From assembly GCA_937928085.1 (NCBI GenBank), contig CALFVU010000006.1, positions 1 through 64,000 on the forward strand: DNA of 64,000 nucleotides, read 5' to 3'. Position numbers and translations under genes: made by a program. Source of the stretch: an uncultured bacterium. GTDB taxonomy: Bacteria > Spirochaetota > Leptospiria > Leptospirales > Leptonemataceae. Positions 1 to 64,000 of the stretch are shown in pieces (position 1 is the first letter of the stretch; every line of letters begins with the position of its first letter). The notes beneath the pieces are model-generated. The model worked only from the letters and a program-made list of their open reading frames with translations, was not told the origin of the DNA and ran no database searches.

Positions 1-35
1 CCGAGAGATACTAATATGCCGTGAGTCTTGACCAT
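1..35 (+). rRNA. rrl: 23S ribosomal RNA, 3' end (partial)
   Basis: The first ~33 bases (GATACTAATATGCCGTGAG and the following CTTGACC) match the conserved 3' terminus of bacterial 23S rRNA, which in E. coli reads GATACTAATGAACCGTGAGG. The rest of the gene lies before the window. No 5S gene follows. A hairpin and terminator come immediately after, so this 23S appears to be transcribed without 5S, as in Leptospira where rRNA genes are unlinked. The exact 3' end is estimated. Confidence 0.8.
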
Positions 36-42
36 ATTATCC

Positions 43-64
43 AGAGTTAATTCCACTTAACTCT
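43..64 (+). other. Perfect 8-bp hairpin after 23S rRNA
   Basis: AGAGTTAA and TTAACTCT form a perfect 8-bp stem around a 6-nt loop, between the 23S end and the terminator. It may be part of an rRNA 3' processing structure. It has no T tract of its own, so it is not a terminator by itself. Confidence 0.5.
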
Positions 65-74
65 GCTCTAAAAA

Positions 75-101
75 CCCTGCCTCGTGCAGGGCTTTTTATT
101 T
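75..101 (+). terminator. Rho-independent terminator of the 23S rRNA gene
   Basis: CCCTGC-CTCGT-GCAGGG is a GC-rich 6-bp stem with a 5-nt loop, followed by CTTTTTATTTTAT. It is the strongest terminator in the window and ends the 23S transcript before any 5S gene. Confidence 0.85.
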
Positions 102-342
102 TATATAAACCTCCATAACTTCCTCTATCGCTAAAGTGTATCGTATCATATATGCAATTGAGTTTATGATTATGAATTTTTCTTTATATATTTATAATGT
201 GAATTTCATATAATGAAAAAATATAATATATTTTTATTATATAATTTCATATTACTCATTTATTAGAAAAATTTCTTCATAGGTTTTGTTGAATAAGTCT
301 AATTTTATTAGAGATTCAATTTCTTATAACGAAAAATAATTT

Positions 343-858
343 ATGAACAAAGATGAATTTATTGAACAAAGAGAAAAAGACAAAATCATTGAACAATTAA
401 AAGAAGGTAAAAACAATGAATTAGTAGATTTTTTATTAAATATAGGAGAAATTATTAAATTTCATCGAATGAAACAAGGGCTACGTATCGAAGATATTTC
501 AAAAAAAGTATTAGAAAAATATAATGTAGAAATTCATCCTTCGATTTTATCGAGATATGAAAATAAAAAATTACCAATAAAAAATCATCATATTGCATAC
601 TTATGTGATGTATTGAATATATATTTAGAAACTTTATTTTCTAATAAAATAGTTATTGTAGAATTAAAAGGTTTAACTACAAATTTAAAATTTCAATATT
701 TAGTAAAACAATTAAGAAATTTTTTTAGTGATGGAGAAATCTTACATATGATCCTTACCGAATTAGAAAACAAAGTGAATGATTCGTGGAAAGCAGTTGA
801 AAGTTATTTTAGAAAACATTCCGGTAAATTGAAAGTTTCAGAAAATCAAGATGTTTAA
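343..858 (+). CDS. XRE-family (Cro/C1-type) helix-turn-helix regulator
   Basis: A 171-aa cytoplasmic protein, probably a DNA-binding regulator. Residues about 34-97 read as a Cro/C1 HTH domain (IGEIIKFHRMKQGL, then a recognition helix around SILSRYENKKLPI). The remaining ~70 residues are charged and helical and I do not recognise them. The ATG has no clear Shine-Dalgarno sequence. It stands alone between the rRNA terminator and a gene-poor stretch, so its target cannot be inferred from context. The family call is firm and the specific role is unknown. Confidence 0.75.
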   Translation: MNKDEFIEQREKDKIIEQLKEGKNNELVDFLLNIGEIIKFHRMKQGLRIEDISKKVLEKYNVEIHPSILSRYENKKLPIKNHHIAYLCDVLNIYLETLFSNKIVIVELKGLTTNLKFQYLVKQLRNFFSDGEILHMILTELENKVNDSWKAVESYFRKHSGKLKVSENQDV

Positions 859-1233
859 GTTTCAATTTATCTACATTCATGCTATGCTTTTTGTATGGTT
901 AAAAAAATCTTTACTTCGAAAAATTGAAATTGATGTTTTTAAAAATTTGTTGATTGAACCTTAGAATCACTCACTAAAAATATAAATCTATTTAAATAGA
1001 AATATTAGATTTTTTTATTCATAAAATGAAAAATCCTGGTTTATGATAATTAAAATAACAAAAATGAAAGATTATCAGATCAATAGATCTTTATACCAAA
1101 AGAAGTTGATTAAACGAATAAATTTTGATTTGTTACGGTTTACAAATTCAAAAAAAAGTATTTTTAAAAGTTTACTCTTTATACATCCGAATGAGTATTG
1201 TTTTTTGTTGATTAATTCCAAGAGATTTTAGAA
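859..1233. other. Gene-poor stretch, no supported gene
   Basis: About 375 AT-rich bases between the XRE regulator and the terminator of the TRL-like gene. The 62-codon ORF at 1043-1231 has no ribosome binding site, is dominated by Lys/Ile/Phe/Asn as random AT-rich frames are, and runs into the terminator hairpin. I do not call it a gene. Confidence 0.5.
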
Positions 1234-1290
1234 AACTTACGTTGGCTTCTTTTGTTTAAAGAAATTCCAACGTAAGTTGTTTTTATTTTT
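1234..1290. terminator. Strong 12-bp terminator hairpin downstream of the TRL-like gene
   Basis: AACTTACGTTGG (1234-1245) and CCAACGTAAGTT (1267-1278) form a perfect 12-bp stem. On the plus strand it is followed by GTTTTTATTTTTT. On the minus strand, just past the TRL-like stop codon, it is followed by TTTTCTAAAAT. It can serve as a bidirectional terminator and most likely ends the minus-strand lipoprotein gene. Confidence 0.75.
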
Positions 1291-1604
1291 TAGTTTCCTC
1301 GAACTACAGAACAAAACTTAGAATAAACCCCTAATATGCTAAAAGAATCAAAATCTACGGTTGCAACATTTGTAATTCCCCCATCCACTTTAGCTGCGTG
1401 AATACTGGCATCACCAAATGCTACAAGTCCCAATATACTTGTTGCACAAGCTTCTCCTTTTTTTTCTGCTTTTCCGTTATTAGAGTCAATAGGTCCTTTC
1501 ACTGATGTATAAATAACCCCGATCACTGGTGTTTGGACACTAGCGCAATTCGCAAAAAACCATAAAGCAAGAAGTGTAGCCAAAATAAGCGAAATTTTCT
1601 TCAT
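1290..1604 (-). CDS. TRL-like family lipoprotein
   Basis: A 104-aa exported protein. It has a basic start (MKK), a hydrophobic stretch and a cysteine in FFANCAS, read as a relaxed spirochaetal lipobox, so it is probably membrane-anchored. The mature part carries the glycine/alanine pattern of the TRL-like family (GEACATSILGLVAFGDASI, then GGITNVATVD), common in Leptospira and some proteobacteria and of unknown function. The ATG is preceded by a good GGAGG. It is transcribed alone, ends in a strong hairpin, and has a small hairpin in its 5' leader. Confidence 0.8.
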   Translation of the reverse strand: MKKISLILATLLALWFFANCASVQTPVIGVIYTSVKGPIDSNNGKAEKKGEACATSILGLVAFGDASIHAAKVDGGITNVATVDFDSFSILGVYSKFCSVVRGN

Positions 1605-1631
1605 GTTTTACCTCCAATTGTTAATCAATTT

Positions 1632-1648
1632 GCCTTAAATGATAAGGC
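1632..1648 (-). promoter_or_regulatory. 5'-leader hairpin upstream of the TRL-like lipoprotein
   Basis: GCCTTA-AATGA-TAAGGC is a perfect 6-bp stem with a 5-nt loop, about 28 bases upstream of the lipoprotein start codon and outside its ribosome binding site. It may stabilise or regulate the leader. No known riboswitch was recognised. Confidence 0.3.
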
Positions 1649-2292
1649 TAACAACTATTGAAATAACTTTGCAATTATAATCAAGTATTTTTTTAAAGTT
1701 ATGAAAAAAAATCAATTGATATGTTTTTACATTCTTTAAAAAATTAAGTTTAAATTAGTAATTTGTATGAGTAAAAATTTTATTTTATAAATCTATTAAA
1801 TAAACTTTGATGTTTATTTCAAGCAAAATGTTTAAAAAAATTGGTAAGAACAAACACAAAAAATTTACATAAAATTGCTTTAGTTTCTTATAATGATCAC
1901 AGATTAAGAGTTATTTGATTTATGGAAAAATTGTTATCAGATCATTTATATTGACAATTAAAACATACAAATCAAAGTTTTATAAAGGATCTGCCAAAAG
2001 AACTGTTTAATTCAATTTTAGTGTTTAGAAAAAAAACGAAACAATTTTTTTTCGAAAAAAGTAGTTTTTATTAGTAGTTTTTGATAAAAAAATTCAAATG
2101 TAAATCCAGTTCAAAATTTGTTAATTTAGTTCAAAAACATATATTGCTAACTACAACATTTTTTTTTGCAAAGTTCTAAAAAACTGTTTTAAAAAATTTA
2201 TAATATTAATTTCTAAGTTTGTTGTAGTTCAAATTTTATATTCAATTTAAGATAAAAATTATAATTGAGTATTCACGAAAGAAGAGATTACT
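1649..2292. other. Long AT-rich intergenic region, possibly with decayed coding sequence
   Basis: About 640 bases with no intact gene on either strand. Around 1871-2030 the plus strand reads as a broken frame (KIALVSYNDHRLRVI, then several in-frame stops). This could be the remnant of a lost gene but is too degraded to identify. The rest is low-complexity A/T sequence. Confidence 0.4.
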
Positions 2293-2349
2293 ATGATTAA
2301 AAAAAATATTGAGTTCAATTCTATCATAAAAAATTTTGTTCCTAAATGA
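2293..2349 (+). CDS. Possible 18-codon leader peptide coupled to the ABC ATPase gene
   Basis: A short ORF (MIKKNIEFNSIIKNFVPK) with a purine-rich upstream stretch GAAGAGA. Its TGA stop overlaps the ATG of the following ABC transporter ATPase gene in an ATGA arrangement. The ATPase start has no ribosome binding site of its own, so translation may be coupled through this leader. It is too short for the ORF track, and coding cannot be proven from one sequence. Confidence 0.35.
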   Translation: MIKKNIEFNSIIKNFVPK

Positions 2350-3266
2350 TCAAAGTAGAAAACTTAACTCTCAATTATGGAAATTATTGTGCGGTTGATC
2401 ATATTTCTTTTTTTGTATCGCAACAGTCTGGCATAACTGGTTTATTGGGTCCTAATGGGGCAGGAAAAACTACTACTATGAGAGCACTAACAGGATATTT
2501 AGAACCCACTTACGGTTCCATAGAAATAGATTCCATACCCCTAAATGAAAAAACCAAATTAGAGATAAAAAGAAAAATAGGTTATTTGCCTGAATCAAAT
2601 CCTTTATATTCAGAAATGCTTGTTGAGGAATATTTAGAATTCATGGGCAAAATTCGGGGGGTTAATCATCAAACTTTAAAAGAAAGTAAAGAATTTCTTA
2701 TCGAAACTTTAGAATTAAAATCACATCTATATACACCTATTGGGTTACTTTCTAAGGGATTCAAACAAAGAACAGCACTTGCAGCTACTTTAATACATAA
2801 CCCGTCAATTATTATTTTGGATGAACCCACATCAGGTTTAGATCCAAATCAAATTGCAAGTATAAGAAATTTTATAAAAACATTATCAAAACATAAAACC
2901 GTAATTTTATCAACTCATATACTAAAAGAAGTAGAAGATATTTGCGAAAGGGTCATAATTATACATAAAGGAAAAATTGTTGCGGATAAAACAATTTCAG
3001 AACTACAAAAATCAAACTACCGAGTGTTAATAGCAAAATCTGCTCAAAATGATATAAACCAGATTTTAAAAAAAATCAACTTAATTTCAGAAGTAAAAGA
3101 AGAATCGATACCCAATTCAGAATATAAAAAATTTATATGTAAACTAAAAGAAGACAATCCCGAGTTGTTATTTCGAGAAATCAAAAAATATGATTGGGAC
3201 GTAATTGAATATTCTCCTTTAGAAAAATCTTTAGAAGAAGTTTTTAAAGAATTAACTTATCAATAA
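2346..3266 (+). CDS. ABC transporter ATP-binding protein, GldA-like
   Basis: A 306-aa ATPase subunit of an ABC-2-type system. Walker A GPNGAGKT lies at residues 35-42, the signature is the variant LSKGFKQR, Walker B is IILDEP, and the switch His follows in STHI. The extra C-terminal ~80 residues are typical of gliding/exopolysaccharide-type ATPases. It is followed by an ABC-2 permease (9-bp gap), a GldG-family protein and a DUF4340 protein, the usual order of this uncharacterised envelope system. The start overlaps an 18-codon leader ORF. The substrate is unknown, and a link to gliding motility is by family only. Confidence 0.88.
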   Translation: MIKVENLTLNYGNYCAVDHISFFVSQQSGITGLLGPNGAGKTTTMRALTGYLEPTYGSIEIDSIPLNEKTKLEIKRKIGYLPESNPLYSEMLVEEYLEFMGKIRGVNHQTLKESKEFLIETLELKSHLYTPIGLLSKGFKQRTALAATLIHNPSIIILDEPTSGLDPNQIASIRNFIKTLSKHKTVILSTHILKEVEDICERVIIIHKGKIVADKTISELQKSNYRVLIAKSAQNDINQILKKINLISEVKEESIPNSEYKKFICKLKEDNPELLFREIKKYDWDVIEYSPLEKSLEEVFKELTYQ

Positions 3267-3275
3267 GAGGTAGTT

Positions 3276-4004
3276 ATGGAACAATTAAAATTTTTTTATA
3301 AAAAAGAATTATCAAGTTATTTTAATACACCTACGGGATATGTCTTTATTGTAGTTACTATTTTTTTTAATTTTTTGTTTTTCTTTTTGGGTATTTTTGA
3401 TTTGATACCTGGTTTTTGGAACGCAAAAGTTGCTTCTGTAGAATCGTATATGAATTTATTACCGTTTACATTTATTTTTTTAGTACCTGCTGTTACTATG
3501 AGAATCTGGGCAGAAGAAAAAAAGACTGGCACAATAGAAATTCTAAAAACTCTGCCACTAACAGAATTTCAGTTAGTATTGGGTAAATTCTTTGCCTGTT
3601 GGACTTTTGTTTCTATTGTAATTGTATCCGCTATTCCTTTAACCCTAACGATTTCTCTTATGGGTAATATCGATTGGGGTAGAACCATAACATTATATAT
3701 AGGATCTATATTGATGGCTGGAGCTTATATCAGTACTGGGATGGTGATTTCTGCTTTGACGAGAGAACAAATCGTTGCTTTTGTTATTACATTTTTCATT
3801 AGTTTATTTATGTTTTTAAGCAATTATTATTTACTAGTACAACATCTACCTGCAGAATTTAATTTTTTGATTGGTTTTTTTTCTCATAGTTTTCATTTTT
3901 CTAGTTTTTCAAGAGGTATGATCTTCTCTGGCGATTTACTTTATTTTGTTTCTTTTATTGCTTTCATGCTTTATCTTAATGTAGAAATTATTAAAAAATC
4001 GTAA
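3276..4004 (+). CDS. ABC-2 type permease, GldF-like
   Basis: A 242-aa inner-membrane permease with about six transmembrane segments. It begins with a short cytoplasmic stretch (FFYKKELSSYFNTPTGYVF) typical of GldF-type ABC-2 permeases, and contains the motif TMRIWAEEKKTGTIEILKTLP between the first membrane segments. The SD AAGAGG precedes the ATG. It is the second gene of the ATPase-permease-GldG-DUF4340 operon and should form the channel driven by the upstream ATPase. Confidence 0.87.
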   Translation: MEQLKFFYKKELSSYFNTPTGYVFIVVTIFFNFLFFFLGIFDLIPGFWNAKVASVESYMNLLPFTFIFLVPAVTMRIWAEEKKTGTIEILKTLPLTEFQLVLGKFFACWTFVSIVIVSAIPLTLTISLMGNIDWGRTITLYIGSILMAGAYISTGMVISALTREQIVAFVITFFISLFMFLSNYYLLVQHLPAEFNFLIGFFSHSFHFSSFSRGMIFSGDLLYFVSFIAFMLYLNVEIIKKS

Positions 4005-4014
4005 GGGGTGAGTA

Positions 4015-5733
4015 ATGGATATAAAAACATTATTAAACTCAAAAAAATTTATTTATGCTAATGTAATCATTTTGTTTATTTTGATTAATCTAATTGGCTA
4101 TAGTTTAAATCTTCGATTCGATTTCACAAAAGAAAAAATCAATTCTGTATCGGAAAGTGCAAATAAAATCCTCAATCAATTAAAGTTGCCATTATTAATC
4201 GAAGCATATATTTCTAGAGATATACCCGGTCAGGTTTTATCTCAAATACAGCCTATTATATATCAATTAGAAGATTTTCGAAGAGTTGGAAAAGAAAAAA
4301 TTAAACTTAAAATTATAAATCCCACAACAGAAGAGTTAAAAAATCTTGCAACAAAGCGAGGTATTCAAGGTATACCAATCGAAGAAGCAGATATTGATAA
4401 AGCATCTGTACGATTAGGCTATTTTGGAATTTATCTACAATATGGTGATAAAACCTCTACTGTTTCTTTAGTTGAACAGGGAGGAATTGTCGGTAATTTT
4501 GAATATTTATTGTTAAAAGAAATCAAAAAGCTTATTTCAGATGAAGAAAATAAAAAAAGTGGAATTGGTTATGTGAAACTCAATGGTACATTAGATTTTC
4601 GTAGATGGCAAACTCGTTTAGATATGGAAAAAGACAATTTATATGCTTTTAAAGTTTTTATTGAAAAAGAGTTGGGCACTATACAAGAAATCAGTTTAGA
4701 TGAACCTATACCCGATACTATAGAAACATTATTGATTGTGGGGCTTCCAAAATTTACTCAAAAACAAGAAGTGTTTTTGGATCAATTCCTAATGCGGGGC
4801 GGTAATTTATTTTTTATGCTAAAAGGTTTTGATTTTACAATAACACCACCCAATCCTCAACTATTGCAAATGGGAATTTCGTCCGGTACCGGAGGTATGA
4901 TTTTTATACCAGAAGAAGTTGATCGAATCAATGAGTTTTTAAGTCGCTATGGTTTACAAATTCAAAAAAGAGTTTTATTAGAACCCACTCTCTCTGCACC
5001 TGAGTTAGATGTTTTAGGTCAGTACTTTGGAAAATATCCAAATCCTTCTTGGGCTGTGTATTCTCAGGAATATGGGAATATTGATCAATACGAAGAAATC
5101 ACCAAAAATATTTCTTATGTGATTTTTCCATGGTTTTCGGATATACAATACAATCCAAAAGTTCAACCAAAAGTAGAATATAAAGTATTAATACAAACTT
5201 CCACTAAAGTGATTGAGAAAAAAGAAATTGCTTTGAATTTAAAAGAATTGCAGTCTATACTAAGAAGCAAAGAAGAAACTTTTATTAATCAAAATTTACC
5301 GGTTATGGTACTGGCTAGAGGTAAATTTGTTAGTGGGTTTAAAGATGAATACGAAAATCAGCAGTTAGAGATAGAAGAAAATATCAAAAAAAATTTTTTA
5401 GTAGGGCAATTGGGTAATACAGAAGGTAAAATTATACTCATTGGCACGCCTTACATAGCTTCAGATATTTTTTTTCGTAACGAAGGAAATCTTGAATATT
5501 TTAAAATTAATATGATATTTCTTAATAACATCTTAGAATATTTGCAAGGTGATACTGATCTTTTAGCTGTGCGTTCTAAAGTAGCAATTGTTCCTTTTTT
5601 AAAATTTTCTTTTGATAAAACTTTTGAAATGATTTTTTCGTGGTTTCACACACTTTTAATTCCAATATCTTTATCAATTTATGGATTTATTCGGTTAAAA
5701 AAAAGATATAAAAAACAGGGGGTAGAAGAATGA
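4015..5733 (+). CDS. GldG family ABC-transporter-associated protein
   Basis: A 572-aa protein with a membrane segment near residues 15-32, a large extracytoplasmic domain, and a second membrane segment close to the C terminus followed by a basic tail (RLKKRYKKQG). This topology and the early FDFTKEKINSVSE motif fit the GldG/Gld-transport auxiliary family. The SD AGGGGTGA precedes the ATG. It ends in TGA overlapping the ATG of the next gene, so the two are translationally coupled. The exact transport role is not established. Confidence 0.85.
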   Translation: MDIKTLLNSKKFIYANVIILFILINLIGYSLNLRFDFTKEKINSVSESANKILNQLKLPLLIEAYISRDIPGQVLSQIQPIIYQLEDFRRVGKEKIKLKIINPTTEELKNLATKRGIQGIPIEEADIDKASVRLGYFGIYLQYGDKTSTVSLVEQGGIVGNFEYLLLKEIKKLISDEENKKSGIGYVKLNGTLDFRRWQTRLDMEKDNLYAFKVFIEKELGTIQEISLDEPIPDTIETLLIVGLPKFTQKQEVFLDQFLMRGGNLFFMLKGFDFTITPPNPQLLQMGISSGTGGMIFIPEEVDRINEFLSRYGLQIQKRVLLEPTLSAPELDVLGQYFGKYPNPSWAVYSQEYGNIDQYEEITKNISYVIFPWFSDIQYNPKVQPKVEYKVLIQTSTKVIEKKEIALNLKELQSILRSKEETFINQNLPVMVLARGKFVSGFKDEYENQQLEIEENIKKNFLVGQLGNTEGKIILIGTPYIASDIFFRNEGNLEYFKINMIFLNNILEYLQGDTDLLAVRSKVAIVPFLKFSFDKTFEMIFSWFHTLLIPISLSIYGFIRLKKRYKKQGVEE

Positions 5734-6743
5734 GAATTTTAAATTTTTATAAAGAAAATTTAGGAATTTCTTTATTTTCTACAAATCTTATTTTATTGGT
5801 GATTTATTTTTTACTTCATGATCCTTTTTTTATTTTTAGTAAAACTTACGAAAAAGCTCCAACTCTTCTAAAGATTGATTGGAATCAACTTGATCAAATT
5901 CAGATTGAATTTCTTGACAAGAAAATTCAATATCATTTAAAAAGAACAAATCAGAAGAAAGAAAAATTTAAAGATCAAAAAGAATTTTTAGAAAATACAG
6001 AATGGACTTTTAGTTTATTAAAAGAAAACCTTCAACAAGAATACGATATCGATAAAGATAACTTTAAAAATTTTTTAGAAGAACTTATAAATTTAAAAAA
6101 ATATTATTATTTGGAAAAGACACCAGAAAATGATGTGCTTTCCGGAATTCAAAGTTCTTCTATAAAAATTCGAATTTTTTATAATCAAAAACTTTTTTAT
6201 ACACTTACTTTAGGATATGCAAGTATAAGAAATAATACAACTTATGTGAATTTAAATAATGAAGACAAAATTTATCAAGTGGAAGGAAATTTAAAAACAA
6301 AAATTGGTTATGACGATACTAATTATTTTAGAAATCATATAATTCTCGATATTGATAAGCAAAAACTTGTGAAAATTATTATACCAAATCAAAATCTTCA
6401 TTATTCAAAGACGGGTAGCGATTGGCAAACTTTACAGCCTAAACCCGAAAAATTACAAACCGTTGCTTTCGAAGGTATTTTACAAGAAATAAGCCGTTTA
6501 AAAGTATCCAAGTTTTTTGATCAAAATCTGCCAAAAGAAACATTCGAGAAATTTAATGTAATCATAGAATTATATTTTACCGAAGAGAATCAATTAGGGG
6601 AACTACGAAAAGAAGTGATTGAATTTATTGGGAAGAAAGATTACATAAAATATATTTTTAAGTATAAAGGAAATTATTACGAAGCATCGTTATATCGAAT
6701 TGAAGATTTATTACAACCGGAAAAACTAATCGAGAAAAAATAA
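5730..6743 (+). CDS. DUF4340 domain-containing protein
   Basis: A 337-aa protein with one N-terminal membrane anchor (about residues 13-32) and an extracytoplasmic domain resembling DUF4340, which regularly follows GldG genes. A recognisable stretch is LTLGYASIRNNTTYVNLNNED, the beta-rich core repeated in this family. It overlaps the GldG stop by 4 bases and ends 1 base before the convergent hflX stop, leaving no room for a terminator. The function is unknown. Confidence 0.75.
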   Translation: MRILNFYKENLGISLFSTNLILLVIYFLLHDPFFIFSKTYEKAPTLLKIDWNQLDQIQIEFLDKKIQYHLKRTNQKKEKFKDQKEFLENTEWTFSLLKENLQQEYDIDKDNFKNFLEELINLKKYYYLEKTPENDVLSGIQSSSIKIRIFYNQKLFYTLTLGYASIRNNTTYVNLNNEDKIYQVEGNLKTKIGYDDTNYFRNHIILDIDKQKLVKIIIPNQNLHYSKTGSDWQTLQPKPEKLQTVAFEGILQEISRLKVSKFFDQNLPKETFEKFNVIIELYFTEENQLGELRKEVIEFIGKKDYIKYIFKYKGNYYEASLYRIEDLLQPEKLIEKK

Positions 6744-6744
6744 A

Positions 6745-8379
6745 TCAATACATTTTGATTTTTGAGAAAAAAAGTTCATCTTCGATTTTTTTTAAAAGCT
6801 TATCCAGACCAATTTTATACAAAGCACTTATTGAAATCCAATTGTTAGAATTTAATATCATTTCTTTTTCTTTACCTTCCAATTTGTCTATTTTGTTATA
6901 CACTAAAATTTGTGGTATATGAGATAGATTTAGATTCTCTAAAATTAAATTTACATCTTGAATTTTTAGATCTCTTAAAGGATCAGAAGCATCAACACAA
7001 TGAATCAATAAATTAGAATATTGAAGCTCTTCTAAAGTGGCTTCGAAAGCTTTTTGTAGTTCCGGTGGTAAATCGTAAATGAAACCGACAGTATCTGCAA
7101 CTATCACTTCTTTTTCCTCAGGAAATCGTATTCTTCTTGTAGTGGGATCAAGAGTTGCAAATAAAAGATTTTCTGTGTAAACATCAGATTGGGTTAACGT
7201 ATTCAGTAATGTGGATTTTCCAGAATTTGTATATCCTACAATAGAAATTACTGGTATTCCACTTTCTTTTCTTGATTGCCGATTGATTTCTCTTCTTTGT
7301 TTTATTTTTTTTAGTTCTTGTTCTAATCGATGTATTTTTTCTTCTACTCTTCGCTTGCCAATTTCTAGTTTAGTTTCTCCCGGTCCTCTTCCTCCAATAC
7401 CTCCAGTTAAACGGGACATGTTATCATCTTTTTCGCTAAGCCTACCTTTTAGATATTTTAATTGAGCTAGTTCTACTTGTAATTTTCCATCTCTGGTTTT
7501 AGCATGCTTTGCAAATATATCAAGAATCAGTTGAGTTCTATCAATTATTTTTAAGTTTGTTTCTTTTGAGATTTTTATAGCTTGACCGGGGGATAATTCT
7601 CTATCAAAAATCAATAAATCAGCATTTTTTTGAACAGCCAAAAAACAAATTTCTTTTAGTTTGCCTGAGCCGATTACTGTAGAAGGTTCTATTTTATCTT
7701 TTTTTTGTATTACTGTTTCTACAGGTATGACGCCAGCAGTTCTACATAATTCTTTTAATTCTAAAATAGAATCTTCTGGTTTTCTTTTCTTTCGCATTTC
7801 GGGGGTATAAACTCCTACTAAAATAGCTCTTGGTAAAGAACTTGCAATTTTTGTAGATTCGACAAAATCTTTATATTCGATATCAATTAAAGAAAAAATT
7901 TCTTTAAGTTTATATTTGTAGTGTCCCAATTTCTCTGGCTCTAAAAGTTCATAACCTTTAGGATTTGCGGGAGACAATCTTGCACTAAAAATAGTATCCG
8001 GCATGCCATTATGATCTATCGTAATAGCGGAAATTAAATCTAGTTGTAGCAAAGTTAAATCGTACAAATCTTCTTCTGTTAAAAATTCTTTTTTTAAATG
8101 AGTATGGATTAATCGTAATTCTTTTAAACGATTGCTTCTTTCTCTTTGGAATTGAGGGATAAGGATTCTTTTATCATCACCTACGATAAGAGTTTTAATT
8201 TTTCCGCTTCTCTCAACTAAAAGACCTATTTGTCTAAAAAGCTGATAAGAAACCAAACTGATTTCTTTTGCAATCTCAGGATTAATCATCACATTTTCGT
8301 CTATTTTTCTTCGTGTAAGTTTTTTTAGTTTATCAATTTGTGAGGGTTTTAAACCTTCTAAATTTCCTATAACAATCAA
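6745..8379 (-). CDS. hflX: GTPase HflX
   Basis: A 544-aa ribosome-associated GTPase that splits stalled or heat-damaged 70S ribosomes in characterised species. It has an N-terminal nucleotide-binding-like domain (AGVIPVETVIQKKDKI, SGKLKEI), the glycine-rich linker GGIGGRGPGETKLE, and a G domain with G1 GYTNSGKST, G3 DTVGF and G4 NKID. It is longer than E. coli HflX because of ~160 extra N-terminal residues, as in some other phyla. The start is TTG, chosen because AAGGAGGT lies 9 bases upstream. It is monocistronic and convergent with the ABC operon. Confidence 0.93.
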   Translation of the reverse strand: MIVIGNLEGLKPSQIDKLKKLTRRKIDENVMINPEIAKEISLVSYQLFRQIGLLVERSGKIKTLIVGDDKRILIPQFQRERSNRLKELRLIHTHLKKEFLTEEDLYDLTLLQLDLISAITIDHNGMPDTIFSARLSPANPKGYELLEPEKLGHYKYKLKEIFSLIDIEYKDFVESTKIASSLPRAILVGVYTPEMRKKRKPEDSILELKELCRTAGVIPVETVIQKKDKIEPSTVIGSGKLKEICFLAVQKNADLLIFDRELSPGQAIKISKETNLKIIDRTQLILDIFAKHAKTRDGKLQVELAQLKYLKGRLSEKDDNMSRLTGGIGGRGPGETKLEIGKRRVEEKIHRLEQELKKIKQRREINRQSRKESGIPVISIVGYTNSGKSTLLNTLTQSDVYTENLLFATLDPTTRRIRFPEEKEVIVADTVGFIYDLPPELQKAFEATLEELQYSNLLIHCVDASDPLRDLKIQDVNLILENLNLSHIPQILVYNKIDKLEGKEKEMILNSNNWISISALYKIGLDKLLKKIEDELFFSKIKMY

Positions 8380-8496
8380 GAACTTTATACCTCCTTATTA
8401 GTAAAAAGAATCAATAAATGATAAAAAATCAAGAAAAAATTATGATTTAAGTGTTTTCAAGTCTTCAATTAAATATTTAAGAGTTTTAATTTTGAA

Positions 8497-8526
8497 TTGA
8501 CATTTTTATTACTTTTATTTTTATGG
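8497..8526 (+). promoter_or_regulatory. Candidate promoter of the nos cluster
   Basis: A perfect TTGACA (-35) lies at 8497-8502, with only weak -10 candidates (TTTATG/TTATGG) 17-18 bases further on. It sits about 40 bases upstream of the AAAGGAGA ribosome binding site of the cytochrome gene. No clear FNR/NnrR (TTGAT-N4-ATCAA) site was seen. Confidence 0.3.
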
Positions 8527-8564
8527 AAATCTAATGTTGATTTCACTAAATAAAAGGAGAAAAT

Positions 8565-9009
8565 ATGAAAAAATCTATTTTGATATTTTTTTTGAATATT
8601 TTGATTTGGGTTGCTTTTTTTGATTGTAAAAAAGAAGAGCAACAACAAACAATAGAACAAAAAAAATCTTCTTAATAATCTCGAAGTAGGACCTATTCAG
8701 TCAAAAATAGAGTTGGGAGCTATTGATAAAAATCTTGTTCAAAAGGGGCAAAAAATTTTTAACGAAAAATGTACAGCATGTCATAAAATCGAAGAAAGAT
8801 ACGTTGGACCTGCTCTTAAGGATATTACGAAAAGGCGAACTCCAGAATGGATTATGAATATGATTCTTGAACCGGTAAAAATGACTCAGGAAGATCCAGA
8901 TGCGAAAGCTCTTTTGGAAGAATATCTAACCCAAATGACAAATCAAAATGTATCTTTAGAAGATGCTAGGGCAATCCTTGAATATTTTAGAGAAATTGAT
9001 AGTAAATAA
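8565..9009 (+). pseudogene. Lipoprotein mono-heme cytochrome c of the nos cluster (frameshifted in an A8 tract)
   Basis: Two frames together make one ~147-aa protein. The first (8565-8675, behind SD AAAGGAGA) encodes a lipoprotein signal with lipobox AFFDC and a Q-rich linker, then stops. The second, open from just before the break, encodes a cytochrome c with heme motif CTACH, the RRTPEWIMNMI helix and a distal Met in MTNQN. Removing one A from the run of eight at 8659-8666 joins them as EQKNLLNNLEVGPIQ. This small cytochrome typically precedes nosZ in Bacteroidetes-type clusters and is thought to donate electrons to NosZ. The ORF-track start at 8713 (TTG) has no SD and would leave the cytochrome unexported. 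Confidence 0.8.
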
Positions 9010-9042
9010 TGCACAAATAAGAACATATAATAGGAGTGAATT

Positions 9043-10961
9043 ATGAAACCTCAAAACAAATTCATTTCATTGGTTTTGGTTTTGACCAGTGTTTTAAGCA
9101 TTGGTTGTGGTGGTAAAGGTGGTGGCAAAGTCGGTTTGGCCTCTGATGCTGCTCAAAAAGTTTATGTGGCGCCTGGAGATAAAGACGAGGTGTATCTTTT
9201 TACTTCTGGTGGGTTTAGTGGACAAGTGGGTGTACATGGAATTCCTTCTGGAAGACTTTTTAAAATTATCCCAGTATTTTCTGTTTGGCCAGAAAATGGA
9301 TATGGCTTCGATGAAGAAACCAAAGGTATGTTGATGACTTCTCATGGTTTTATTCCTTGGGATGATAGTCATCATCCTGAAGCTTCTATGACTAAAGGAG
9401 AACAAGATGGGCGATGGTTATTTATTAATGGAAATAATACACCAAGAATTGCAAGAATTAGTTTATCTACTTTCGAAACAGTAGAAATCATCGAGATACC
9501 TAACAGTGCGGGTAACCATGCATCACCTTTTCTAACTTGGAACACAGAATATTTAATGGCAGCAACAAGGTTTTCTGTTCCCATTCCCCAAAGAGATATT
9601 CCTATCGAAAGCGCCAAAGAGGGCAAGTTTAATGGAACTATCACTATGGTAGCTGTGGATAAAAATACAGGAGCAATGAGTATCAAAGTTCAAGTTTTGG
9701 TACCGGGTTTTAATTACGATTTATCTGCATGTGGAAAGAATCAATCCGGTGATTGGTGTTTTTTTTCTATGTATAACACAGAACAAGCTTATGATCTTTT
9801 AGAAATCGAAGCATCTAAAAATGACAAAGATTATATTTTAGCTTTTAATTGGAAAAAAACAGAAGAATGTGTAAATCAGGGTAAGGGAAAAGAGGTTCCA
9901 AGTGTCTATTACAGAAATTATAAACCTCATGCGAAGCCAGCGATTTCTGAAAGAAAAACAACAGTAAGAATGATGGAACCTAAAGATTGTCCAGGGATAA
10001 TGTATTTTTTACCCACTCCCAAAAGTCCCCATGGGGTGGATGTGGATGATACGGGAGAATATATCGTAGGTGGTGGAAAATTAGCAACAGTAATACCAGT
10101 ACATTCTTTTAGTAAATTTGTAAAAGTTAAAGATGATCCTCAAAATCATATAATGAAAATTATGGATATTCCAGTTTAAAATACGAATCAACTTTATATG
10201 GCGAAGTGGATAAACCTTGTTTGGGACCACTACATACACAGTTTGATGGAAAAGGTAGAGCTTATACTTCTTGTTTTGTTTCTTCTGAAATCGTACAGTG
10301 GGATATAAAAAATTTAAAAGTTTTATCTCGTCTACCCGCATATTATAGTATAGGACATTTAAGTGTAGTGGGGGGACATTCTACTAAACCTTATGGAAAA
10401 TATGTAGTTGCTCTTAACAAAATTACAAAAGATCGATACCTACCAACAGGTATGGAATTAGTACAAAGTGCTCAATTATATGATATTAGCGTAGATCCTC
10501 CTCAATTATTGTTAGATTTTCCTACAACTGGAGAACCCCATTATGCGGAGATGATTCCAGCGAGTTTGCTTCTTAAAAACAAAATCCAACAGATTCTTCC
10601 ATTAAATGAAAATGATCATCCATATGCAACGAAAAGCGAAAAAGAAGCAAGAGTAGAAAGAAAAGGCAAAGAAGTACATGTTTATATGACAGCAATTCGT
10701 TCTCATTTTAAACCATCAAAAGTAGAAGTCAAGTTAGGAGATATAGTGTATTTTCATGTAACTAATCTGGAACAAGATTTTGATATACCTCATGGTTTTG
10801 CGATTTATGGTGCACCTCTACCTAATATTTTGATTATGCCCGGACAAACAAAAACTTTGGTTTGGGAAGCTAAAAAAATTGGAGTGTTTCCATTCTATTG
10901 TACTGATTTTTGTTCTGCATTGCATCAAGAAATGCAACATTATATTCGGGTATCACCTTGA
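9043..10961 (+). pseudogene. nosZ: Nitrous-oxide reductase, clade II (Sec/lipoprotein type), with a one-base frameshift
   Basis: NosZ reduces N2O to N2 in the periplasm. The first frame (9043-10179) has an N-terminal hydrophobic stretch with lipobox LSIGC and CuZ-region motifs DDSHHPE, GNHASPF and SPHGVDV. The second (from 10206) has PCLGPLHTQFD, GEPHYAE and the C-terminal CuA site CTDFCSALHQEM. The break lies at GTTTAAAATAC: adding one base gives DIPV-(L)-KYES, which fits the clade II consensus at that spot as I recall it, and restores about 639 aa, normal for the family. All expected copper-ligand motifs are present. The gene may be inactivated, slippage-decoded or mis-sequenced. SD is AGGAG. 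Confidence 0.9.
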
Positions 10962-10985
10962 TAAATAAAACTAAATTTTATTTTC

Positions 10986-11008
10986 TAAGCCGGTTTCATG
11001 CCGGCTTA
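10986..11008 (+). terminator. Intercistronic hairpin after nosZ (partial terminator)
   Basis: TAAGCCGG-TTTCATG-CCGGCTTA is a perfect GC-containing 8-bp stem, 24 bases after the nosZ stop. It is followed only by ATCTTTCTG, a weak T tract. It may reduce transcription into the downstream accessory genes or protect the nosZ mRNA 3' end. Confidence 0.55.
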
Positions 11009-11045
11009 ATCTTTCTGTATACAATTATACACTTTGGAGGTAAGT

Positions 11046-11648
11046 ATGTTTTCCTTATTAAATCAAAAATTGAATCAAACAAATCGTATACTAGTTTTAA
11101 TAGTGGCTTTTTTAATGTTTTTAGTATATTTTTTGCCTTTATGGGTAATAAACTTAACTGCTCCTCAATACCCCGAAACTTTAGGTATGTATATTTATGT
11201 TAATGATATTAAAGGTAAAACACCATATGATCTACAAAATATTAATATTTTAAATCATTATATTGGAATGCAAAAAATTGCAGCAGATTCTATTCCAGAA
11301 TTACAGTATATGCCTTATATTTTAGGTTATATGATTTTTGGAGCTGTGGTTACTTTTTTTTTTAATAGAGTTTTTATGGTTTTTTTAGGAGTTCTAAATA
11401 CGGTTTTAGTGGGGATCGCAGGAATCTATGATTTTTGGCGATGGGAATATAATTACGGTCATAATTTAGATCCGAATGCCCCTATACAGGTACCCGGCAT
11501 GAGTTATCAACCCCCTTTGATTGGTTGTAAAGAACTTTTAAATATTAATGCTTGTAGTTGGCCCTCTATAGGTGCTTTGTTGTTGTTTGTTGTATTGGGT
11601 ATATTGTTTTGGATATTATATACAGAATTCAATACTCAAAATCGCTAG
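11046..11648 (+). CDS. Nos-cluster membrane protein (NosB-like, tentative)
   Basis: A 200-aa integral membrane protein with about four hydrophobic segments (near residues 14-35, 95-112, 118-138 and 175-197) and a polar loop after the first. It sits between nosZ and nosL, where clade II clusters usually have a small conserved membrane protein often called NosB. The start is ATG 11046 behind SD TTGGAGG; the ORF track starts at a TTG inside that SD. Function is not established, though assembly or electron transfer to NosZ has been suggested for such proteins. The symbol is withheld because homology was not checked. Confidence 0.7.
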   Translation: MFSLLNQKLNQTNRILVLIVAFLMFLVYFLPLWVINLTAPQYPETLGMYIYVNDIKGKTPYDLQNINILNHYIGMQKIAADSIPELQYMPYILGYMIFGAVVTFFFNRVFMVFLGVLNTVLVGIAGIYDFWRWEYNYGHNLDPNAPIQVPGMSYQPPLIGCKELLNINACSWPSIGALLLFVVLGILFWILYTEFNTQNR

Positions 11649-11659
11649 GAGGACTATGT

Positions 11660-12130
11660 ATGAAAAAACTATTACCATTTATTATCTTTTTTTTCTTTTT
11701 TTCCTGTACGCCAAAAGCACCTGTAGATATACAAGCTGGAATGGAAGAATGCAGTTTATGTAAAATGAAAATTGTAGATTTAAAGTTCAATGCTCAGCTT
11801 CAAACTACAAAAGGAAAAATTCATCATTTTGATAGTATTGAATGTTTGGTAAAATGGATTGAGCAAAATAAAGATATAGAAATAAAAAATGCATGGGTTA
11901 AAGACTATCCTTCAGGTAAGTGGGTAGAATATAAAAAAGCTTTTTATTTAGTGTCGAAAAACCTGCCTTCTCCGATGGGTGCTTATCTTTCAAGTTATGA
12001 AACTTTAGAAGAAGCGCAAAAGATACAGAAAGAAAAAGATGGTCAAATTCACGAATATAAAGATTTAAGCAATTATTTAAAAAGTTTAAACAAAGATGAA
12101 AAACATCATCATCACCATCATCATCATTAA
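11660..12130 (+). CDS. nosL: Copper chaperone lipoprotein NosL with C-terminal octahistidine
   Basis: A 156-aa outer-leaflet or periplasmic lipoprotein (lipobox FFFSC) that delivers Cu(I) for NosZ maturation. The NosL core is visible: ECSLCKMKIVD with the CxxCKM copper site, then HHFDSIECLVKW, and the aromatic region NAWVKDYPSGKWV. The start is ATG 11660 behind AGGAGG with a 7-base spacer, not the earlier track start. The C terminus is unusual, ending in eight consecutive His codons (CAT/CAC) before TAA. Those same bases encode the signal-peptide core of the overlapping nosD gene. Confidence 0.92.
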   Translation: MKKLLPFIIFFFFFSCTPKAPVDIQAGMEECSLCKMKIVDLKFNAQLQTTKGKIHHFDSIECLVKWIEQNKDIEIKNAWVKDYPSGKWVEYKKAFYLVSKNLPSPMGAYLSSYETLEEAQKIQKEKDGQIHEYKDLSNYLKSLNKDEKHHHHHHHH

Positions 12131-13355
12131 TTTGCTTACACCGATTTATGCAGAGACTTTAAGAGTTTGCACAGGAGCTTGCAAGTATCGAAATTTGCAA
12201 GCTGCTATCGATCAAGCTCCTCCTTATTCCAATATTTTTGTGGAAGAGGGGATCTATATTTTAAGCGAAGAAATCGTTATATCGAAACCTATAAAATTAA
12301 TTGGAAAAGAAAAAAAATCTATCCTTGATGGTAGTAAAATAAAAAATGTAATTAAAATTTCACAGACTTATGATGTAGAAATTACAGGTTTTACAATCAA
12401 AAATAGTGGTTACAGTGATATTCAAGAATTTGCAGGAATTTATATAGAGAAATCGAGCAACTGTAGAATTTATAATAATAGTTTGTTAGATAATACATAC
12501 GGTATTTATTTAGCTTATGTCCAAAAATGTATCATAGAAAACAATCAAATTATTTCAAATGCTATCAACGAAGTTCAAAGTGGTAATGGAATCCATTTAT
12601 GGTATAGCTACGAAAATCAACTAAAAAATAATTTCGTACGAAAACATCGAGATGGATTTTATTTTGAATATTCAGAAAATTTAGTTGTAGAAAATAATAT
12701 AAGTGTTGAGAATATTCGGTATGGAATTCATTTTATGTTTTGTCATAGGGCAAAAATTTTTAATAATCTATTTTTAAAGAATGAAGCGGGGATTGCTCTA
12801 ATGTATTCAAATCGATTAGAACTCAATGCGAATCAAATTCAATATGCGTGGGGAAGAGGATTAAAAGGTTTACTTCTAAAAGATATCAATGATAGCGAAA
12901 TTGTACGAAATATTTTTTCCAATAATACTACTGCATTTTATACTGATAATTCGAATCGAAATAAAATTTATAAAAATCAATTTTTAAGCAATGGTATTGC
13001 TATGGAAATTTTAGGCAATTCATACGAAAATGAAATTTTTAATAATTATTTCGAAAATAATCTTTTTGATGTAGCGACGAATTCGAGAAGTAATCCAAAT
13101 CTTTTTAAAGAAAATTATTGGGATAAATATAAAGGCTACGATCTAAATAAAGATGGATATGGAGATATTTTTTATAGACCTATTACTTTATTTAGTTTTT
13201 GGGTAAGCAAGTATCCTGATATTTTTATTTTACTTCGTTCTCCAATGATTGATTTTTTGGAGACTTTAGAAAAAGTCTTTCCTGTTGTAATTCCCTCCCA
13301 ATTAAAGGACGAAAAGCCTGTTTTGAATAAAAAGATCATTTTAGATACATTATGA
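12096..13355 (+). CDS. nosD: Periplasmic copper-processing protein NosD
   Basis: A 419-aa periplasmic right-handed beta-helix protein that works with the NosFY ABC transporter in CuZ maturation. It has a short signal peptide (MKNIIITIIIINLLTPIYA, cleavage before ETLRV). Parallel beta-helix coils follow from about residue 40 to 330, with repeats such as NSLLDNTYGIYLAY and NNFVRKHRDGFYFEYS. A conserved KENYWDKYKGYDLNKDGYGD segment follows the helix. The start overlaps nosL by 35 bases and there is no strong SD, suggesting coupling. The TGA stop overlaps the nosF ATG. Confidence 0.92.
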   Translation: MKNIIITIIIINLLTPIYAETLRVCTGACKYRNLQAAIDQAPPYSNIFVEEGIYILSEEIVISKPIKLIGKEKKSILDGSKIKNVIKISQTYDVEITGFTIKNSGYSDIQEFAGIYIEKSSNCRIYNNSLLDNTYGIYLAYVQKCIIENNQIISNAINEVQSGNGIHLWYSYENQLKNNFVRKHRDGFYFEYSENLVVENNISVENIRYGIHFMFCHRAKIFNNLFLKNEAGIALMYSNRLELNANQIQYAWGRGLKGLLLKDINDSEIVRNIFSNNTTAFYTDNSNRNKIYKNQFLSNGIAMEILGNSYENEIFNNYFENNLFDVATNSRSNPNLFKENYWDKYKGYDLNKDGYGDIFYRPITLFSFWVSKYPDIFILLRSPMIDFLETLEKVFPVVIPSQLKDEKPVLNKKIILDTL

Positions 13356-14062
13356 TTCGAATAAAAAATTTAAACAAAATTTTTAAAAAACAAAAAGTTC
13401 TAAAAAACATCAATCTTGAAATTCCAAAAAATGAAATTGTTTGTTTTTTAGGTCCGAATGGTTCTGGAAAGACAACACTAATCAAATGTCTTTTAGGTTT
13501 GGTGATTCCAGATCCAGATTCTAAACTCGAGTACGAAAATAAAGAAATCGAATTTAATTTAGCAAAGTATTTTCAAGTTGGATATGTGCCTCAGATGCCT
13601 TTATTTCCAAGAAATGTATTAGTAAAAGATTTAGTGGATTATTTAACAAATTTAGAAAATCATAATGAAGAAGTGAATCGTAATATCATTGAGCTCTTAG
13701 GTATTCATTCATTTTTTGATAAAAAAATATCTGAGCTTAGCGGAGGAATGAGGCAAAAACTGAATTTATTACAATGTTTTATCAAAGAAAGGGATATTTA
13801 TGTGTTGGATGAACCTACTGCAAGTTTAGATCCTTATCATAGCCATTTATTAAAAAAATTAATAAAAGAAAAAAAACAGACATCTTATGTGTTATTTATT
13901 ACTCATAATTTATCTGAAGTGGAAGAATTAGCAGACAAAATGGTAATTCTAATTGATGGACAGATAGTTCTAATAGAAAGTCCAAAAGAATTTATTCAAA
14001 ATCAAAATGCATTGAATTTAGAAGATGCATTAAGTAAAATTCATGAGTATATAAAAATATGA
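13352..14062 (+). CDS. nosF: ABC transporter ATPase NosF
   Basis: A 236-aa cytoplasmic ATPase energising NosY for NosD-dependent copper-site assembly. Walker A GPNGSGKTT is near residue 35, signature LSGGMRQK near 130, Walker B IYVLDEP near 151, and the switch His is in FITHN. It overlaps nosD by 4 bases (ATGA) and nosY by 4 bases (ATGA), so nosDFY is a tightly coupled unit. Confidence 0.92.
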   Translation: MIRIKNLNKIFKKQKVLKNINLEIPKNEIVCFLGPNGSGKTTLIKCLLGLVIPDPDSKLEYENKEIEFNLAKYFQVGYVPQMPLFPRNVLVKDLVDYLTNLENHNEEVNRNIIELLGIHSFFDKKISELSGGMRQKLNLLQCFIKERDIYVLDEPTASLDPYHSHLLKKLIKEKKQTSYVLFITHNLSEVEELADKMVILIDGQIVLIESPKEFIQNQNALNLEDALSKIHEYIKI

Positions 14063-14847
14063 TGTTAAAAAATTTAATCTTATTCGAAATTTTGGATTTA
14101 TTGAAAAGTAAATGGTTGTTTTTATATGCAATTGTGTTGTTTATCTTTCATTTTATCGTCATTTATTTTTCCGCTGGAACTACTGATGAAATTTTAGCAA
14201 CTATCACAAACTTTTATCTGCTAATTATTCCTTTGTATACAATGATTTTTAGTATTGTAAATTTATATGAGAATATTCATTTTCAAAGTTTAGTGATTGT
14301 AAGAGGAATTTCTCGAAATTCAATTTACAAAGGAAAGTTTTTAGGTCTATTTTTTGGTTTGTTATTTGGTTTTCTTTTTGGTATACTCCCCTTTTTTTTA
14401 TTTTTTATAAAGATACAAAATTTTTTTTATATTTTGTTTCTTTTAGTATTTTTTGGGATTTTGTTACATTTCATTTTTTTAGGGGTTGGATTTCTAATAT
14501 CCCAATTCAATTTTCGGTTAGAAATATCTTTAGGAGTATCTATCATTTTGTGGTTTTTTGGCTATATCATTTATGATAGTTTTATTTTTTTAATAGCTGT
14601 AAATTTTGGAGATTATCCATTAGAATCTATTCTTATAGTATTATTATTTATGAATCCTATGGATTTAATTAGAACAACTCTTTTTATACAAGGAGATCTG
14701 GCTATGTTGATGAGTTATAGTTCTGCGATTTATCTTCAGATTTTTGGATCTAAATGGGGAATTTTTACCGGTGTTTTATATTTATTATTTTTTGGTATGA
14801 TGATTTATTTTCTAGGTCAAAAAAAATTTTTTAGTAGAGATTTATAA
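14059..14847 (+). CDS. nosY: ABC-2 permease NosY
   Basis: A 262-aa inner-membrane protein with six membrane segments, partner of NosF and NosD. The conserved NosY segment before the last helix is present: FMNPMDLIRTTLF followed by DLAMLMSYSSAI and IFGSKWG. It is the last gene of the nos cluster. No nosR, nosC, nosG or nosH gene follows; the next feature is a tRNA on the other strand. Confidence 0.9.
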   Translation: MMLKNLILFEILDLLKSKWLFLYAIVLFIFHFIVIYFSAGTTDEILATITNFYLLIIPLYTMIFSIVNLYENIHFQSLVIVRGISRNSIYKGKFLGLFFGLLFGFLFGILPFFLFFIKIQNFFYILFLLVFFGILLHFIFLGVGFLISQFNFRLEISLGVSIILWFFGYIIYDSFIFLIAVNFGDYPLESILIVLLFMNPMDLIRTTLFIQGDLAMLMSYSSAIYLQIFGSKWGIFTGVLYLLFFGMMIYFLGQKKFFSRDL

Positions 14848-14849
14848 AG

Positions 14850-14922
14850 CGCTCCGGGCAGGATTCGAACCTGCGACCGCTGGATTCGAAGTCCACCACT
14901 CTATCCCCTGAGCTACCGGAGC
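14850..14922 (-). tRNA. tRNA-Arg (anticodon TCG)
   Basis: The minus strand folds as a cloverleaf: acceptor GCTCCGG/CCGGAGC, D arm GCTC...GAGT, anticodon loop CTTCGAA giving TCG, and T arm GCAGG-TTCGAAT-CCTGC. The discriminator base is G and CCA is not encoded. The outermost pair of the anticodon stem is a G-G mismatch in my reading. Confidence 0.93.
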
Positions 14923-15005
14923 ATATTAAGAAAGAAAAAATTTACTTGTTTTAGAGTCAAATCATTTCGAAATAACTAAGAATATTTATTTTTTTCTTTA
15001 CAAAA

Positions 15006-15021
15006 AATATAATATTATATT
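15006..15021 (+). promoter_or_regulatory. 16-bp palindrome upstream of the Fur-family gene (possible autoregulatory box)
   Basis: AATATAATATTATATT is a perfect palindrome ending 8 bases before the start codon of the Fur-family regulator. It resembles AT-rich Fur/PerR boxes but lacks the central spacer base of the 7-1-7 consensus. It also contains a TATAAT-like -10. In a genome this AT-rich, chance is a real alternative. Confidence 0.35.
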
Positions 15022-15029
15022 CTTACGTT

Positions 15030-15515
15030 ATGCAAAATTCAAAAAATCATATCGATGTGCATAAAGAATTAGTAAAATTTTCTGAATTTTTGAAAAAAAA
15101 GAATTTAAAAATTACCGGTCAAAGGTTATTGGTTGCACAAAAAATTTTTTCTACAAAAGAACATTTTCGTGTTGAGGATCTATTTGATTTATTAAAAGAT
15201 AAAAAAGACGAAATTTCTAGAGCTACTGTGTATAGGACTGTAGCTTTATTGGTAGAAAGTGGACAATTAACCGAACATGATTTTGGTCAAAATTCAAAAT
15301 TTTATGAATTTTGTTCGACTTCCCAATATCATCATGATCATATTGTTTGTTTAGATTGTGGAAATATAGAGGAGTTTCACGACGAAAGAATAGAAAAAAT
15401 ACAAAAAGAAGTTATAAAAAAATATGATTATACATTAGTAGATCATTCACTAAATTTATATGGAAGGTGTAACCAATTAAAAGAAACAGGAACTTGTTCA
15501 AAAAAGAAAAAATAA
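15030..15515 (+). CDS. Fur-family metal-responsive transcriptional regulator
   Basis: A 161-aa ferric-uptake-type repressor. It has an N-terminal winged helix (KITGQRLLVAQKIF, recognition helix in SRATVYRTVALLVESG) and a C-terminal dimerisation/metal domain with the HHDHIVCLDCGNIEEFHD motif holding the His and CxxC metal ligands. A second Cys pair (GRCNQLKETGTC) is near the C terminus, which could complete a structural zinc site. It could be Fur, PerR or Zur type; the sequence alone does not decide. It lies 13 bases upstream of ligA and may be cotranscribed. There is no SD before the ATG. Confidence 0.88.
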   Translation: MQNSKNHIDVHKELVKFSEFLKKKNLKITGQRLLVAQKIFSTKEHFRVEDLFDLLKDKKDEISRATVYRTVALLVESGQLTEHDFGQNSKFYEFCSTSQYHHDHIVCLDCGNIEEFHDERIEKIQKEVIKKYDYTLVDHSLNLYGRCNQLKETGTCSKKKK

Positions 15516-15525
15516 TAAAAATTAA

Positions 15526-17589
<2,064 letters not shown>

Positions 17590-17592
17590 TCC

Positions 17593-18837
17593 TTACGAAG
17601 AAAAATATAAAGAAGCGATTCCACCTGTAAATAAATCTGCTAACGTCGCAGAGATTAAAGCCTTAAACGAGATTTGTGATAAAACTTTTGTCTTTTCTGG
17701 AATAATAGCCTGAATTCCACCTAAAAAAATTCCTAAAGAAGGAAAATGAGTAAAACCACATAATACATAAGAAGCAATGACTACAGATTTTTGCTGTATT
17801 TGATTTTCTTTTATTAACAAAGCTAAGTCCTGATACGAAACTACTTCTGTTAAAATAAGTCTTTCTCCAATTAAAAGTGAAATTTTTGTAACATCTTCTG
17901 TAGGAACACCGATCATCCATAAAAACGGATAAAATAAATATCCAAAAAGAATCTTTAAAGAAAAATTGATTTCAAAAAAATTGCTAATATAAATGATCAA
18001 AACATCTACTAATGTTACTAGTCCGATCATTGATAAGAGAAGGGCAGTAATTCCAAAGATTAATTTTAAACCATCTTGTGAACCTTGAATGATAGCCTCT
18101 ATCAAAGAATTATTCTTAGGAATTTCTAGTGCCAGTTCTTTACCCATCGTCAGTGGAACTTCCGTTTCTGGAACTAGAATTTTCGAAAACATTATACCTG
18201 CAGGTGCAGACAAAATCGAAGCAACCACTAGATGCCCAGCAATCTCAGGAAAAACTTCCCTTAATGAAAATATATACACAGCCATTACATTTGAGGCAAC
18301 AGTAACAAATCCTGAAGTCAAGACGGTATGTAGTTCGGAACGAGTCATAGTTAAAATATATGGGCGGACTGTTAAAATTGATTCAATCCCTACAAAAATA
18401 TTACTAAAAGCAACTAGAGATTCAGCACCTGAAATTTTAAAAACTTTGTTAAAAAGAAAAGCAAAAAATTCAATTATTTTATTCATAATTTGATAATAAT
18501 ACAAGATAGAAATTAAAGCAGAAAAAAACACGATTGTAGGTAGTCCCTGAAAAAACAAAATAAATCCAAAAGATCCTTCCATACCGGGAGGTATGGCAAG
18601 AGTACCGAATAAAAATTTGGAGCCCTCTGATGCTATATCTACGAGTCGAATTATGATTTTGTTAATCAAATTAAAAATCCATAACCCCCATTGTTGCTTT
18701 AAAAGGAAATAGCCAAGTATCAATTCCAAAAAAAATATACCGAAGATAAGACGAAAATTTTGTTTCGTTTTTTTTTCAGACATTAAAAAAGCTAAAAAAA
18801 CTAAACCGAATAAACCAAATATACTATACCAATTCAT
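17593..18837 (-). CDS. Concentrative nucleoside transporter, NupC/CNT family
   Basis: A 414-aa inner-membrane protein of about nine to ten segments, importing nucleosides with a proton or sodium gradient. The CNT pattern is clear: GLPTIVFFSALISILYYY, then GAESLVAFSNIFVGIESIL, TVASNVMAVYIF, and near the end GVPTEDVTKISLLIGERLILTE and YVLCGFTHFPSLGIFLGG. Nucleoside specificity cannot be assigned. It is monocistronic and convergent with ligA. Confidence 0.92.
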   Translation of the reverse strand: MNWYSIFGLFGLVFLAFLMSEKKTKQNFRLIFGIFFLELILGYFLLKQQWGLWIFNLINKIIIRLVDIASEGSKFLFGTLAIPPGMEGSFGFILFFQGLPTIVFFSALISILYYYQIMNKIIEFFAFLFNKVFKISGAESLVAFSNIFVGIESILTVRPYILTMTRSELHTVLTSGFVTVASNVMAVYIFSLREVFPEIAGHLVVASILSAPAGIMFSKILVPETEVPLTMGKELALEIPKNNSLIEAIIQGSQDGLKLIFGITALLLSMIGLVTLVDVLIIYISNFFEINFSLKILFGYLFYPFLWMIGVPTEDVTKISLLIGERLILTEVVSYQDLALLIKENQIQQKSVVIASYVLCGFTHFPSLGIFLGGIQAIIPEKTKVLSQISFKALISATLADLFTGGIASLYFSS

Positions 18838-18943
18838 AAAACTAATTTTTTAAAAACCTTTTTTAAAGAAAATGATTTTTAGAAATTCAATGAATATAAT
18901 TTTTTACAATTGACTTTTTTTTTATAAATATAATTTTTAATAT

Positions 18944-20251
18944 ATGAATCCTTCTCGTTTTAGAAAGAACGTTTTTATTGTGTCCCGAAGTTTTGAACAA
19001 AGGTTAGTTTTATCTCGTGAGTTTTCTCAATATGGATTTCAGATTTATGAATTTGAAAAAACTCAACAAATTGTACCTTTTGTAAAAGTACAAAAACCAG
19101 ATGTTTGTATTATTCATTATGATAGAACAGAAGAAAATATTGTATTTCATATATCCCATGTATTGGAAGAAACACAGCATAAATGTTTTGTAATCTATTT
19201 GTTAGATCTGAAATATAAAGAACAAGAATTTCAAACAAGATTGGAGTTAATAAGAATTGGTGCGAATCAAATCAGTTATTTAGAGAACAATAAAATTAAA
19301 GAATTGAATCTTATTCTTAAAGAAATTGATGATTATTTTGAATTAGAAATAGAAAATATGGATTATATTTTATACATAAAAAATAATGAAGAATTTAACA
19401 ATTATTATATTCAACTTTTAAAACAAAAATTTAAGGTGGATGAGTTTTCTTATCAAGAAATTCAGGAATTATTAAATTCTAAAAATATCTTCATTTTGAA
19501 AGAAATGTATTTTATGATTATACTAAATATGTATTATTCGGATTTTTTAGGTGTAGAACTTGCCAGTATGATACGACAATTTCCATTACTAAAACATATC
19601 CCTATCATTTTCATTTCTAAGGAAAAAGAAATAGGAAAATTGCTACATACGATTCAAAAAGGAGGAGACGAATACTTAGTTCATCCGATCGATTCACAAA
19701 TTTTCTTTACTTTTATAAATTCACACTACAAAAAATACAAACTTTTAAAAAATAGTTTAGAAAAAGATCGAATGACAAATCTATACAATCATCATTCTTT
19801 TTTAGAAAAGTTAGAAGCAAAAATTAGAATTTTTCAGAAAGCATCCCAAAATTTTGCTTGTTGTATGGTAGATATCGACAATTTTAAAAGTATCAATGAT
19901 ACTTATGGTCATTTAGCTGGAGATCAGGTGATTATCAATCTTGCAAGATTTTTAAAATATAATCTTCGAAATTATGATTTTATTTGTCGCTATGGAGGAG
20001 AAGAATTTGCAGTGATATTAAATGTAAATGATAAAGATTCAGCAATAAAAATTATGGATAGAATTAGAAAAAATTTTTCACTTTTAAATCATCATTTTGG
20101 CGAAAATTCGTTTAGTTGTACTATAAGTATTGGAATTGCAATGTTTTTTGATTTTTTAGAAATGAAAACATTATTACAGGCTGCTGATAGTGGACTTTAT
20201 ATTGCTAAAAAACAGGGTAAAAACAAAGTAATTTTAGTAGAAAAATTATAG
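18944..20251 (+). CDS. Diguanylate cyclase with two receiver-like domains (PleD-like)
   Basis: A 435-aa cytoplasmic signalling protein. Residues about 1-125 and 140-265 look like two degenerate receiver domains (KPDVCIIHYD; PIIFISKEKEIGKLLHTIQ with GGDEYLVHPID). From about 275 there is a GGDEF domain (DRMTNLYNHHSFLE, DIDNFKSINDTYGHLAGD, active-site GGEEF) ending in IAKKQGKNKVI. The intact active site suggests c-di-GMP synthesis. Both receivers lack an obvious intact acidic pocket, so control may be by partner binding rather than phosphorylation. No kinase is adjacent. Confidence 0.9.
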   Translation: MNPSRFRKNVFIVSRSFEQRLVLSREFSQYGFQIYEFEKTQQIVPFVKVQKPDVCIIHYDRTEENIVFHISHVLEETQHKCFVIYLLDLKYKEQEFQTRLELIRIGANQISYLENNKIKELNLILKEIDDYFELEIENMDYILYIKNNEEFNNYYIQLLKQKFKVDEFSYQEIQELLNSKNIFILKEMYFMIILNMYYSDFLGVELASMIRQFPLLKHIPIIFISKEKEIGKLLHTIQKGGDEYLVHPIDSQIFFTFINSHYKKYKLLKNSLEKDRMTNLYNHHSFLEKLEAKIRIFQKASQNFACCMVDIDNFKSINDTYGHLAGDQVIINLARFLKYNLRNYDFICRYGGEEFAVILNVNDKDSAIKIMDRIRKNFSLLNHHFGENSFSCTISIGIAMFFDFLEMKTLLQAADSGLYIAKKQGKNKVILVEKL

Positions 20252-20282
20252 TCTTTATAGTCATCTAAAAAAAGTTAACAAT

Positions 20283-20891
20283 ATGATTTTAGATTTGAGT
20301 AAATTTTCACCCAATCAGATTGATTTAACTATGATGCAAACTCTAATACCGAGACCTATAGCTTGGGTACTTACTCAAAATTCCGATACAACTTATCATT
20401 TGTCTTTTTTTTCTTATTTTAATGCTATAGCCAGCGATCCTCCTTTAATTTTTATTTCGGTAGGGAAAAAAGATAAAAATACAAAAAACAATACTTGGAC
20501 TAATATAGAAGAACGAGATGAATTTATTGTACATATTCCCGATGTAGATTTTGTAAGGGAAGTTAATCAAACTTCGGAAACTTTGAACAGCGAAGTTTCC
20601 CAAATAAATAAACTTTCTTTAGAGTTAATGTTTTTAGAACCTAAAATTACTTCTTTGCCAATTGTCAAAAAAATCAAAATTGCTTTTATTTGTCAAAAAT
20701 ATCAGATTATCGAAATAGGAAATATATCTCAGGGTTTAATTTTTGGAAAAGTTAAATTTATTTATGTAGAGGATTCTTGTATTGCAGGTAAAAAACATAA
20801 AAACCTAAACATCGATCCTTTAAAAATTAACCCTTTATCTCGATTGGGTGCGGATACTTTTGCTACATTGGGTAACCTAATCTATATATAA
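20283..20891 (+). CDS. Flavin reductase-like, FMN-binding family protein
   Basis: A 202-aa protein of the flavin reductase (DIM6/NTAB-like) split-barrel family. It has the usual start (LIPRPIAWVLTQNSD), the flavin-phosphate region FFSYFNAIASDPPLIFISVGKK, and the C-terminal LSRLGADTFATLG. It probably binds FMN and uses NAD(P)H. It is 11 bases upstream of the broken queD and probably cotranscribed with queD and queC, but no functional link to queuosine is known to me. Confidence 0.82.
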   Translation: MILDLSKFSPNQIDLTMMQTLIPRPIAWVLTQNSDTTYHLSFFSYFNAIASDPPLIFISVGKKDKNTKNNTWTNIEERDEFIVHIPDVDFVREVNQTSETLNSEVSQINKLSLELMFLEPKITSLPIVKKIKIAFICQKYQIIEIGNISQGLIFGKVKFIYVEDSCIAGKKHKNLNIDPLKINPLSRLGADTFATLGNLIYI

Positions 20892-20902
20892 GGATCTATG
20901 TT

Positions 20903-21267
20903 ATGATCTTTTCGAAAACTTTTACTTTTGAGGCTTTGCATTATTTACCTAATTTGCTCAATAGTCATAAATATAAAAGATTACATGGGCATTCTTTTTG
21001 TTTTGAAATTTTGTGAAAGGTCCTATGAATCATACGTATAATTGGGTGATGGATTATGAGGAAATTTCAAAAATTGTAAAACCCATTGTTGAGAGATATT
21101 TGGATCATCGATGATTGAATGAAATAAAAAGTTTAGAAAAATTTACATCGGAACAAATAGCAATTTTGTTACGGAAAAAAATTTTTCCTAAATTATCAAG
21201 TTTGAAGCAAATGATTGTCTACGAAACCTCTACACCAAAAGCAATTTACTTTGGAGAAAAAGAATGA
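20903..21267 (+). pseudogene. queD: 6-carboxy-5,6,7,8-tetrahydropterin synthase QueD, degraded
   Basis: Pieces of QueD are plain: FTFEALHYLP, HKYKRLHGHSF, NWVMDYEEI, ERYLDHR, LNEIKSLEKFTSEQIA and VYETSTPKAIYFG. At least three lesions are visible. The catalytic Cys of the HKC-LHGHS motif is Tyr. A base is missing near 21014 (ATTTTGTGAAAGG), shifting the frame at ILVKGP. A TGA interrupts LDHR*LNE at about 21112. The gene keeps its upstream AAGGA, and its final TGA overlaps the queC ATG, so it was once the first half of a queDC unit. Confidence 0.85.
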
Positions 21268-21950
21268 ATAAGGCTATTGTGTTATTAAGTGGCGGAATTG
21301 ATTCAGTAACGACTCTATATTTAGCGAAAAAAAAATTTAAGATTCTTGCCCTTATATTTGATTATGGACAAAAGCATAAATACGAAATTCGTTTAGCTAA
21401 AAAACACTGTCAATTAACAGATAGCGAATTGATTATTATCCAGATTAACAATCAAATCTTTAAAAATAACGCTTTAGTAAATCCAGAAATCGAAGTACCT
21501 AAAAATCGAAAATTAGATTCTAAAGAAATACCCATTACATATGTACCAGGAAGAAATTTATTATTTTTGTCTTATGCTATAGCAATTGCAGAATCCAGAA
21601 ATATTAGGGATATTTTTATTGGTGTAAATATTATAGATTATTCTGGATATCCCGATTGTAGACCTAAATTTATCCGTTCATTTGAAAAAACAGCAAATTT
21701 GGCAACTAAGATGGGAGTTTCTGGAAATTGCTTTCAGATTCATACTCCTTTGTTATACAAAAATAAATCCGAGATTATCCAAATAGGCTTAAAGAATAAT
21801 CTTGATTATTCATTAACTTCAAGCTGTTATCAACCAGCTCTGAATGGAAAACCCTGTTTAGAATGTGATAGTTGTCAAATTCGATTAAAAGCTTTCAAAA
21901 AAATTGGAATGGAAGATCCTTTGTTAAAAAAATATAAATTGAATCTTTAA
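21264..21950 (+). CDS. queC: 7-cyano-7-deazaguanine synthase QueC
   Basis: A 228-aa enzyme converting 7-carboxy-7-deazaguanine to preQ0 in the queuosine pathway. The ATP-pyrophosphatase P loop LSGGIDS is near residue 8, followed by DYGQKHKYE, TYVPGRNLLFLSYA, and GVNIIDYSGYPDCRPKFI. The zinc site is formed by Cys in SSCYQP and CLECDSCQIR. It is intact although the upstream queD is broken, so either another QueD exists, preQ0 is salvaged upstream, or the pathway is decaying. The stop overlaps the convergent hypX stop. Confidence 0.95.
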   Translation: MNKAIVLLSGGIDSVTTLYLAKKKFKILALIFDYGQKHKYEIRLAKKHCQLTDSELIIIQINNQIFKNNALVNPEIEVPKNRKLDSKEIPITYVPGRNLLFLSYAIAIAESRNIRDIFIGVNIIDYSGYPDCRPKFIRSFEKTANLATKMGVSGNCFQIHTPLLYKNKSEIIQIGLKNNLDYSLTSSCYQPALNGKPCLECDSCQIRLKAFKKIGMEDPLLKKYKLNL

Positions 21951-23689
21951 ACAAATTCTTTTATTCTTCTGTGCTTTGCTAAATAAAGGGGAGTTCGGAA
22001 ATTTCTAATTTTATAGACAAAATAATATCTTGCAATATGATACGAAGGATCAAACCCAAAAAAATTTTTTTTAAGTTGTTCTAATTCTTCGTTTTTATAA
22101 TCTTGTAAAGGTTTTTGAGATTCATCTTCTTCCCTTTGTTTTTTTTTATTAAATAAAAATGTGTTGTAATCTATCGATTTTATAAATTTTTTTATATAAA
22201 CTTTTATATTTTCTTCGAAATTATTGACATCTCCTTCTATTTCTTTGTCAATAAATCCTAATTCTTTTGCTTTTTTCGTACTAATTGGTAATCTCAAATC
22301 GATAATTTTTTTTATATTTTCTTTTGATACTCGTTTTGGTAATAAGTATGTCCAAAATTCTGAACCATAGAGATTTCCCATCGATTTATAATGGGGATTT
22401 AAAATAATACCTTTTCTTGCCAATATGAAATCACAACTTAAAGCTAAATAACATCCTCCTGCACCAGCATTTCCCCTAAATACAGAAATTGTTATATGTT
22501 CAATATCTTTGATAATGACCTCGCATAAATCATCCATTTTAAGGATGTTATTCCATGACTCTAGTGCTGGCGACTTAGAATTTTCAATTATATTGAGATG
22601 AATCCCATTCGAAAAAAAATCTTCGCCTCCCATCAATACAATCACATCAATTTTTTTATTTTTTAATTCTAAGTAAGCATTTTTTAACTTTTCACATTGT
22701 TCTCTGCTCATTGCACCATTATAAAAATTAAAATATAAATAACCAATATTCTCTTCTATGACATAATAAATTTCTTGAAAAGTTCCTTCTTCTTTAGAAA
22801 AACCAATCTTGATTTCTGGAATTTTTTCAGCTATTTCGGGAATAACATAACAAGAAGGAAGCTTAAGCGTAGGTAAATCTTTTTTTAACTTCATTGTTTG
22901 AATCCAAATTGCACCGTCTAAAGTTTTTCTTAAAATCGCATGATCTCTTTTTGCAAGAAATTCACCTGGTTTTCTATTTTTAAATTCTTTAAGAAGTTGC
23001 TTTTCTTCAAAGGCATTAAAGAGATAAATTTTTTTATCTTCTATTTCTTCTAAAACACCGGGAAAACCATCTGAAGCATATATTTTTTTTAGTATAGTTT
23101 TGGTAAGATCTTTTTCCCAATGTATTTTTCGTTGATCTTGCTTTAGATAAGGATTCCATTTTCCTTTAATCTCTGGTTTTGTATAATCTAATGGTTCTGG
23201 TAAAATTCCATATTGAAGTTTTTCTAAAGCCGAAAAAATTCCTTTTATTGCACAATCAGAAACTTCATTTCTATAAATAGAGCTTTTTTTTGCAAATCTC
23301 ATTGGAAATTCAAAAGATGCCCAGATATCTCCTGCATCCCAATCCATACTTGCTTCTATGATAGTTACACCCCAAATTTTTTCTTCGTTTAGAATTGCAT
23401 AATCTAATGATGAAGGTCCTCGATCTCCTTTAATACCCGGATGTACGATCCAACATAAAACCTTTTCAAATATTTCTTTAGGAATTGCACTTTTTAAATA
23501 AGGTGCTATGATTAAATCGGGTTGAAACAATTCTACAGCTTCTTTTGTAAGATCTGAATTGATATCAAACTCTATGGATACATCGTAACCATTTTCTTCT
23601 AACTCTACAAATATTCTTTGAGTTAAACTTTGGAAACTATCTGTTAATAATAATATTTTTTTGATATGATTCTTGTATATATATTTCAT
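21947..23689 (-). CDS. hypX: Hydrogenase maturation protein HypX (formyltransferase / enoyl-CoA hydratase-like)
   Basis: A 580-aa two-domain protein that makes the CO ligand of the [NiFe] site from a formyl group under oxic conditions. The N-terminal half has the formyltransferase pattern (KILLLTDSFQSLTQRIF, VHPGIKGDRGPSSLDYAI, DAGDIWAS). The C-terminal half is crotonase-like (VLMGGEDFFSNGIHLNII, FRGNAGAGGCYLALSCDFI, HYKSMGNLYGSEFWTYLLP). The start is placed at ATG 23689 because family homology begins there; the track start 117 bases earlier lies inside hypD. It still overlaps hypD by 53 bases. Last gene of the hya-hyp operon. Confidence 0.92.
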   Translation of the reverse strand: MKYIYKNHIKKILLLTDSFQSLTQRIFVELEENGYDVSIEFDINSDLTKEAVELFQPDLIIAPYLKSAIPKEIFEKVLCWIVHPGIKGDRGPSSLDYAILNEEKIWGVTIIEASMDWDAGDIWASFEFPMRFAKKSSIYRNEVSDCAIKGIFSALEKLQYGILPEPLDYTKPEIKGKWNPYLKQDQRKIHWEKDLTKTILKKIYASDGFPGVLEEIEDKKIYLFNAFEEKQLLKEFKNRKPGEFLAKRDHAILRKTLDGAIWIQTMKLKKDLPTLKLPSCYVIPEIAEKIPEIKIGFSKEEGTFQEIYYVIEENIGYLYFNFYNGAMSREQCEKLKNAYLELKNKKIDVIVLMGGEDFFSNGIHLNIIENSKSPALESWNNILKMDDLCEVIIKDIEHITISVFRGNAGAGGCYLALSCDFILARKGIILNPHYKSMGNLYGSEFWTYLLPKRVSKENIKKIIDLRLPISTKKAKELGFIDKEIEGDVNNFEENIKVYIKKFIKSIDYNTFLFNKKKQREEDESQKPLQDYKNEELEQLKKNFFGFDPSYHIARYYFVYKIRNFRTPLYLAKHRRIKEFV

Positions 23690-24809
23690 TTGTCTGTTCA
23701 AAGTTTTTATATAAATAATAAGCAGCACATGCTCCTTCTGAAGAAACCATACAAGAACCAATTGGATTTTCAGGTGTACAAGCAGTACCAAAAATCGGAC
23801 ATTCATTAGGTTTTTTTAGACCTCTAAGTACATGACCACAAATACAAGCTTTGTTTTCTTTAGGTTTTGATAATTCTATTTTAAATTTTGCTTCTCCGTC
23901 AAATTGACTATATAGTTCTTGAATTTGAAGTGCACTATAAGGAATAGTACCTAAACCACGCCATTTAAATTCCTTTCTTAGCTCAAAAACTTCAGAAACT
24001 AATTTTTTGGCTATGATATTTCCTTCTTTTGTAACAGCACGTGATAGTTCATTGATCAATATTGGATTTTTTTTGTTTATATTTCTTACTAGATAAAGAA
24101 TGGATAATAACAAATCTTCGGGTTCAAATCCAGAGATAGCTACTGGCTTTTGAAACTCCTCGACAAAATATTCATAAGGTTCATAACCAATAATGGTACT
24201 TACATGTCCCGGACCGATAAAGGCATCTATGGGTACTGAATTCATTTCTCTGAGTTCAGGAGAATTCAAAATGTGTTGAATTGCAGATGGGGTCAACACA
24301 TGATTACAGATAACGGATATGTTTCTTATATTATCTTGCTCTATAGTTTTTAATAATACTGCGGTTTGTGGAGTTGTTGTTTCAAATCCCAAAGCAAAAA
24401 AAATTATTTCTTTTTTAGGATTTTCTTTTGCAATTTTTATAGTTTCTAAACAAGAATATACCATTCGAATATCATAACCCTCTGAACGAAGATGTAACAG
24501 ACTTTTACGGTTACTTCCCGGAACTCTTAGTAAATCTCCATAAGAACAAAAAATACTATTTGGTATTTTTGCTAATTCTAAAGCATAGTCAATTCTTTCA
24601 ATTGGTAAAACGCAAACAGGGCAACCCGGTCCGTGTACCATTTCTATTTCTTTGGGAAGTAAATCAATAATACCATATTTTAATAATGAGTGTGTATGCC
24701 CTCCACAAAATTCCATAATATAGTATTTTCTGTCTTTTTGGACTTCGTTTTGAATTCTTTGAACCAAATTACGAACTTTATCTTTTTGAAAAAATGCAAG
24801 AGTTTTCAT
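23637..24809 (-). CDS. hypD: Hydrogenase maturation factor HypD
   Basis: A 390-aa iron-sulfur scaffold protein that assembles Fe(CN)2CO with HypC. Diagnostic motifs are FCGGHTHSLLKYG, VHGPGCPVCVLP, FFALGFETTTP, GFEPEDLL, and the C-terminal CICGHVLRGLKKP with the 4Fe-4S cysteines. The ATG overlaps the hypB stop by 4 bases. The ~18-residue tail after CAAYYLYKN extends past the usual end and into hypX. Confidence 0.96.
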   Translation of the reverse strand: MKTLAFFQKDKVRNLVQRIQNEVQKDRKYYIMEFCGGHTHSLLKYGIIDLLPKEIEMVHGPGCPVCVLPIERIDYALELAKIPNSIFCSYGDLLRVPGSNRKSLLHLRSEGYDIRMVYSCLETIKIAKENPKKEIIFFALGFETTTPQTAVLLKTIEQDNIRNISVICNHVLTPSAIQHILNSPELREMNSVPIDAFIGPGHVSTIIGYEPYEYFVEEFQKPVAISGFEPEDLLLSILYLVRNINKKNPILINELSRAVTKEGNIIAKKLVSEVFELRKEFKWRGLGTIPYSALQIQELYSQFDGEAKFKIELSKPKENKACICGHVLRGLKKPNECPIFGTACTPENPIGSCMVSSEGACAAYYLYKNFEQTNEIYIQESYQKNIIINR

Positions 24810-25495
24810 AAATTCATATATTTAATTTGATGATTTTCTATAATCCAGAGACCTAATTCTTCTATTCCTACACTTGTTTTTGCTGAGATTTGAAAAATTT
24901 TTGAGTCCGGATTAATCTGTTTTATATTGGTGATGATTTGATTCATATCAGTTTCTAAGATAGGTGCCAAATCGATTTTATTGATAATTGCACTTTGGGT
25001 TTTTCTAAAAATCCCTGGATATTTTAATGGTTTATCTTCGCCTTCTGTTACCGAAAGGATTACAAGATTTTTATCTGAACCTGTATCGTAACTTGCAGGA
25101 CATATTAAATTCCCTACGTTCTCGATTAAAATTATATCAATTTCTTCTTCTTTTAATTCTTCAATAGCGCCTAAAATCACATTCGAAGCTAAATGACAGC
25201 TTCCTCCAAATCTTGATGTATTGATTAATGCTATAGGAATGTTATGATGCTGCAACTTTTTAGCATCATTATCAGTTTGGACATCTCCTTCTATAATTCC
25301 AATTTTATATCCTTTAGAAAGTAAAAAAGGGATTAATTTATCTAACAAAGTAGTTTTTCCAGAACCTGGAGAGCTCATAAAATTAAACATTGACTGTTTT
25401 TTTGAAACAAGAATTTCTCGAATCGTATTTGCTAATTGGTTGTTTTTTTCCATTACATTCTTAACAATTTTTATTTCTTTTAATATTGTTTCCAT
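24806..25495 (-). CDS. hypB: Hydrogenase nickel-insertion GTPase HypB
   Basis: A 229-aa GTPase delivering nickel with HypA. It has P loop SSPGSGKTTLLDKL, EGDVQTDNDAKKL, the intrasubunit metal site around FGGSCHLAS, IENVGNLICPASYDTG and the NKIDLAP specificity motif. There is no His-rich N terminus, so it is not a nickel-storage form. It lies between hypA and hypD in the operon. Confidence 0.95.
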   Translation of the reverse strand: METILKEIKIVKNVMEKNNQLANTIREILVSKKQSMFNFMSSPGSGKTTLLDKLIPFLLSKGYKIGIIEGDVQTDNDAKKLQHHNIPIALINTSRFGGSCHLASNVILGAIEELKEEEIDIILIENVGNLICPASYDTGSDKNLVILSVTEGEDKPLKYPGIFRKTQSAIINKIDLAPILETDMNQIITNIKQINPDSKIFQISAKTSVGIEELGLWIIENHQIKYMNL

Positions 25496-25507
25496 AAAGT
25501 AACTCCT

Positions 25508-25843
25508 TTAATCGTATATAATGATTTTATCTATAAACATTTCTTGACCTTCGATAATTTCTAACCCATTGTTACATTTAGGGCAAAGAAAAAATAAATC
25601 ATCAATTGAATATTTAGTTTTGCATTGTATACATTTTCCTATTAAAGGTTGATATTCAATCTTTAACTCTGCTTCGTTTAAATTCTGATAATCCATTTTT
25701 ATTATATCAAAATAAAACATTAAAGAATCTGCTACGATTTGATCAATTTTGCTTAACTTTAAGTGGATTTCTTTTACTATTTTATGATTTGACTCTTCTA
25801 TAGCAATTTCTACAATCGTTTTTGCAATACCCAACTCGTGCAT
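25508..25843 (-). CDS. hypA: Hydrogenase nickel-insertion protein HypA
   Basis: A 111-aa nickel and zinc metallochaperone. The start is set at ATG 25843 so that the protein begins MHELGIAK, giving the essential nickel-binding His2; the track adds nine upstream residues inside hypE. The zinc domain has two CxxC knuckles (CIQCKTKYS and CPKCNNG). It follows hypE by 1 base. Confidence 0.94.
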   Translation of the reverse strand: MHELGIAKTIVEIAIEESNHKIVKEIHLKLSKIDQIVADSLMFYFDIIKMDYQNLNEAELKIEYQPLIGKCIQCKTKYSIDDLFFLCPKCNNGLEIIEGQEMFIDKIIIYD

Positions 25844-25844
25844 T

Positions 25845-26849
25845 TTAGCAGATTCTTGGCAATATTTCATTTGATAACATATCCAACATTCGTTTTCCGC
25901 CTATGTTTGTTTTTAGGACAACTTTTGATGGATAACGGTTAGTGACTTCTCCAATTACAGAGGAATCTTTGGAAATTTCAAAATTTTTTAAAATTGATAT
26001 TGCTTTTTCTACTTCTTCTTCTGCAAGAATACAAACAAATCTACCTTCGCAAGCCAAATGAAATACCTCTAATCCCAATATATCACAAACACCTTTTACT
26101 TCCTCTTTTATAGGAACTTTTTCCTCCCAAATTTCGATTCCCCAATTTTGATTTCTTACAAACTCATTGAGTACAGTTGCTACACCACCTCTTGTAGGAT
26201 CTCTTATAATTTTTATAGTTTTACAAGAGCTTAATAAATTTTGAATTACAAAATTTATTGAATTACAATCACTTTTAATATCGACATTAAAATCCAAAGA
26301 GTTTCTTAAAAGGTAAAGAGAAGCTCCATGATCGCCCATTGTTCCTGAGAGAATTACTTTATCTTTTTCCTTCACTGTGCCTAGCCCTGTGGGAATATTC
26401 TCTAACAAAACTCCGATGCCTGTTGTAGAAATAAAAATTTCGTCAATTTCTCCCTTTGGTACAACTTTAGTATCACCTGCAATAAATTCTACTTGATTAT
26501 ATTCTAATTCTTTCTTCATAGATTCTAAGATTTTTTGCAAATTAAGTATAGAAAAACCTTCTTCTATAATAAAACTTGCAGTAATAAAAAGAGGTTTCGC
26601 TCCAACAACAGACAGATCGTTGATCGTGCCTGTAATGGCAAGCTTTCCAATATCTCCCCCTGAAAAGAAAATAGGTTTAATTACATGGGCATCTGTAGTA
26701 ATTGCTATTTTTTGATTTTCTATAAAAACTTTTGCGCTATCTTCTAATTGGAAATTGTTGTGATTTAAATATTTTAAAAAAACATTATGAATTAATTCTT
26801 GAGTTTGTTTTCCTCCATTTCCCTGTGTTATATGGATATAAGGATTCAT
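25845..26849 (-). CDS. hypE: Hydrogenase maturation protein HypE (carbamoyl dehydratase)
   Basis: A 334-aa PurM-like ATPase that converts the thiocarboxamide on its C-terminal cysteine to thiocyanate, giving the CN ligands. It ends LPRIC, the required C-terminal Cys. It also shows HITQGNGGKQTQELI, TTDAHVIKPIFFSGGDIGKLA and RDPTRGGVATVLNEF. The start overlaps the hypC stop by 4 bases. Confidence 0.96.
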   Translation of the reverse strand: MNPYIHITQGNGGKQTQELIHNVFLKYLNHNNFQLEDSAKVFIENQKIAITTDAHVIKPIFFSGGDIGKLAITGTINDLSVVGAKPLFITASFIIEEGFSILNLQKILESMKKELEYNQVEFIAGDTKVVPKGEIDEIFISTTGIGVLLENIPTGLGTVKEKDKVILSGTMGDHGASLYLLRNSLDFNVDIKSDCNSINFVIQNLLSSCKTIKIIRDPTRGGVATVLNEFVRNQNWGIEIWEEKVPIKEEVKGVCDILGLEVFHLACEGRFVCILAEEEVEKAISILKNFEISKDSSVIGEVTNRYPSKVVLKTNIGGKRMLDMLSNEILPRIC

Positions 26850-27136
26850 ATTTCTTTATTAAATTTAATAAATTGAGTTTCTTTAGAATTTAGATCAAAT
26901 TCTTCCGGGAAAAGCTCTTCTCTTATCTTACTTTCTTCTTCTAAAATTTCCATAGTTTTGTAAAACTCTTCTTCATCAATTTTTTGTATTGCAAAACCAG
27001 TGTGCACTAAGACATAATCACCAACTTGAATTGGACTTACTAAAGAAATGTTGATTTTTTTCTTGACTCCTTTGTATTCTACTATGGCAGACTCTCCTTC
27101 TAAGGAAATGATTTTCATGGGAATAGCTAGACACAT
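26846..27136 (-). CDS. hypC: Hydrogenase assembly chaperone HypC
   Basis: A 96-aa chaperone with the invariant N terminus MCLAIPMKI, whose Cys2 carries the Fe(CN)2CO unit with HypD, and the GDYVLVHTGFAIQKI core. It is slightly longer than typical because of an acidic ~20-residue tail. It lies 9 bases downstream of hypF. Confidence 0.95.
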   Translation of the reverse strand: MCLAIPMKIISLEGESAIVEYKGVKKKINISLVSPIQVGDYVLVHTGFAIQKIDEEEFYKTMEILEEESKIREELFPEEFDLNSKETQFIKFNKEI

Positions 27137-27145
27137 AACTAACTC

Positions 27146-29518
27146 CTAATCTGATATCAGTGCATTTGAAATTACTATTTGACCCAGAGATATATTTTCA
27201 TCATTTGGCGAAAGTTCTTTATGAAAGTATACTTCGTAATTTTGAACGGTTAATTTTTCGTAAAATGTCTCTAATAAATATTGATTCTGAAAGCACCCAC
27301 CTGAGAGCACAACTTTATTGATTTTTGTTTCTTTTCTTAAAACATTTAACATTTCAATAAATCCAAAAACTATGGCATTATGGAATTTCATTGATATTTT
27401 AGATAAGTCTAAGTTTTGTTTTATGTCAAGCAATAAATTTCTTATAATATATCTCCAATCAAGGTATAGTATGTTGTTTGAATGTTTGTAGATTTTGTAT
27501 TCGTAAAAATCATTTTTATTAAATTCTTTAGCATAATATAATACTTGTTCCAAAGCAATTGCTGGATGACCTTCGTAATCAGATGCTTCACATAATCCTA
27601 GAAAATATGAAATTCCATCAAATAATCTTCCACAACTCGTTGCTTCATAAATCTGAATTTTTTTACTTACTAATTGTTCATAGAATTTTAAATTTTTTAT
27701 TTTTAAAAGCATTTTGCTGAATTCTTTTATAAAATCCAAAAAATTATATTGCGGATAAAAAGTTTTATATACCTCGTATGCTAAAGCAAAAGCAATTCTT
27801 TCTATCTCTTTTGTAGCTTTGTCTCCACCTATAAGGTATATAGGATGAATACTTCCCATATGTTGAAAGTTTTTATACGTTGTCAAATATACTTCTGCAC
27901 CGCAAATTAAAGAATGATTTTTGGTGATTCCATAGCCAAGACCGTCTAAAGCTAAGCCAAGGACTGGTTCTTGAATTTCGTTTTCAAACATACAAGAAAC
28001 GATGTGAGCATGATGGTGTTGAATCATCAATATTTTTGTATTAGAGAAATTTTCTTTAGCCCATTTGTTTGTAACAAAATTTGGGTGATAATCAATGGCA
28101 ACGTACTCAGGATTAAAATAATATAATTTTTTAAATAATTCTACAGTTTTTAAGTGGTGTTCGAAAGTTTCTATGTTTTCTAAATCCCCTATGTAAGGAG
28201 ATACGATGATTTGATTTTTTTTTGTGATAGCAATTGTATTTTTTAGTTCAGCACCTAAGGCTAAAATTGAAAATTTAGTGTTTAATTGAAAAGATTTAGG
28301 GCAATAACCTCTACTTTTTCTATGAAAAATTATAAAATTTTTACTTTTAGAAATTACTGAATCATCACAATAATTTATAATTGCTCTGTCGTGAGATAAA
28401 ATATAATCAGCAAGTTTAAATAAATTTTCCCAATCTTCTTTGTAGATAATAGGTTCCGAAGAAATGTTTGCACTCGTCATAACTAAAGGTTTTTTATAAA
28501 AATGAATAATTAAAAAATGTAGAGGTGTATATGGTAGAAAAACACCCAAAAAATTTTGATGACCTGGTATAATTTTTTTAGATATAGAGATTTCTTTTTT
28601 TAATTTTAATAGGACTATAGGAGCTTCTTCGGATTGTAATAACTCTTCTTCTTTAGAATCCATCCAACAATAGTGACGAATAGATTCAATGTCTGGAAAC
28701 ATAACTGCAAAGGGTTTATAATTTCTTTTTTTTCTGATTCGCAGTTTTTCTATAGTATCTTCATGCTCTATACTACATGCAATATGGTACCCCCCTATAC
28801 CCTTGATTGCTAAAATGTTGCCATTTTCTAATAATTTAGCGATCGATTGAAAAAGTGATTCATAATCTGTTACGTTTTTTTGAATGGGTTTTATGTTTGT
28901 TATATCTTCTTTTGATAATAAAAAAAGTCTTGGACCGCAACTAGGACAACAAGTAGGTTCTGCGTGAAATCTTCTATTTTGAGGATCATGATATTCTTTT
29001 TTACATTCTTCGCACATTAAAAAAGAATTCATAGAGGTATGAATGCGATCGTAAGGGTGTTCAAAAATGATTGAAAATCTAGGACCACAATTGGTGCAAT
29101 TCGTAAAAGGGTATAAAAATCTTCGATCATTAGGATTTTGTATCTCATTTTTGCAATCTTCGCAGATCGAAATATCTGGTAAAATATCCGAAGAAATAGA
29201 ATTAATTTTTTCACTTTTTTTAATCAAAAAATCAGTTTCTGAAATCAATTCTAAATCTTTAATCTTGATTGATTGTATTTTAGCCAATTTTGGTTTTTTG
29301 ATTTCGATATTTCTAAGAAATTTCTTGATATCCTCTACTTTTCCCTGAACTTCAATAAGAACTTTGCCCGATTGATTGAGCACAAAACCTGTTAACTTAT
29401 GTTCTTTTGCTAAACGATAAATAAAAGGGCGAAATCCAATTCCTTGTACATATCCTTGTATTTCGATTTGTTTTCTTGTTAGAGTTGGTTCAGTTGATGG
29501 ATATAGTGCTGGATTCAT
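27146..29518 (-). CDS. hypF: Carbamoyltransferase HypF
   Basis: A 790-aa enzyme that transfers the carbamoyl group to HypE. The domain order is normal: acylphosphatase-like (IQGYVQGIGFRPFIYRLA), two zinc knuckle pairs (CEDCKNEI with CTNCGPRF; CEECKKEY with CCPSCGPR), YrdC-like (LAIKGIGGYHIAC, IRKKRNYKPFAVMFPD, LPYTPLHFLII) and a Kae1-like carbamoyl transferase (HHHAHIVSCM, LALDGLGYG, VVLSGGCFQN). The ATG lies inside the end of the protease gene, overlapping by 29 bases. Confidence 0.96.
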   Translation of the reverse strand: MNPALYPSTEPTLTRKQIEIQGYVQGIGFRPFIYRLAKEHKLTGFVLNQSGKVLIEVQGKVEDIKKFLRNIEIKKPKLAKIQSIKIKDLELISETDFLIKKSEKINSISSDILPDISICEDCKNEIQNPNDRRFLYPFTNCTNCGPRFSIIFEHPYDRIHTSMNSFLMCEECKKEYHDPQNRRFHAEPTCCPSCGPRLFLLSKEDITNIKPIQKNVTDYESLFQSIAKLLENGNILAIKGIGGYHIACSIEHEDTIEKLRIRKKRNYKPFAVMFPDIESIRHYCWMDSKEEELLQSEEAPIVLLKLKKEISISKKIIPGHQNFLGVFLPYTPLHFLIIHFYKKPLVMTSANISSEPIIYKEDWENLFKLADYILSHDRAIINYCDDSVISKSKNFIIFHRKSRGYCPKSFQLNTKFSILALGAELKNTIAITKKNQIIVSPYIGDLENIETFEHHLKTVELFKKLYYFNPEYVAIDYHPNFVTNKWAKENFSNTKILMIQHHHAHIVSCMFENEIQEPVLGLALDGLGYGITKNHSLICGAEVYLTTYKNFQHMGSIHPIYLIGGDKATKEIERIAFALAYEVYKTFYPQYNFLDFIKEFSKMLLKIKNLKFYEQLVSKKIQIYEATSCGRLFDGISYFLGLCEASDYEGHPAIALEQVLYYAKEFNKNDFYEYKIYKHSNNILYLDWRYIIRNLLLDIKQNLDLSKISMKFHNAIVFGFIEMLNVLRKETKINKVVLSGGCFQNQYLLETFYEKLTVQNYEVYFHKELSPNDENISLGQIVISNALISD

Positions 29519-29984
29519 TTAATAAGTCATAGATTTCTTTTTTGACAGCCTCGTAGATTTCGCTAAACTTTCTTTGCATTTCTTCTGATAGATGAATGCT
29601 TAAAGTTTCAGGAACTTCTTTTATGCTAATTGTGATTAATACAATTTGGGGTAATTCTTTACCTGTTAAATAAAATGTATCTAATAAGTCTTTTAGTCCT
29701 ACATCATGAGCGGTAAGAGTGCGAGGATAATCCGAAGAATACTTTGGCAATAGTTTCTTAACTGTTCCTAATGGATTATTATCTTTAGTAGCATCCAAGA
29801 TCAATATTTTTTTTGCATTATGAAAGTATTCCAAAAGGTGAAAGCCTCCAACTCCTCCATCAAGGAGTTGGACACAAGATGGGAGATTTTCTTTTTCAAG
29901 GTGGTGAATCAGATGCACACCGATTCCTTCATCTCCCATTAAAAAATTTCCTATGCCTAATACTAAAAGTTGGTTTGAGTTCAT
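29490..29984 (-). CDS. hyaD: Hydrogenase maturation protease (HyaD/HupD type)
   Basis: A 164-aa endopeptidase that removes the C-terminal tail of the large subunit after nickel insertion. It shows LGIGNFLMGDEGIGVHLIH with the metal-binding Glu, LLDGGVGGFHLLEY with the second acidic ligand, and the THD-like region TAHDVGLKDLL. The matching substrate hyaB is two genes upstream. It overlaps both neighbours. Confidence 0.92.
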   Translation of the reverse strand: MNSNQLLVLGIGNFLMGDEGIGVHLIHHLEKENLPSCVQLLDGGVGGFHLLEYFHNAKKILILDATKDNNPLGTVKKLLPKYSSDYPRTLTAHDVGLKDLLDTFYLTGKELPQIVLITISIKEVPETLSIHLSEEMQRKFSEIYEAVKKEIYDLLNESSTISIN

Positions 29985-30658
29985 TCTTTTTCTTTAGGAA
30001 TAAATTTCCAACCGCTTACAATTGAAGACATTGTACCTCTTCCTTCTATATAGTCATGATAAAACACTATATAGACATGTATCATAAAAAAAATAATAAA
30101 GAACCAAGTAGTTATGTGATGAATCATTCTTATATTATATTCACCACCAAATAAAGGAACTAACCAGGTAAATAATTTAGGTAACCAAAAATTACTCATC
30201 TGAGAGTAATAAGCAAATCCTGTTGCTAATTGTAGTACTGTTACGAGAAAAAAAATCCAATATGATAAAATTGCTAGAGGATTATGTCCTAATGAAATTT
30301 TACCTTCTAATTGATATAAAGTAATATCTACTTTTAAAACTTCCTTTAATTCTTCTCGCTTTGCTTTTGAAAAAGGATTCCAATTTTTCCATTGAACATA
30401 TTCGGAACCTACAAATCCCCAATAGATTCGAAATATAAAATTAAATACCCATACATAAGCTAAAATAAAGTGGATCATGCGTACTTTTCCAAACCAGAAT
30501 TGTTCCGAAGCTTCTAATTCAGAAAGAATTGCTGGTGGATTTCCGATAAGAAATCCGGTTATTATTAATCCTATAATACAAACAAAATTGATCCAATGAA
30601 AAGCTCGTATGGGAAATTCCCATACGTATTTTTTTTCATAAATTTTATCATGATGCAT
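29981..30658 (-). CDS. hyaC: [NiFe]-hydrogenase b-type cytochrome subunit
   Basis: A 225-aa inner-membrane diheme cytochrome b that passes electrons from the hydrogenase to quinone. Four membrane helices and the candidate heme histidines are visible: FPIRAFHWINF, RMIHFILAYVWVF, and the C-terminal RMIHHITTWFFIIFFMIHVYIVFYHDYIEGRGTM. It follows hyaB closely, with an AAGGAGGA ribosome site. Confidence 0.94.
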   Translation of the reverse strand: MHHDKIYEKKYVWEFPIRAFHWINFVCIIGLIITGFLIGNPPAILSELEASEQFWFGKVRMIHFILAYVWVFNFIFRIYWGFVGSEYVQWKNWNPFSKAKREELKEVLKVDITLYQLEGKISLGHNPLAILSYWIFFLVTVLQLATGFAYYSQMSNFWLPKLFTWLVPLFGGEYNIRMIHHITTWFFIIFFMIHVYIVFYHDYIEGRGTMSSIVSGWKFIPKEKE

Positions 30659-30668
30659 AAATTCCTCC

Positions 30669-32393
30669 TTATAGAACTTTTACTTGAGTAATATGATTTC
30701 CCTTGGGATCATAGAGATGTACAGCACAAGCGATACAAGGATCAAAAGAATGGATCGTTCTTAAAATTTCTACAGGTTGATCCAATCTCGCTAATTTTGT
30801 ACCAATTAAAGATTCTTCGTAGGCAGATCGTTGATTGTTTGCATCTTTAGGTGAAGCATTCCAAGTCGTGGGAACAACTAATTGATAATTCTCTATTTTT
30901 TTATCTTTTATTACTATCCAGTGAGCTAACGCACCACGCGGGGCTTCTGTCATACCTACACCTTTAGCTTCTTTAGGCCAGCTAGAAGGATCCCATTTTT
31001 CTTTGGAATGGGTTTTTGTATTACCATTCTTTATATTCTGAATCAATTTATCATAAATTTGTAAAGACCAATCTGCAATAAGTTGAGTTTCTATACCTCT
31101 TGCAGCTGTTCTTCCCAAAGTAGAAAATAAAGCTTCTACAGGAGCATTTAATTTTTTTAAAACACCAGTTACAGCTTCTTGAACTTCTTTTTTACCAGAC
31201 GCATAAGCAACTAACATTCTAGCTAGAGGCCCTACTTCCATTGGTTTACCTTTCCATCTCGGTGTCTTTAACCAAGAATATTTTTGTTCTACTTCTAAAT
31301 ATTCATAAGGTGGTTTAGGTCCTGTATAATTGAATTCTGTTTCTCCTTCCCAAGGATGTAATCCTTCATTATCTCCCTTTGAATATTTATACCAGGAATG
31401 TGTGATGTATTCTTTTATACCGTCTTTATCTGTAGGATCTACTTCGTGAACTTTTGTTAAATCTCTATCTAGCACAATTCCTCTTGGAAATAAGAAACCG
31501 CTAGGATCATTAATTCCTCTTGTAGGTAAATCTCCGTAAGATAAATAATTTTTTAATCCACCACCATATTTTGTCCATTCTGTTTTGTAAAATTCAGCAA
31601 TGGCAAGTAAATCAGGAATATACACTAAATTTACAAAATCTTTTGCTTCTTTAAAAAGTTTTTTTATGTAATTTAATTTTTCTGTATTAAGAGCATTAAC
31701 TTCTTCTAAATTAATAGCACAAGGCACACCACCTACTAAGTAATTCGGATGAGGATTTTTACCTCCAAGAATTGCATGAACTTTTACAATTTCTTTTTGC
31801 CATTCTAAAGCTTCTAGGTAATGAGCAACAGCAAGTAAATTCACTTCAGGGGGTAGCTTATAGGCTGGGTGTCCCCAGTAACCATTTGCAAATATACCAA
31901 GTTGACCACTTTCTGCAAAAGCTTTTAATTTTTTTTGTAAATCCGAAAAATAACCCACAGAACTTTTTGGCCAATTCGAGATTGATTGAGCAATTTGAGA
32001 AGTTACTTTTGGATCAGCTTTTAATGCACTTACAATATCTACCCAGTCTAAAGCATGTAGATGATAAAAATGTACAACATGATCTTGCAGATATTGAGCG
32101 CAGAACATTAAATTTCGAATTAAATCTGCATTTTCTGGAACCTTGATTTTTAAGGCGTCTTCTACAGCTCTTACACTAGCTAATGCATGCACAGTTGTAC
32201 ATACACCACAAGCTCTTTCTGTTATTGCCCAAGCATCTCTTGGATCTCGTCCTTTTAATATAATTTCTAATCCTCTTACCATTGTTCCAGAACTATAGGC
32301 TTCGGTAATGATACCGTTTTCATCTACAATTGCTTCGATTCTTAAGTGACCTTCTATTCTTGTAATTGGATCTACAACGATTCTTTTTGCCAT
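30669..32393 (-). CDS. hyaB: [NiFe]-hydrogenase large subunit
   Basis: A 574-aa catalytic subunit. The N-terminal pair of nickel ligands is in RACGVCTTVHALASVRAVED (about residues 60-65) and the C-terminal pair in DPCIACAVH. A 15-residue tail (LYDPKGNHITQVKVL) after that His is the propeptide removed by HyaD. RIEGHLRIEAIVD near the start and the length fit the membrane-bound uptake group 1. SD GGAGAG. Confidence 0.97.
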   Translation of the reverse strand: MAKRIVVDPITRIEGHLRIEAIVDENGIITEAYSSGTMVRGLEIILKGRDPRDAWAITERACGVCTTVHALASVRAVEDALKIKVPENADLIRNLMFCAQYLQDHVVHFYHLHALDWVDIVSALKADPKVTSQIAQSISNWPKSSVGYFSDLQKKLKAFAESGQLGIFANGYWGHPAYKLPPEVNLLAVAHYLEALEWQKEIVKVHAILGGKNPHPNYLVGGVPCAINLEEVNALNTEKLNYIKKLFKEAKDFVNLVYIPDLLAIAEFYKTEWTKYGGGLKNYLSYGDLPTRGINDPSGFLFPRGIVLDRDLTKVHEVDPTDKDGIKEYITHSWYKYSKGDNEGLHPWEGETEFNYTGPKPPYEYLEVEQKYSWLKTPRWKGKPMEVGPLARMLVAYASGKKEVQEAVTGVLKKLNAPVEALFSTLGRTAARGIETQLIADWSLQIYDKLIQNIKNGNTKTHSKEKWDPSSWPKEAKGVGMTEAPRGALAHWIVIKDKKIENYQLVVPTTWNASPKDANNQRSAYEESLIGTKLARLDQPVEILRTIHSFDPCIACAVHLYDPKGNHITQVKVL

Positions 32394-32404
32394 AATCTCT
32401 CTCC

Positions 32405-33529
32405 TTATGATTGATTTTCTTTATTTTTAGTTTCTTGTAAAAGTTTCCTTTTTCGAATATTGGTTGCAATAGCATGTGCAACAATACCAACACCTACTCC
32501 TACGGTTAATGCCCCTCCAATTTTATCTGCAGTCTGTTCAGCACTTAGTTCAGTAACGCCACCCAAATGTTGATAAAAGGGAGCATTATCCCAGAAATCA
32601 TCCTCGCTACAACCAATACAAGGATGTCCAGATTTAATTGGAAAGCTAATTCCGTTATTCCAACCAACTACACCACAAGCATTATATGTGACGGGTCCTC
32701 TACACCCTATTTTGTAAAGACAATATCCTTTCCTAGCATTTTCATCATCCCAAGATTCAACAAAAAGACCGGCATCAAAATTTGGTCTTCGGTAACAAGT
32801 ATCATGAACTCTACGAGAATAAAATTCTTTTGGTCTTCCTCTTGAATCTAATTCAGGTATTTTTCCAAAAACTAAAATATGAGTTACAATTCCGGTCATC
32901 ACCTCAGCAATCGGTGGGCATCCTGGAACTCTGATTACCGGTTTCGAAATTAGTTTATGAATTGGGGTTGCGCCTGTAGGATTTGGCTTTGCAGCTTGAA
33001 CACATCCAAAAGAAGCACAACTACCCCATGCAATTACGGCTGCCGCATGTTCTGTAACTTCTTTTAAGATCTGAAGAGCTGTTTTTCCTCCAATAGTACA
33101 ATAAATTCCTCCATCTTTTGTAGGCACAGAACCTTCTATCAATACAATATATTCTCCCTTATACTTCGTAATCGTATCGTGTAAGGATTTTTCTGCTTGA
33201 AACCCTGCTGCTGCTTGCAATGTTTCTGTATAGTCCAGGGAGATTTTATCTAAAATGACATCAGCTACTATAGGATGATTCGAACGAATAAAGGATTCAC
33301 TACAACAGGTACATTCCTGAAAATGCATCCAAACAACGGGTGGCCTTTTTTTATTTTCCATTGCATAAATCACTTTATCTAAATTCGATAAAGCAATACC
33401 CGCAGTTGCCGCAGCATAGCTACAAAATTGTAAAAACTCCTTACGAGTATATCCTTTTTGCAACATATACCCAAGTATGGATTCTTTTTCTTTTTTTTTG
33501 CTTGACTTTTGATTGTTTTTTATCTTCAT
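32405..33529 (-). CDS. hyaA: [NiFe]-hydrogenase small subunit, O2-tolerant six-Cys type
   Basis: A 374-aa electron-transfer subunit. ECTCCSESFIRS near residue 72 and GSCASFGCVQAAKPNP supply the two supernumerary cysteines of the [4Fe-3S] proximal cluster, the hallmark of oxygen-tolerant group 1d enzymes. Medial and distal cluster ligands follow (HDTCYRR, KGYCLYKIGCRGP, HPCIGCSEDDFWD). A C-terminal hydrophobic anchor (VGVGVGIVAHAIA) precedes a basic tail. The N-terminal Tat-like signal is TRKEFLQF, with RK instead of twin arginine, preceded by a Lys-rich ~25-residue extension. Confidence 0.96.
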   Translation of the reverse strand: MKIKNNQKSSKKKEKESILGYMLQKGYTRKEFLQFCSYAAATAGIALSNLDKVIYAMENKKRPPVVWMHFQECTCCSESFIRSNHPIVADVILDKISLDYTETLQAAAGFQAEKSLHDTITKYKGEYIVLIEGSVPTKDGGIYCTIGGKTALQILKEVTEHAAAVIAWGSCASFGCVQAAKPNPTGATPIHKLISKPVIRVPGCPPIAEVMTGIVTHILVFGKIPELDSRGRPKEFYSRRVHDTCYRRPNFDAGLFVESWDDENARKGYCLYKIGCRGPVTYNACGVVGWNNGISFPIKSGHPCIGCSEDDFWDNAPFYQHLGGVTELSAEQTADKIGGALTVGVGVGIVAHAIATNIRKRKLLQETKNKENQS

Positions 33530-33568
33530 ATCGAATACCCTCTCGATTAATGATTAAATTTTTACTAT

Positions 33569-33597
33569 ATCTTAAGTTATAATTTTATTAAATGCAA
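33569..33597 (-). promoter_or_regulatory. Candidate promoter of the hya-hyp operon
   Basis: Reading the minus strand, TTGCAT and TAAGAT are separated by exactly 17 bases and end 40 bases before the hyaA ATG. This fits a housekeeping sigma-70 promoter with a short leader. The -10 is only a four-of-six match. Confidence 0.35.
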
Positions 33598-33656
33598 TTA
33601 TTTTTTTATTTTAGAGTATAAATATCTTAAAATATGGTTGATTTTAAGACTCAATT

Positions 33657-35423
33657 TCAGTATTTGAGATGCCAACACGAGTCATATTTTTTAAATTCGG
33701 GAGGATTTTGATCAGGTAATTTAAGGATTTCTATATTATAAGTAACTTCGATGAGTTTTAAATACTCAAAAATTTTTTTGTTCTCTGCTAATGTTGAATT
33801 TTGAATTTTTTTATAAAATTCTTTTAATTTTTGAATTTTTTCCATGTATTGTGAACCTAAACGAAATAGAAAATTGGGTTCCAAATTGATGATAGGAAAA
33901 AAATTAGTATACATTATAGAATCATATTCTTGATTTTGAAGTGAGCAAAAAAGAACTTTTCTTTTAATCACATTTTCTGTACTAATACTTTTATTATGTC
34001 CTACTCTTTGCCATATGGTTTTGCCAGTTAAAGCTACTTCTTTATCAGTTATTCCTAATTGATCAATTAAAATTACTTTTGGTCCTGCTGCGAATCCAAA
34101 ATATCCTAATCCATAATCGTCATCAGGTACACATTTTGCGTCAAGCCAGGAATTAGTGATAATAAAGGGTTCATATTCTAAGCATTTTTGTAATTCTTTA
34201 AAAACTTCTCCTCTTTGATACCATTTGTGTTCAATTTTATACCATTTTTCTTTCCAAGGTTGTTTTTTGTTTTCGTAAAATTTGTATTCATGAACAATCT
34301 GATATTTTCCTACAACGGGTGTATGAATTTTTTGCACAAAAAGATAATAAATACTAATCAAAAATAAACTTAGATTTCCAAATACAAAAAATGATTCTTT
34401 TTGAATCCATCTGGAAAAATATAAAGTAAAATATACATAAAGAATCGTAAGTTCAGGTAAAATCATTCGATAAGCCATAAAATCACCACCGATAAAGATC
34501 AAATAAAGGAGATGTAAAAAAACGGGAATCATGTCTCTAATCAAATATTTATATTGAGTTTGATGTTTTTTTAAAAAAATCAATATTATAAAAACTAGTA
34601 ATGTAATCAAAAAAAAAGGGGAGTAAAAAAAACTATATCCGATGTAATAAATTCCTTCTTTCCACAAAATTTTGGAAGATTTTGCATAAAAAGTAGTAGG
34701 GAAGAGGTCAGAATAATAAAACCATCGAAATAGATGATAACCTCCTGCAAAAATCAAAAAAGGAATTAAATATAAGATGATATTGCTAAAAATAATTTTT
34801 AGATTTTTCTTTGAATTTTGTTTGATAGATTCCAGAAAAAGTATTAAACCATAATATAAATAAAAAATTCCTCCTAGTTCTGGGCGATTTGTATAAAGTA
34901 AAGAAAGTATCATAGAGACTTGAAAAGGATTTTGTATGTTTTTATCTGCTACATAAGTTAAAAATAAAGACAATAAAAAAAACGTTAGAGAAAATTCCAT
35001 TCCAGAGGTCCAAAAATCTCGAAAACCATCGTGAATGATAAAATAGTAGGGTATGATCAAAAAAGATTTATAAAAAAAATTTAATTTATTTTGTTTATAA
35101 ACAAAATTATAAAAAAGAATTAACATTCCCGAAGTGGTAAAGATTACACCCAGTAAAAGTGAGCTTAGATGCAAAGAAAAACCTAATCCACTAAATAAAA
35201 TTAAAAGGAAAACCCATAAGGGATGTGTAAATCCTTCGATCTTGTCATTAATATTGAATGTTAAGCCATAACCCTCTAAAAAATTCTGAATATGTCGAAA
35301 CGTGATATATGCATCTTCTGCAACCCAAATTCTACTTAAAAAAGAATAAAAGAATAAAAGTATCATTAAAAATAGAAAAACAATAGATACGAATTTCGAT
35401 CTCCATAAACCCATAATTGACAT
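33657..35423 (-). CDS. GT-C fold membrane glycosyltransferase-like protein
   Basis: A 588-aa polytopic membrane protein of about 11 hydrophobic segments with a C-terminal soluble domain (from about residue 375). The first periplasmic loop has EDAYITFRHIQNFLEGYG and EGFTHPLW, the pattern of polyprenyl-phosphate-sugar-dependent GT-C glycosyltransferases (DUF2029/AftB/PMT-like), in which the acidic pair is catalytic. It probably decorates a surface polysaccharide or lipid. Sugar and acceptor are unknown. It is monocistronic, downstream of no obvious operon partner. Confidence 0.72.
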   Translation of the reverse strand: MSIMGLWRSKFVSIVFLFLMILLFFYSFLSRIWVAEDAYITFRHIQNFLEGYGLTFNINDKIEGFTHPLWVFLLILFSGLGFSLHLSSLLLGVIFTTSGMLILFYNFVYKQNKLNFFYKSFLIIPYYFIIHDGFRDFWTSGMEFSLTFFLLSLFLTYVADKNIQNPFQVSMILSLLYTNRPELGGIFYLYYGLILFLESIKQNSKKNLKIIFSNIILYLIPFLIFAGGYHLFRWFYYSDLFPTTFYAKSSKILWKEGIYYIGYSFFYSPFFLITLLVFIILIFLKKHQTQYKYLIRDMIPVFLHLLYLIFIGGDFMAYRMILPELTILYVYFTLYFSRWIQKESFFVFGNLSLFLISIYYLFVQKIHTPVVGKYQIVHEYKFYENKKQPWKEKWYKIEHKWYQRGEVFKELQKCLEYEPFIITNSWLDAKCVPDDDYGLGYFGFAAGPKVILIDQLGITDKEVALTGKTIWQRVGHNKSISTENVIKRKVLFCSLQNQEYDSIMYTNFFPIINLEPNFLFRLGSQYMEKIQKLKEFYKKIQNSTLAENKKIFEYLKLIEVTYNIEILKLPDQNPPEFKKYDSCWHLKY

Positions 35424-35543
35424 TTTTTTCTAATCAGTGTTAAGTAAAGATTATTTTAGATTATTAAATAATTAAATTTATAATTTTTTTTATCTATTAA
35501 GAAAATGATAGACAAATTTAAAAAATAAATATAACTATACTTT

Positions 35544-36041
35544 ATGAGTACAATAGTAAATTTTAAAGGAAATCCTATATCATTAGTTGGGAATACTTTA
35601 GAAGTTGGAAGTTATGCTCCTTATGCTTTATTGATTACGAAGGATTTAACTGAAAAATGGATCGGCGGCAAATCTGACAAAAAGCAATTGATCATTACAG
35701 TACCTTCTCTTGACACATCGGTTTGTGAAAAAGAAACTAAAACATTTAATCAACAATTAGAAAAATATACAAATGTTGATGTTACTGTAGTATCTATGGA
35801 TTTGCCTTTTGCACAAAAAAGATTTTGTGAAAGTTTTAACATAAAGAATCTTACTGTTGCTTCTGATTTTCGATATCGCGATATGGAAAAATGGGGAGTC
35901 GTAATTGCGGATGGTGCTCTAAAAGGATGTCTTGCAAGAATTGTTTTTATTGTAGACACTGATGGTAAAATTTCATATAGACAAATTGTGCCCGAGATTG
36001 GACAAGAACCAAATTACGAAGATGTTTTAAAACATTTATAA
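35544..36041 (+). CDS. tpx: Thiol peroxidase Tpx
   Basis: A 165-aa atypical 2-Cys peroxiredoxin reducing H2O2 and organic peroxides. The peroxidatic Cys61 is in PSLDTSVCEKET and the resolving Cys95 in QKRFCESF, with the usual GNTLEVGSYAP N terminus and VASDFRYRDMEKWG. Length is normal. There is no clear SD. It is followed by tRNA-Pro. Confidence 0.95.
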   Translation: MSTIVNFKGNPISLVGNTLEVGSYAPYALLITKDLTEKWIGGKSDKKQLIITVPSLDTSVCEKETKTFNQQLEKYTNVDVTVVSMDLPFAQKRFCESFNIKNLTVASDFRYRDMEKWGVVIADGALKGCLARIVFIVDTDGKISYRQIVPEIGQEPNYEDVLKHL

Positions 36042-36082
36042 AACAATTGACTTAAAAAATTTGTTTTAAAATTTGTTTGTAA

Positions 36083-36155
36083 CGGGCTGTAGCGCAGGGG
36101 TTAGCGCACACGTCTGGGGGGCGTGCGGTCGCTGGTTCAAATCCAGTCAGCCCGA
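36083..36155 (+). tRNA. tRNA-Pro (anticodon GGG)
   Basis: Acceptor CGGGCTG/CAGCCCG with the C1-G72 pair typical of bacterial tRNA-Pro, D stem GCGC/GCGC, anticodon stem CACGT/GCGTG with loop CTGGGGG giving GGG, and T arm GCTGG-TTCAAAT-CCAGT. The discriminator is A and CCA is not encoded. Confidence 0.93.
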
Positions 36156-36433
36156 TTCGATATTATATTTTCTTCCATATTTTCTCGTTCTACTTTAAAT
36201 TTCTATTGTGATATTCGATTAAAAAATAATTTTAGAGTTTATATTCTTTAGGTTTTGTAGAAAAAAGCCGTTTTGAAATTTTTAAGAAAAAAATAAAAAG
36301 CTAAAGGTTTTTTCATTAAAATTTTGCTATTCATTAGGTTGGTAGATATGTGTTTTAATTCAAATGCTTCTCATAAAAAAATAAAACAATAAATTTTGCT
36401 TTTATTATTCAAGCATAAAAAAAAACTGAATTT
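36156..36433. other. Intergenic stretch, nothing recognised
   Basis: About 280 AT-rich bases between tRNA-Pro and the thioesterase gene. No tRNA, terminator stem or ORF worth reporting was seen. Confidence 0.5.
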
Positions 36434-36871
36434 GTGGATTTTCAAATTCCAAAAAAACGATTTACTTTTCTCCATAAGCAATATGTAGCTTGGGGAGAGA
36501 TGGATTCTTTCTTACATTTAAATCATGTTGTCTATGCAAAATATTTCGAAAATGCAAGAGTAGAATTTTTTAGAAAGTTAAATATTTGGAACACTGAAAA
36601 AAAAATTAATCAAGGCCCTGTTATCACAAATTTGTACCTTAGATATATACGACAGGTATCCTATCCAGATTTTTTAGATATAACCTTAGGTATACTAAAA
36701 TTGGATTCAAGAAGTTTTCGTATGGGATGCACGATGTGGAATCAAAATAATGAGTTGGTTTGTCTCGCTTCTGGGGATTTTTTATGGTTTGATTTTCTTA
36801 TTCAAAAAATCATTTTATTACCCGATATACTAAAAGAAACGTTAGAATCTTATAAAATTGATCTTTTATGA
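36434..36871 (+). CDS. Acyl-CoA thioesterase, 4HBT hotdog family
   Basis: A 145-aa single hotdog-fold protein. The active-site region VAWGEMDSFLHLNHVVYAKYFENARVEFF fits the 4-hydroxybenzoyl-CoA thioesterase family, with Asp in the usual catalytic position. The start is GTG without a clear SD. The stop (TGA) is 4 bases before the amidase ATG, so the two are probably cotranscribed. The acyl substrate is unknown. Confidence 0.85.
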   Translation: MDFQIPKKRFTFLHKQYVAWGEMDSFLHLNHVVYAKYFENARVEFFRKLNIWNTEKKINQGPVITNLYLRYIRQVSYPDFLDITLGILKLDSRSFRMGCTMWNQNNELVCLASGDFLWFDFLIQKIILLPDILKETLESYKIDLL

Positions 36872-36875
36872 ATTT

Positions 36876-38234
36876 ATGAAGAAACTTCTTTATATTCTAT
36901 TGTTCGTTATTTTAAGTTTTTTTTTGTGTTCGAATCAACCCTACACTTATCGAGTTGTGATTGATCCCGGTCATGGGGGTGCTCCTACAGAGTTTAATGA
37001 TGATCGATGGGATCCCATAACAAAAACGTATTTAGATAAATACAATTTTGGAATGAATTATAAAGATTATTATGAATACAAAATTGTACTACAAATAGCA
37101 AAAAAAGTTCATTATTATTTAAGTTTAATTCAAAAAGATTGGAAGCAATTCGAAACAATTCTAAAAGATTTTTCTGATCAGAAAGAATTTAAAAAAATCA
37201 ATATACAAAGTTTTTTAACAAGAACGATCAATTGGGAAGATACAAAGCTAAAAGAAAACGATCCTAAAGTGAATCATCTTTTTCGAATGTATGATTTTCC
37301 CAGTGAAAATAAAATTGAATTAGGAAGAATATCCAGAATCAATGCATTAAAACCTCATTTAGTAGTTAGTATTCATTTAAATCCGGGAGGGACAAAACAT
37401 CCCGGAGGTATGGCAGTAGTTCTTGCCCCTGGTTTTCAGACTTTTCAATTGATTAAAGACATTTTCTTAGGTAAAAGAAAAAAAGAAGAATTTTATAAAC
37501 TTCCTTGGGCTCCCTATTGGTTAGTTAATGAAAAAGGATGGACAAAATTAGAAATGGCTTTTTCTGATACTTGGGTGTATTTTCATGGTTTTAGATGGAA
37601 TAAAGATACAAATAAACCTTGGTTAGAGAAAAATCGAGGGATTCGCTACAATATGATCCATTGGACGTATAGGGATGAACCCAATTGGATTGAAAAAGCA
37701 ATAGAACAACGCGAAAAAAACCTTCCTGGTTCTTATACATTAGATTATACAAAACACATACCAGAAGGAAAATTCTGGGAAAGAGAAAAATCTGAACAAG
37801 AATACTGGAGGCGAGAGACTCCAATAAAAAAATTGGGTATAAGGTTTGGAGGTGATAACCACTATGCATCTGATGAATTGCTTCGATATATTCAATTTGG
37901 AGTTCCTATTTTGTTAAAAAAAAATCATAAAACAATACGAATGGGTAAAATATTAGATCCTTTTGTGAGCACTTATAGTTTGCCAACTTTAGTCAATGCG
38001 ATTTGTGCTTATTTAGAAATTGGTTTTTTAGATGTAAAACGGGATAGGGAATTTGTCTTAAAATATCAAGAGGAAATTGCAAAATCTCTTGCAGTAGGTA
38101 TTTATTCACTTTTTGTTGGTTTGGAATTAAAAAAAGATTTTAAAACAAACTTTAGACCAAGGGGGAAAAGTGTCGATTTTAAAAAATATATTGAGCATAA
38201 AAATGGAAATTATTTCGAAAAAGTTGTGGAATAA
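36876..38234 (+). CDS. N-acetylmuramoyl-L-alanine amidase, lipoprotein
   Basis: A 452-aa predicted cell-wall hydrolase. It starts MKKLLYILLFVILSFFLC, a lipoprotein signal with an FFLC lipobox; the track's upstream TTG start is rejected because it precedes this signal. The amidase_3 core is recognisable: YRVVIDPGHGGAP (zinc ligand His), GRISRINALKPHLVVSIHLNPGG (second His). It is much longer than typical amidases because of large insertions between and after these motifs, so the cleavage specificity is uncertain. Confidence 0.82.
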   Translation: MKKLLYILLFVILSFFLCSNQPYTYRVVIDPGHGGAPTEFNDDRWDPITKTYLDKYNFGMNYKDYYEYKIVLQIAKKVHYYLSLIQKDWKQFETILKDFSDQKEFKKINIQSFLTRTINWEDTKLKENDPKVNHLFRMYDFPSENKIELGRISRINALKPHLVVSIHLNPGGTKHPGGMAVVLAPGFQTFQLIKDIFLGKRKKEEFYKLPWAPYWLVNEKGWTKLEMAFSDTWVYFHGFRWNKDTNKPWLEKNRGIRYNMIHWTYRDEPNWIEKAIEQREKNLPGSYTLDYTKHIPEGKFWEREKSEQEYWRRETPIKKLGIRFGGDNHYASDELLRYIQFGVPILLKKNHKTIRMGKILDPFVSTYSLPTLVNAICAYLEIGFLDVKRDREFVLKYQEEIAKSLAVGIYSLFVGLELKKDFKTNFRPRGKSVDFKKYIEHKNGNYFEKVVE

Positions 38235-39018
38235 ATATATTTTATTTTTGATTTTTTTATCAAGAATCATATTTTCTCAAGAATTAGAGCTTGCAAATAA
38301 AGAAGAAATGGATATTTATGTAGAATTATTAAAAACAACAGGAGAGAACCTGTTTATTCCATCTCCTGAAGACGTAGATACTTTGGTTCAAAATTATTTA
38401 GGTGAACTTTATGAAAGCCAGCAACAACTAAAAGAATTCTATAAAATATTAAAAACCTTAGGTTATATCAATGAAAATAATATAATGGAATTAGAATTAA
38501 GAACTTATAAAGAACATTTTTTTGAACGTAAAGAAATGGAAATTTTTTCTGAATATATAAGAATTGAATGGGAACAGGATAAACCCAAATGGATTATTTT
38601 TAGAAGTAAAAGTAGTATAGAGCCAAAATTAAACATACGTAATACAATTTTTGTTTTGCCTACGATTACTTTTGTAGATAATTCTGATCATTCACAAAAG
38701 AAAAGATATAATGAACCTTTTTTACAGGTATTAGCAACTTTAATTTATTCTGCTGGAATAGGAGAGAAATATAGTTTTTATTTTCCTGGTAAAGAAAAAG
38801 ATTTAACAGAAATAAAAACTTCAGTTCAAATTTATGATTTTTCAATCAGAAATGTTTATCCTCGCATAATTGATGATGCAAGATTAAAAATACTGACTTT
38901 TCAATATATCGTTTATAGAATGAGGTATTTAGATGTTAGAATAAGAAGTATTATAAGAAACCGATTGAAGAAAAACATTTCAGACTTTTATAGAAGTATT
39001 CCAGATAGTAGATATTAA
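38203..39018 (+). CDS. Exported protein of unknown function
   Basis: A 271-aa protein with an N-terminal signal (hydrophobic KYILFLIFLSRIIFS, likely cleaved before QELEL). The mature part is charged, mixed alpha/beta, with no domain I recognise. ATG 38203 is chosen over the track's GTG because it places the signal peptide at the start. It overlaps the amidase by 32 bases, suggesting cotranscription and a periplasmic cell-envelope role, which is inference. Confidence 0.6.
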   Translation: MEIISKKLWNKYILFLIFLSRIIFSQELELANKEEMDIYVELLKTTGENLFIPSPEDVDTLVQNYLGELYESQQQLKEFYKILKTLGYINENNIMELELRTYKEHFFERKEMEIFSEYIRIEWEQDKPKWIIFRSKSSIEPKLNIRNTIFVLPTITFVDNSDHSQKKRYNEPFLQVLATLIYSAGIGEKYSFYFPGKEKDLTEIKTSVQIYDFSIRNVYPRIIDDARLKILTFQYIVYRMRYLDVRIRSIIRNRLKKNISDFYRSIPDSRY

Positions 39019-39348
39019 TCATTGTTTTTGTTTGCCATAAAAATATAAACCTTTTTTATAAATAAGACCTTTTTCGTATAAATTTTGAGCTATCAAAATT
39101 AAGCTTTTGATGATTTGTTCTTTTTCTAAATCAGAAGGTTTTTTTTCGAACAAAGTTGCTACAGATAAAATTTCCTTTTGTTTCTCAGTTAAAATGGTAA
39201 ATATGCTGTTTGCTATCTTTGTATCGATAACCATAATGGCTTTTGCAAGAAGCGTTAAAGGAGTTTCTTGAACTAAGTAAACTAAAGCTAAATTATCAAA
39301 AAAAAGAAGGTCATTGATTTTGATTTGGTCTTTTTTATTTTTATCCAT
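39019..39348 (-). CDS. Stand-alone FliG C-terminal-domain-like protein
   Basis: A 109-aa cytoplasmic protein that aligns by eye along its whole length with the C-terminal torque domain of the flagellar switch protein FliG: FFDNLALVYLVQETPLTLLAK matches the segment around the LDDRAIQRVLREV region, and ILIAQNLYEKGLI matches its last helix. The FliG N and middle domains are absent, so it is not a full switch protein. It lies 20 bases after a FlgM-like gene on the same strand. A regulatory role in flagellar assembly is possible but not shown. Confidence 0.55.
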   Translation of the reverse strand: MDKNKKDQIKINDLLFFDNLALVYLVQETPLTLLAKAIMVIDTKIANSIFTILTEKQKEILSVATLFEKKPSDLEKEQIIKSLILIAQNLYEKGLIYKKGLYFYGKQKQ

Positions 39349-39368
39349 CTAAGAATGGTATTTTTGAT

Positions 39369-39686
39369 TTATTTTTTTCTCAGGATTTGGATCAAAAAAT
39401 CACGGGAGGTATCGAATAAATTGTCTGCTACTTTAGAAAAAACTTCCTCATTTAAATTTTCATAAAAACCATTTTTTAGTTTTTCTTTAATTTTTTGAAG
39501 TTTTTCTTCTCTATCTTCTTCTATTGTATTCGTATCTTTTATATAGTTGATTAAATTTTGGATTCTTGCTTCTTCAGAAATTTCTATTGTATCTTGTTTT
39601 AAATTACCAGGAGATAATTCATTGATCTTATTTGCTCTTTTTGGATTATATATAGGACCTATATCTCCAACTTTATTTACATTCAT
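39369..39686 (-). CDS. FlgM-like flagellar anti-sigma factor (probable)
   Basis: A 105-aa protein with a disordered N terminus, then QDTIEISEEARI and a helix EEDREEKLQKIKEKLKNGFY followed by VFSKVADNLF. This order (D-x-h-x-I-S-x-E-A, then R-x-x-K-h-x-x-h-K-x-x-h-x-x-G-x-Y) is the FlgM pattern, which inhibits the flagellar sigma-28. A GAGGT ribosome site precedes the ATG. It is followed by a FliG-like domain protein. Confidence 0.68.
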   Translation of the reverse strand: MNVNKVGDIGPIYNPKRANKINELSPGNLKQDTIEISEEARIQNLINYIKDTNTIEEDREEKLQKIKEKLKNGFYENLNEEVFSKVADNLFDTSRDFLIQILRKK

Positions 39687-39765
39687 TTTTTTTTACCTCT
39701 ATTTTAGTTTATCGGTTTTTTAAAACTATTTTTAAACAAATTTTTATGTATATATATATTTTTTT

Positions 39766-40464
39766 TTAATATTGTTTAGGTGCAATTAAAATTGTAAATT
39801 CTCCTTTTTTTGGAATTAAAGAAAGGGTTTCTTTAAAAGAATTCGAATGTAGTACTATATATTGCTCATACATTTTTGTCATTTCTCTTCCGATCAAAAG
39901 CTTTCTTTCGGGAAAATACTCTTGAATTTCTAAACACAAAGTCTCGATTTTATGTACTGATTCAAATAAAACAATACATCCTTCGAAATTTTTGTATTTT
40001 TCTAAAATTATTTTTCTTTTTTTAGTTTTTGGGCTTAAAAAGCCCAGAAACAACATTGGTTGATTTTTCCATCCCGAAATGCTTAAAATAGTGGATAAAG
40101 AAGAAGGACCGGGAACAGGTAAAATAGGAATTTCGGGGTAGTTTTCCCTTATAGTTCTAACTAAATGAGTTCCGGGATCAGAAATTCCTGGGGTTCCAGC
40201 ATCTGTAATGAAACCAATAGCTTTATTTTTTAAAATTTCCCGTATAGCAAAATCAATGTCTTCTTGCAAATGATGAGTTCGAAAAGATTTTAATGGAGTG
40301 TGTATATCATATTTGTGAAATAAAATTTTTGCAGTTCGGGTATCTTCTGCTAAAATTAAATCGCAATATTGCATAGTTTCTATGGCACGAAAAGTAATAT
40401 CTTTTAGATTTCCTATAGGTGTAGAAATTACATATAAGCAGGGTTTTTTAATAAGAGAATCCAT
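39766..40464 (-). CDS. rsmI: 16S rRNA (cytidine-1402-2'-O)-methyltransferase RsmI
   Basis: A 232-aa SAM-dependent enzyme of the tetrapyrrole-methylase fold that modifies C1402 in the ribosomal P site. Signature motifs are YVISTPIGNLKDITFRAIE, LAEDTRTAKILFHKY, and GFITDAGTPGISDPG, then VPGPSSLSTILS. The length is somewhat short, lacking part of the C-terminal domain of E. coli RsmI. It overlaps the end of the upstream lipoprotein gene by 17 bases. Confidence 0.94.
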   Translation of the reverse strand: MDSLIKKPCLYVISTPIGNLKDITFRAIETMQYCDLILAEDTRTAKILFHKYDIHTPLKSFRTHHLQEDIDFAIREILKNKAIGFITDAGTPGISDPGTHLVRTIRENYPEIPILPVPGPSSLSTILSISGWKNQPMLFLGFLSPKTKKRKIILEKYKNFEGCIVLFESVHKIETLCLEIQEYFPERKLLIGREMTKMYEQYIVLHSNSFKETLSLIPKKGEFTILIAPKQY

Positions 40465-40999
40465 AACAAGGAGATTCTACAGGGCATAAAAAATCTTTAG
40501 GAACTGCACAACTAGAAATTTCGGGGCTAGGTAAGGATTGTATACCATTTCTTAAAACAGCTTTTAATCGAAAATAATATCTTTCGCAAATATAAAAAGG
40601 GATTTCAGAGGGGGCAGGTTTTAGATTGGGAATTCTTTTTTGTTTTAGATCTTTTGATAACGTACTTGCCTCTTCTTTTGTGTGAAAAAATGTAGGTTCA
40701 ATTCCATTGGGTAAATACGGACTAATTCCAATACCTGCTTGAGCAAATTGGGGAGAGATAGAAGAGGTATTGATATAAAGGTTATATCCAATAAATTCAT
40801 CTTCTTTATTCGTTACATAATAATAAATATCAAATTCGATTCGAATTTTGTTATCACTAGTCTGAACTTCAATGGGTTTTATATCTACAATAGATGTAGA
40901 ACCTACAGAAAATAAATTATAAATAGAAAAAACTGGTATATGAGTATTTGTTCCGCAATGAAAAAATACAATGAAAAATAAAAAAGCTTTTAGCTTCAT
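40448..40999 (-). CDS. Lipoprotein of unknown function
   Basis: A 183-aa protein with a lipoprotein signal (FLFFIVFFHCG; lipobox VFFHC). The mature part looks beta-rich, with Tyr/Phe-rich strands (IRIEFDIYYYV, YYFRLKAVLRNGIQSLPSPE) suggesting a fibronectin-III-like fold, and four Cys near the C terminus. No specific family is recognised. It sits between yidD and rsmI in an apparent operon. Confidence 0.65.
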   Translation of the reverse strand: MKLKAFLFFIVFFHCGTNTHIPVFSIYNLFSVGSTSIVDIKPIEVQTSDNKIRIEFDIYYYVTNKEDEFIGYNLYINTSSISPQFAQAGIGISPYLPNGIEPTFFHTKEEASTLSKDLKQKRIPNLKPAPSEIPFYICERYYFRLKAVLRNGIQSLPSPEISSCAVPKDFLCPVESPCYGFSY

Positions 41000-41006
41000 T
41001 ACAATT

Positions 41007-41339
41007 TTACTTATTTTTTTGATGTTTTTTAGACAGAAAAGTAAAATTTTTATTTAAAAAAATGAATTCTACTTTTTCTGGAATTGGATCTTCATAACCT
41101 ATATTAAAAGGATGGCATCGTAGAATTCTTTTTATAGATAAATAAAAGGCTATGGGGAAAGAATAATTTTTAAAACTTTGTATAGCATATTGAGAGCAAG
41201 TAGGAGTAAATCTACAACTAGGACCGAAAAAATAAGTTAGTATAGGAGAAACAAAATATTGATAAATTTTTATAAAAAAAATTATTAAATAAGCTATTAA
41301 AGTGTTAAGCATATCAATCAATGTTTTTAGCATATACAA
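41007..41339 (-). CDS. yidD: Membrane protein insertion efficiency factor YidD
   Basis: A 110-aa membrane-associated protein with the family core FFIKIYQYFVSPILTYFFGPSCRFTPTCSQYAIQSF and RILRCHPFNIGYEDPIPE. It assists YidC/Sec insertion in E. coli. It is separated here from the usual rnpA-yidC neighbours. The true start may be a few residues inside the track ORF (MLNTLIAYL). It lies 8 bases downstream of the OmpA-family gene. Confidence 0.92.
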   Translation of the reverse strand: MYMLKTLIDMLNTLIAYLIIFFIKIYQYFVSPILTYFFGPSCRFTPTCSQYAIQSFKNYSFPIAFYLSIKRILRCHPFNIGYEDPIPEKVEFIFLNKNFTFLSKKHQKNK

Positions 41340-41347
41340 TCAGCCTT

Positions 41348-42517
41348 TTATTCTGTTATAATCAAAATTTCTACTCTTCGATTTTTTGCTCTATTTTCTT
41401 CTGAATCGTTGGGGTAAAGTGGTTTTTTGTCTGCATATCCTTTGTAAGAAATTTGATTTTCTGATAAGCCATTTTGAATTAAATATTTAGCTACCGCTTC
41501 TGCTCTTCTTTCTGATAATTCTTGATTATAACTTTCTTTTCCAATGTTATCTGTATGACCTGAAATTTGAATTTCTTGATCGGGATATTTTTTTAAGATT
41601 TGTATGATAGCATTTAAAGTTTTTTTTGCATTATCTTTTAATTCATAAGAGTCAAAATCAAACAAAATTTGGTGTAAATCAATCGAAATACCTCTTTCTT
41701 GTTGTCTTATAGTAAAATTTTCTTGATCTGGTAATTTGTTTAACTTTTCTACAATTTCTTCTTTATTAATTTTTTTTATTTTTTTATACCAGGTTTTGAT
41801 TGAAAAAGATTCTTTGTAATTTTGATTGTTTTTTAATAAAAAGTCATAAAATATTTTTTGTTCTTCGTATAAAGGTATATGTAATTCTGTAGAAAAAAAT
41901 ACAATTCCGTTTGATTTTCCTTTAATAAATTGTATTGGACCTGTTGCTGGAACTACTTTATGGTTTAGTTCGTATTCATATTGAATTTTGTGTGCAGGGA
42001 CTTTATTTCCGTAGTAAAGGATTTCTTCTTGCCCTAAGTAAGTATAGTAAACCATAAAAGGAACAACGATTTTTTTATTTATTTCTAATAGATTGATAAT
42101 TTCTTTTGCAGGCTTTTTCCAATTTTTTGGTATTTCTTGCAATGAGGGGATTTTCGGAAATGAAGGAATACTTTGAAGATTTGGAAATTTATATTTTTCA
42201 TCTACGATATATTCTCCATTTGGTAGAATTTGGAAATTAGATATATACTCTTCTTCTTTTTTGAATTCTTTTTCTTTAGGAATCATTCTTGAATACGTAG
42301 TAAAAACACCATTAAATCCATAAAAATCTGGATTCTTTTCTATTAGTGTTAAGTGAATTTTATTTTTCTCTTCTCTTTCTTGCAAGTGGTTAAATACTCT
42401 TTGGTATTTTTCAATAATAAAAATTTCATTAGGTTCAAAATCAAATTCAAAAGATGGTGGTTTAGAAAAAATTAGGGTATTGAAAAAACACAATAAAATC
42501 AAAATTTTTTTTATCAT
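41348..42517 (-). CDS. OmpA-family outer membrane protein
   Basis: A 389-aa exported protein: signal peptide MIKKILILLCFFNTLIFS, a ~250-residue N-terminal domain without a clear barrel pattern, and a C-terminal OmpA peptidoglycan-binding domain (LFDFDSYELKDNAKKTLNAI, QISGHTDNIGKESYNQELSERRAEAV, NRRVEI). It probably links the envelope to peptidoglycan. The N-terminal domain resembles spirochaetal proteins by layout only. First gene of a minus-strand run ending at the FliG-like gene. Confidence 0.85.
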   Translation of the reverse strand: MIKKILILLCFFNTLIFSKPPSFEFDFEPNEIFIIEKYQRVFNHLQEREEKNKIHLTLIEKNPDFYGFNGVFTTYSRMIPKEKEFKKEEEYISNFQILPNGEYIVDEKYKFPNLQSIPSFPKIPSLQEIPKNWKKPAKEIINLLEINKKIVVPFMVYYTYLGQEEILYYGNKVPAHKIQYEYELNHKVVPATGPIQFIKGKSNGIVFFSTELHIPLYEEQKIFYDFLLKNNQNYKESFSIKTWYKKIKKINKEEIVEKLNKLPDQENFTIRQQERGISIDLHQILFDFDSYELKDNAKKTLNAIIQILKKYPDQEIQISGHTDNIGKESYNQELSERRAEAVAKYLIQNGLSENQISYKGYADKKPLYPNDSEENRAKNRRVEILIITE

Positions 42518-42592
42518 ACTACTTAAGTCGACTTTTAAAAAAAAATCTTAATAGCTTTTTAAAGGATTGAAAAAATATGAATTCAATAATTT

Positions 42593-42976
42593 ATGTCAAT
42601 TATGGTAGTTATTGAAAATCTTGATCATATAAGTTTGGGGACAGCGAATCTAAAAAAATCTTTAGAATTTTATCGAGATATTTTAGACTGTGAAGTTTTA
42701 GAAGAAAACGAGAAATATGCTATTCTTGAGCTGGACAGGATCATTATCAAATTAAATCTCATACCAAATTATAAGTTTCCGATAACCAACCCCGCTGCTT
42801 TTACATTCTCTTTTAGTTTAGATGTAGATGATTTTACAAATGCAATTATTGAGTTAGAAGAAAAAAATATCCCTATTGTTCACGGACCTATACCTATCGA
42901 AGGGGGAGAAACCTTACTTATTCGGGATCCAGATGGTCATTGGATTGAATTGCAATATAAAGAAGATTCAGACTGA
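42593..42976 (+). CDS. VOC-family (glyoxalase/bleomycin-resistance fold) protein
   Basis: A 127-aa protein with the paired beta-alpha-beta-beta-beta units of the vicinal oxygen chelate family: IENLDHISLGTANLKKSLEFYRDILDCEVL and SFSLDVDDFTNAIIELEEKNI, ending IRDPDGHWIELQYK. His, Glu and another His/Glu at metal positions are plausible. The reaction is unknown. An AAAGGA site is 26 bases from this ATG and better placed for a 12-codon upstream ORF at 42577 that overlaps the start in another frame. The gene may begin at the second ATG (MVVIENLDH). Confidence 0.82.
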   Translation: MSIMVVIENLDHISLGTANLKKSLEFYRDILDCEVLEENEKYAILELDRIIIKLNLIPNYKFPITNPAAFTFSFSLDVDDFTNAIIELEEKNIPIVHGPIPIEGGETLLIRDPDGHWIELQYKEDSD

Positions 42977-43189
42977 TATATCCACAATGCTTCCTTTTAC
43001 TCTAAACGTATCTATTGATTGAGATGGCAAAATTGCTGATTGGGCTCTTTCTTGGTTTCTAAAAAGCTTTCCTTCTAAAGGTTGTCCAGGAATTGATGGT
43101 TCTTTAGTGATAGGAGGTTCTTGTTGATTCAATGGTCTATAGTAATCGACGTTTTTTAAACCAAGTTCAGGTGCAATTCTTATATGCAT
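42968..43189 (-). CDS. Small hypothetical protein
   Basis: A 73-codon ORF rich in Pro, Gln and Ser (PLNQQEPPITKEPSIPGQPL). The composition is unlike the Lys/Ile/Phe bias of spurious frames here, which argues mildly for a real gene. It has no SD. Its ATG shares the palindrome ATGCAT with the aminotransferase ATG on the other strand, and its 3' end overlaps the VOC gene by 9 bases. No family is recognised. Confidence 0.35.
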   Translation of the reverse strand: MHIRIAPELGLKNVDYYRPLNQQEPPITKEPSIPGQPLEGKLFRNQERAQSAILPSQSIDTFRVKGSIVDISV

Positions 43190-44419
43190 AATTTGATCAA
43201 TAATGATAATGTTAATTATGTCAACAAAAAAAACTATGTTGAAAAAAAAATAATAAATTTTTCTAAACCTGACATTACAGAAAAAGAGATTCAGTCAGTC
43301 ATTAATGTTTTAAAATCAAACTGGTTGACAATGGGTAATGTTACTCGTATTTTCGAAGAAAAAATTAAAGAATACTTGAATGTTTCTTATGCAATTGTTT
43401 TAAATTCTGCAACCGCAGGCTTACATTTGGGATTACGAGCTCTAGATTTAAAACAAGGAGAATCTGTGCTTGTGCCTGATTTTACTTTTACAGCAACAGC
43501 TGAAGTAGTTTTTCGTTGCAATGCGATTCCTTTATTTATAGATGTTGATCGTAAAAGTTATTTGATCACAATAGAAACAATACAAAATTTTTTAAGAAAA
43601 TACTGTATTTGGAAAAACAAACAATGGATCCACAAGCCCACCCGAACAGTTGTTAGGGGAATTTTATGTGTTGATTATGGTGGAAGAGTTTGTGATTTGC
43701 ATCAATTAAAACAATTTGCTAAAGAAAATCATTTTTTTTTAGGAGAAGATGCTGCCCATTCGTTTGGTTCAGAATATAAAAATAAAAAAATTGGTAGTTT
43801 TTGTGATTTTACGGTATTTAGTTTTTATTCTACTAAAAATTTAACAACAGGAGAGGGAGGCGTTTTAACTACAAATTCTAAAACGATTGCAAAAAAAGTT
43901 CAACATATGCGTTTACACGGAATTGATCGCGAAGCTGATAAAAGAAAAACTCCTTTTTATGACATAAAAACCGAAGGTTATAAATACAATATTTCGGATA
44001 TACTTTCAGCTATTGGGGTAGCTCAAATCGAAAGATATACCGAGATATTAGAAAAAAGAAAAAAAATTCACGAAATATATCAAAAAGAATTTTCTATGTT
44101 AAAAGGAATTCAACTTACTCCAGAATACGAAGGTTCTTCGTATCATTTATATACGATCGAAGTTGAACAACGAAACCAATGGATAGAACAATTAAGACAA
44201 TTCGGTATCCAAACCAGTGTACATTTTAAACCTCTCCATATGATGACTTACTATAAAAAAAAGAAACTCTATACTGCTAAGGATTATCCTTCATCAAGAG
44301 AAATTTTTAAAAAAATTTTATCATTGCCTATTTATAGTACCATGTCGCAGGAAGATATTCAGCATGTAGTTTCTTCTGTAAAGACTGTATATCAAAATTT
44401 ACATTTAAAGAAAAACTAA
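43184..44419 (+). CDS. DegT/DnrJ/EryC1-family aminotransferase
   Basis: A 411-aa PLP-dependent sugar aminotransferase. Family motifs: SKPDITEKEIQSVINVLKSNWL, VLNSATAGLHLGLRAL, PDFTFTATAEVV, the aspartate in LGEDAAHSFGSEYKNKKIG, and the PLP Lys in FSFYSTKNLTTGEGG, followed by YNISDILSAIGVAQIE. It should aminate a nucleotide keto-sugar for surface glycan or flagellar glycosylation. No other sugar genes are adjacent, so the product is unknown. It has an extra ~25-residue Asn/Lys-rich N terminus and no SD. Confidence 0.92.
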   Translation: MHNLINNDNVNYVNKKNYVEKKIINFSKPDITEKEIQSVINVLKSNWLTMGNVTRIFEEKIKEYLNVSYAIVLNSATAGLHLGLRALDLKQGESVLVPDFTFTATAEVVFRCNAIPLFIDVDRKSYLITIETIQNFLRKYCIWKNKQWIHKPTRTVVRGILCVDYGGRVCDLHQLKQFAKENHFFLGEDAAHSFGSEYKNKKIGSFCDFTVFSFYSTKNLTTGEGGVLTTNSKTIAKKVQHMRLHGIDREADKRKTPFYDIKTEGYKYNISDILSAIGVAQIERYTEILEKRKKIHEIYQKEFSMLKGIQLTPEYEGSSYHLYTIEVEQRNQWIEQLRQFGIQTSVHFKPLHMMTYYKKKKLYTAKDYPSSREIFKKILSLPIYSTMSQEDIQHVVSSVKTVYQNLHLKKN

Positions 44420-47168
44420 ACGAAAACTGTTCTTCTGTTCCTTTTGCATAAATAAAGTTGATATAAAAAGGCAAGTAAAACATATAAACTTTCCAATTGC
44501 TTCGAATACCCCTTGAATGTATGATCCATTGTTTTTCGTTTATATATCGATCAAAAGATTTTCCTATTTCGTAAAAAGGAGCAAAAGAAATCCAGTGGAT
44601 TCCAACTTCGGGAAGAAACCATAAAATTCTTTTAGAGTAATATAACAAAGGAAATCTATATTCAAAACTCAAAACAATATTTCCCTTACCAAACGGTGAA
44701 TCTTTTGGGGATAATCCCATTTGATAATTTGATAATCTATATTGAACGAGATCCCTATCCTTACCTAAATTATAGTTAATGAACATAGAAACATAAGGAG
44801 TGTGATTTTTTAAATACCATGGAATAAAAAGTTCAAGTCTACTAGAAACATTTAAATACTCATAAGATATTCTGGAGTTTTGATCTACAAGCACAGAATT
44901 CCAAAAATAAGGAAAATATTCTATACGAAAATTAAATTGAAATCCATTTTCTGGACTAATGGAAAGATAATATACATCGAAATAAGAAAATTGTATTTTA
45001 AAAAAAATTGAGTTTTGAATTAGATTTTTATAATTTGATACATAAAAAGAATTAACATTTAAGTTTTTATGATTTCGATTTGCTACACCAAGTGAGTACC
45101 AAGTATTCAATATTCTAAAACTATATGGATAAGAAAATGAAACACTGATTGCTTCGAACTCATAAAAAACTTTGCATATGTAGTTTTTTAAAGATTTGTC
45201 TAGAAATAAAGGACAATTTTGATTCGAGTGTACTGGTTTTGTTTTGATAAAACTACTTTCCAAATACGGTAAAAATCTAAAATAATAATAATTTAGAAAA
45301 TAAATATAATTTGAATCTAATTTTCCTATTCCAAATTGTAATTGATGTCTAAATAAAGGATCGATTCCAGAAATTTGGAGAGCATATTCGAAATTTGTAT
45401 TTGTAAATATGCCATCTAAAAAAAATTGAAAAAATCCTAAATGATAATCAGAAATAGACTCCAGTATAAAGATTTGTTCAGTTTTTTTATTTTTAGGTAG
45501 TTCAAAATGATTTACGGTAATGTTTGGAATTTCTTTGTTTAGTAAATTTTCTTCTGGAATTCGAAAAATTTCATATCCATTATAGGTTTCGCCAATTCCA
45601 TATAAATAAGATTCAAAAAAAACTGGAAATTTAATTGATAACAAAGAATTCGTTAATTGATATAATTTTTTTAGTGAAAGATCAAAACGATAGATTTCGA
45701 AATTTCCATCTAAATCAGAACTAAAAAGGATTTGTTGATTAGAAAATTTTTGTAACGTCGCAATAGTACATGGAAGTTGTAAGATTGTTTGGCAATTTAG
45801 GTTCAATAAATTACATTCTATGATTGAGTGATGGATAGAGCTTTGGTTTTTGTAAATAAAATATATAAAATCTCCTAACAAAACAGGATGATTGATCACA
45901 TCTAAAAAATCTCCTTCGAAAATTGTATGTTTTGATTGTATTTGATTATCTTTGAAAACAGCTTGAATAAGTTTAGGTATTTCTTCATTGATTTCTACAT
46001 AATAAAGAAAATTCTTATCTAAAATCGGAAATTGCATAGAGGTTTGTACTTCGGGATTGGCAGTATAAAAAAAAATTTCTTTTCCGTTTATGAATAAAGC
46101 TGAGTTTTGGAGATTACCCATTTTTTGGATTTCAGAAGTAAGGATATGGGTTTGATCTATACTAAAATCATACACAAAGGGAGTTCGATAAATCATTTTT
46201 TGATCGATTTGATAAATTCCTGAATATCGATAAGAACTTTTTTCGAAATAATAAATCTGATTTTGTTGAATCTTTAAATATTTTTTATATCCTCCATTGT
46301 AGGTTAGTTGCTCGTAAGGAGTAATTGGATCTTGTAATTTTTTTGCAATCCAGTTTTTTAAAAATATATATTCTTTTTTTATAAAATCTTTATAATAATC
46401 TTCCGGATCTTTTAAATTTTGATTTTTAAATTTTCTTCTTAGCAAAATAGGAAGTGTATTAGAAGAAAAAATTTCCAGAAATTGATCCTTTTTTTCTTGT
46501 TGTAGAATGGATTGTAAATAGCGAGCGCCATAAAGATAAGGGATATCTCCTAAAGGCCATTGATAAGAACCACCAAGAATTTCTTCTAAAGAAGGAAATT
46601 GATGATATAAAAATTGTTGTCTTAAAATTGAATTTGTATTGGTATCCCATAATCTACCAACAAATTCTTCGCGTGACTCTTCGATTACAGAAATACCTTC
46701 GATGATGCCATCTGGAAATGATAAATTCGGAGGAACACCAAATAAAAATCGAAATAAAGAATTCCAAAAGCCTTGATAGTTTCTTAATGTAAGAATATGT
46801 GTGTATTCATGGATTAGCAACTGATCCATCCAGTTTTTATAATTCGCAAATTCTCCTACCATCGGAGGTCTTAGATAGAAAATCATTAAATCTAATCCGT
46901 ATACAATGGTGATTGCATTTGTAATATCCTGACGAGGTATAATTACAAGATGGACTTTTTTTTGATTATCTTTATAATCTAAAGACAATTCAGAATGTAG
47001 TTTTTCGATTTTAAAAAGGACCTCTGTTGCAAGCTCTAAATACTCTTTTGGAAAATGAATATAAAAATGTTTAGATCGTATTGTCTTATAGTCAAAATTC
47101 CAGGGAGTTAAGGGAAATGAATAAATAGAAGAAGTAATGAAAAAAAAAAAAATAACAAATTTTTTCAT
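44328..47168 (-). CDS. Exported HExxH metalloprotease-like / beta-propeller / outer-membrane barrel protein
   Basis: A 946-aa protein with signal peptide MKKFVIFFFFITSSIYS. Residues 20-220 look like a gluzincin-type peptidase (LLIHEYTHILTL, HEYTH at 120-124, with downstream GIIEGISVIEE as third ligand). The middle (about 300-560) has TolB-like repeats such as NQQILFSSDLDGNFEIYRFD. The last ~350 residues alternate aromatic strands (YLSISPENGFQFNFRIEYFP) and end near FSFSLNVNF like an outer-membrane barrel. A further 21 residues follow that Phe, and the gene overlaps the convergent aminotransferase by 92 bases. The role is unknown. Confidence 0.72.
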   Translation of the reverse strand: MKKFVIFFFFITSSIYSFPLTPWNFDYKTIRSKHFYIHFPKEYLELATEVLFKIEKLHSELSLDYKDNQKKVHLVIIPRQDITNAITIVYGLDLMIFYLRPPMVGEFANYKNWMDQLLIHEYTHILTLRNYQGFWNSLFRFLFGVPPNLSFPDGIIEGISVIEESREEFVGRLWDTNTNSILRQQFLYHQFPSLEEILGGSYQWPLGDIPYLYGARYLQSILQQEKKDQFLEIFSSNTLPILLRRKFKNQNLKDPEDYYKDFIKKEYIFLKNWIAKKLQDPITPYEQLTYNGGYKKYLKIQQNQIYYFEKSSYRYSGIYQIDQKMIYRTPFVYDFSIDQTHILTSEIQKMGNLQNSALFINGKEIFFYTANPEVQTSMQFPILDKNFLYYVEINEEIPKLIQAVFKDNQIQSKHTIFEGDFLDVINHPVLLGDFIYFIYKNQSSIHHSIIECNLLNLNCQTILQLPCTIATLQKFSNQQILFSSDLDGNFEIYRFDLSLKKLYQLTNSLLSIKFPVFFESYLYGIGETYNGYEIFRIPEENLLNKEIPNITVNHFELPKNKKTEQIFILESISDYHLGFFQFFLDGIFTNTNFEYALQISGIDPLFRHQLQFGIGKLDSNYIYFLNYYYFRFLPYLESSFIKTKPVHSNQNCPLFLDKSLKNYICKVFYEFEAISVSFSYPYSFRILNTWYSLGVANRNHKNLNVNSFYVSNYKNLIQNSIFFKIQFSYFDVYYLSISPENGFQFNFRIEYFPYFWNSVLVDQNSRISYEYLNVSSRLELFIPWYLKNHTPYVSMFINYNLGKDRDLVQYRLSNYQMGLSPKDSPFGKGNIVLSFEYRFPLLYYSKRILWFLPEVGIHWISFAPFYEIGKSFDRYINEKQWIIHSRGIRSNWKVYMFYLPFYINFIYAKGTEEQFSFSFSLNVNFDIQSLQKKLHAEYLPATWYYK

Positions 47169-49229
47169 TTATTTTACAATCGAGCCCGCATTGACGTCTT
47201 TTTCTACGGTGATTAAAGAAAGATTGTTTTCTTTACCAGTAGCTAATATCATAGCTTCTGAAATACCAAACTTCATTTTTCGAGGTTGTAAGTTGGTTAC
47301 CGCAATTACTTTTTTTCCGATCAATTCTTGTGGGTTATATGATTTTTTGATTCCTGCAAAAACATTTCTTGGCTTCTCTTCGCCCACATCTAAGATTAAA
47401 TTTAATAATTTATCTGAACCCTCTACTTCTCTAGCATCTATAATCATTCCAACTTTTAGTTCTATTTTCGAAAAATCTTCTATAGTTATGTATTTTTGAT
47501 TTGATTCTAATTTCGATGTTTCCAGTATTTCTTTTTGTTCTTCTTTAAACATATTCTCCACCATTTCTTTTGTAATTCTTGATGCCAGATGTTTGTAAGG
47601 ATTTATTTTATGATTTTCTGGCAAAAACTTCTGCGTTTGAATGTTTTGTGATAATAATCCAAAATCCTTTGGATATTCAAAAGGTACATTTAAAAAAGTT
47701 TCAACTCCTTTACAAAACGAAGGAAGAATTGGTTTTAAGTATATACTTAATAACCAACCAGCATTTAAAGCATTAGTAAGGATTTGTCTTGCTTCCTCTA
47801 TGTTGGTTTTGATTTGATTCCAAGGTTCTTTTTCGGAAATATATTTATTGATCTCGCTTCCTAATTCTATGATCATTTTAGTAACTTTATGGTAATTTCT
47901 TTCTTCGTATTGTTGTAAAATTACTTTTTTTTTAGATAATATTGATTCAATTAGTGAGAGTCCTTCTTGATTTACATTTTTAGAAAGTTGATTATTTAGT
48001 GTTTCTAAAAGTTTTGCACATCTCGAAAAAATATTTGCAATGTTTCCTACGATATCACTGTTATATTTAAATATAAAGTCATCAAAGTTTAAATCTATAT
48101 CGTCAATCGAGTTAGATAAACGAGAAGCAAAGTAATACCTTAAAGCTTGAGGATCTAAATGTTTAAGATAACTTTGAGCTTTTATAAAAGTACCTCGTGA
48201 TTTCGACATTTTTTCTCCATTGATAGTAAGAAAACCGTGAACGAAAACTTTATTCGGAGTACGAAAATCAGCAGTGTTTAGAATAGCTGGCCAAAACAAA
48301 GTATGAAAATAAATAATATCTTTACCAATAAAATGATACACTTCAGTTTTCTTTTCTTTGTCTTTTGACCAAAATTCATCAAATCTATTTTCTAAATTAT
48401 GTTTTTTAAAGTAATGATAAGAGCTTGAAATATATCCAATAGGTGCATCTAACCATACGTAAAAATATTTATTTTCTTCATCTGGGATACGAAATCCAAA
48501 ATAAGGTCCGTCTCTACTAATATCCCAATCTTTTAATCCTGCTTGAATCCATTCTAACATTTTGTTTTTTATACTTTCGTCTGTATGAGTTTCTAACCAT
48601 TCCTCTAACCATGAACTAAAAGCAGAAAGTTTAAAAAATATATGATCTTCTTCTTTTTCTATAGGGATTGTACCACAAATAGCACACTTAGGTTCTATTA
48701 AATCAATAGGTCTATAAGAAGCTCCACATTTTTCGCAACAATCACCGTATTGATCTTTAGCACCACATTTTGGACATATTCCTTTAACATATCGATCGGG
48801 TAAAAACATTTTATCATGGGGACAAAATAACTGTTTTACTTTTTTTTTATAAATATAACCTTTTTCTTTTGCTTTTTTATAAAAAGTTTCGGAAAAATAT
48901 TGATTTTCTTTTGAATTTGTGGAGTAATAGTTGTCAAATTTGATTTCAAACAAAGAAAAATCTTTTAGATGTTCCTCATATATTTTTTCAATTAGTGCTT
49001 CAGGAGTTAGATTTAATTTTTTTGCTGTTAGCATGATAGGAGTTCCATGAGTATCGTCTGCACAAAAATAATATGTTTCATTTCCACACATCTTTTGGTA
49101 TCTTACCCAAATATCAGTTTGAATGTATTCCACTAAATGTCCTAAATGAATCGGACCATTTGCATAAGGAAGTGCAGAGGTAACTAAAATTTTTCTTTTG
49201 TTTGAGGCTATCATATTTAAGGATACCAT
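47169..49229 (-). CDS. metG: Methionyl-tRNA synthetase
   Basis: A 686-aa class I synthetase. HIGH-type motif GPIHLGH lies at residues 25-31, a two-knuckle zinc domain ([26 protein letters not shown]) near 150-190, and the KMSKS loop [11 protein letters not shown]. It carries the C-terminal EMAP/Trbp111-like tRNA-binding domain ([21 protein letters not shown] to end). It overlaps the upstream rhodanese-like gene by 13 bases. A second in-frame ATG at codon 6 is also possible. Confidence 0.97.
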
Positions 49230-50056
49230 ATTCTAAAATTTTGCTTTGGCAAGTCTGTTTTTCTCCATTCCATCCAAGAACCTAAAAATACTTTTACATC
49301 TTTATATTTACATTCTTTTAATACTAAAGCTGTAAAACAAGAACGAGCTCCATTAAAATCATATAAAATTGTAGGTCTTTCTAAAATCAAGTTCGAAGAT
49401 TTTAGTTTTTTTAAAATTTCTTGTCGAGAAAGCAAATAACCATTTTCATCATATAATTCAAGCCAATCAAAATGAATCGCTCCTGGGATTTTTCCACAAA
49501 TACTACCTGCTTCTGGGTTTGTGAGTCTTGGAATTTTTCCTTCGAATTCTTCTTTTGTTCGAACATCAATCAATTGTACTTTTACTAAATTCGCTTGAAC
49601 ATAACTTAAGGTAACAATGTCTTTAAAAGAAAAGGGCCTTTTTAAATTTGATTCTGTGATTATATGACTACCGGGTTCTAAATATTTTTCTTCTATTTCT
49701 TGAAAATGTTTATTAAGGATAAAAGCATTTTTTAAGTTTAAACTATTTAATAAAAATAGAAGCTTACCAGAAAACATTCCTAGCCCCTCATCAAAAATGA
49801 CAACATTTTGATAATTGTTTGCTAAATCTAAAACAGATTTTAAGAAATTTGATAATTTAAGTAATGATTTTTGACTTGAAGCATGCGGTTTTGTAATTAA
49901 ATGAGCACTATAAGCTCCTTTGATTGTTTTTTCTTGATAATTTTCAATAGTACGACAGTCCAATAATAAACTATTTTCTGGAATTTCATCAATTAAAAAT
50001 TTCCACTCTGTTTTTTTAGCAGTTTCTACTTCGCGCTGAATATTCTTATCTTCCAT
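49217..50056 (-). CDS. Rhodanese-like (3-mercaptopyruvate/thiosulfate sulfurtransferase-type) protein lacking the catalytic Cys
   Basis: A 279-aa protein of two rhodanese domains. The first has [25 protein letters not shown], the second [17 protein letters not shown] and [22 protein letters not shown]. In the second domain the active-site loop, normally C-x-x-G-x-R, reads YDFNGARSC, with Asp in place of the catalytic Cys. It may be non-catalytic, or use another residue. It overlaps metG, with which it is probably cotranscribed. Confidence 0.8.
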
Positions 50057-50191
50057 CTTTAAAGTACAAATTTTTTTTTGTCATTCATTAATCAAAAAAA
50101 ATGTAATATCATATTTTAAAATTTATTTTGAATTTTAAAATTTCTAGAAAATCAATTTACTTTGCAAACTAAATCGATTTAATTGTATTTT

Positions 50192-50926
50192 ATGAAATTT
50201 GTATTCATTACAGGAACTAGTAGAGGGTTGGGTTTCTCATTAGCCAAGAATTTTTTAGAAAGAAATTACTCTGTTCTTGGAGTTTCTAGGAATCCTTCTA
50301 ATTTAGAAGAACTTTATCCCAGTCGTTATCATCATCTTTTTTATGATTTAAACGATATACAGAATTTTTCTTTTTCTTTAAGAAGTTTTTTAGATTTGTT
50401 TTTACCATTCGAATTAGAAATTGTGATTTTAAATGCAGCTATATTAGGAAATATTCAAGAAATCCACAAAACACAAATAGAAGAGCTGGAATGTATTATA
50501 AGGATTAATGTATGGTCTAATAAAATTTTATTAGATACAATTTTGGATTTACAAAATCAAAGAAAGATTCAAAGTTTAAAATATATTCTAGCAATTTCTA
50601 GTGGTGCTTCTATTAAAGGGGAAAAAGGTTGGTCGGGGTATGCAATTTCTAAAGCTGCATTAAACATATTGATCAAACTTTATGCGAACGAATTTCCAGA
50701 TAAAAAATTTATTTCTTTAGCGCCAGGATTGGTTCTTACCAAAATGCAAGATGAAATTTATCAGAATGTAGATTTAGAAAAATTTCCAAATTTTAACCGA
50801 CTTATTACAGCAAGACAAACAAATCAAATGCAAACTCCGGACGATACAGCAGGAAAAATTATCGAAAATTGGGATAAAATCTTTTCTTATGAATCTGGCT
50901 CTTATGTAGATTTAAGAAATTTGTAA
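50192..50926 (+). CDS. Short-chain dehydrogenase/reductase (SDR)
   Basis: A 244-aa Rossmann-fold oxidoreductase: TGTSRGLGFSLAKNFL (cofactor loop), ILNAAILG (NAG-like motif), catalytic Ser in ISSGASIKG, and YAISKAAL (YxxxK). The Arg after the first strand (SRNPSN) suggests NADPH. ATG 50192 is preferred over the track's TTG. It is followed after 1 base by a LysE exporter. The substrate is unknown; it resembles sepiapterin reductase-like SDRs. Confidence 0.9.
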   Translation: MKFVFITGTSRGLGFSLAKNFLERNYSVLGVSRNPSNLEELYPSRYHHLFYDLNDIQNFSFSLRSFLDLFLPFELEIVILNAAILGNIQEIHKTQIEELECIIRINVWSNKILLDTILDLQNQRKIQSLKYILAISSGASIKGEKGWSGYAISKAALNILIKLYANEFPDKKFISLAPGLVLTKMQDEIYQNVDLEKFPNFNRLITARQTNQMQTPDDTAGKIIENWDKIFSYESGSYVDLRNL

Positions 50927-50927
50927 T

Positions 50928-51533
50928 ATGATTATGTTTTTTATAGGTTTCGTTGGAGTATGGCTTCCTGGACCTGATATGTTTTTAATCTTTCGAACAT
51001 CCATCAATGATGGCTTTAGAAAAGCTATCTATACTTTGTTTGGTATTCTAACTGGGAATCTCATCTATATACTTTTCGTTATATTGGGAATTTCTTTATA
51101 TTTAGAAAAATTTATAAATTATATTTTACTTTTTGGTTCTTTATATATTATTTATGTTGGATTTTTTTCTCTAAAATTAAAAAAAGATAATCTTATAATC
51201 AAAAACAATTCAATTAAAAACCATTCTAATTTTACAAAAAAAAGCTATTATTTAAATGGTTTAATGACAAATTTATCCAATCCGAAAGCAATTCTTTATT
51301 TTACTTCGGTATTACTTCCAGCTTTTTACGAAGAAATCTTATTGTGGAATTTTGTTTTATTTTTTATTGGAGTTATTTTTGCTTTTCTATCGATTATTTT
51401 TATAGGAGTATTTTTGGGAAATAAAATACCAAATGAATTTTTGTATTATATAAATTTAGTATTTAGTTTAGTTTTTATTTTTTATGGACTTTATTTGGGT
51501 TTCGAAGCAATCCAATTTCTTTTTGATTTATAA
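50928..51533 (+). CDS. LysE/RhtB-family amino acid exporter
   Basis: A 201-aa membrane protein with about six helices. The family N terminus WLPGPDMFLIFRTSINDGFRKAIYTLFGILTGN and the NLSNPKAILYFTSVLLPAF motif after the third helix are clear. It probably exports an amino acid or analogue. It lacks the first few residues usually seen before the first helix. Cotranscribed with the SDR. Confidence 0.9.
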   Translation: MIMFFIGFVGVWLPGPDMFLIFRTSINDGFRKAIYTLFGILTGNLIYILFVILGISLYLEKFINYILLFGSLYIIYVGFFSLKLKKDNLIIKNNSIKNHSNFTKKSYYLNGLMTNLSNPKAILYFTSVLLPAFYEEILLWNFVLFFIGVIFAFLSIIFIGVFLGNKIPNEFLYYINLVFSLVFIFYGLYLGFEAIQFLFDL

Positions 51534-51579
51534 AACAAAATTTTCTTGTCGTAAATAAAATATAAAAAATCTAAAACAT

Positions 51580-53175
51580 ATGATAAACTTAAAAAATTCA
51601 GAAATACAATTTAACATATTCAAAAAAGGTTTTAACATTACATTTCAATTTCAGTTATTTTTAATTTTTCTTTTTTATTTAGGTGCAACCTTAGCAATTT
51701 CAACATCCACTTTACTCGAAACTATAGCGTATTATACGGGGACCACTCTTTTATTGATTACAAATTTACTAAGTTATTTTTATGCAAAAAATAAAACAAA
51801 TTATTTAACAATCCAACGAGTTGCCATAATCAATCTTTATATAAGTCTGGGTATCATTATTGTTACTTTTTTTTGTCATTTTTTTAATACAAGAGAAGAC
51901 GCTGCGTATTTTTGGAAAAATCCAATTTTACTTATGGTTCCCAGTTTTTATATTTTAATGTTTAGTTTTTTTATAACTAGAAAGAGAGAAATTTTTTTTT
52001 ATATTTTTTATTTACTAATAGGTGTTTTTTTATGGATTTTTTTTACCTATTCCAAAGGTGTGGAAATCATTCAAACTAAAGCTCTAAAACCTGAACAAGG
52101 AGACATAGTAGTTTTAGTTTTAATTCCAGTATTTTATTTGGCTTTTGGTTTTATTGCTATTTTATTAATTGACTTTATTAAAGATTCTATAGCTATTTTA
52201 CAAAATAACCAAATAGCATTAGAAGAAAGTTATTTAAGAATCCAGAATTTGAATAAAGCTATTTTAAAAAATACTCAAGAGATGGAATGGTATATTGATT
52301 TTCTTTTTAATTTTTCGAATCGTTTTATTAAAGAAGTTCAGGATCAATCTGCATCGATAGAGGAAATTTCTTCCACAGTAGAGCAAGCCACTCAGATAGC
52401 TCTAAACAATACGGAGATGGTATCAAGAGAATTTAAAATTATTGAAGAATTAGAACAAGAGACTCGTAATTTACAGAAGATTTTACAAGAGATTGAAATT
52501 AGTTTAACGAGTCTTACTACGGAGCTTTTAAAAATACGACAACAATCTTTGGAATCAAATAAGGTTATGGACAATTTAAAAACCATAATGGATCAGATAC
52601 AGACATCGTTTCAAAGGGTTTCGGAAGTAACGACGATTATGACGGAGATTGCGGACAGGACGAATTTATTGTCTTTGAATGCCTCGATTGAGGCGGCTAG
52701 GGCTGGAGATCATGGTAAGGGTTTTGCTGTAGTTGCGCAAGAAGTAAGTAAATTGGCTGAAAGTAGTATGCAGAATGCGAAGAATATCAATAAAATTATC
52801 AAAGAGAATCAAAAAGTATTAAAACAAGGAGAAGAAAATCTTTTAAAGACATTTTCGGTAGTGAATTTACAGAATCAAAATATAGAAAAAACTTTATCTT
52901 TTTTTGAAGGAATGATGGAAAAATTAAAGCTTCAGATAGAATTTAATCATAAATTAATCGAATATATAAATAGTATTTATCAATCTAGCAAAGAAATTGA
53001 GGGGCAATCTAAAGAGCAGGCGAAAGGTATGGAAGAGATTACCAAAACGATAACGTTTATGGAGAAATCGATACAGAAAACGGTGCAGAAATTTTTAAAT
53101 TTAAATGATCAAATTTTAGGTTTAAAAAATTTATCACAAACATTAAGAAATTATGCGAATCAAAACGAAACATAA
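51580..53175 (+). CDS. Methyl-accepting chemotaxis protein
   Basis: A 531-aa chemoreceptor. The N-terminal ~215 residues hold about six hydrophobic segments rather than a periplasmic ligand domain, then comes a cytoplasmic coiled-coil signalling domain. The highly conserved hairpin tip reads [23 protein letters not shown] with [16 protein letters not shown]. Sensing probably occurs in or at the membrane. The DNA encoding the tip is visibly richer in G+C than the rest of the gene. Confidence 0.93.
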
Positions 53176-53194
53176 AATAATTTTTGTATACTGA

Positions 53195-54598
53195 TTAGTT
53201 TTTATTGAATATTGATAAAACGTTTTTTTTAGATTTGACGAGGTCTATCATAGGTTTTGGGTATTCTTTTGTATTCCATTCTGGAACCCATTGTTTAATA
53301 TATTCAAAGTTTGGGTCAAATTTTATTTGTTGTAAGATAGGATTAAAAATTCGAAAGTAAGGAGAAGCATCTACACCTGTTCCAGCGACCCACTGCCAAT
53401 TTCCTACGTTAGAGGCAAGTTCAAAATCCATTAGCTTTAAGGAAAAATATTTTTCTCCGAATCTCCAATCGATTAGTAAATTTTTTACTAAAAAAGAAGC
53501 ACAGTTCATTCGTACTCTATTGTGTATGTAGCCTGTTTCTGAAAGTTCTCTCATACCAGCATCAACTAGAGGAAAGCCAGTTTTGCCTGATTTCCAGATT
53601 TCAAAATCTCTTTGGGCTTGCTGATCTTTTTCGGGATTTCTCCATATTTGACTTAAATATTCATATTTAGGATTCCATTCAGAATGTTGTTTTTTTGGAA
53701 AATAAAATAAGATCATTATATAGAACTCTCTCCAGATTAATTCTTCTAAAAGTTTTTTACTTAGCTCTTTAGCAATAGAAAGCATTTTGCGAACGCTAAC
53801 CAATCCAAATCTTAAATAGACACTTGCATTTGTTGTTCCCTTTTGAATGTAGGGGTAATCTCTACGATTTTGATATTGGGTAATTACTTCTTCTTCCGTA
53901 TATAATGGTTTTAGGATATAAGAAACCTTTTTGAATTTAAATTTTTCGAGTTCAGGTTCTGGAAATCTACCATCATGTAAGATTTCTAAATTTTTATAAA
54001 TGTTTTGATGTTTAGAAAAAACATTGAGCCAGGTTTTGTGATTGTTAAAGATATCTTTGTTTTTTATAAAATTATGAATGTAGTCTTCGCTTTTATAAAA
54101 TTCAATTTCTTTTTGATGAAATTCTTTCCACCACTGTTTTTTATATTGGGAGTATACTACAAATGGTGTTCCTTTACTATTTAAAATTTCTTGAGGTTTA
54201 AAAAAGACATGATCCACAAATGTATATACTGGAATGGAATGTTTTTTATATAGTTCTATGATTGTATCGTCTCTTGTAATTGGGTAGTATGGTTCAAAAT
54301 CTTGATTAAAATATAAATTTTTAATTTTGAAATTTTGAATTAAATTCTGATGAACTTCTACAGGATCACCATATAGAATTAAAAAAGAAGAATGATTTTT
54401 TTCTAAGGTAGATTTCATTTGAATGATTACGTCAAAAATCAGATTTACTCTTTTGTCTTCTTTTGGAAGGGATTTTAAAATATGAACATCGAAAATAAAT
54501 ATAGGTACTACGTTTGAATTTTCTTTTAGACAATAAAACAAGCCTTTGTTGTCATTAAGTCTTAGATCTCTTCGAAACCAAAAAATTGAAATTTCCAT
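53195..54598 (-). CDS. phrB: Deoxyribodipyrimidine photolyase (cryptochrome/photolyase family)
   Basis: A 467-aa flavoenzyme that splits UV-induced pyrimidine dimers with light. N-terminal antenna domain (IFWFRRDLRLNDNKGL), then the helical FAD domain with EELIWREFYIMIL, KTGFPLVDAGMRELSETGYIHNR, and VGNWQWVAGTGVDASPYFRIFNP (Trp electron-transfer region). It is divergently transcribed from a MerR-B12 light-type regulator across a palindrome-rich 95-base spacer. Confidence 0.95.
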   Translation of the reverse strand: MEISIFWFRRDLRLNDNKGLFYCLKENSNVVPIFIFDVHILKSLPKEDKRVNLIFDVIIQMKSTLEKNHSSFLILYGDPVEVHQNLIQNFKIKNLYFNQDFEPYYPITRDDTIIELYKKHSIPVYTFVDHVFFKPQEILNSKGTPFVVYSQYKKQWWKEFHQKEIEFYKSEDYIHNFIKNKDIFNNHKTWLNVFSKHQNIYKNLEILHDGRFPEPELEKFKFKKVSYILKPLYTEEEVITQYQNRRDYPYIQKGTTNASVYLRFGLVSVRKMLSIAKELSKKLLEELIWREFYIMILFYFPKKQHSEWNPKYEYLSQIWRNPEKDQQAQRDFEIWKSGKTGFPLVDAGMRELSETGYIHNRVRMNCASFLVKNLLIDWRFGEKYFSLKLMDFELASNVGNWQWVAGTGVDASPYFRIFNPILQQIKFDPNFEYIKQWVPEWNTKEYPKPMIDLVKSKKNVLSIFNKN

Positions 54599-54635
54599 AA
54601 TACCAATATAACTTATTAAATTTTTTTGGCAAACA

Positions 54636-54666
54636 TTGTCAAAAGTTTGTACAAAACATTTGACAA
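54636..54666. promoter_or_regulatory. Nested palindromic operator between phrB and the MerR-B12 gene
   Basis: TTGTCAAA and TTTGACAA form an 8-bp inverted repeat 15 bases apart. Centred inside is a second perfect palindrome TTTGTACAAA (54646-54655). Each outer arm contains a TTGACA -35 hexamer facing outward, one toward phrB and one toward the regulator gene. This is the layout expected for a repressor covering two divergent promoters. The likely ligand is the adjacent MerR-B12 protein. Confidence 0.6.
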
Positions 54667-54695
54667 TTTTTTAAATTTAATTTTGTTAAGAAGTG

Positions 54696-55496
54696 ATGAA
54701 ATATCTTATAAAAGATCTAGCCAATATTTCTGAGTTACATCCAGATAGAATTCGAAAATGGCAGGAGCGTTTTCATTTTTTAAGACCGGAATTGGGCAAA
54801 AATGGATATTATTATTACTCTAACGAAGATTTAAAAATTTTATTATATGTAAAAAATGAAATATTAAAAGGGAAAAAGATCAATGAAGTTGTGTCAAAAC
54901 CTCGCGAAGAAATATTAAAAGAAATTTATTATTCGAATGAATTCTCAAAAGAAGAATTGAATATAATCGAAGCTATATCTAATTTTAAATACATAGACAT
55001 CGAGAAAAGATTGATTTCTCTTTATAAGAAGCAAGGATTTTATGCATGGTTAAAAGAAATTCATAGATTGATAATTCTAACTGGAAAAGCTTGGGAAAAA
55101 AATTTCATTACCATTTCGGATGAACATAGCTTTTCTAATTGGCTTAAAGCAAACATATTAACGTATGTAGTACGTAATTTCCCTAGTACAAAACCTATAT
55201 GGCTTGTATGTACTTTTCCCGGCGATCCTCATGAACTAGGAGCATTATTACATTACGTAAAATTATTAAAGTTTAAGGTTCCTGCAAGATATGTGGGTAA
55301 TTTACCAAAAGAAGAATTATTGAAAGAAATTAAAATGAATAATTATAGAGTAGTGAGTATAAGTATAGTTCTTCCAAAGAAATGGAGTGTAGTTAAAAAT
55401 TTAAAAGCACAAATAGAAAAATTTGGATCTATCAAAGTTTTATTTGGAGGTTATGGTTATAAACTTTTAAAAAATAAACAAAATCAAAAGGAGTAA
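54696..55496 (+). CDS. MerR-family regulator with cobalamin-binding domain (CarH/LitR-like)
   Basis: A 266-aa DNA-binding protein. MerR HTH lies at residues 1-70 (LHPDRIRKWQERF followed by YYYYSNEDLKILLYVK), then a helical linker, then a B12-binding domain from about 155 with the DxHxxG lower-ligand motif in FPGDPHELGALLHY. Such proteins use adenosylcobalamin as a light sensor and control photolyase and carotenoid genes. The placement opposite phrB and next to the FAD oxidoreductase fits. ATG 54696 is preferred; a GTG three bases earlier is possible. Confidence 0.85.
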   Translation: MKYLIKDLANISELHPDRIRKWQERFHFLRPELGKNGYYYYSNEDLKILLYVKNEILKGKKINEVVSKPREEILKEIYYSNEFSKEELNIIEAISNFKYIDIEKRLISLYKKQGFYAWLKEIHRLIILTGKAWEKNFITISDEHSFSNWLKANILTYVVRNFPSTKPIWLVCTFPGDPHELGALLHYVKLLKFKVPARYVGNLPKEELLKEIKMNNYRVVSISIVLPKKWSVVKNLKAQIEKFGSIKVLFGGYGYKLLKNKQNQKE

Positions 55497-55498
55497 GT

Positions 55499-56761
55499 AT
55501 GAAAATAGCAATCGTTGGTAGTGGTATTTCGGGATTGACTTGTGCTTATTATTTATCAAGAGATCACGAAGTACATCTTTTCGAAAAAGAAAATCATTTA
55601 GGTGGACATACAAACACAATAGAAGTAGAAATAGACAATGAAATCATTCCAGTAGACGCAGGGTTTATCTTGTTTAATCTAGTGAACTATCCTAATCTGA
55701 TGAATTTTTTTGATGAATTAAATGTAGAAATTACTAAATCCAATATGAGTTTTTCTGTTTGGAATCAAAAATTGAATCAATATTATGCTGGAACACATAT
55801 CAATACTTTTTTTGCAAAACGTTCTAATTTTTTTAATAGTATTCATTATAAATTTTTGTTGGAAATCATACGTTTTAATAAATTATTGAGTAAAACATTA
55901 CAACATGAAGATGATTATATATCATTAGGGGAATTTCTAGATTCAAACTTTTTTAGTGAATATTTTCAAGAAAATTATATTTTACCTATGAGTTCTGCTA
56001 TCTGGTCTATACCGATGAGTCAAGTAAAACAATTTCCTCTAAAAGCTTTAGGAAAATTTTTCTCAAATCATGGTCTATTAAGTTTTAATGGACATTATCA
56101 ATGGTATACGGTTAAAAATGGAAGTTATCAATATATAAAAAAAATATTACAAGAATCAAAATTTCGTTATTATCTGAATGAACCTGTGATCGAAGTAGTT
56201 CGTTTAATAGATAAAAATAAAGTTTATGTTAAAACTACAAAATCTCAAGATTTTTTTGATATTGTTATACTAGCAACCCATGCTCCTACTTCTAGGAAAA
56301 TTTTAAAAAATATAACACCTCAAGAAGAATCTATTTTAAGAAATTTTAAATATCATCCAAATGTTGCTATTTTACATACAGATGATAAAATTATGTGTCC
56401 AGAAAAGCGTATATGGTCTTCGTGGAATTATAAAATTGGTAAAAATGGTCAAACAAGTGTGACATATTATATGAGAGAATTACAACCTTGGATCAAAAAA
56501 AATATCTTCGTTTCTATTAATGAGTTTGAAAAACTCGATAAATCTAAAATTATTAAATATATAGAATATGAACATCCTATTATCGACGCAAAATACATGA
56601 TTGCTCTAAAAGATTTAGATACATTAAATAACAATCATCTTGTATATTTTTGTGGTGCATATTTTAATTATGGTTTTCATGAAGATGGTTTAAACTCTGC
56701 ATTAAAAGTTATAAATAAAATTAACCTTAGGTTATATTATGAAACCTTCAAAGCTCAATAG
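55499..56761 (+). CDS. FAD-dependent amine oxidase-like oxidoreductase of the photolyase cluster
   Basis: A 420-aa flavoprotein: dinucleotide-binding IAIVGSGISGLTCAYYLSRD at the start, then HLFEKENHLGGHTNTIEVE and VDAGFILFN, and a C-terminal FCGAYFNYGFHEDGLNSAL that closes the FAD site. This is the NAD(P)/FAD-binding amine-oxidase family commonly found beside photolyase and MerR-B12 genes. It starts 2 bases after the regulator stop behind AAGGAG. Substrate unknown; possibly a lipid or pigment. Confidence 0.88.
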   Translation: MKIAIVGSGISGLTCAYYLSRDHEVHLFEKENHLGGHTNTIEVEIDNEIIPVDAGFILFNLVNYPNLMNFFDELNVEITKSNMSFSVWNQKLNQYYAGTHINTFFAKRSNFFNSIHYKFLLEIIRFNKLLSKTLQHEDDYISLGEFLDSNFFSEYFQENYILPMSSAIWSIPMSQVKQFPLKALGKFFSNHGLLSFNGHYQWYTVKNGSYQYIKKILQESKFRYYLNEPVIEVVRLIDKNKVYVKTTKSQDFFDIVILATHAPTSRKILKNITPQEESILRNFKYHPNVAILHTDDKIMCPEKRIWSSWNYKIGKNGQTSVTYYMRELQPWIKKNIFVSINEFEKLDKSKIIKYIEYEHPIIDAKYMIALKDLDTLNNNHLVYFCGAYFNYGFHEDGLNSALKVINKINLRLYYETFKAQ

Positions 56762-57180
56762 TTTTTATAAATGTATTGTTATCCAAAAAATCATTTTCAT
56801 TTGTAGTTAAGTTTTTATGTTTAGTTTTGACCTGGATAAGCTTGAAAAATTTTATAAAATCTTATAGTTGATCAAACTTTAATTATGTATGAGAATACTC
56901 ATTTTATTTTTGATAAACCTCAGCGAACAATCAAAGTAAATCTGTTTAACTACTTAAAATCAAAACAAAAAATATCACACAATAAAGTATATTTGCTTAT
57001 AAATCTGCATTGTTTAACTACATGTGAATCCTGTAAGTTTTTAAGATTTTTTAAAAAAGACGAATTTATATATATGAAAGTCTTGAAGTCTCTACGTAGA
57101 ATGACGAATTGTGTATATAGGACTGATAATAGCTTACAAACCTTATTATGAAAATTAATTTTTTATAAAGGAGGAATATA
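56762..57180. other. Intergenic region within the photolyase island, no supported gene
   Basis: About 420 AT-rich bases. An 88-codon ORF at 56885-57151 has no SD, an atypical composition and no recognisable motif, so I do not call it. In related photolyase islands a DUF1365 gene often follows the oxidoreductase, but no trace of its sequence was recognised. Confidence 0.4.
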
Positions 57181-57639
57181 ATGATACTATATAGAAAACA
57201 ACTGGTAAAGTCTGACATGGAAAAAGTTTGGGAGTTTTTTAGTAATCCAAATAATCTACAAATCATTACACCTCAATATATGAATTTTAAGATTATCAAT
57301 GAACTTCCAGAAGAAATGTATGAAGGATTAGTGATTGAATATAAAGTATCCCCTTTGTTTGGTATTCCTATCAAGTGGATTTCGGAAATTACACATATTA
57401 AAAAATATCATTATTTTATTGATGAGCAAAAAGTTGGTCCATATCGCTTTTGGCATCATACACATTTATTTACAAAAACAAATGAAGGTATAGTTATGGA
57501 AGATATCGTTTTTTATGAGCTTCCTATCCCTTTAATTAGTAATATCTTCCAATCTTTTATTCGTAGCCAGTTAGATGAAATTTTTAATTACCGTTTTAAC
57601 AAAATAGAAGAGATATTTAATCATAAATCTAAAAGCTAA
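57181..57639 (+). CDS. SRPBCC (START-like) family protein
   Basis: A 152-aa helix-grip protein (MEKVWEFFSNPNNLQIITPQYMNFKI, ending QSFIRSQLDEIFNYRFNKIEEIF) of the polyketide-cyclase/ligand-binding SRPBCC class, which often accompanies photolyase-FAD oxidoreductase genes. It probably binds a hydrophobic ligand. Its own strong SD (AAAGGAGGA) suggests independent or boosted translation after the 420-base gap. Confidence 0.83.
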   Translation: MILYRKQLVKSDMEKVWEFFSNPNNLQIITPQYMNFKIINELPEEMYEGLVIEYKVSPLFGIPIKWISEITHIKKYHYFIDEQKVGPYRFWHHTHLFTKTNEGIVMEDIVFYELPIPLISNIFQSFIRSQLDEIFNYRFNKIEEIFNHKSKS

Positions 57640-57646
57640 AACAAAA

Positions 57647-57676
57647 AAAACTTTAAGTTTTTTATAAAGTTTTGAT
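57647..57676 (+). terminator. Weak terminator-like hairpin after the SRPBCC gene
   Basis: AAAACTTTA and TAAAGTTTT form a 9-bp A/T-rich stem with a 9-base loop, 8 bases after the stop, followed by GATTTTG. The stem has little G+C, so terminator strength is doubtful. Confidence 0.35.
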
Positions 57677-57838
57677 TTTGGGTAGGAGATTATCTTAATC
57701 TTTTTTTATAACATATTCTCGCTTATTTGATATGGGGATTTTTATATTTAAATAACTTTTTAGCTAAATATACTCAAAACGAGTATTTTTCAATATTCTT
57801 TTAAAGTAATGATAAATAAATTTAAAAATAAATCATGG

Positions 57839-59143
57839 TTATAGCTTTTGTTGTTTTAAAGAAAACTTAATTAGTATATATCCCATAATTCCGCTAAATA
57901 AAGAACCTAATAGGATTCCAATTTTTGCTTCGTCAATAAGTTTGATTTCCGTATAAGCAAGATTGTTAATAAAAAGAGACATTGTAAAACCAACACCACC
58001 TAAAAACGCTAATCCAAAATAATGTAACCAGTTTGTGTTTTCAGGCAAATGAATCCTAAATAGTTTCAAAACTATGTATACTCCAGAGATGATTCCAATC
58101 AATTTTCCAAAAGATAAAGAAACTGCAATATAAATTGACAAAGTACTAATTTCTGTATTTCCTAAATAAACCCCAGCGTTTGCAAAAGCAAAAATAGGCA
58201 TAACCCAAAATGCAACGAAACTATGTAATTGATTTTCCAATTTTTGTAAAGGGGACTGCACTTCTCGAATACTTTTACTCAAAAACTCTATAGATTCTAT
58301 TTGTTCTTCGTTTAATAAAATTTTATGATTTGAGTTTATATGTTTAGAAAGATTTTCTTTAGCGTTTTCTAAGTTGTTGATAAAGTCCTTAAGATTGACT
58401 TTAGGTCTGGAAGGTATAGTAAAAGCTAAAATTACAGCAGAAATTGTAGGATGAATTCCACTTTTTAGAAATATAATCCATAAAATAATACCTAAAATAT
58501 AATATAGACTTAAGGTTCTTAAATGAAAATAATTAAATAAAATCAAAAGCATTACAATTCCGAAAGCAAAAAAAAGTAAAACATAGTTTATCGAAGAAGA
58601 GTAAAATATTGCTATAATAATAATAGCTCCTAAGTCATCGATGATTGCAAAAGCTGTTAAAAAAACTTTTGATGATAAAGGGATTCGATCACCTAAAAGT
58701 TTTAAAATACTTAAAGAAAATGCAATATCGGTAGCCATGGGTATTCCCCAACCTTCTTTTCCCTCTTGATTTGCAATTAGTAATAAAAATAATACAGCTG
58801 GAGCCAACATTCCCCCTATTGCTGCACCTACGGGTAAAATTGCTCTTTTTATATCTTTTAATTCTCCTACTAAAATCTCTCTTTTGATTTCTAAACCGAC
58901 TAAAAAGAAAAAGAAAGACATTAAAGCATCGTTAATCCATAACAAAAGACTTTTTTCTAAAAAGAGATTTTCAAAACCTATTTTAAATTTATATTCTAAA
59001 AAAGATTCATAAAAAACTTTTACTGGAGAATTCGATATTATAAAAGCTAAAATTGTCATTACAAAAAGTATAATTCCCGAAGAAGATTCATATTGAAAAA
59101 AATTAAGAAATGTATTTTGAATTTGCTTTACAGATCTTTGCAT
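57839..59143 (-). CDS. nhaA: Na+/H+ antiporter NhaA
   Basis: A 434-aa inner-membrane antiporter for sodium and pH homeostasis. The paired transport aspartates are in FAIIDDLGAIIII. Other NhaA motifs are WINDALMSFFFFLVGLEIKREIL, PVGAAIGGMLAPA and WGIPMATDIAFSLSIL. There is a charged ~60-residue insertion (about 250-310) between helix groups, seen in some other phyla. ATG 59143 is chosen over the track's TTG, although neither has a good SD. Confidence 0.95.
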   Translation of the reverse strand: MQRSVKQIQNTFLNFFQYESSSGIILFVMTILAFIISNSPVKVFYESFLEYKFKIGFENLFLEKSLLLWINDALMSFFFFLVGLEIKREILVGELKDIKRAILPVGAAIGGMLAPAVLFLLLIANQEGKEGWGIPMATDIAFSLSILKLLGDRIPLSSKVFLTAFAIIDDLGAIIIIAIFYSSSINYVLLFFAFGIVMLLILFNYFHLRTLSLYYILGIILWIIFLKSGIHPTISAVILAFTIPSRPKVNLKDFINNLENAKENLSKHINSNHKILLNEEQIESIEFLSKSIREVQSPLQKLENQLHSFVAFWVMPIFAFANAGVYLGNTEISTLSIYIAVSLSFGKLIGIISGVYIVLKLFRIHLPENTNWLHYFGLAFLGGVGFTMSLFINNLAYTEIKLIDEAKIGILLGSLFSGIMGYILIKFSLKQQKL

Positions 59144-59193
59144 AATAATGCAAGAAAAAAGCTTATAATATTTTGTCAAAATATTTCTTTTGA

Positions 59194-60021
59194 TTATAGT
59201 TCTTTAGGTATTGGAGTAATGTGTAGTACTCTTTGATTTTTTTCTAAAATTACATATAAAATTCCTTCTTCCTGAAGTTCTATTAAGGTTTGTGCTAATA
59301 TGGATTGTAGTTGTCTTCTTAAATTACCGCCTAATACAAAACCATTATAATTTAAAAAATTCTCACAATATTGTAAAAATTCAATTTCACATAAATTTTC
59401 CAAAGCTACATAATATTCATCATAAAAAATATCGATACTCATTCCATAAGAATGAGTTGAATGTTCCACAGCATTAAGATTATTATTTTTTAGTTTTTCT
59501 TGATACGATTTTGTTCTTAATGCAGAAGAAATAGCTATTTTGATTGTTATTTTATAATCTTTAAAATCAATTTTTTTGTTTAATCTCTCTCCAATTAGAA
59601 GCAATGTATGATAAATATTTTTTCTTACATATCGATTTTCTTTTGGTATATTATAAAAAAAATAATACTTTCGAATTTCTGGGTTATCTATAAATATTAA
59701 ATTTTTTTTTTGAATTTCTTGATTGAATTCCTCTACATTTTTGATTGGTTGTAAATTCAATTTTTTGACTATTTCGAGATGCTTTGGATATAGATATTTT
59801 CTTAGGGTTTGAGATTTTTCATGATCAAGATAATCTTCAAAAATGGGATAGTTCATAATAATATAAGATTGAAAGTCTTTATACATCCGATTATATGTTT
59901 CTATATTTTTTAAAATTTTTCTATTTTTTTCTTTTTCTTGATAAAAAGAATAACTAAAAAAAGAAGAAATGAGAATTAAAATTATAAAAAATAAATACAA
60001 ATAATTTTTAAAAAATTTCAT
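59194..60021 (-). CDS. M15-like (D-Ala-D-Ala carboxypeptidase-fold, DUF5715-type) exported protein
   Basis: A 275-aa protein with an N-terminal membrane anchor (YLYLFFIILILISSFFSYSF). The core AISSALRTKSYQEKLKNNN ... STHSYGMSIDIFYDEYY matches the zinc-site pattern of VanY/M15-type peptidases (S-A-x-R-T; S-x-H-x-x-G-x-x-x-D-I) and the conserved VLHIT occurs near the end. It is probably a periplasmic peptidoglycan hydrolase, unconfirmed. Confidence 0.68.
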   Translation of the reverse strand: MKFFKNYLYLFFIILILISSFFSYSFYQEKEKNRKILKNIETYNRMYKDFQSYIIMNYPIFEDYLDHEKSQTLRKYLYPKHLEIVKKLNLQPIKNVEEFNQEIQKKNLIFIDNPEIRKYYFFYNIPKENRYVRKNIYHTLLLIGERLNKKIDFKDYKITIKIAISSALRTKSYQEKLKNNNLNAVEHSTHSYGMSIDIFYDEYYVALENLCEIEFLQYCENFLNYNGFVLGGNLRRQLQSILAQTLIELQEEGILYVILEKNQRVLHITPIPKEL

Positions 60022-60075
60022 CTTATTTGACGTTTTTTATCAATATAACACAGTTGTATTTTTTATTGTTTAAGA

Positions 60076-60408
60076 TTAATCAAATACATTTTTTGTAATA
60101 AAAACACTTTTTTTTGTAGAATGATCGAATAAGATCCATCCTATAAAAATTTTGTTTTTTAGTTCATACGAGATTTCTAAATAGATTTCTGTAATTTCTG
60201 TTAAGAGATAAACCTTCCATAGTAAATTCCAGTTTTTTAAATCTACAAAATTCAAAAAATCTTTGATTGGGTAAATCGGGAAATTTAAGATTTTTTTGAA
60301 CATAAGCGAGAAGTTCTGTAAAGTTTTCGAAAAAACGAAATACGCAAAAAAAAGAATAAAAACACTAAATAAAATTATAGTTTTCTTAATAGTACTATAG
60401 CGAAACAT
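60076..60408 (-). CDS. Small membrane-anchored hypothetical protein
   Basis: A 110-aa ORF with one N-terminal hydrophobic helix (TIIILFSVFILFFAYFVF) and a mixed mature part (LEISYELKNKIFIGWILFDHS). It overlaps the end of ispF by 34 bases, consistent with an operon. No family recognised. Confidence 0.45.
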   Translation of the reverse strand: MFRYSTIKKTIILFSVFILFFAYFVFSKTLQNFSLMFKKILNFPIYPIKDFLNFVDLKNWNLLWKVYLLTEITEIYLEISYELKNKIFIGWILFDHSTKKSVFITKNVFD

Positions 60409-60863
60409 CCTATCCCTTCTTTACGACCGATAAATCCTAAAGTTTCGGTTGTAGTTGCTTTAATTGCGATTTGTTGAGTATCTATATTGCATAGAATGGA
60501 TAAATTTTTTTTAATTTTTTCTCGAAACGGTTTAATTTTTGGAACCTCTGATAGAATTGTAATATCTATGTTTTGTATTATAAATTGTTTTTCTTTAGCA
60601 ATTTCAAGAGTTTTTTTAAGTATTATTTTAGAATCTAGATTTTTTGTTTCTTGAATATCATCTGGAAAGTACTCTCCAATATCTTTTTCTCCTAAGGCTC
60701 CTAAAATAGCATCTGATAAAGCATGAAGAATAATATCTCCATCTGAATGGGCAATAATAGTATAATTTGATTCAATTTCAATTCCTCCTAAAATCAAAGG
60801 CTTTGGATTTGTTTCTTTTGTAGTAATTTTATGAAAATCAATACCTTGTCCTATACGAAACAT
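60375..60863 (-). CDS. ispF: 2-C-methyl-D-erythritol 2,4-cyclodiphosphate synthase IspF
   Basis: A 162-aa zinc enzyme of the MEP isoprenoid pathway. Metal ligands lie in RIGQGIDFHKI (DxH) and in AHSDGDIILHALSDAILGALG. The substrate loop DIGEYFPD and the C-terminal ATTTETLGFIGRKEGIGC are present. No ispD is adjacent. It starts 1 base after the DUF4234 gene. Confidence 0.96.
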   Translation of the reverse strand: MFRIGQGIDFHKITTKETNPKPLILGGIEIESNYTIIAHSDGDIILHALSDAILGALGEKDIGEYFPDDIQETKNLDSKIILKKTLEIAKEKQFIIQNIDITILSEVPKIKPFREKIKKNLSILCNIDTQQIAIKATTTETLGFIGRKEGIGCFAIVLLRKL

Positions 60864-60864
60864 A

Positions 60865-61314
60865 TTAAAAATAAGGATTTTGGTTTTTAGATTCTTCGAT
60901 GGTGCTTTCTTCGTATTGTGTTTTTAACGGAATAGAAATCTGATCCAAAATTTGATTCCACTCATCTTGTTGAATTGCACTTGTAATTGCAAATAAAAAA
61001 TAAAAAGTAAATAAAGAACCTATATCTAAAATCAATACAATATTCGAAGAGTCATCCCCCGATAAATTATATTTTTTTCGTATTTCATGTAATTGTTTAG
61101 AAATTTTATAATCTACATAAAATCCCCATAAACCGCAAGTAAATATAGCTAAAAACAAATCTAGCCAATAAGAATTTTTTGTAGGAGTAGAGTTGGTAAA
61201 GCTTTGTAGTTCCTTATAAATTTGATAATACCAAAATATAGAATAAATTCCACAAGTAATTAACATAAGAACTACGACTAAAACAGGACTTCTTTTTTCT
61301 ATAGTTTTATACAT
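60865..61314 (-). CDS. DUF4234 domain-containing membrane protein
   Basis: A 149-aa protein with three membrane segments. LMLITCGIYSIFWYYQIYKEL and a second, similar AIFTCGLWGFYVDYKISKQL are the repeated T-C-G-h-[YW] helices of DUF4234. Function unknown. An AGGAG is only 1 base from the ATG, too close for standard initiation, so the true start may differ slightly. Confidence 0.8.
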   Translation of the reverse strand: MYKTIEKRSPVLVVVLMLITCGIYSIFWYYQIYKELQSFTNSTPTKNSYWLDLFLAIFTCGLWGFYVDYKISKQLHEIRKKYNLSGDDSSNIVLILDIGSLFTFYFLFAITSAIQQDEWNQILDQISIPLKTQYEESTIEESKNQNPYF

Positions 61315-61391
61315 ACTCCTAAACTATTTTTATCATAAAATGAATCAATATATTTTTATATTTTTACTATACATTACATTCTATAAAAACT

Positions 61392-61844
61392 TTAGAAGAC
61401 TCTACGGGATCCCACAAAATGTTTCTTCCAATAAGGATTTCTTAAGTCTGCGATTTCTACTGATTTACCTGTTCGTGGTGCATGGATAAATTTAAAATTA
61501 CCTATGTATAAACCTACATGGCTTACTTGATTTCGATAAATAGTAAAAAATACTAAATCGCCCTTTTGTGGAATTTTTATTGGTTCTAAATAAAAATATT
61601 GATCAGAGGTCGTTCTTGGTAAAACATATCCTGCTTTTTTATATACAAATTGAGTAAATCCAGAACAATCAAATCCTTTTGGAGTGTTTCCCCCTGATTT
61701 GTAAGGATATCCTAAGTATTGTTTTGCAATTTTTACGATTTCCTCTTTGTCTTTTACAGTAATTTTTTTTTCTAAGTTTGATTCATAAGAAAAAATCGAA
61801 AACGTAATAAAATAAACTATGAAAACATAAAAAAAAAGCTTCAT
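61392..61844 (-). CDS. NlpC/P60-family peptidoglycan endopeptidase
   Basis: A 150-aa exported hydrolase with signal sequence (MKLFFYVFIVYFITFSIFSYE) and a single NlpC/P60 domain: catalytic Cys in KGFDCSGFTQFVYKKAG, His in VSHVGLYIGN, third polar residue in FIHAPRTGKSVEI. It cleaves peptide cross-links in the cell wall. No substrate-binding SH3 or LysM domain is present. Confidence 0.92.
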   Translation of the reverse strand: MKLFFYVFIVYFITFSIFSYESNLEKKITVKDKEEIVKIAKQYLGYPYKSGGNTPKGFDCSGFTQFVYKKAGYVLPRTTSDQYFYLEPIKIPQKGDLVFFTIYRNQVSHVGLYIGNFKFIHAPRTGKSVEIADLRNPYWKKHFVGSRRVF

Positions 61845-61897
61845 ATTTATTGTTTCGACATATTTTTAATGAAAATTCTTCATTCGAAATTAGTTTT

Positions 61898-63823
61898 TTA
61901 TAAAGTTAAGGTTTTTTTTATTTCTAACAAGTAGTCTAAAAGTACACTCTGATGCGGTAGTTTAGAACTTGATTGTAACATTTCTATAGTTTTATTTAAC
62001 CATTGGATATTGTATAAATTGCTTTTTCGAATAAAAAGATATTTTATATTTTTTAAAGGTTTGATTTCTTCGTATTTTTGTTCTTTATCGTAGTATAGTA
62101 TCGAATATAATTCTTCAATATCTTTGTGGTTTAAAGCAAGAGAAAGTTCATCTATCCAAATAAGACCTTGATGTTGCCTTTCGATATATTCAATTGCTTT
62201 TTCTATTCTTTCTGGGATAGTTTTCATTTTTTCTTTTGGGATTTGAGTTTTTCGTTTCTGAATCAATTTAGTTTTATTTTCTTGGACTACTTGATTTGCA
62301 GGTAAAAAATGACCTTCTTGGTCTTGTTCATTTGGTGCAATCGCGAATAATTTTTTTAACCAATTCCATAATAACACAAAAAGACTTTTTTTTGGTTTTT
62401 TTTGTTTTTCCCATTCTTTTATTGCTTGATGTAATTTTACTTGTTCTTCTATGATTTTTTGGGGAAGTGATAATTTATTTTTTTGATTTATGTCTAAAAG
62501 AAAATCATAAATACCATTCACATAACCAGAATTTTTTAGAATTAAATGAATCAGATTTCTTTGATGTTTATTTCGAATAAAACACTGAGGAATATTAATT
62601 TTGTAAATACAATAATACAATTTTTCTTTTGATTGGGATTTTGATTCATACACAATGAGTTCTGGATTTGATTTAAGTCTTTTGATGATTTGAAAAAAAA
62701 TATTATGTTTTTCTGTGTTTAAGTTTTCTAAAAAAGATTTCGGAATTTCAAAGTTTTCTAGTGAAATAACTTCCAGAGAGAAATTCATATTGAATTTTTT
62801 TAAAAAAATCTTAACAAGTTCTTCCAGAAGAATGTTAGAACGGATTACTTCGAATTCTTCGCATATATGGATTAAATGATGTACTGTTTCTAATAGCTCT
62901 TTCACATTAGGCCATAATTCTTCTGAATAAATCGAAGGATGAGAATTTAGTATAGAAAAAATTGTATTCCAGTTTAGGTCAAAATTTTCGGAATCAAAAT
63001 CTGATTGAAGATAACGAATGAGAGATATAAAAATTTCTTTTGCAATTTCTAAAAAAAACTCCAATTCATTTTGGGAAACAGAAATTTCTTCTGTTTCTTC
63101 GTTTATAAGAAGAGTTCTTTCTAAAGTGGGATAATAAAATAAAAATTTATTTGATAGTTCCACAATTAGAGGACGTTGTCCTTTTTCCAAAAGATATTGT
63201 TTGGATTGTTCGTCCATTTCTTTGTTATTGATTAAATAATCGTAAATTTCTTTTGAAGATTTTGTTAAGAGATTATATAAGAAATTCCATAGGTTTTGAT
63301 TGATTTTAAGTTGATTAAAAAATACATTTAGCGAGTAAGAGAAAAATTTATGAATGGTTTCCAAAATACCACTTTTGGTAGATGTATTTTTAGAAAAAAT
63401 ATTTTCTTTGATCTGTTGCATTAAAATTTGAGAGTTATTATTAAAATTTAGTTCTTTATAATAAAGAAATCGAATTACAGAAATTAAAGAATATTCATTA
63501 CAAAGTTGAATTGCTTTTTCCGCATCTTCTTTTTTTAGAGAAGTAGGTCTAATCAATACTAAATTTTTTTTTAAATTTTTTGTAGATTGTTCGAATTCTA
63601 AATACTCATAGCTTATAAAAACGAAACGGCTTTCTAATAATTTTAAGTTTGTTTCGTAAATGTTAGTTAAATCAGAAATTTTTTTTAAACTCTTGGGAGA
63701 ATGAGTCATCATAATAGACGCAACGGTTCCTTGTTCAATACTTCGAATATCTTTTTCTATAGAAGGATTAAATCCTATTAAAACTGCATTTAGTTCAATG
63801 GCAGAAGCAAAATCTTTTTGCAT
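61898..63823 (-). CDS. Large protein of unknown function
   Basis: A 641-aa protein without signal peptide or convincing membrane helix. It is mostly helical, rich in Leu/Glu/Lys/Asn, with a basic stretch (KQKKPKKSLFVLLWNWLKKLF) near residue 480 that might associate with the membrane. I recognise no domain. It lies 4 bases downstream of rpe and is probably cotranscribed. Confidence 0.6.
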   Translation of the reverse strand: MQKDFASAIELNAVLIGFNPSIEKDIRSIEQGTVASIMMTHSPKSLKKISDLTNIYETNLKLLESRFVFISYEYLEFEQSTKNLKKNLVLIRPTSLKKEDAEKAIQLCNEYSLISVIRFLYYKELNFNNNSQILMQQIKENIFSKNTSTKSGILETIHKFFSYSLNVFFNQLKINQNLWNFLYNLLTKSSKEIYDYLINNKEMDEQSKQYLLEKGQRPLIVELSNKFLFYYPTLERTLLINEETEEISVSQNELEFFLEIAKEIFISLIRYLQSDFDSENFDLNWNTIFSILNSHPSIYSEELWPNVKELLETVHHLIHICEEFEVIRSNILLEELVKIFLKKFNMNFSLEVISLENFEIPKSFLENLNTEKHNIFFQIIKRLKSNPELIVYESKSQSKEKLYYCIYKINIPQCFIRNKHQRNLIHLILKNSGYVNGIYDFLLDINQKNKLSLPQKIIEEQVKLHQAIKEWEKQKKPKKSLFVLLWNWLKKLFAIAPNEQDQEGHFLPANQVVQENKTKLIQKRKTQIPKEKMKTIPERIEKAIEYIERQHQGLIWIDELSLALNHKDIEELYSILYYDKEQKYEEIKPLKNIKYLFIRKSNLYNIQWLNKTIEMLQSSSKLPHQSVLLDYLLEIKKTLTL

Positions 63824-63827
63824 AAGG

Positions 63828-64000
63828 TTAGGAAATCCATTTAAGTTTTTTTAAATTATCTTGTATATTTCCTTTAAATATTGCAGAGCCGGCAACGATA
63901 ATGTCTGCTCCTGCATCAAGAATTTTTTTTATATTATTTTCAGTTATACCGCCATCTACTTCTATTAATGTTTTTAAATTTTTATTGAGGATCAGTTCTT
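63828..64000 (-). CDS. rpe: Ribulose-phosphate 3-epimerase, C-terminal part (partial at window end)
   Basis: The minus strand reads ...LIEVDGGITENNIKKILDAGADIIVAGSAIFKGN...WIS then TAA. This is the C-terminal end of the TIM-barrel epimerase, with the phosphate-binding DGGI and AGSAIF motifs. The gene begins beyond base 64000. Confidence 0.9.
   Translation of the reverse strand, partial: ELILNKNLKTLIEVDGGITENNIKKILDAGADIIVAGSAIFKGNIQDNLKKLKWIS

Follow-up and report, generated by a model that had tools for sequence, protein, structure and literature searches.

The stretch of DNA analysed, called the window here, spans 64,000 nucleotides and carries a clade II nos operon, in which the genes for a cytochrome c, NosZ, a membrane protein, NosL, NosD, NosF and NosY follow one another. 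The gene order is identical in two congeners (G002 and G003) and in another member of the same family (G008). NosL supplies copper to the enzyme that breaks down the greenhouse gas N2O, nitrous oxide reductase; attomolar Cu(I) binding and a role in CuZ assembly count as traits of the NosL family. The features of the locus are collected in Table 1.

Table 1. Features of the nosL/nosD junction and its surroundings (positions are those of the window).
Feature	Position	Strand	Basis or remark
nosZ, clade II (Sec) nitrous oxide reductase, split	9043..10961	+	TIGR04246 on both halves
Conserved membrane protein between nosZ and nosL	11046..11648	+	same place in G002, G003 and G008
AGGAGG, Shine-Dalgarno-like	11647..11652	+	7 nt 5' of the nosL start; read directly
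nosL, predicted Cu(I)-chaperone lipoprotein, 156 aa, ends in His8	11660..12130	+	ATG at 11660; PF05573, E=4.7e-16
nosD, periplasmic beta-helix maturation protein of NosDFY, 419 aa	12096..13355	+	TIGR04247
nosL/nosD overlap, 35 nt, phase 1	12096..12130	+	nosD in frame +1 relative to nosL
Predicted NosD signal peptide, MKN-IIITIIII-NLLTPIYA	12096..12152	+	judged by eye; cleavage likely after IYA
(CAY)8 run	12104..12127	+	His8 in nosL; two 12-bp units differing in the last base
Eight NosD codons (IIITIIII) on the same DNA as the His8 codons	12105..12128	+	read directly
nosF, ABC ATPase	13352..14062	+	PF00005; 4-nt overlap with nosD (ATGA)
nosY, NosDFY ABC permease by position	14059..14847	+	gene order in G002, G003 and G008; 4-nt overlap with nosF

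Regarding the assignments, the NosL domain scores 59.7 bits against a PF05573 cut-off of 24, and its CSLCKM sequence corresponds to the clade II motif CXXCXM as defined in PMC6530538. In a comparison with 16 relatives, the lipidation cysteine C16 and the residues C31, C34 and M36 are invariant. NosD scores 395 bits on TIGR04247 (cut-off 300), matches the NosD structure of PDB 7o0y with E=1e-33 and is adjoined downstream by nosF and nosY, the latter having no Pfam match of its own. The membrane protein has no Pfam or NCBIfam match, and a hypothetical gene occupies the corresponding position in Hymenobacter and Tunicatimonas. nosZ is interrupted near 10175-10182, where a T/A run carries a one-base frame change, its two halves being 84% and 89% identical to the NosZ of the congeners, which is intact, as are the whole nos operons of G002 and G003. 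Upstream, the cytochrome c lipoprotein gene (8566-9009) has a frame change beside an A run near 8660-8675. Both frame changes may be sequencing errors, or they may reflect early decay or recent mutation.

The nosD gene begins inside the 3' end of nosL. An earlier start is impossible because the NosD frame is closed by a stop at 12087-12089, three codons before the ATG, and a later one, the TTG at 12132, was rejected since it would delete the signal peptide and since both congener NosD proteins also start inside nosL. The resulting N terminus, MKNIIITIIIINLLTPIYA, has a charged start, a hydrophobic core and an IYA end, as expected of a signal peptide; the core IIITIIII, identified by hydropathy only, peaks at 3.85.

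The eight codons that end nosL before its TAA (12128-12130) read CAT three times, CAC once and CAT four times, giving His8. In the NosD frame, one base on, the same run reads ATC three times, ACC once, ATC three times and ATT, giving IIITIIII, where the last codon borrows the T that opens the nosL stop; the remaining frame would give SSSPSSSL. A single DNA repeat thus encodes both the histidine tail of NosL and the hydrophobic stretch of NosD. The first-pass annotation had claimed the His8 end, the one-base-shifted signal core and the membership of both products in one copper-delivery pathway; the run and its codons are exactly as it described, the core agrees by hydropathy, and the shared pathway is supported. 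Since CAY becomes Ile or Thr one base on, the locus is a clear small example of a single repeat that can be useful in two frames.

This run is exceptional for the genome. A pattern search of the 2.3 Mb genome found a single run of at least five CAY codons (reversed control, 0) and no second copy of CAYCAYCAYCAYCAY (reversed control, 0), and the arrangement of a start followed by CAY codons occurs in 1 of 61 genomes. In 264 kb of the genome (28% GC), the longest other histidine run has three residues and perfect trinucleotide repeats reach five units at most; the longest perfect stretch within the CAY run itself is four units. Codon usage, computed on the same 264 kb, disfavours the C that NosD has at each of these third positions, as ATC makes up 17.6% of Ile codons, ACC 11% of Thr and AAC 20% of Asn. 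Given the NosD amino acids and this codon usage, C at 8 of 8 third positions has a probability of about 6.5e-7, which excludes simple drift in codon choice; on its own, this probability cannot tell slippage from selection for histidine.

As described for 1,695 species, long phase-1 overlaps are kept because mutation to the common 4-nt or 1-nt overlap is not easy (PMC10666635). The overlaps found here and in relatives (35, 23, 17, 29, 20 and 14 nt) share phase 1, and nosL/nosD resembles the described operon overlaps in its phase, in joining co-directional genes of one pathway and in the retention of a long overlap. It differs from them in carrying a codon repeat that is meaningful in both frames and in lying, with 35 nt, far outside the typical termination-reinitiation window of -8 to +6 nt (PMC10666635). 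No Shine-Dalgarno-like site was seen on direct reading before nosD, nosF or nosY, which fits coupling to upstream translation, and termination-reinitiation across 35 nt would be unusual. The length of the overlap alone is unremarkable, as a few overlaps of 26-34 nt occur elsewhere in the window, a crude longest-frame gene list giving these lengths as upper bounds.

Three congeners (G001, G002 and G003) were compared, of which G002 and G003 supplied nos junctions, making three with the present genome. In G003, nosL ends in KDEEHHHN, overlaps nosD by 23 nt and is followed by a NosD beginning MKNTTIIKIVLIYFFF; in G002, it ends in KHEHHH (tail HEHHH), overlaps by 17 nt, and NosD begins MNIIIRSILYLLFF. 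No nos-type NosL was found in G001, whose weak PF05573 match is a regulator-like fusion. In that protein (locus L037, 1087-1716), which ends in LHSCCHPVRH, a NosL-like domain stands behind an N-terminal helix-turn-helix-like region, possibly a metal-sensing regulator.

Where residues of nosL, nosD and nosF are conserved between the three species, their third codon positions have reached, or nearly reached, the level expected at saturation (for nosD, 0.654 against 0.638, and 0.563 against 0.552). The third-position C's of NosD that create the NosL histidines are nevertheless all retained (8 of 8, 3 of 3 and 3 of 3), though C is rare at such positions. In addition, the differences between CAT and CAC are silent in NosL and change Ile to Thr in NosD, as seen in the T of IIITIIII and in the TT of G003. 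For three junctions, and with a test chosen after they had been seen, these sequence patterns suggest as the natural reading that purifying selection acts on the histidines and that the NosD residues follow.

Comparing repeat number with signal length, runs of 8, 3 and 3 units in the present genome and the two congeners accompany 25, 29 and 29 residues from the NosD start to its first cysteine. Although it has five more repeats, the present signal is therefore about four residues shorter than those in the relatives. In the present NosD, the eight-residue stretch of highest hydrophobicity falls inside the overlap, whereas in G003 and G002 it comes after the nosL stop codon; the run has taken the place of the old signal core instead of lengthening the signal. 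The first-pass annotation had proposed that slippage would alter histidine count and signal length together without breaking either frame. The preservation of both frames by 3-nt changes holds, whereas the link between the two lengths is not borne out by these values.

Outside the genus, histidine tails and long overlaps are found independently of each other. NosL of G008 ends in MHDHGNH without any overlap, nosD beginning about 95-116 nt downstream, and NosL of P. stutzeri (PDB 7osf/7znq) has a native His/Met-rich tail with SMQHGGMHDHAPNGAHNAHA. Short His or His/Met ends are seen in P. mandelii (GMAGHSMH), Pseudoalteromonas (MPAHH) and R. capsulatus (HDHAKMQGGM), and long Met/His-rich ends in Paenibacillus. 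In Hymenobacter and Gemmatirosa, NosL has little histidine at its end and the genes overlap by 29 and 20 nt, the choice of start being uncertain. Because tails without long overlaps and overlaps without tails both occur, the two features are separable. The tail is absent from NosL of Paracoccus, Shinella, Cereibacter and others, and the NosL proteins of G040, G034, G029, G010, G006 and G019 have no histidine at their ends, so the tail is not conserved across NosL. The last eight residues hold 8, 4, 3, 3, 2 or 0-1 histidines among 16 relatives, and in 13 proteins from outside the genus they are enriched in histidine (9 against 3.8 expected, P=0.012). A NosL scan of genome contigs gave one match only, to a distant Bacteroidales relative, and a literature search on histidine-rich NosL found no papers. 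As the survey suggests, His/Met-rich C-terminal tails are a recurring but uneven feature of NosL.

The arrangement is real and unusual, while its ingredients (a variable histidine tail, a retained phase-1 overlap and the reading of CAY as Ile or Thr one base on) are known. Comparison with relatives suggests that common features were elaborated locally into the eightfold run and the shared core. The best explanation, held with moderate confidence, is that NosL carries a histidine-rich, metal-binding tail that expanded inside an old phase-1 overlap. The ancestor of the nos-bearing species of the genus would already have had a tail of about three histidines, which would have grown to eight here via slippage or one 12-bp duplication of CAY codons. 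With nosD starting in phase 1 within the 3' end of nosL, the overlap could not easily shrink to 4 nt or 1 nt, and a growing tail, whose CAY codons read as Ile or Thr in the NosD frame, would write a hydrophobic stretch into the signal peptide without harm. In the present lineage, this stretch may then have become the signal core, the older downstream core being shortened.

The tail would add loosely held metal sites to the core Cu(I) site (CXXCXM) and might help to collect or buffer copper before its hand-over to the NosDFY/NosZ assembly route, in the manner of UreE. UreE itself belongs to a family unrelated to NosL, handles nickel and is cytoplasmic. In the available part of the UreE account (PMC13044922), a core metal site is likewise combined with a C-terminal His-rich tail of variable length, and this tail varies among homologues, adds nickel capacity and is largely dispensable; that part describes no dual coding, in contrast to the present NosL tail. 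NosL, too, has a C-terminal His-rich tail that varies among homologues. Closer to the present protein, NosL of P. stutzeri (PDB 7osf, 7znq) and P. denitrificans (PMC6530538) share the NosL domain, the CXM-type copper site and the lipoprotein anchor, and the P. stutzeri protein is also His/Met-rich at its end; its tail is a mixture of His, Met, Gly and Ala, whereas here the tail is a pure His8 encoded on the same DNA as the nosD signal peptide. In NosL, Cu(I) is probably held by the Cys and Met of CXM; the best fit has one N/O ligand, and no histidine is absolutely conserved (PMC6530538). That the variable tail could supply this N/O ligand is speculation. By comparison with relatives, the histidines appear to be the conserved part of the arrangement and are probably metal-binding, and a natural His8 NosL would offer a convenient form for a direct test of the tail.

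A possible but unlikely alternative is that selection acted on the NosD signal only, ATC slippage having left NosL with a functionless His8 tail. The run is indeed a near-perfect repeat of two 12-bp units that slippage alone could make, Ile suits a signal core and many NosL proteins lack the tail. The demand for hydrophobicity, however, does not need ATC, which supplies only 18% of Ile codons here; the congeners have histidine tails with short runs, their NosD cores lying wholly or mostly after the nosL stop; and one of them has Thr-Thr at the NosD sites with the histidines kept. The by-product is further disfavoured because tails exist where no long overlap does, as in G008, P. stutzeri and Pseudoalteromonas, because little histidine accompanies the overlaps of Hymenobacter and Gemmatirosa, and because the His-making third-position C's persist amid saturated third positions. 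Of the two alternatives offered by the first-pass annotation for the tail, a possible metal-binding role is supported, and an origin as a by-product of the overlap is disfavoured. Relatives having neither overlap nor tail, the case it named as refuting, do occur at the distance of family to class (G006, G040), but within the genus none is seen among the species that carry nos genes.

It is quite improbable that the run drifted to its present length under relaxed constraint, in an operon dying with its broken nosZ and cytochrome c. The two frame changes speak for such a process, as does the apparent intactness of most other genes in the window (judged from the crude gene list), and the operon may in part be decaying or wrongly assembled, in which case the eight-unit length could be a neutral expansion. 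Yet nosL, nosD, nosF and nosY are intact, the nosZ halves remain close to the congener sequences, both breaks lie in or beside single-base runs, where sequencing errors are common, and the histidine tail is present in congeners with an intact nosZ.

Very improbable, too, is the proposal that poly-His codons serve as a ready-made signal core in the next frame, so that metal capacity and export of the partner evolve via one repeat whose number is jointly selected. An adaptive switch in which unit number jointly tunes histidine number and NosD export deserves hardly any credence: 3-nt changes in the run do keep both frames and unit number does vary between species, but signal length does not track the units, frame-switching is impossible and no perfect stretch runs beyond four units. 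There is equally little chance of an artefact, be it an assembly error or a cloned tag. In its favour, His8 resembles an affinity tag, and the genome is still in draft form, in 21 contigs. Against it, the run lies within the nos operon on a 349-kb contig, overlapping a conserved gene start, and the congeners share that start and a shorter histidine run at the same place; given this conserved context, a cloned tag or contamination was rejected.

C-terminal histidine runs were also sought in 392 genomes of the phylum, where most matches to a terminal His5 were chance frames of fewer than 60 residues and were set aside. Among the 30 listed loci that were read, the long proteins ending in at least five histidines are NosL, two DsbD_2 membrane proteins, a CbiX protein, a transporter for cation efflux and one membrane protein resembling thioredoxin. 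All of them are metal or envelope redox proteins, which speaks for the reading of the NosL tail as metal-binding, and no long His-ended protein other than NosL has a next gene overlapping its tail. The DsbD_2 proteins, the CbiX chelatase and the cation-efflux transporter (loci L107, L108, L109 and L116) end in five to seven histidines. The thioredoxin-like membrane protein ends in HGHHHHHHHH and comes from G001, the congener without a nos operon (locus L104, 919-1518, reverse complement). A secreted NosL-domain protein of locus L033 (1270-1797), a short locus in which no other nos gene was recognised, ends in GGHGDSHHGH.
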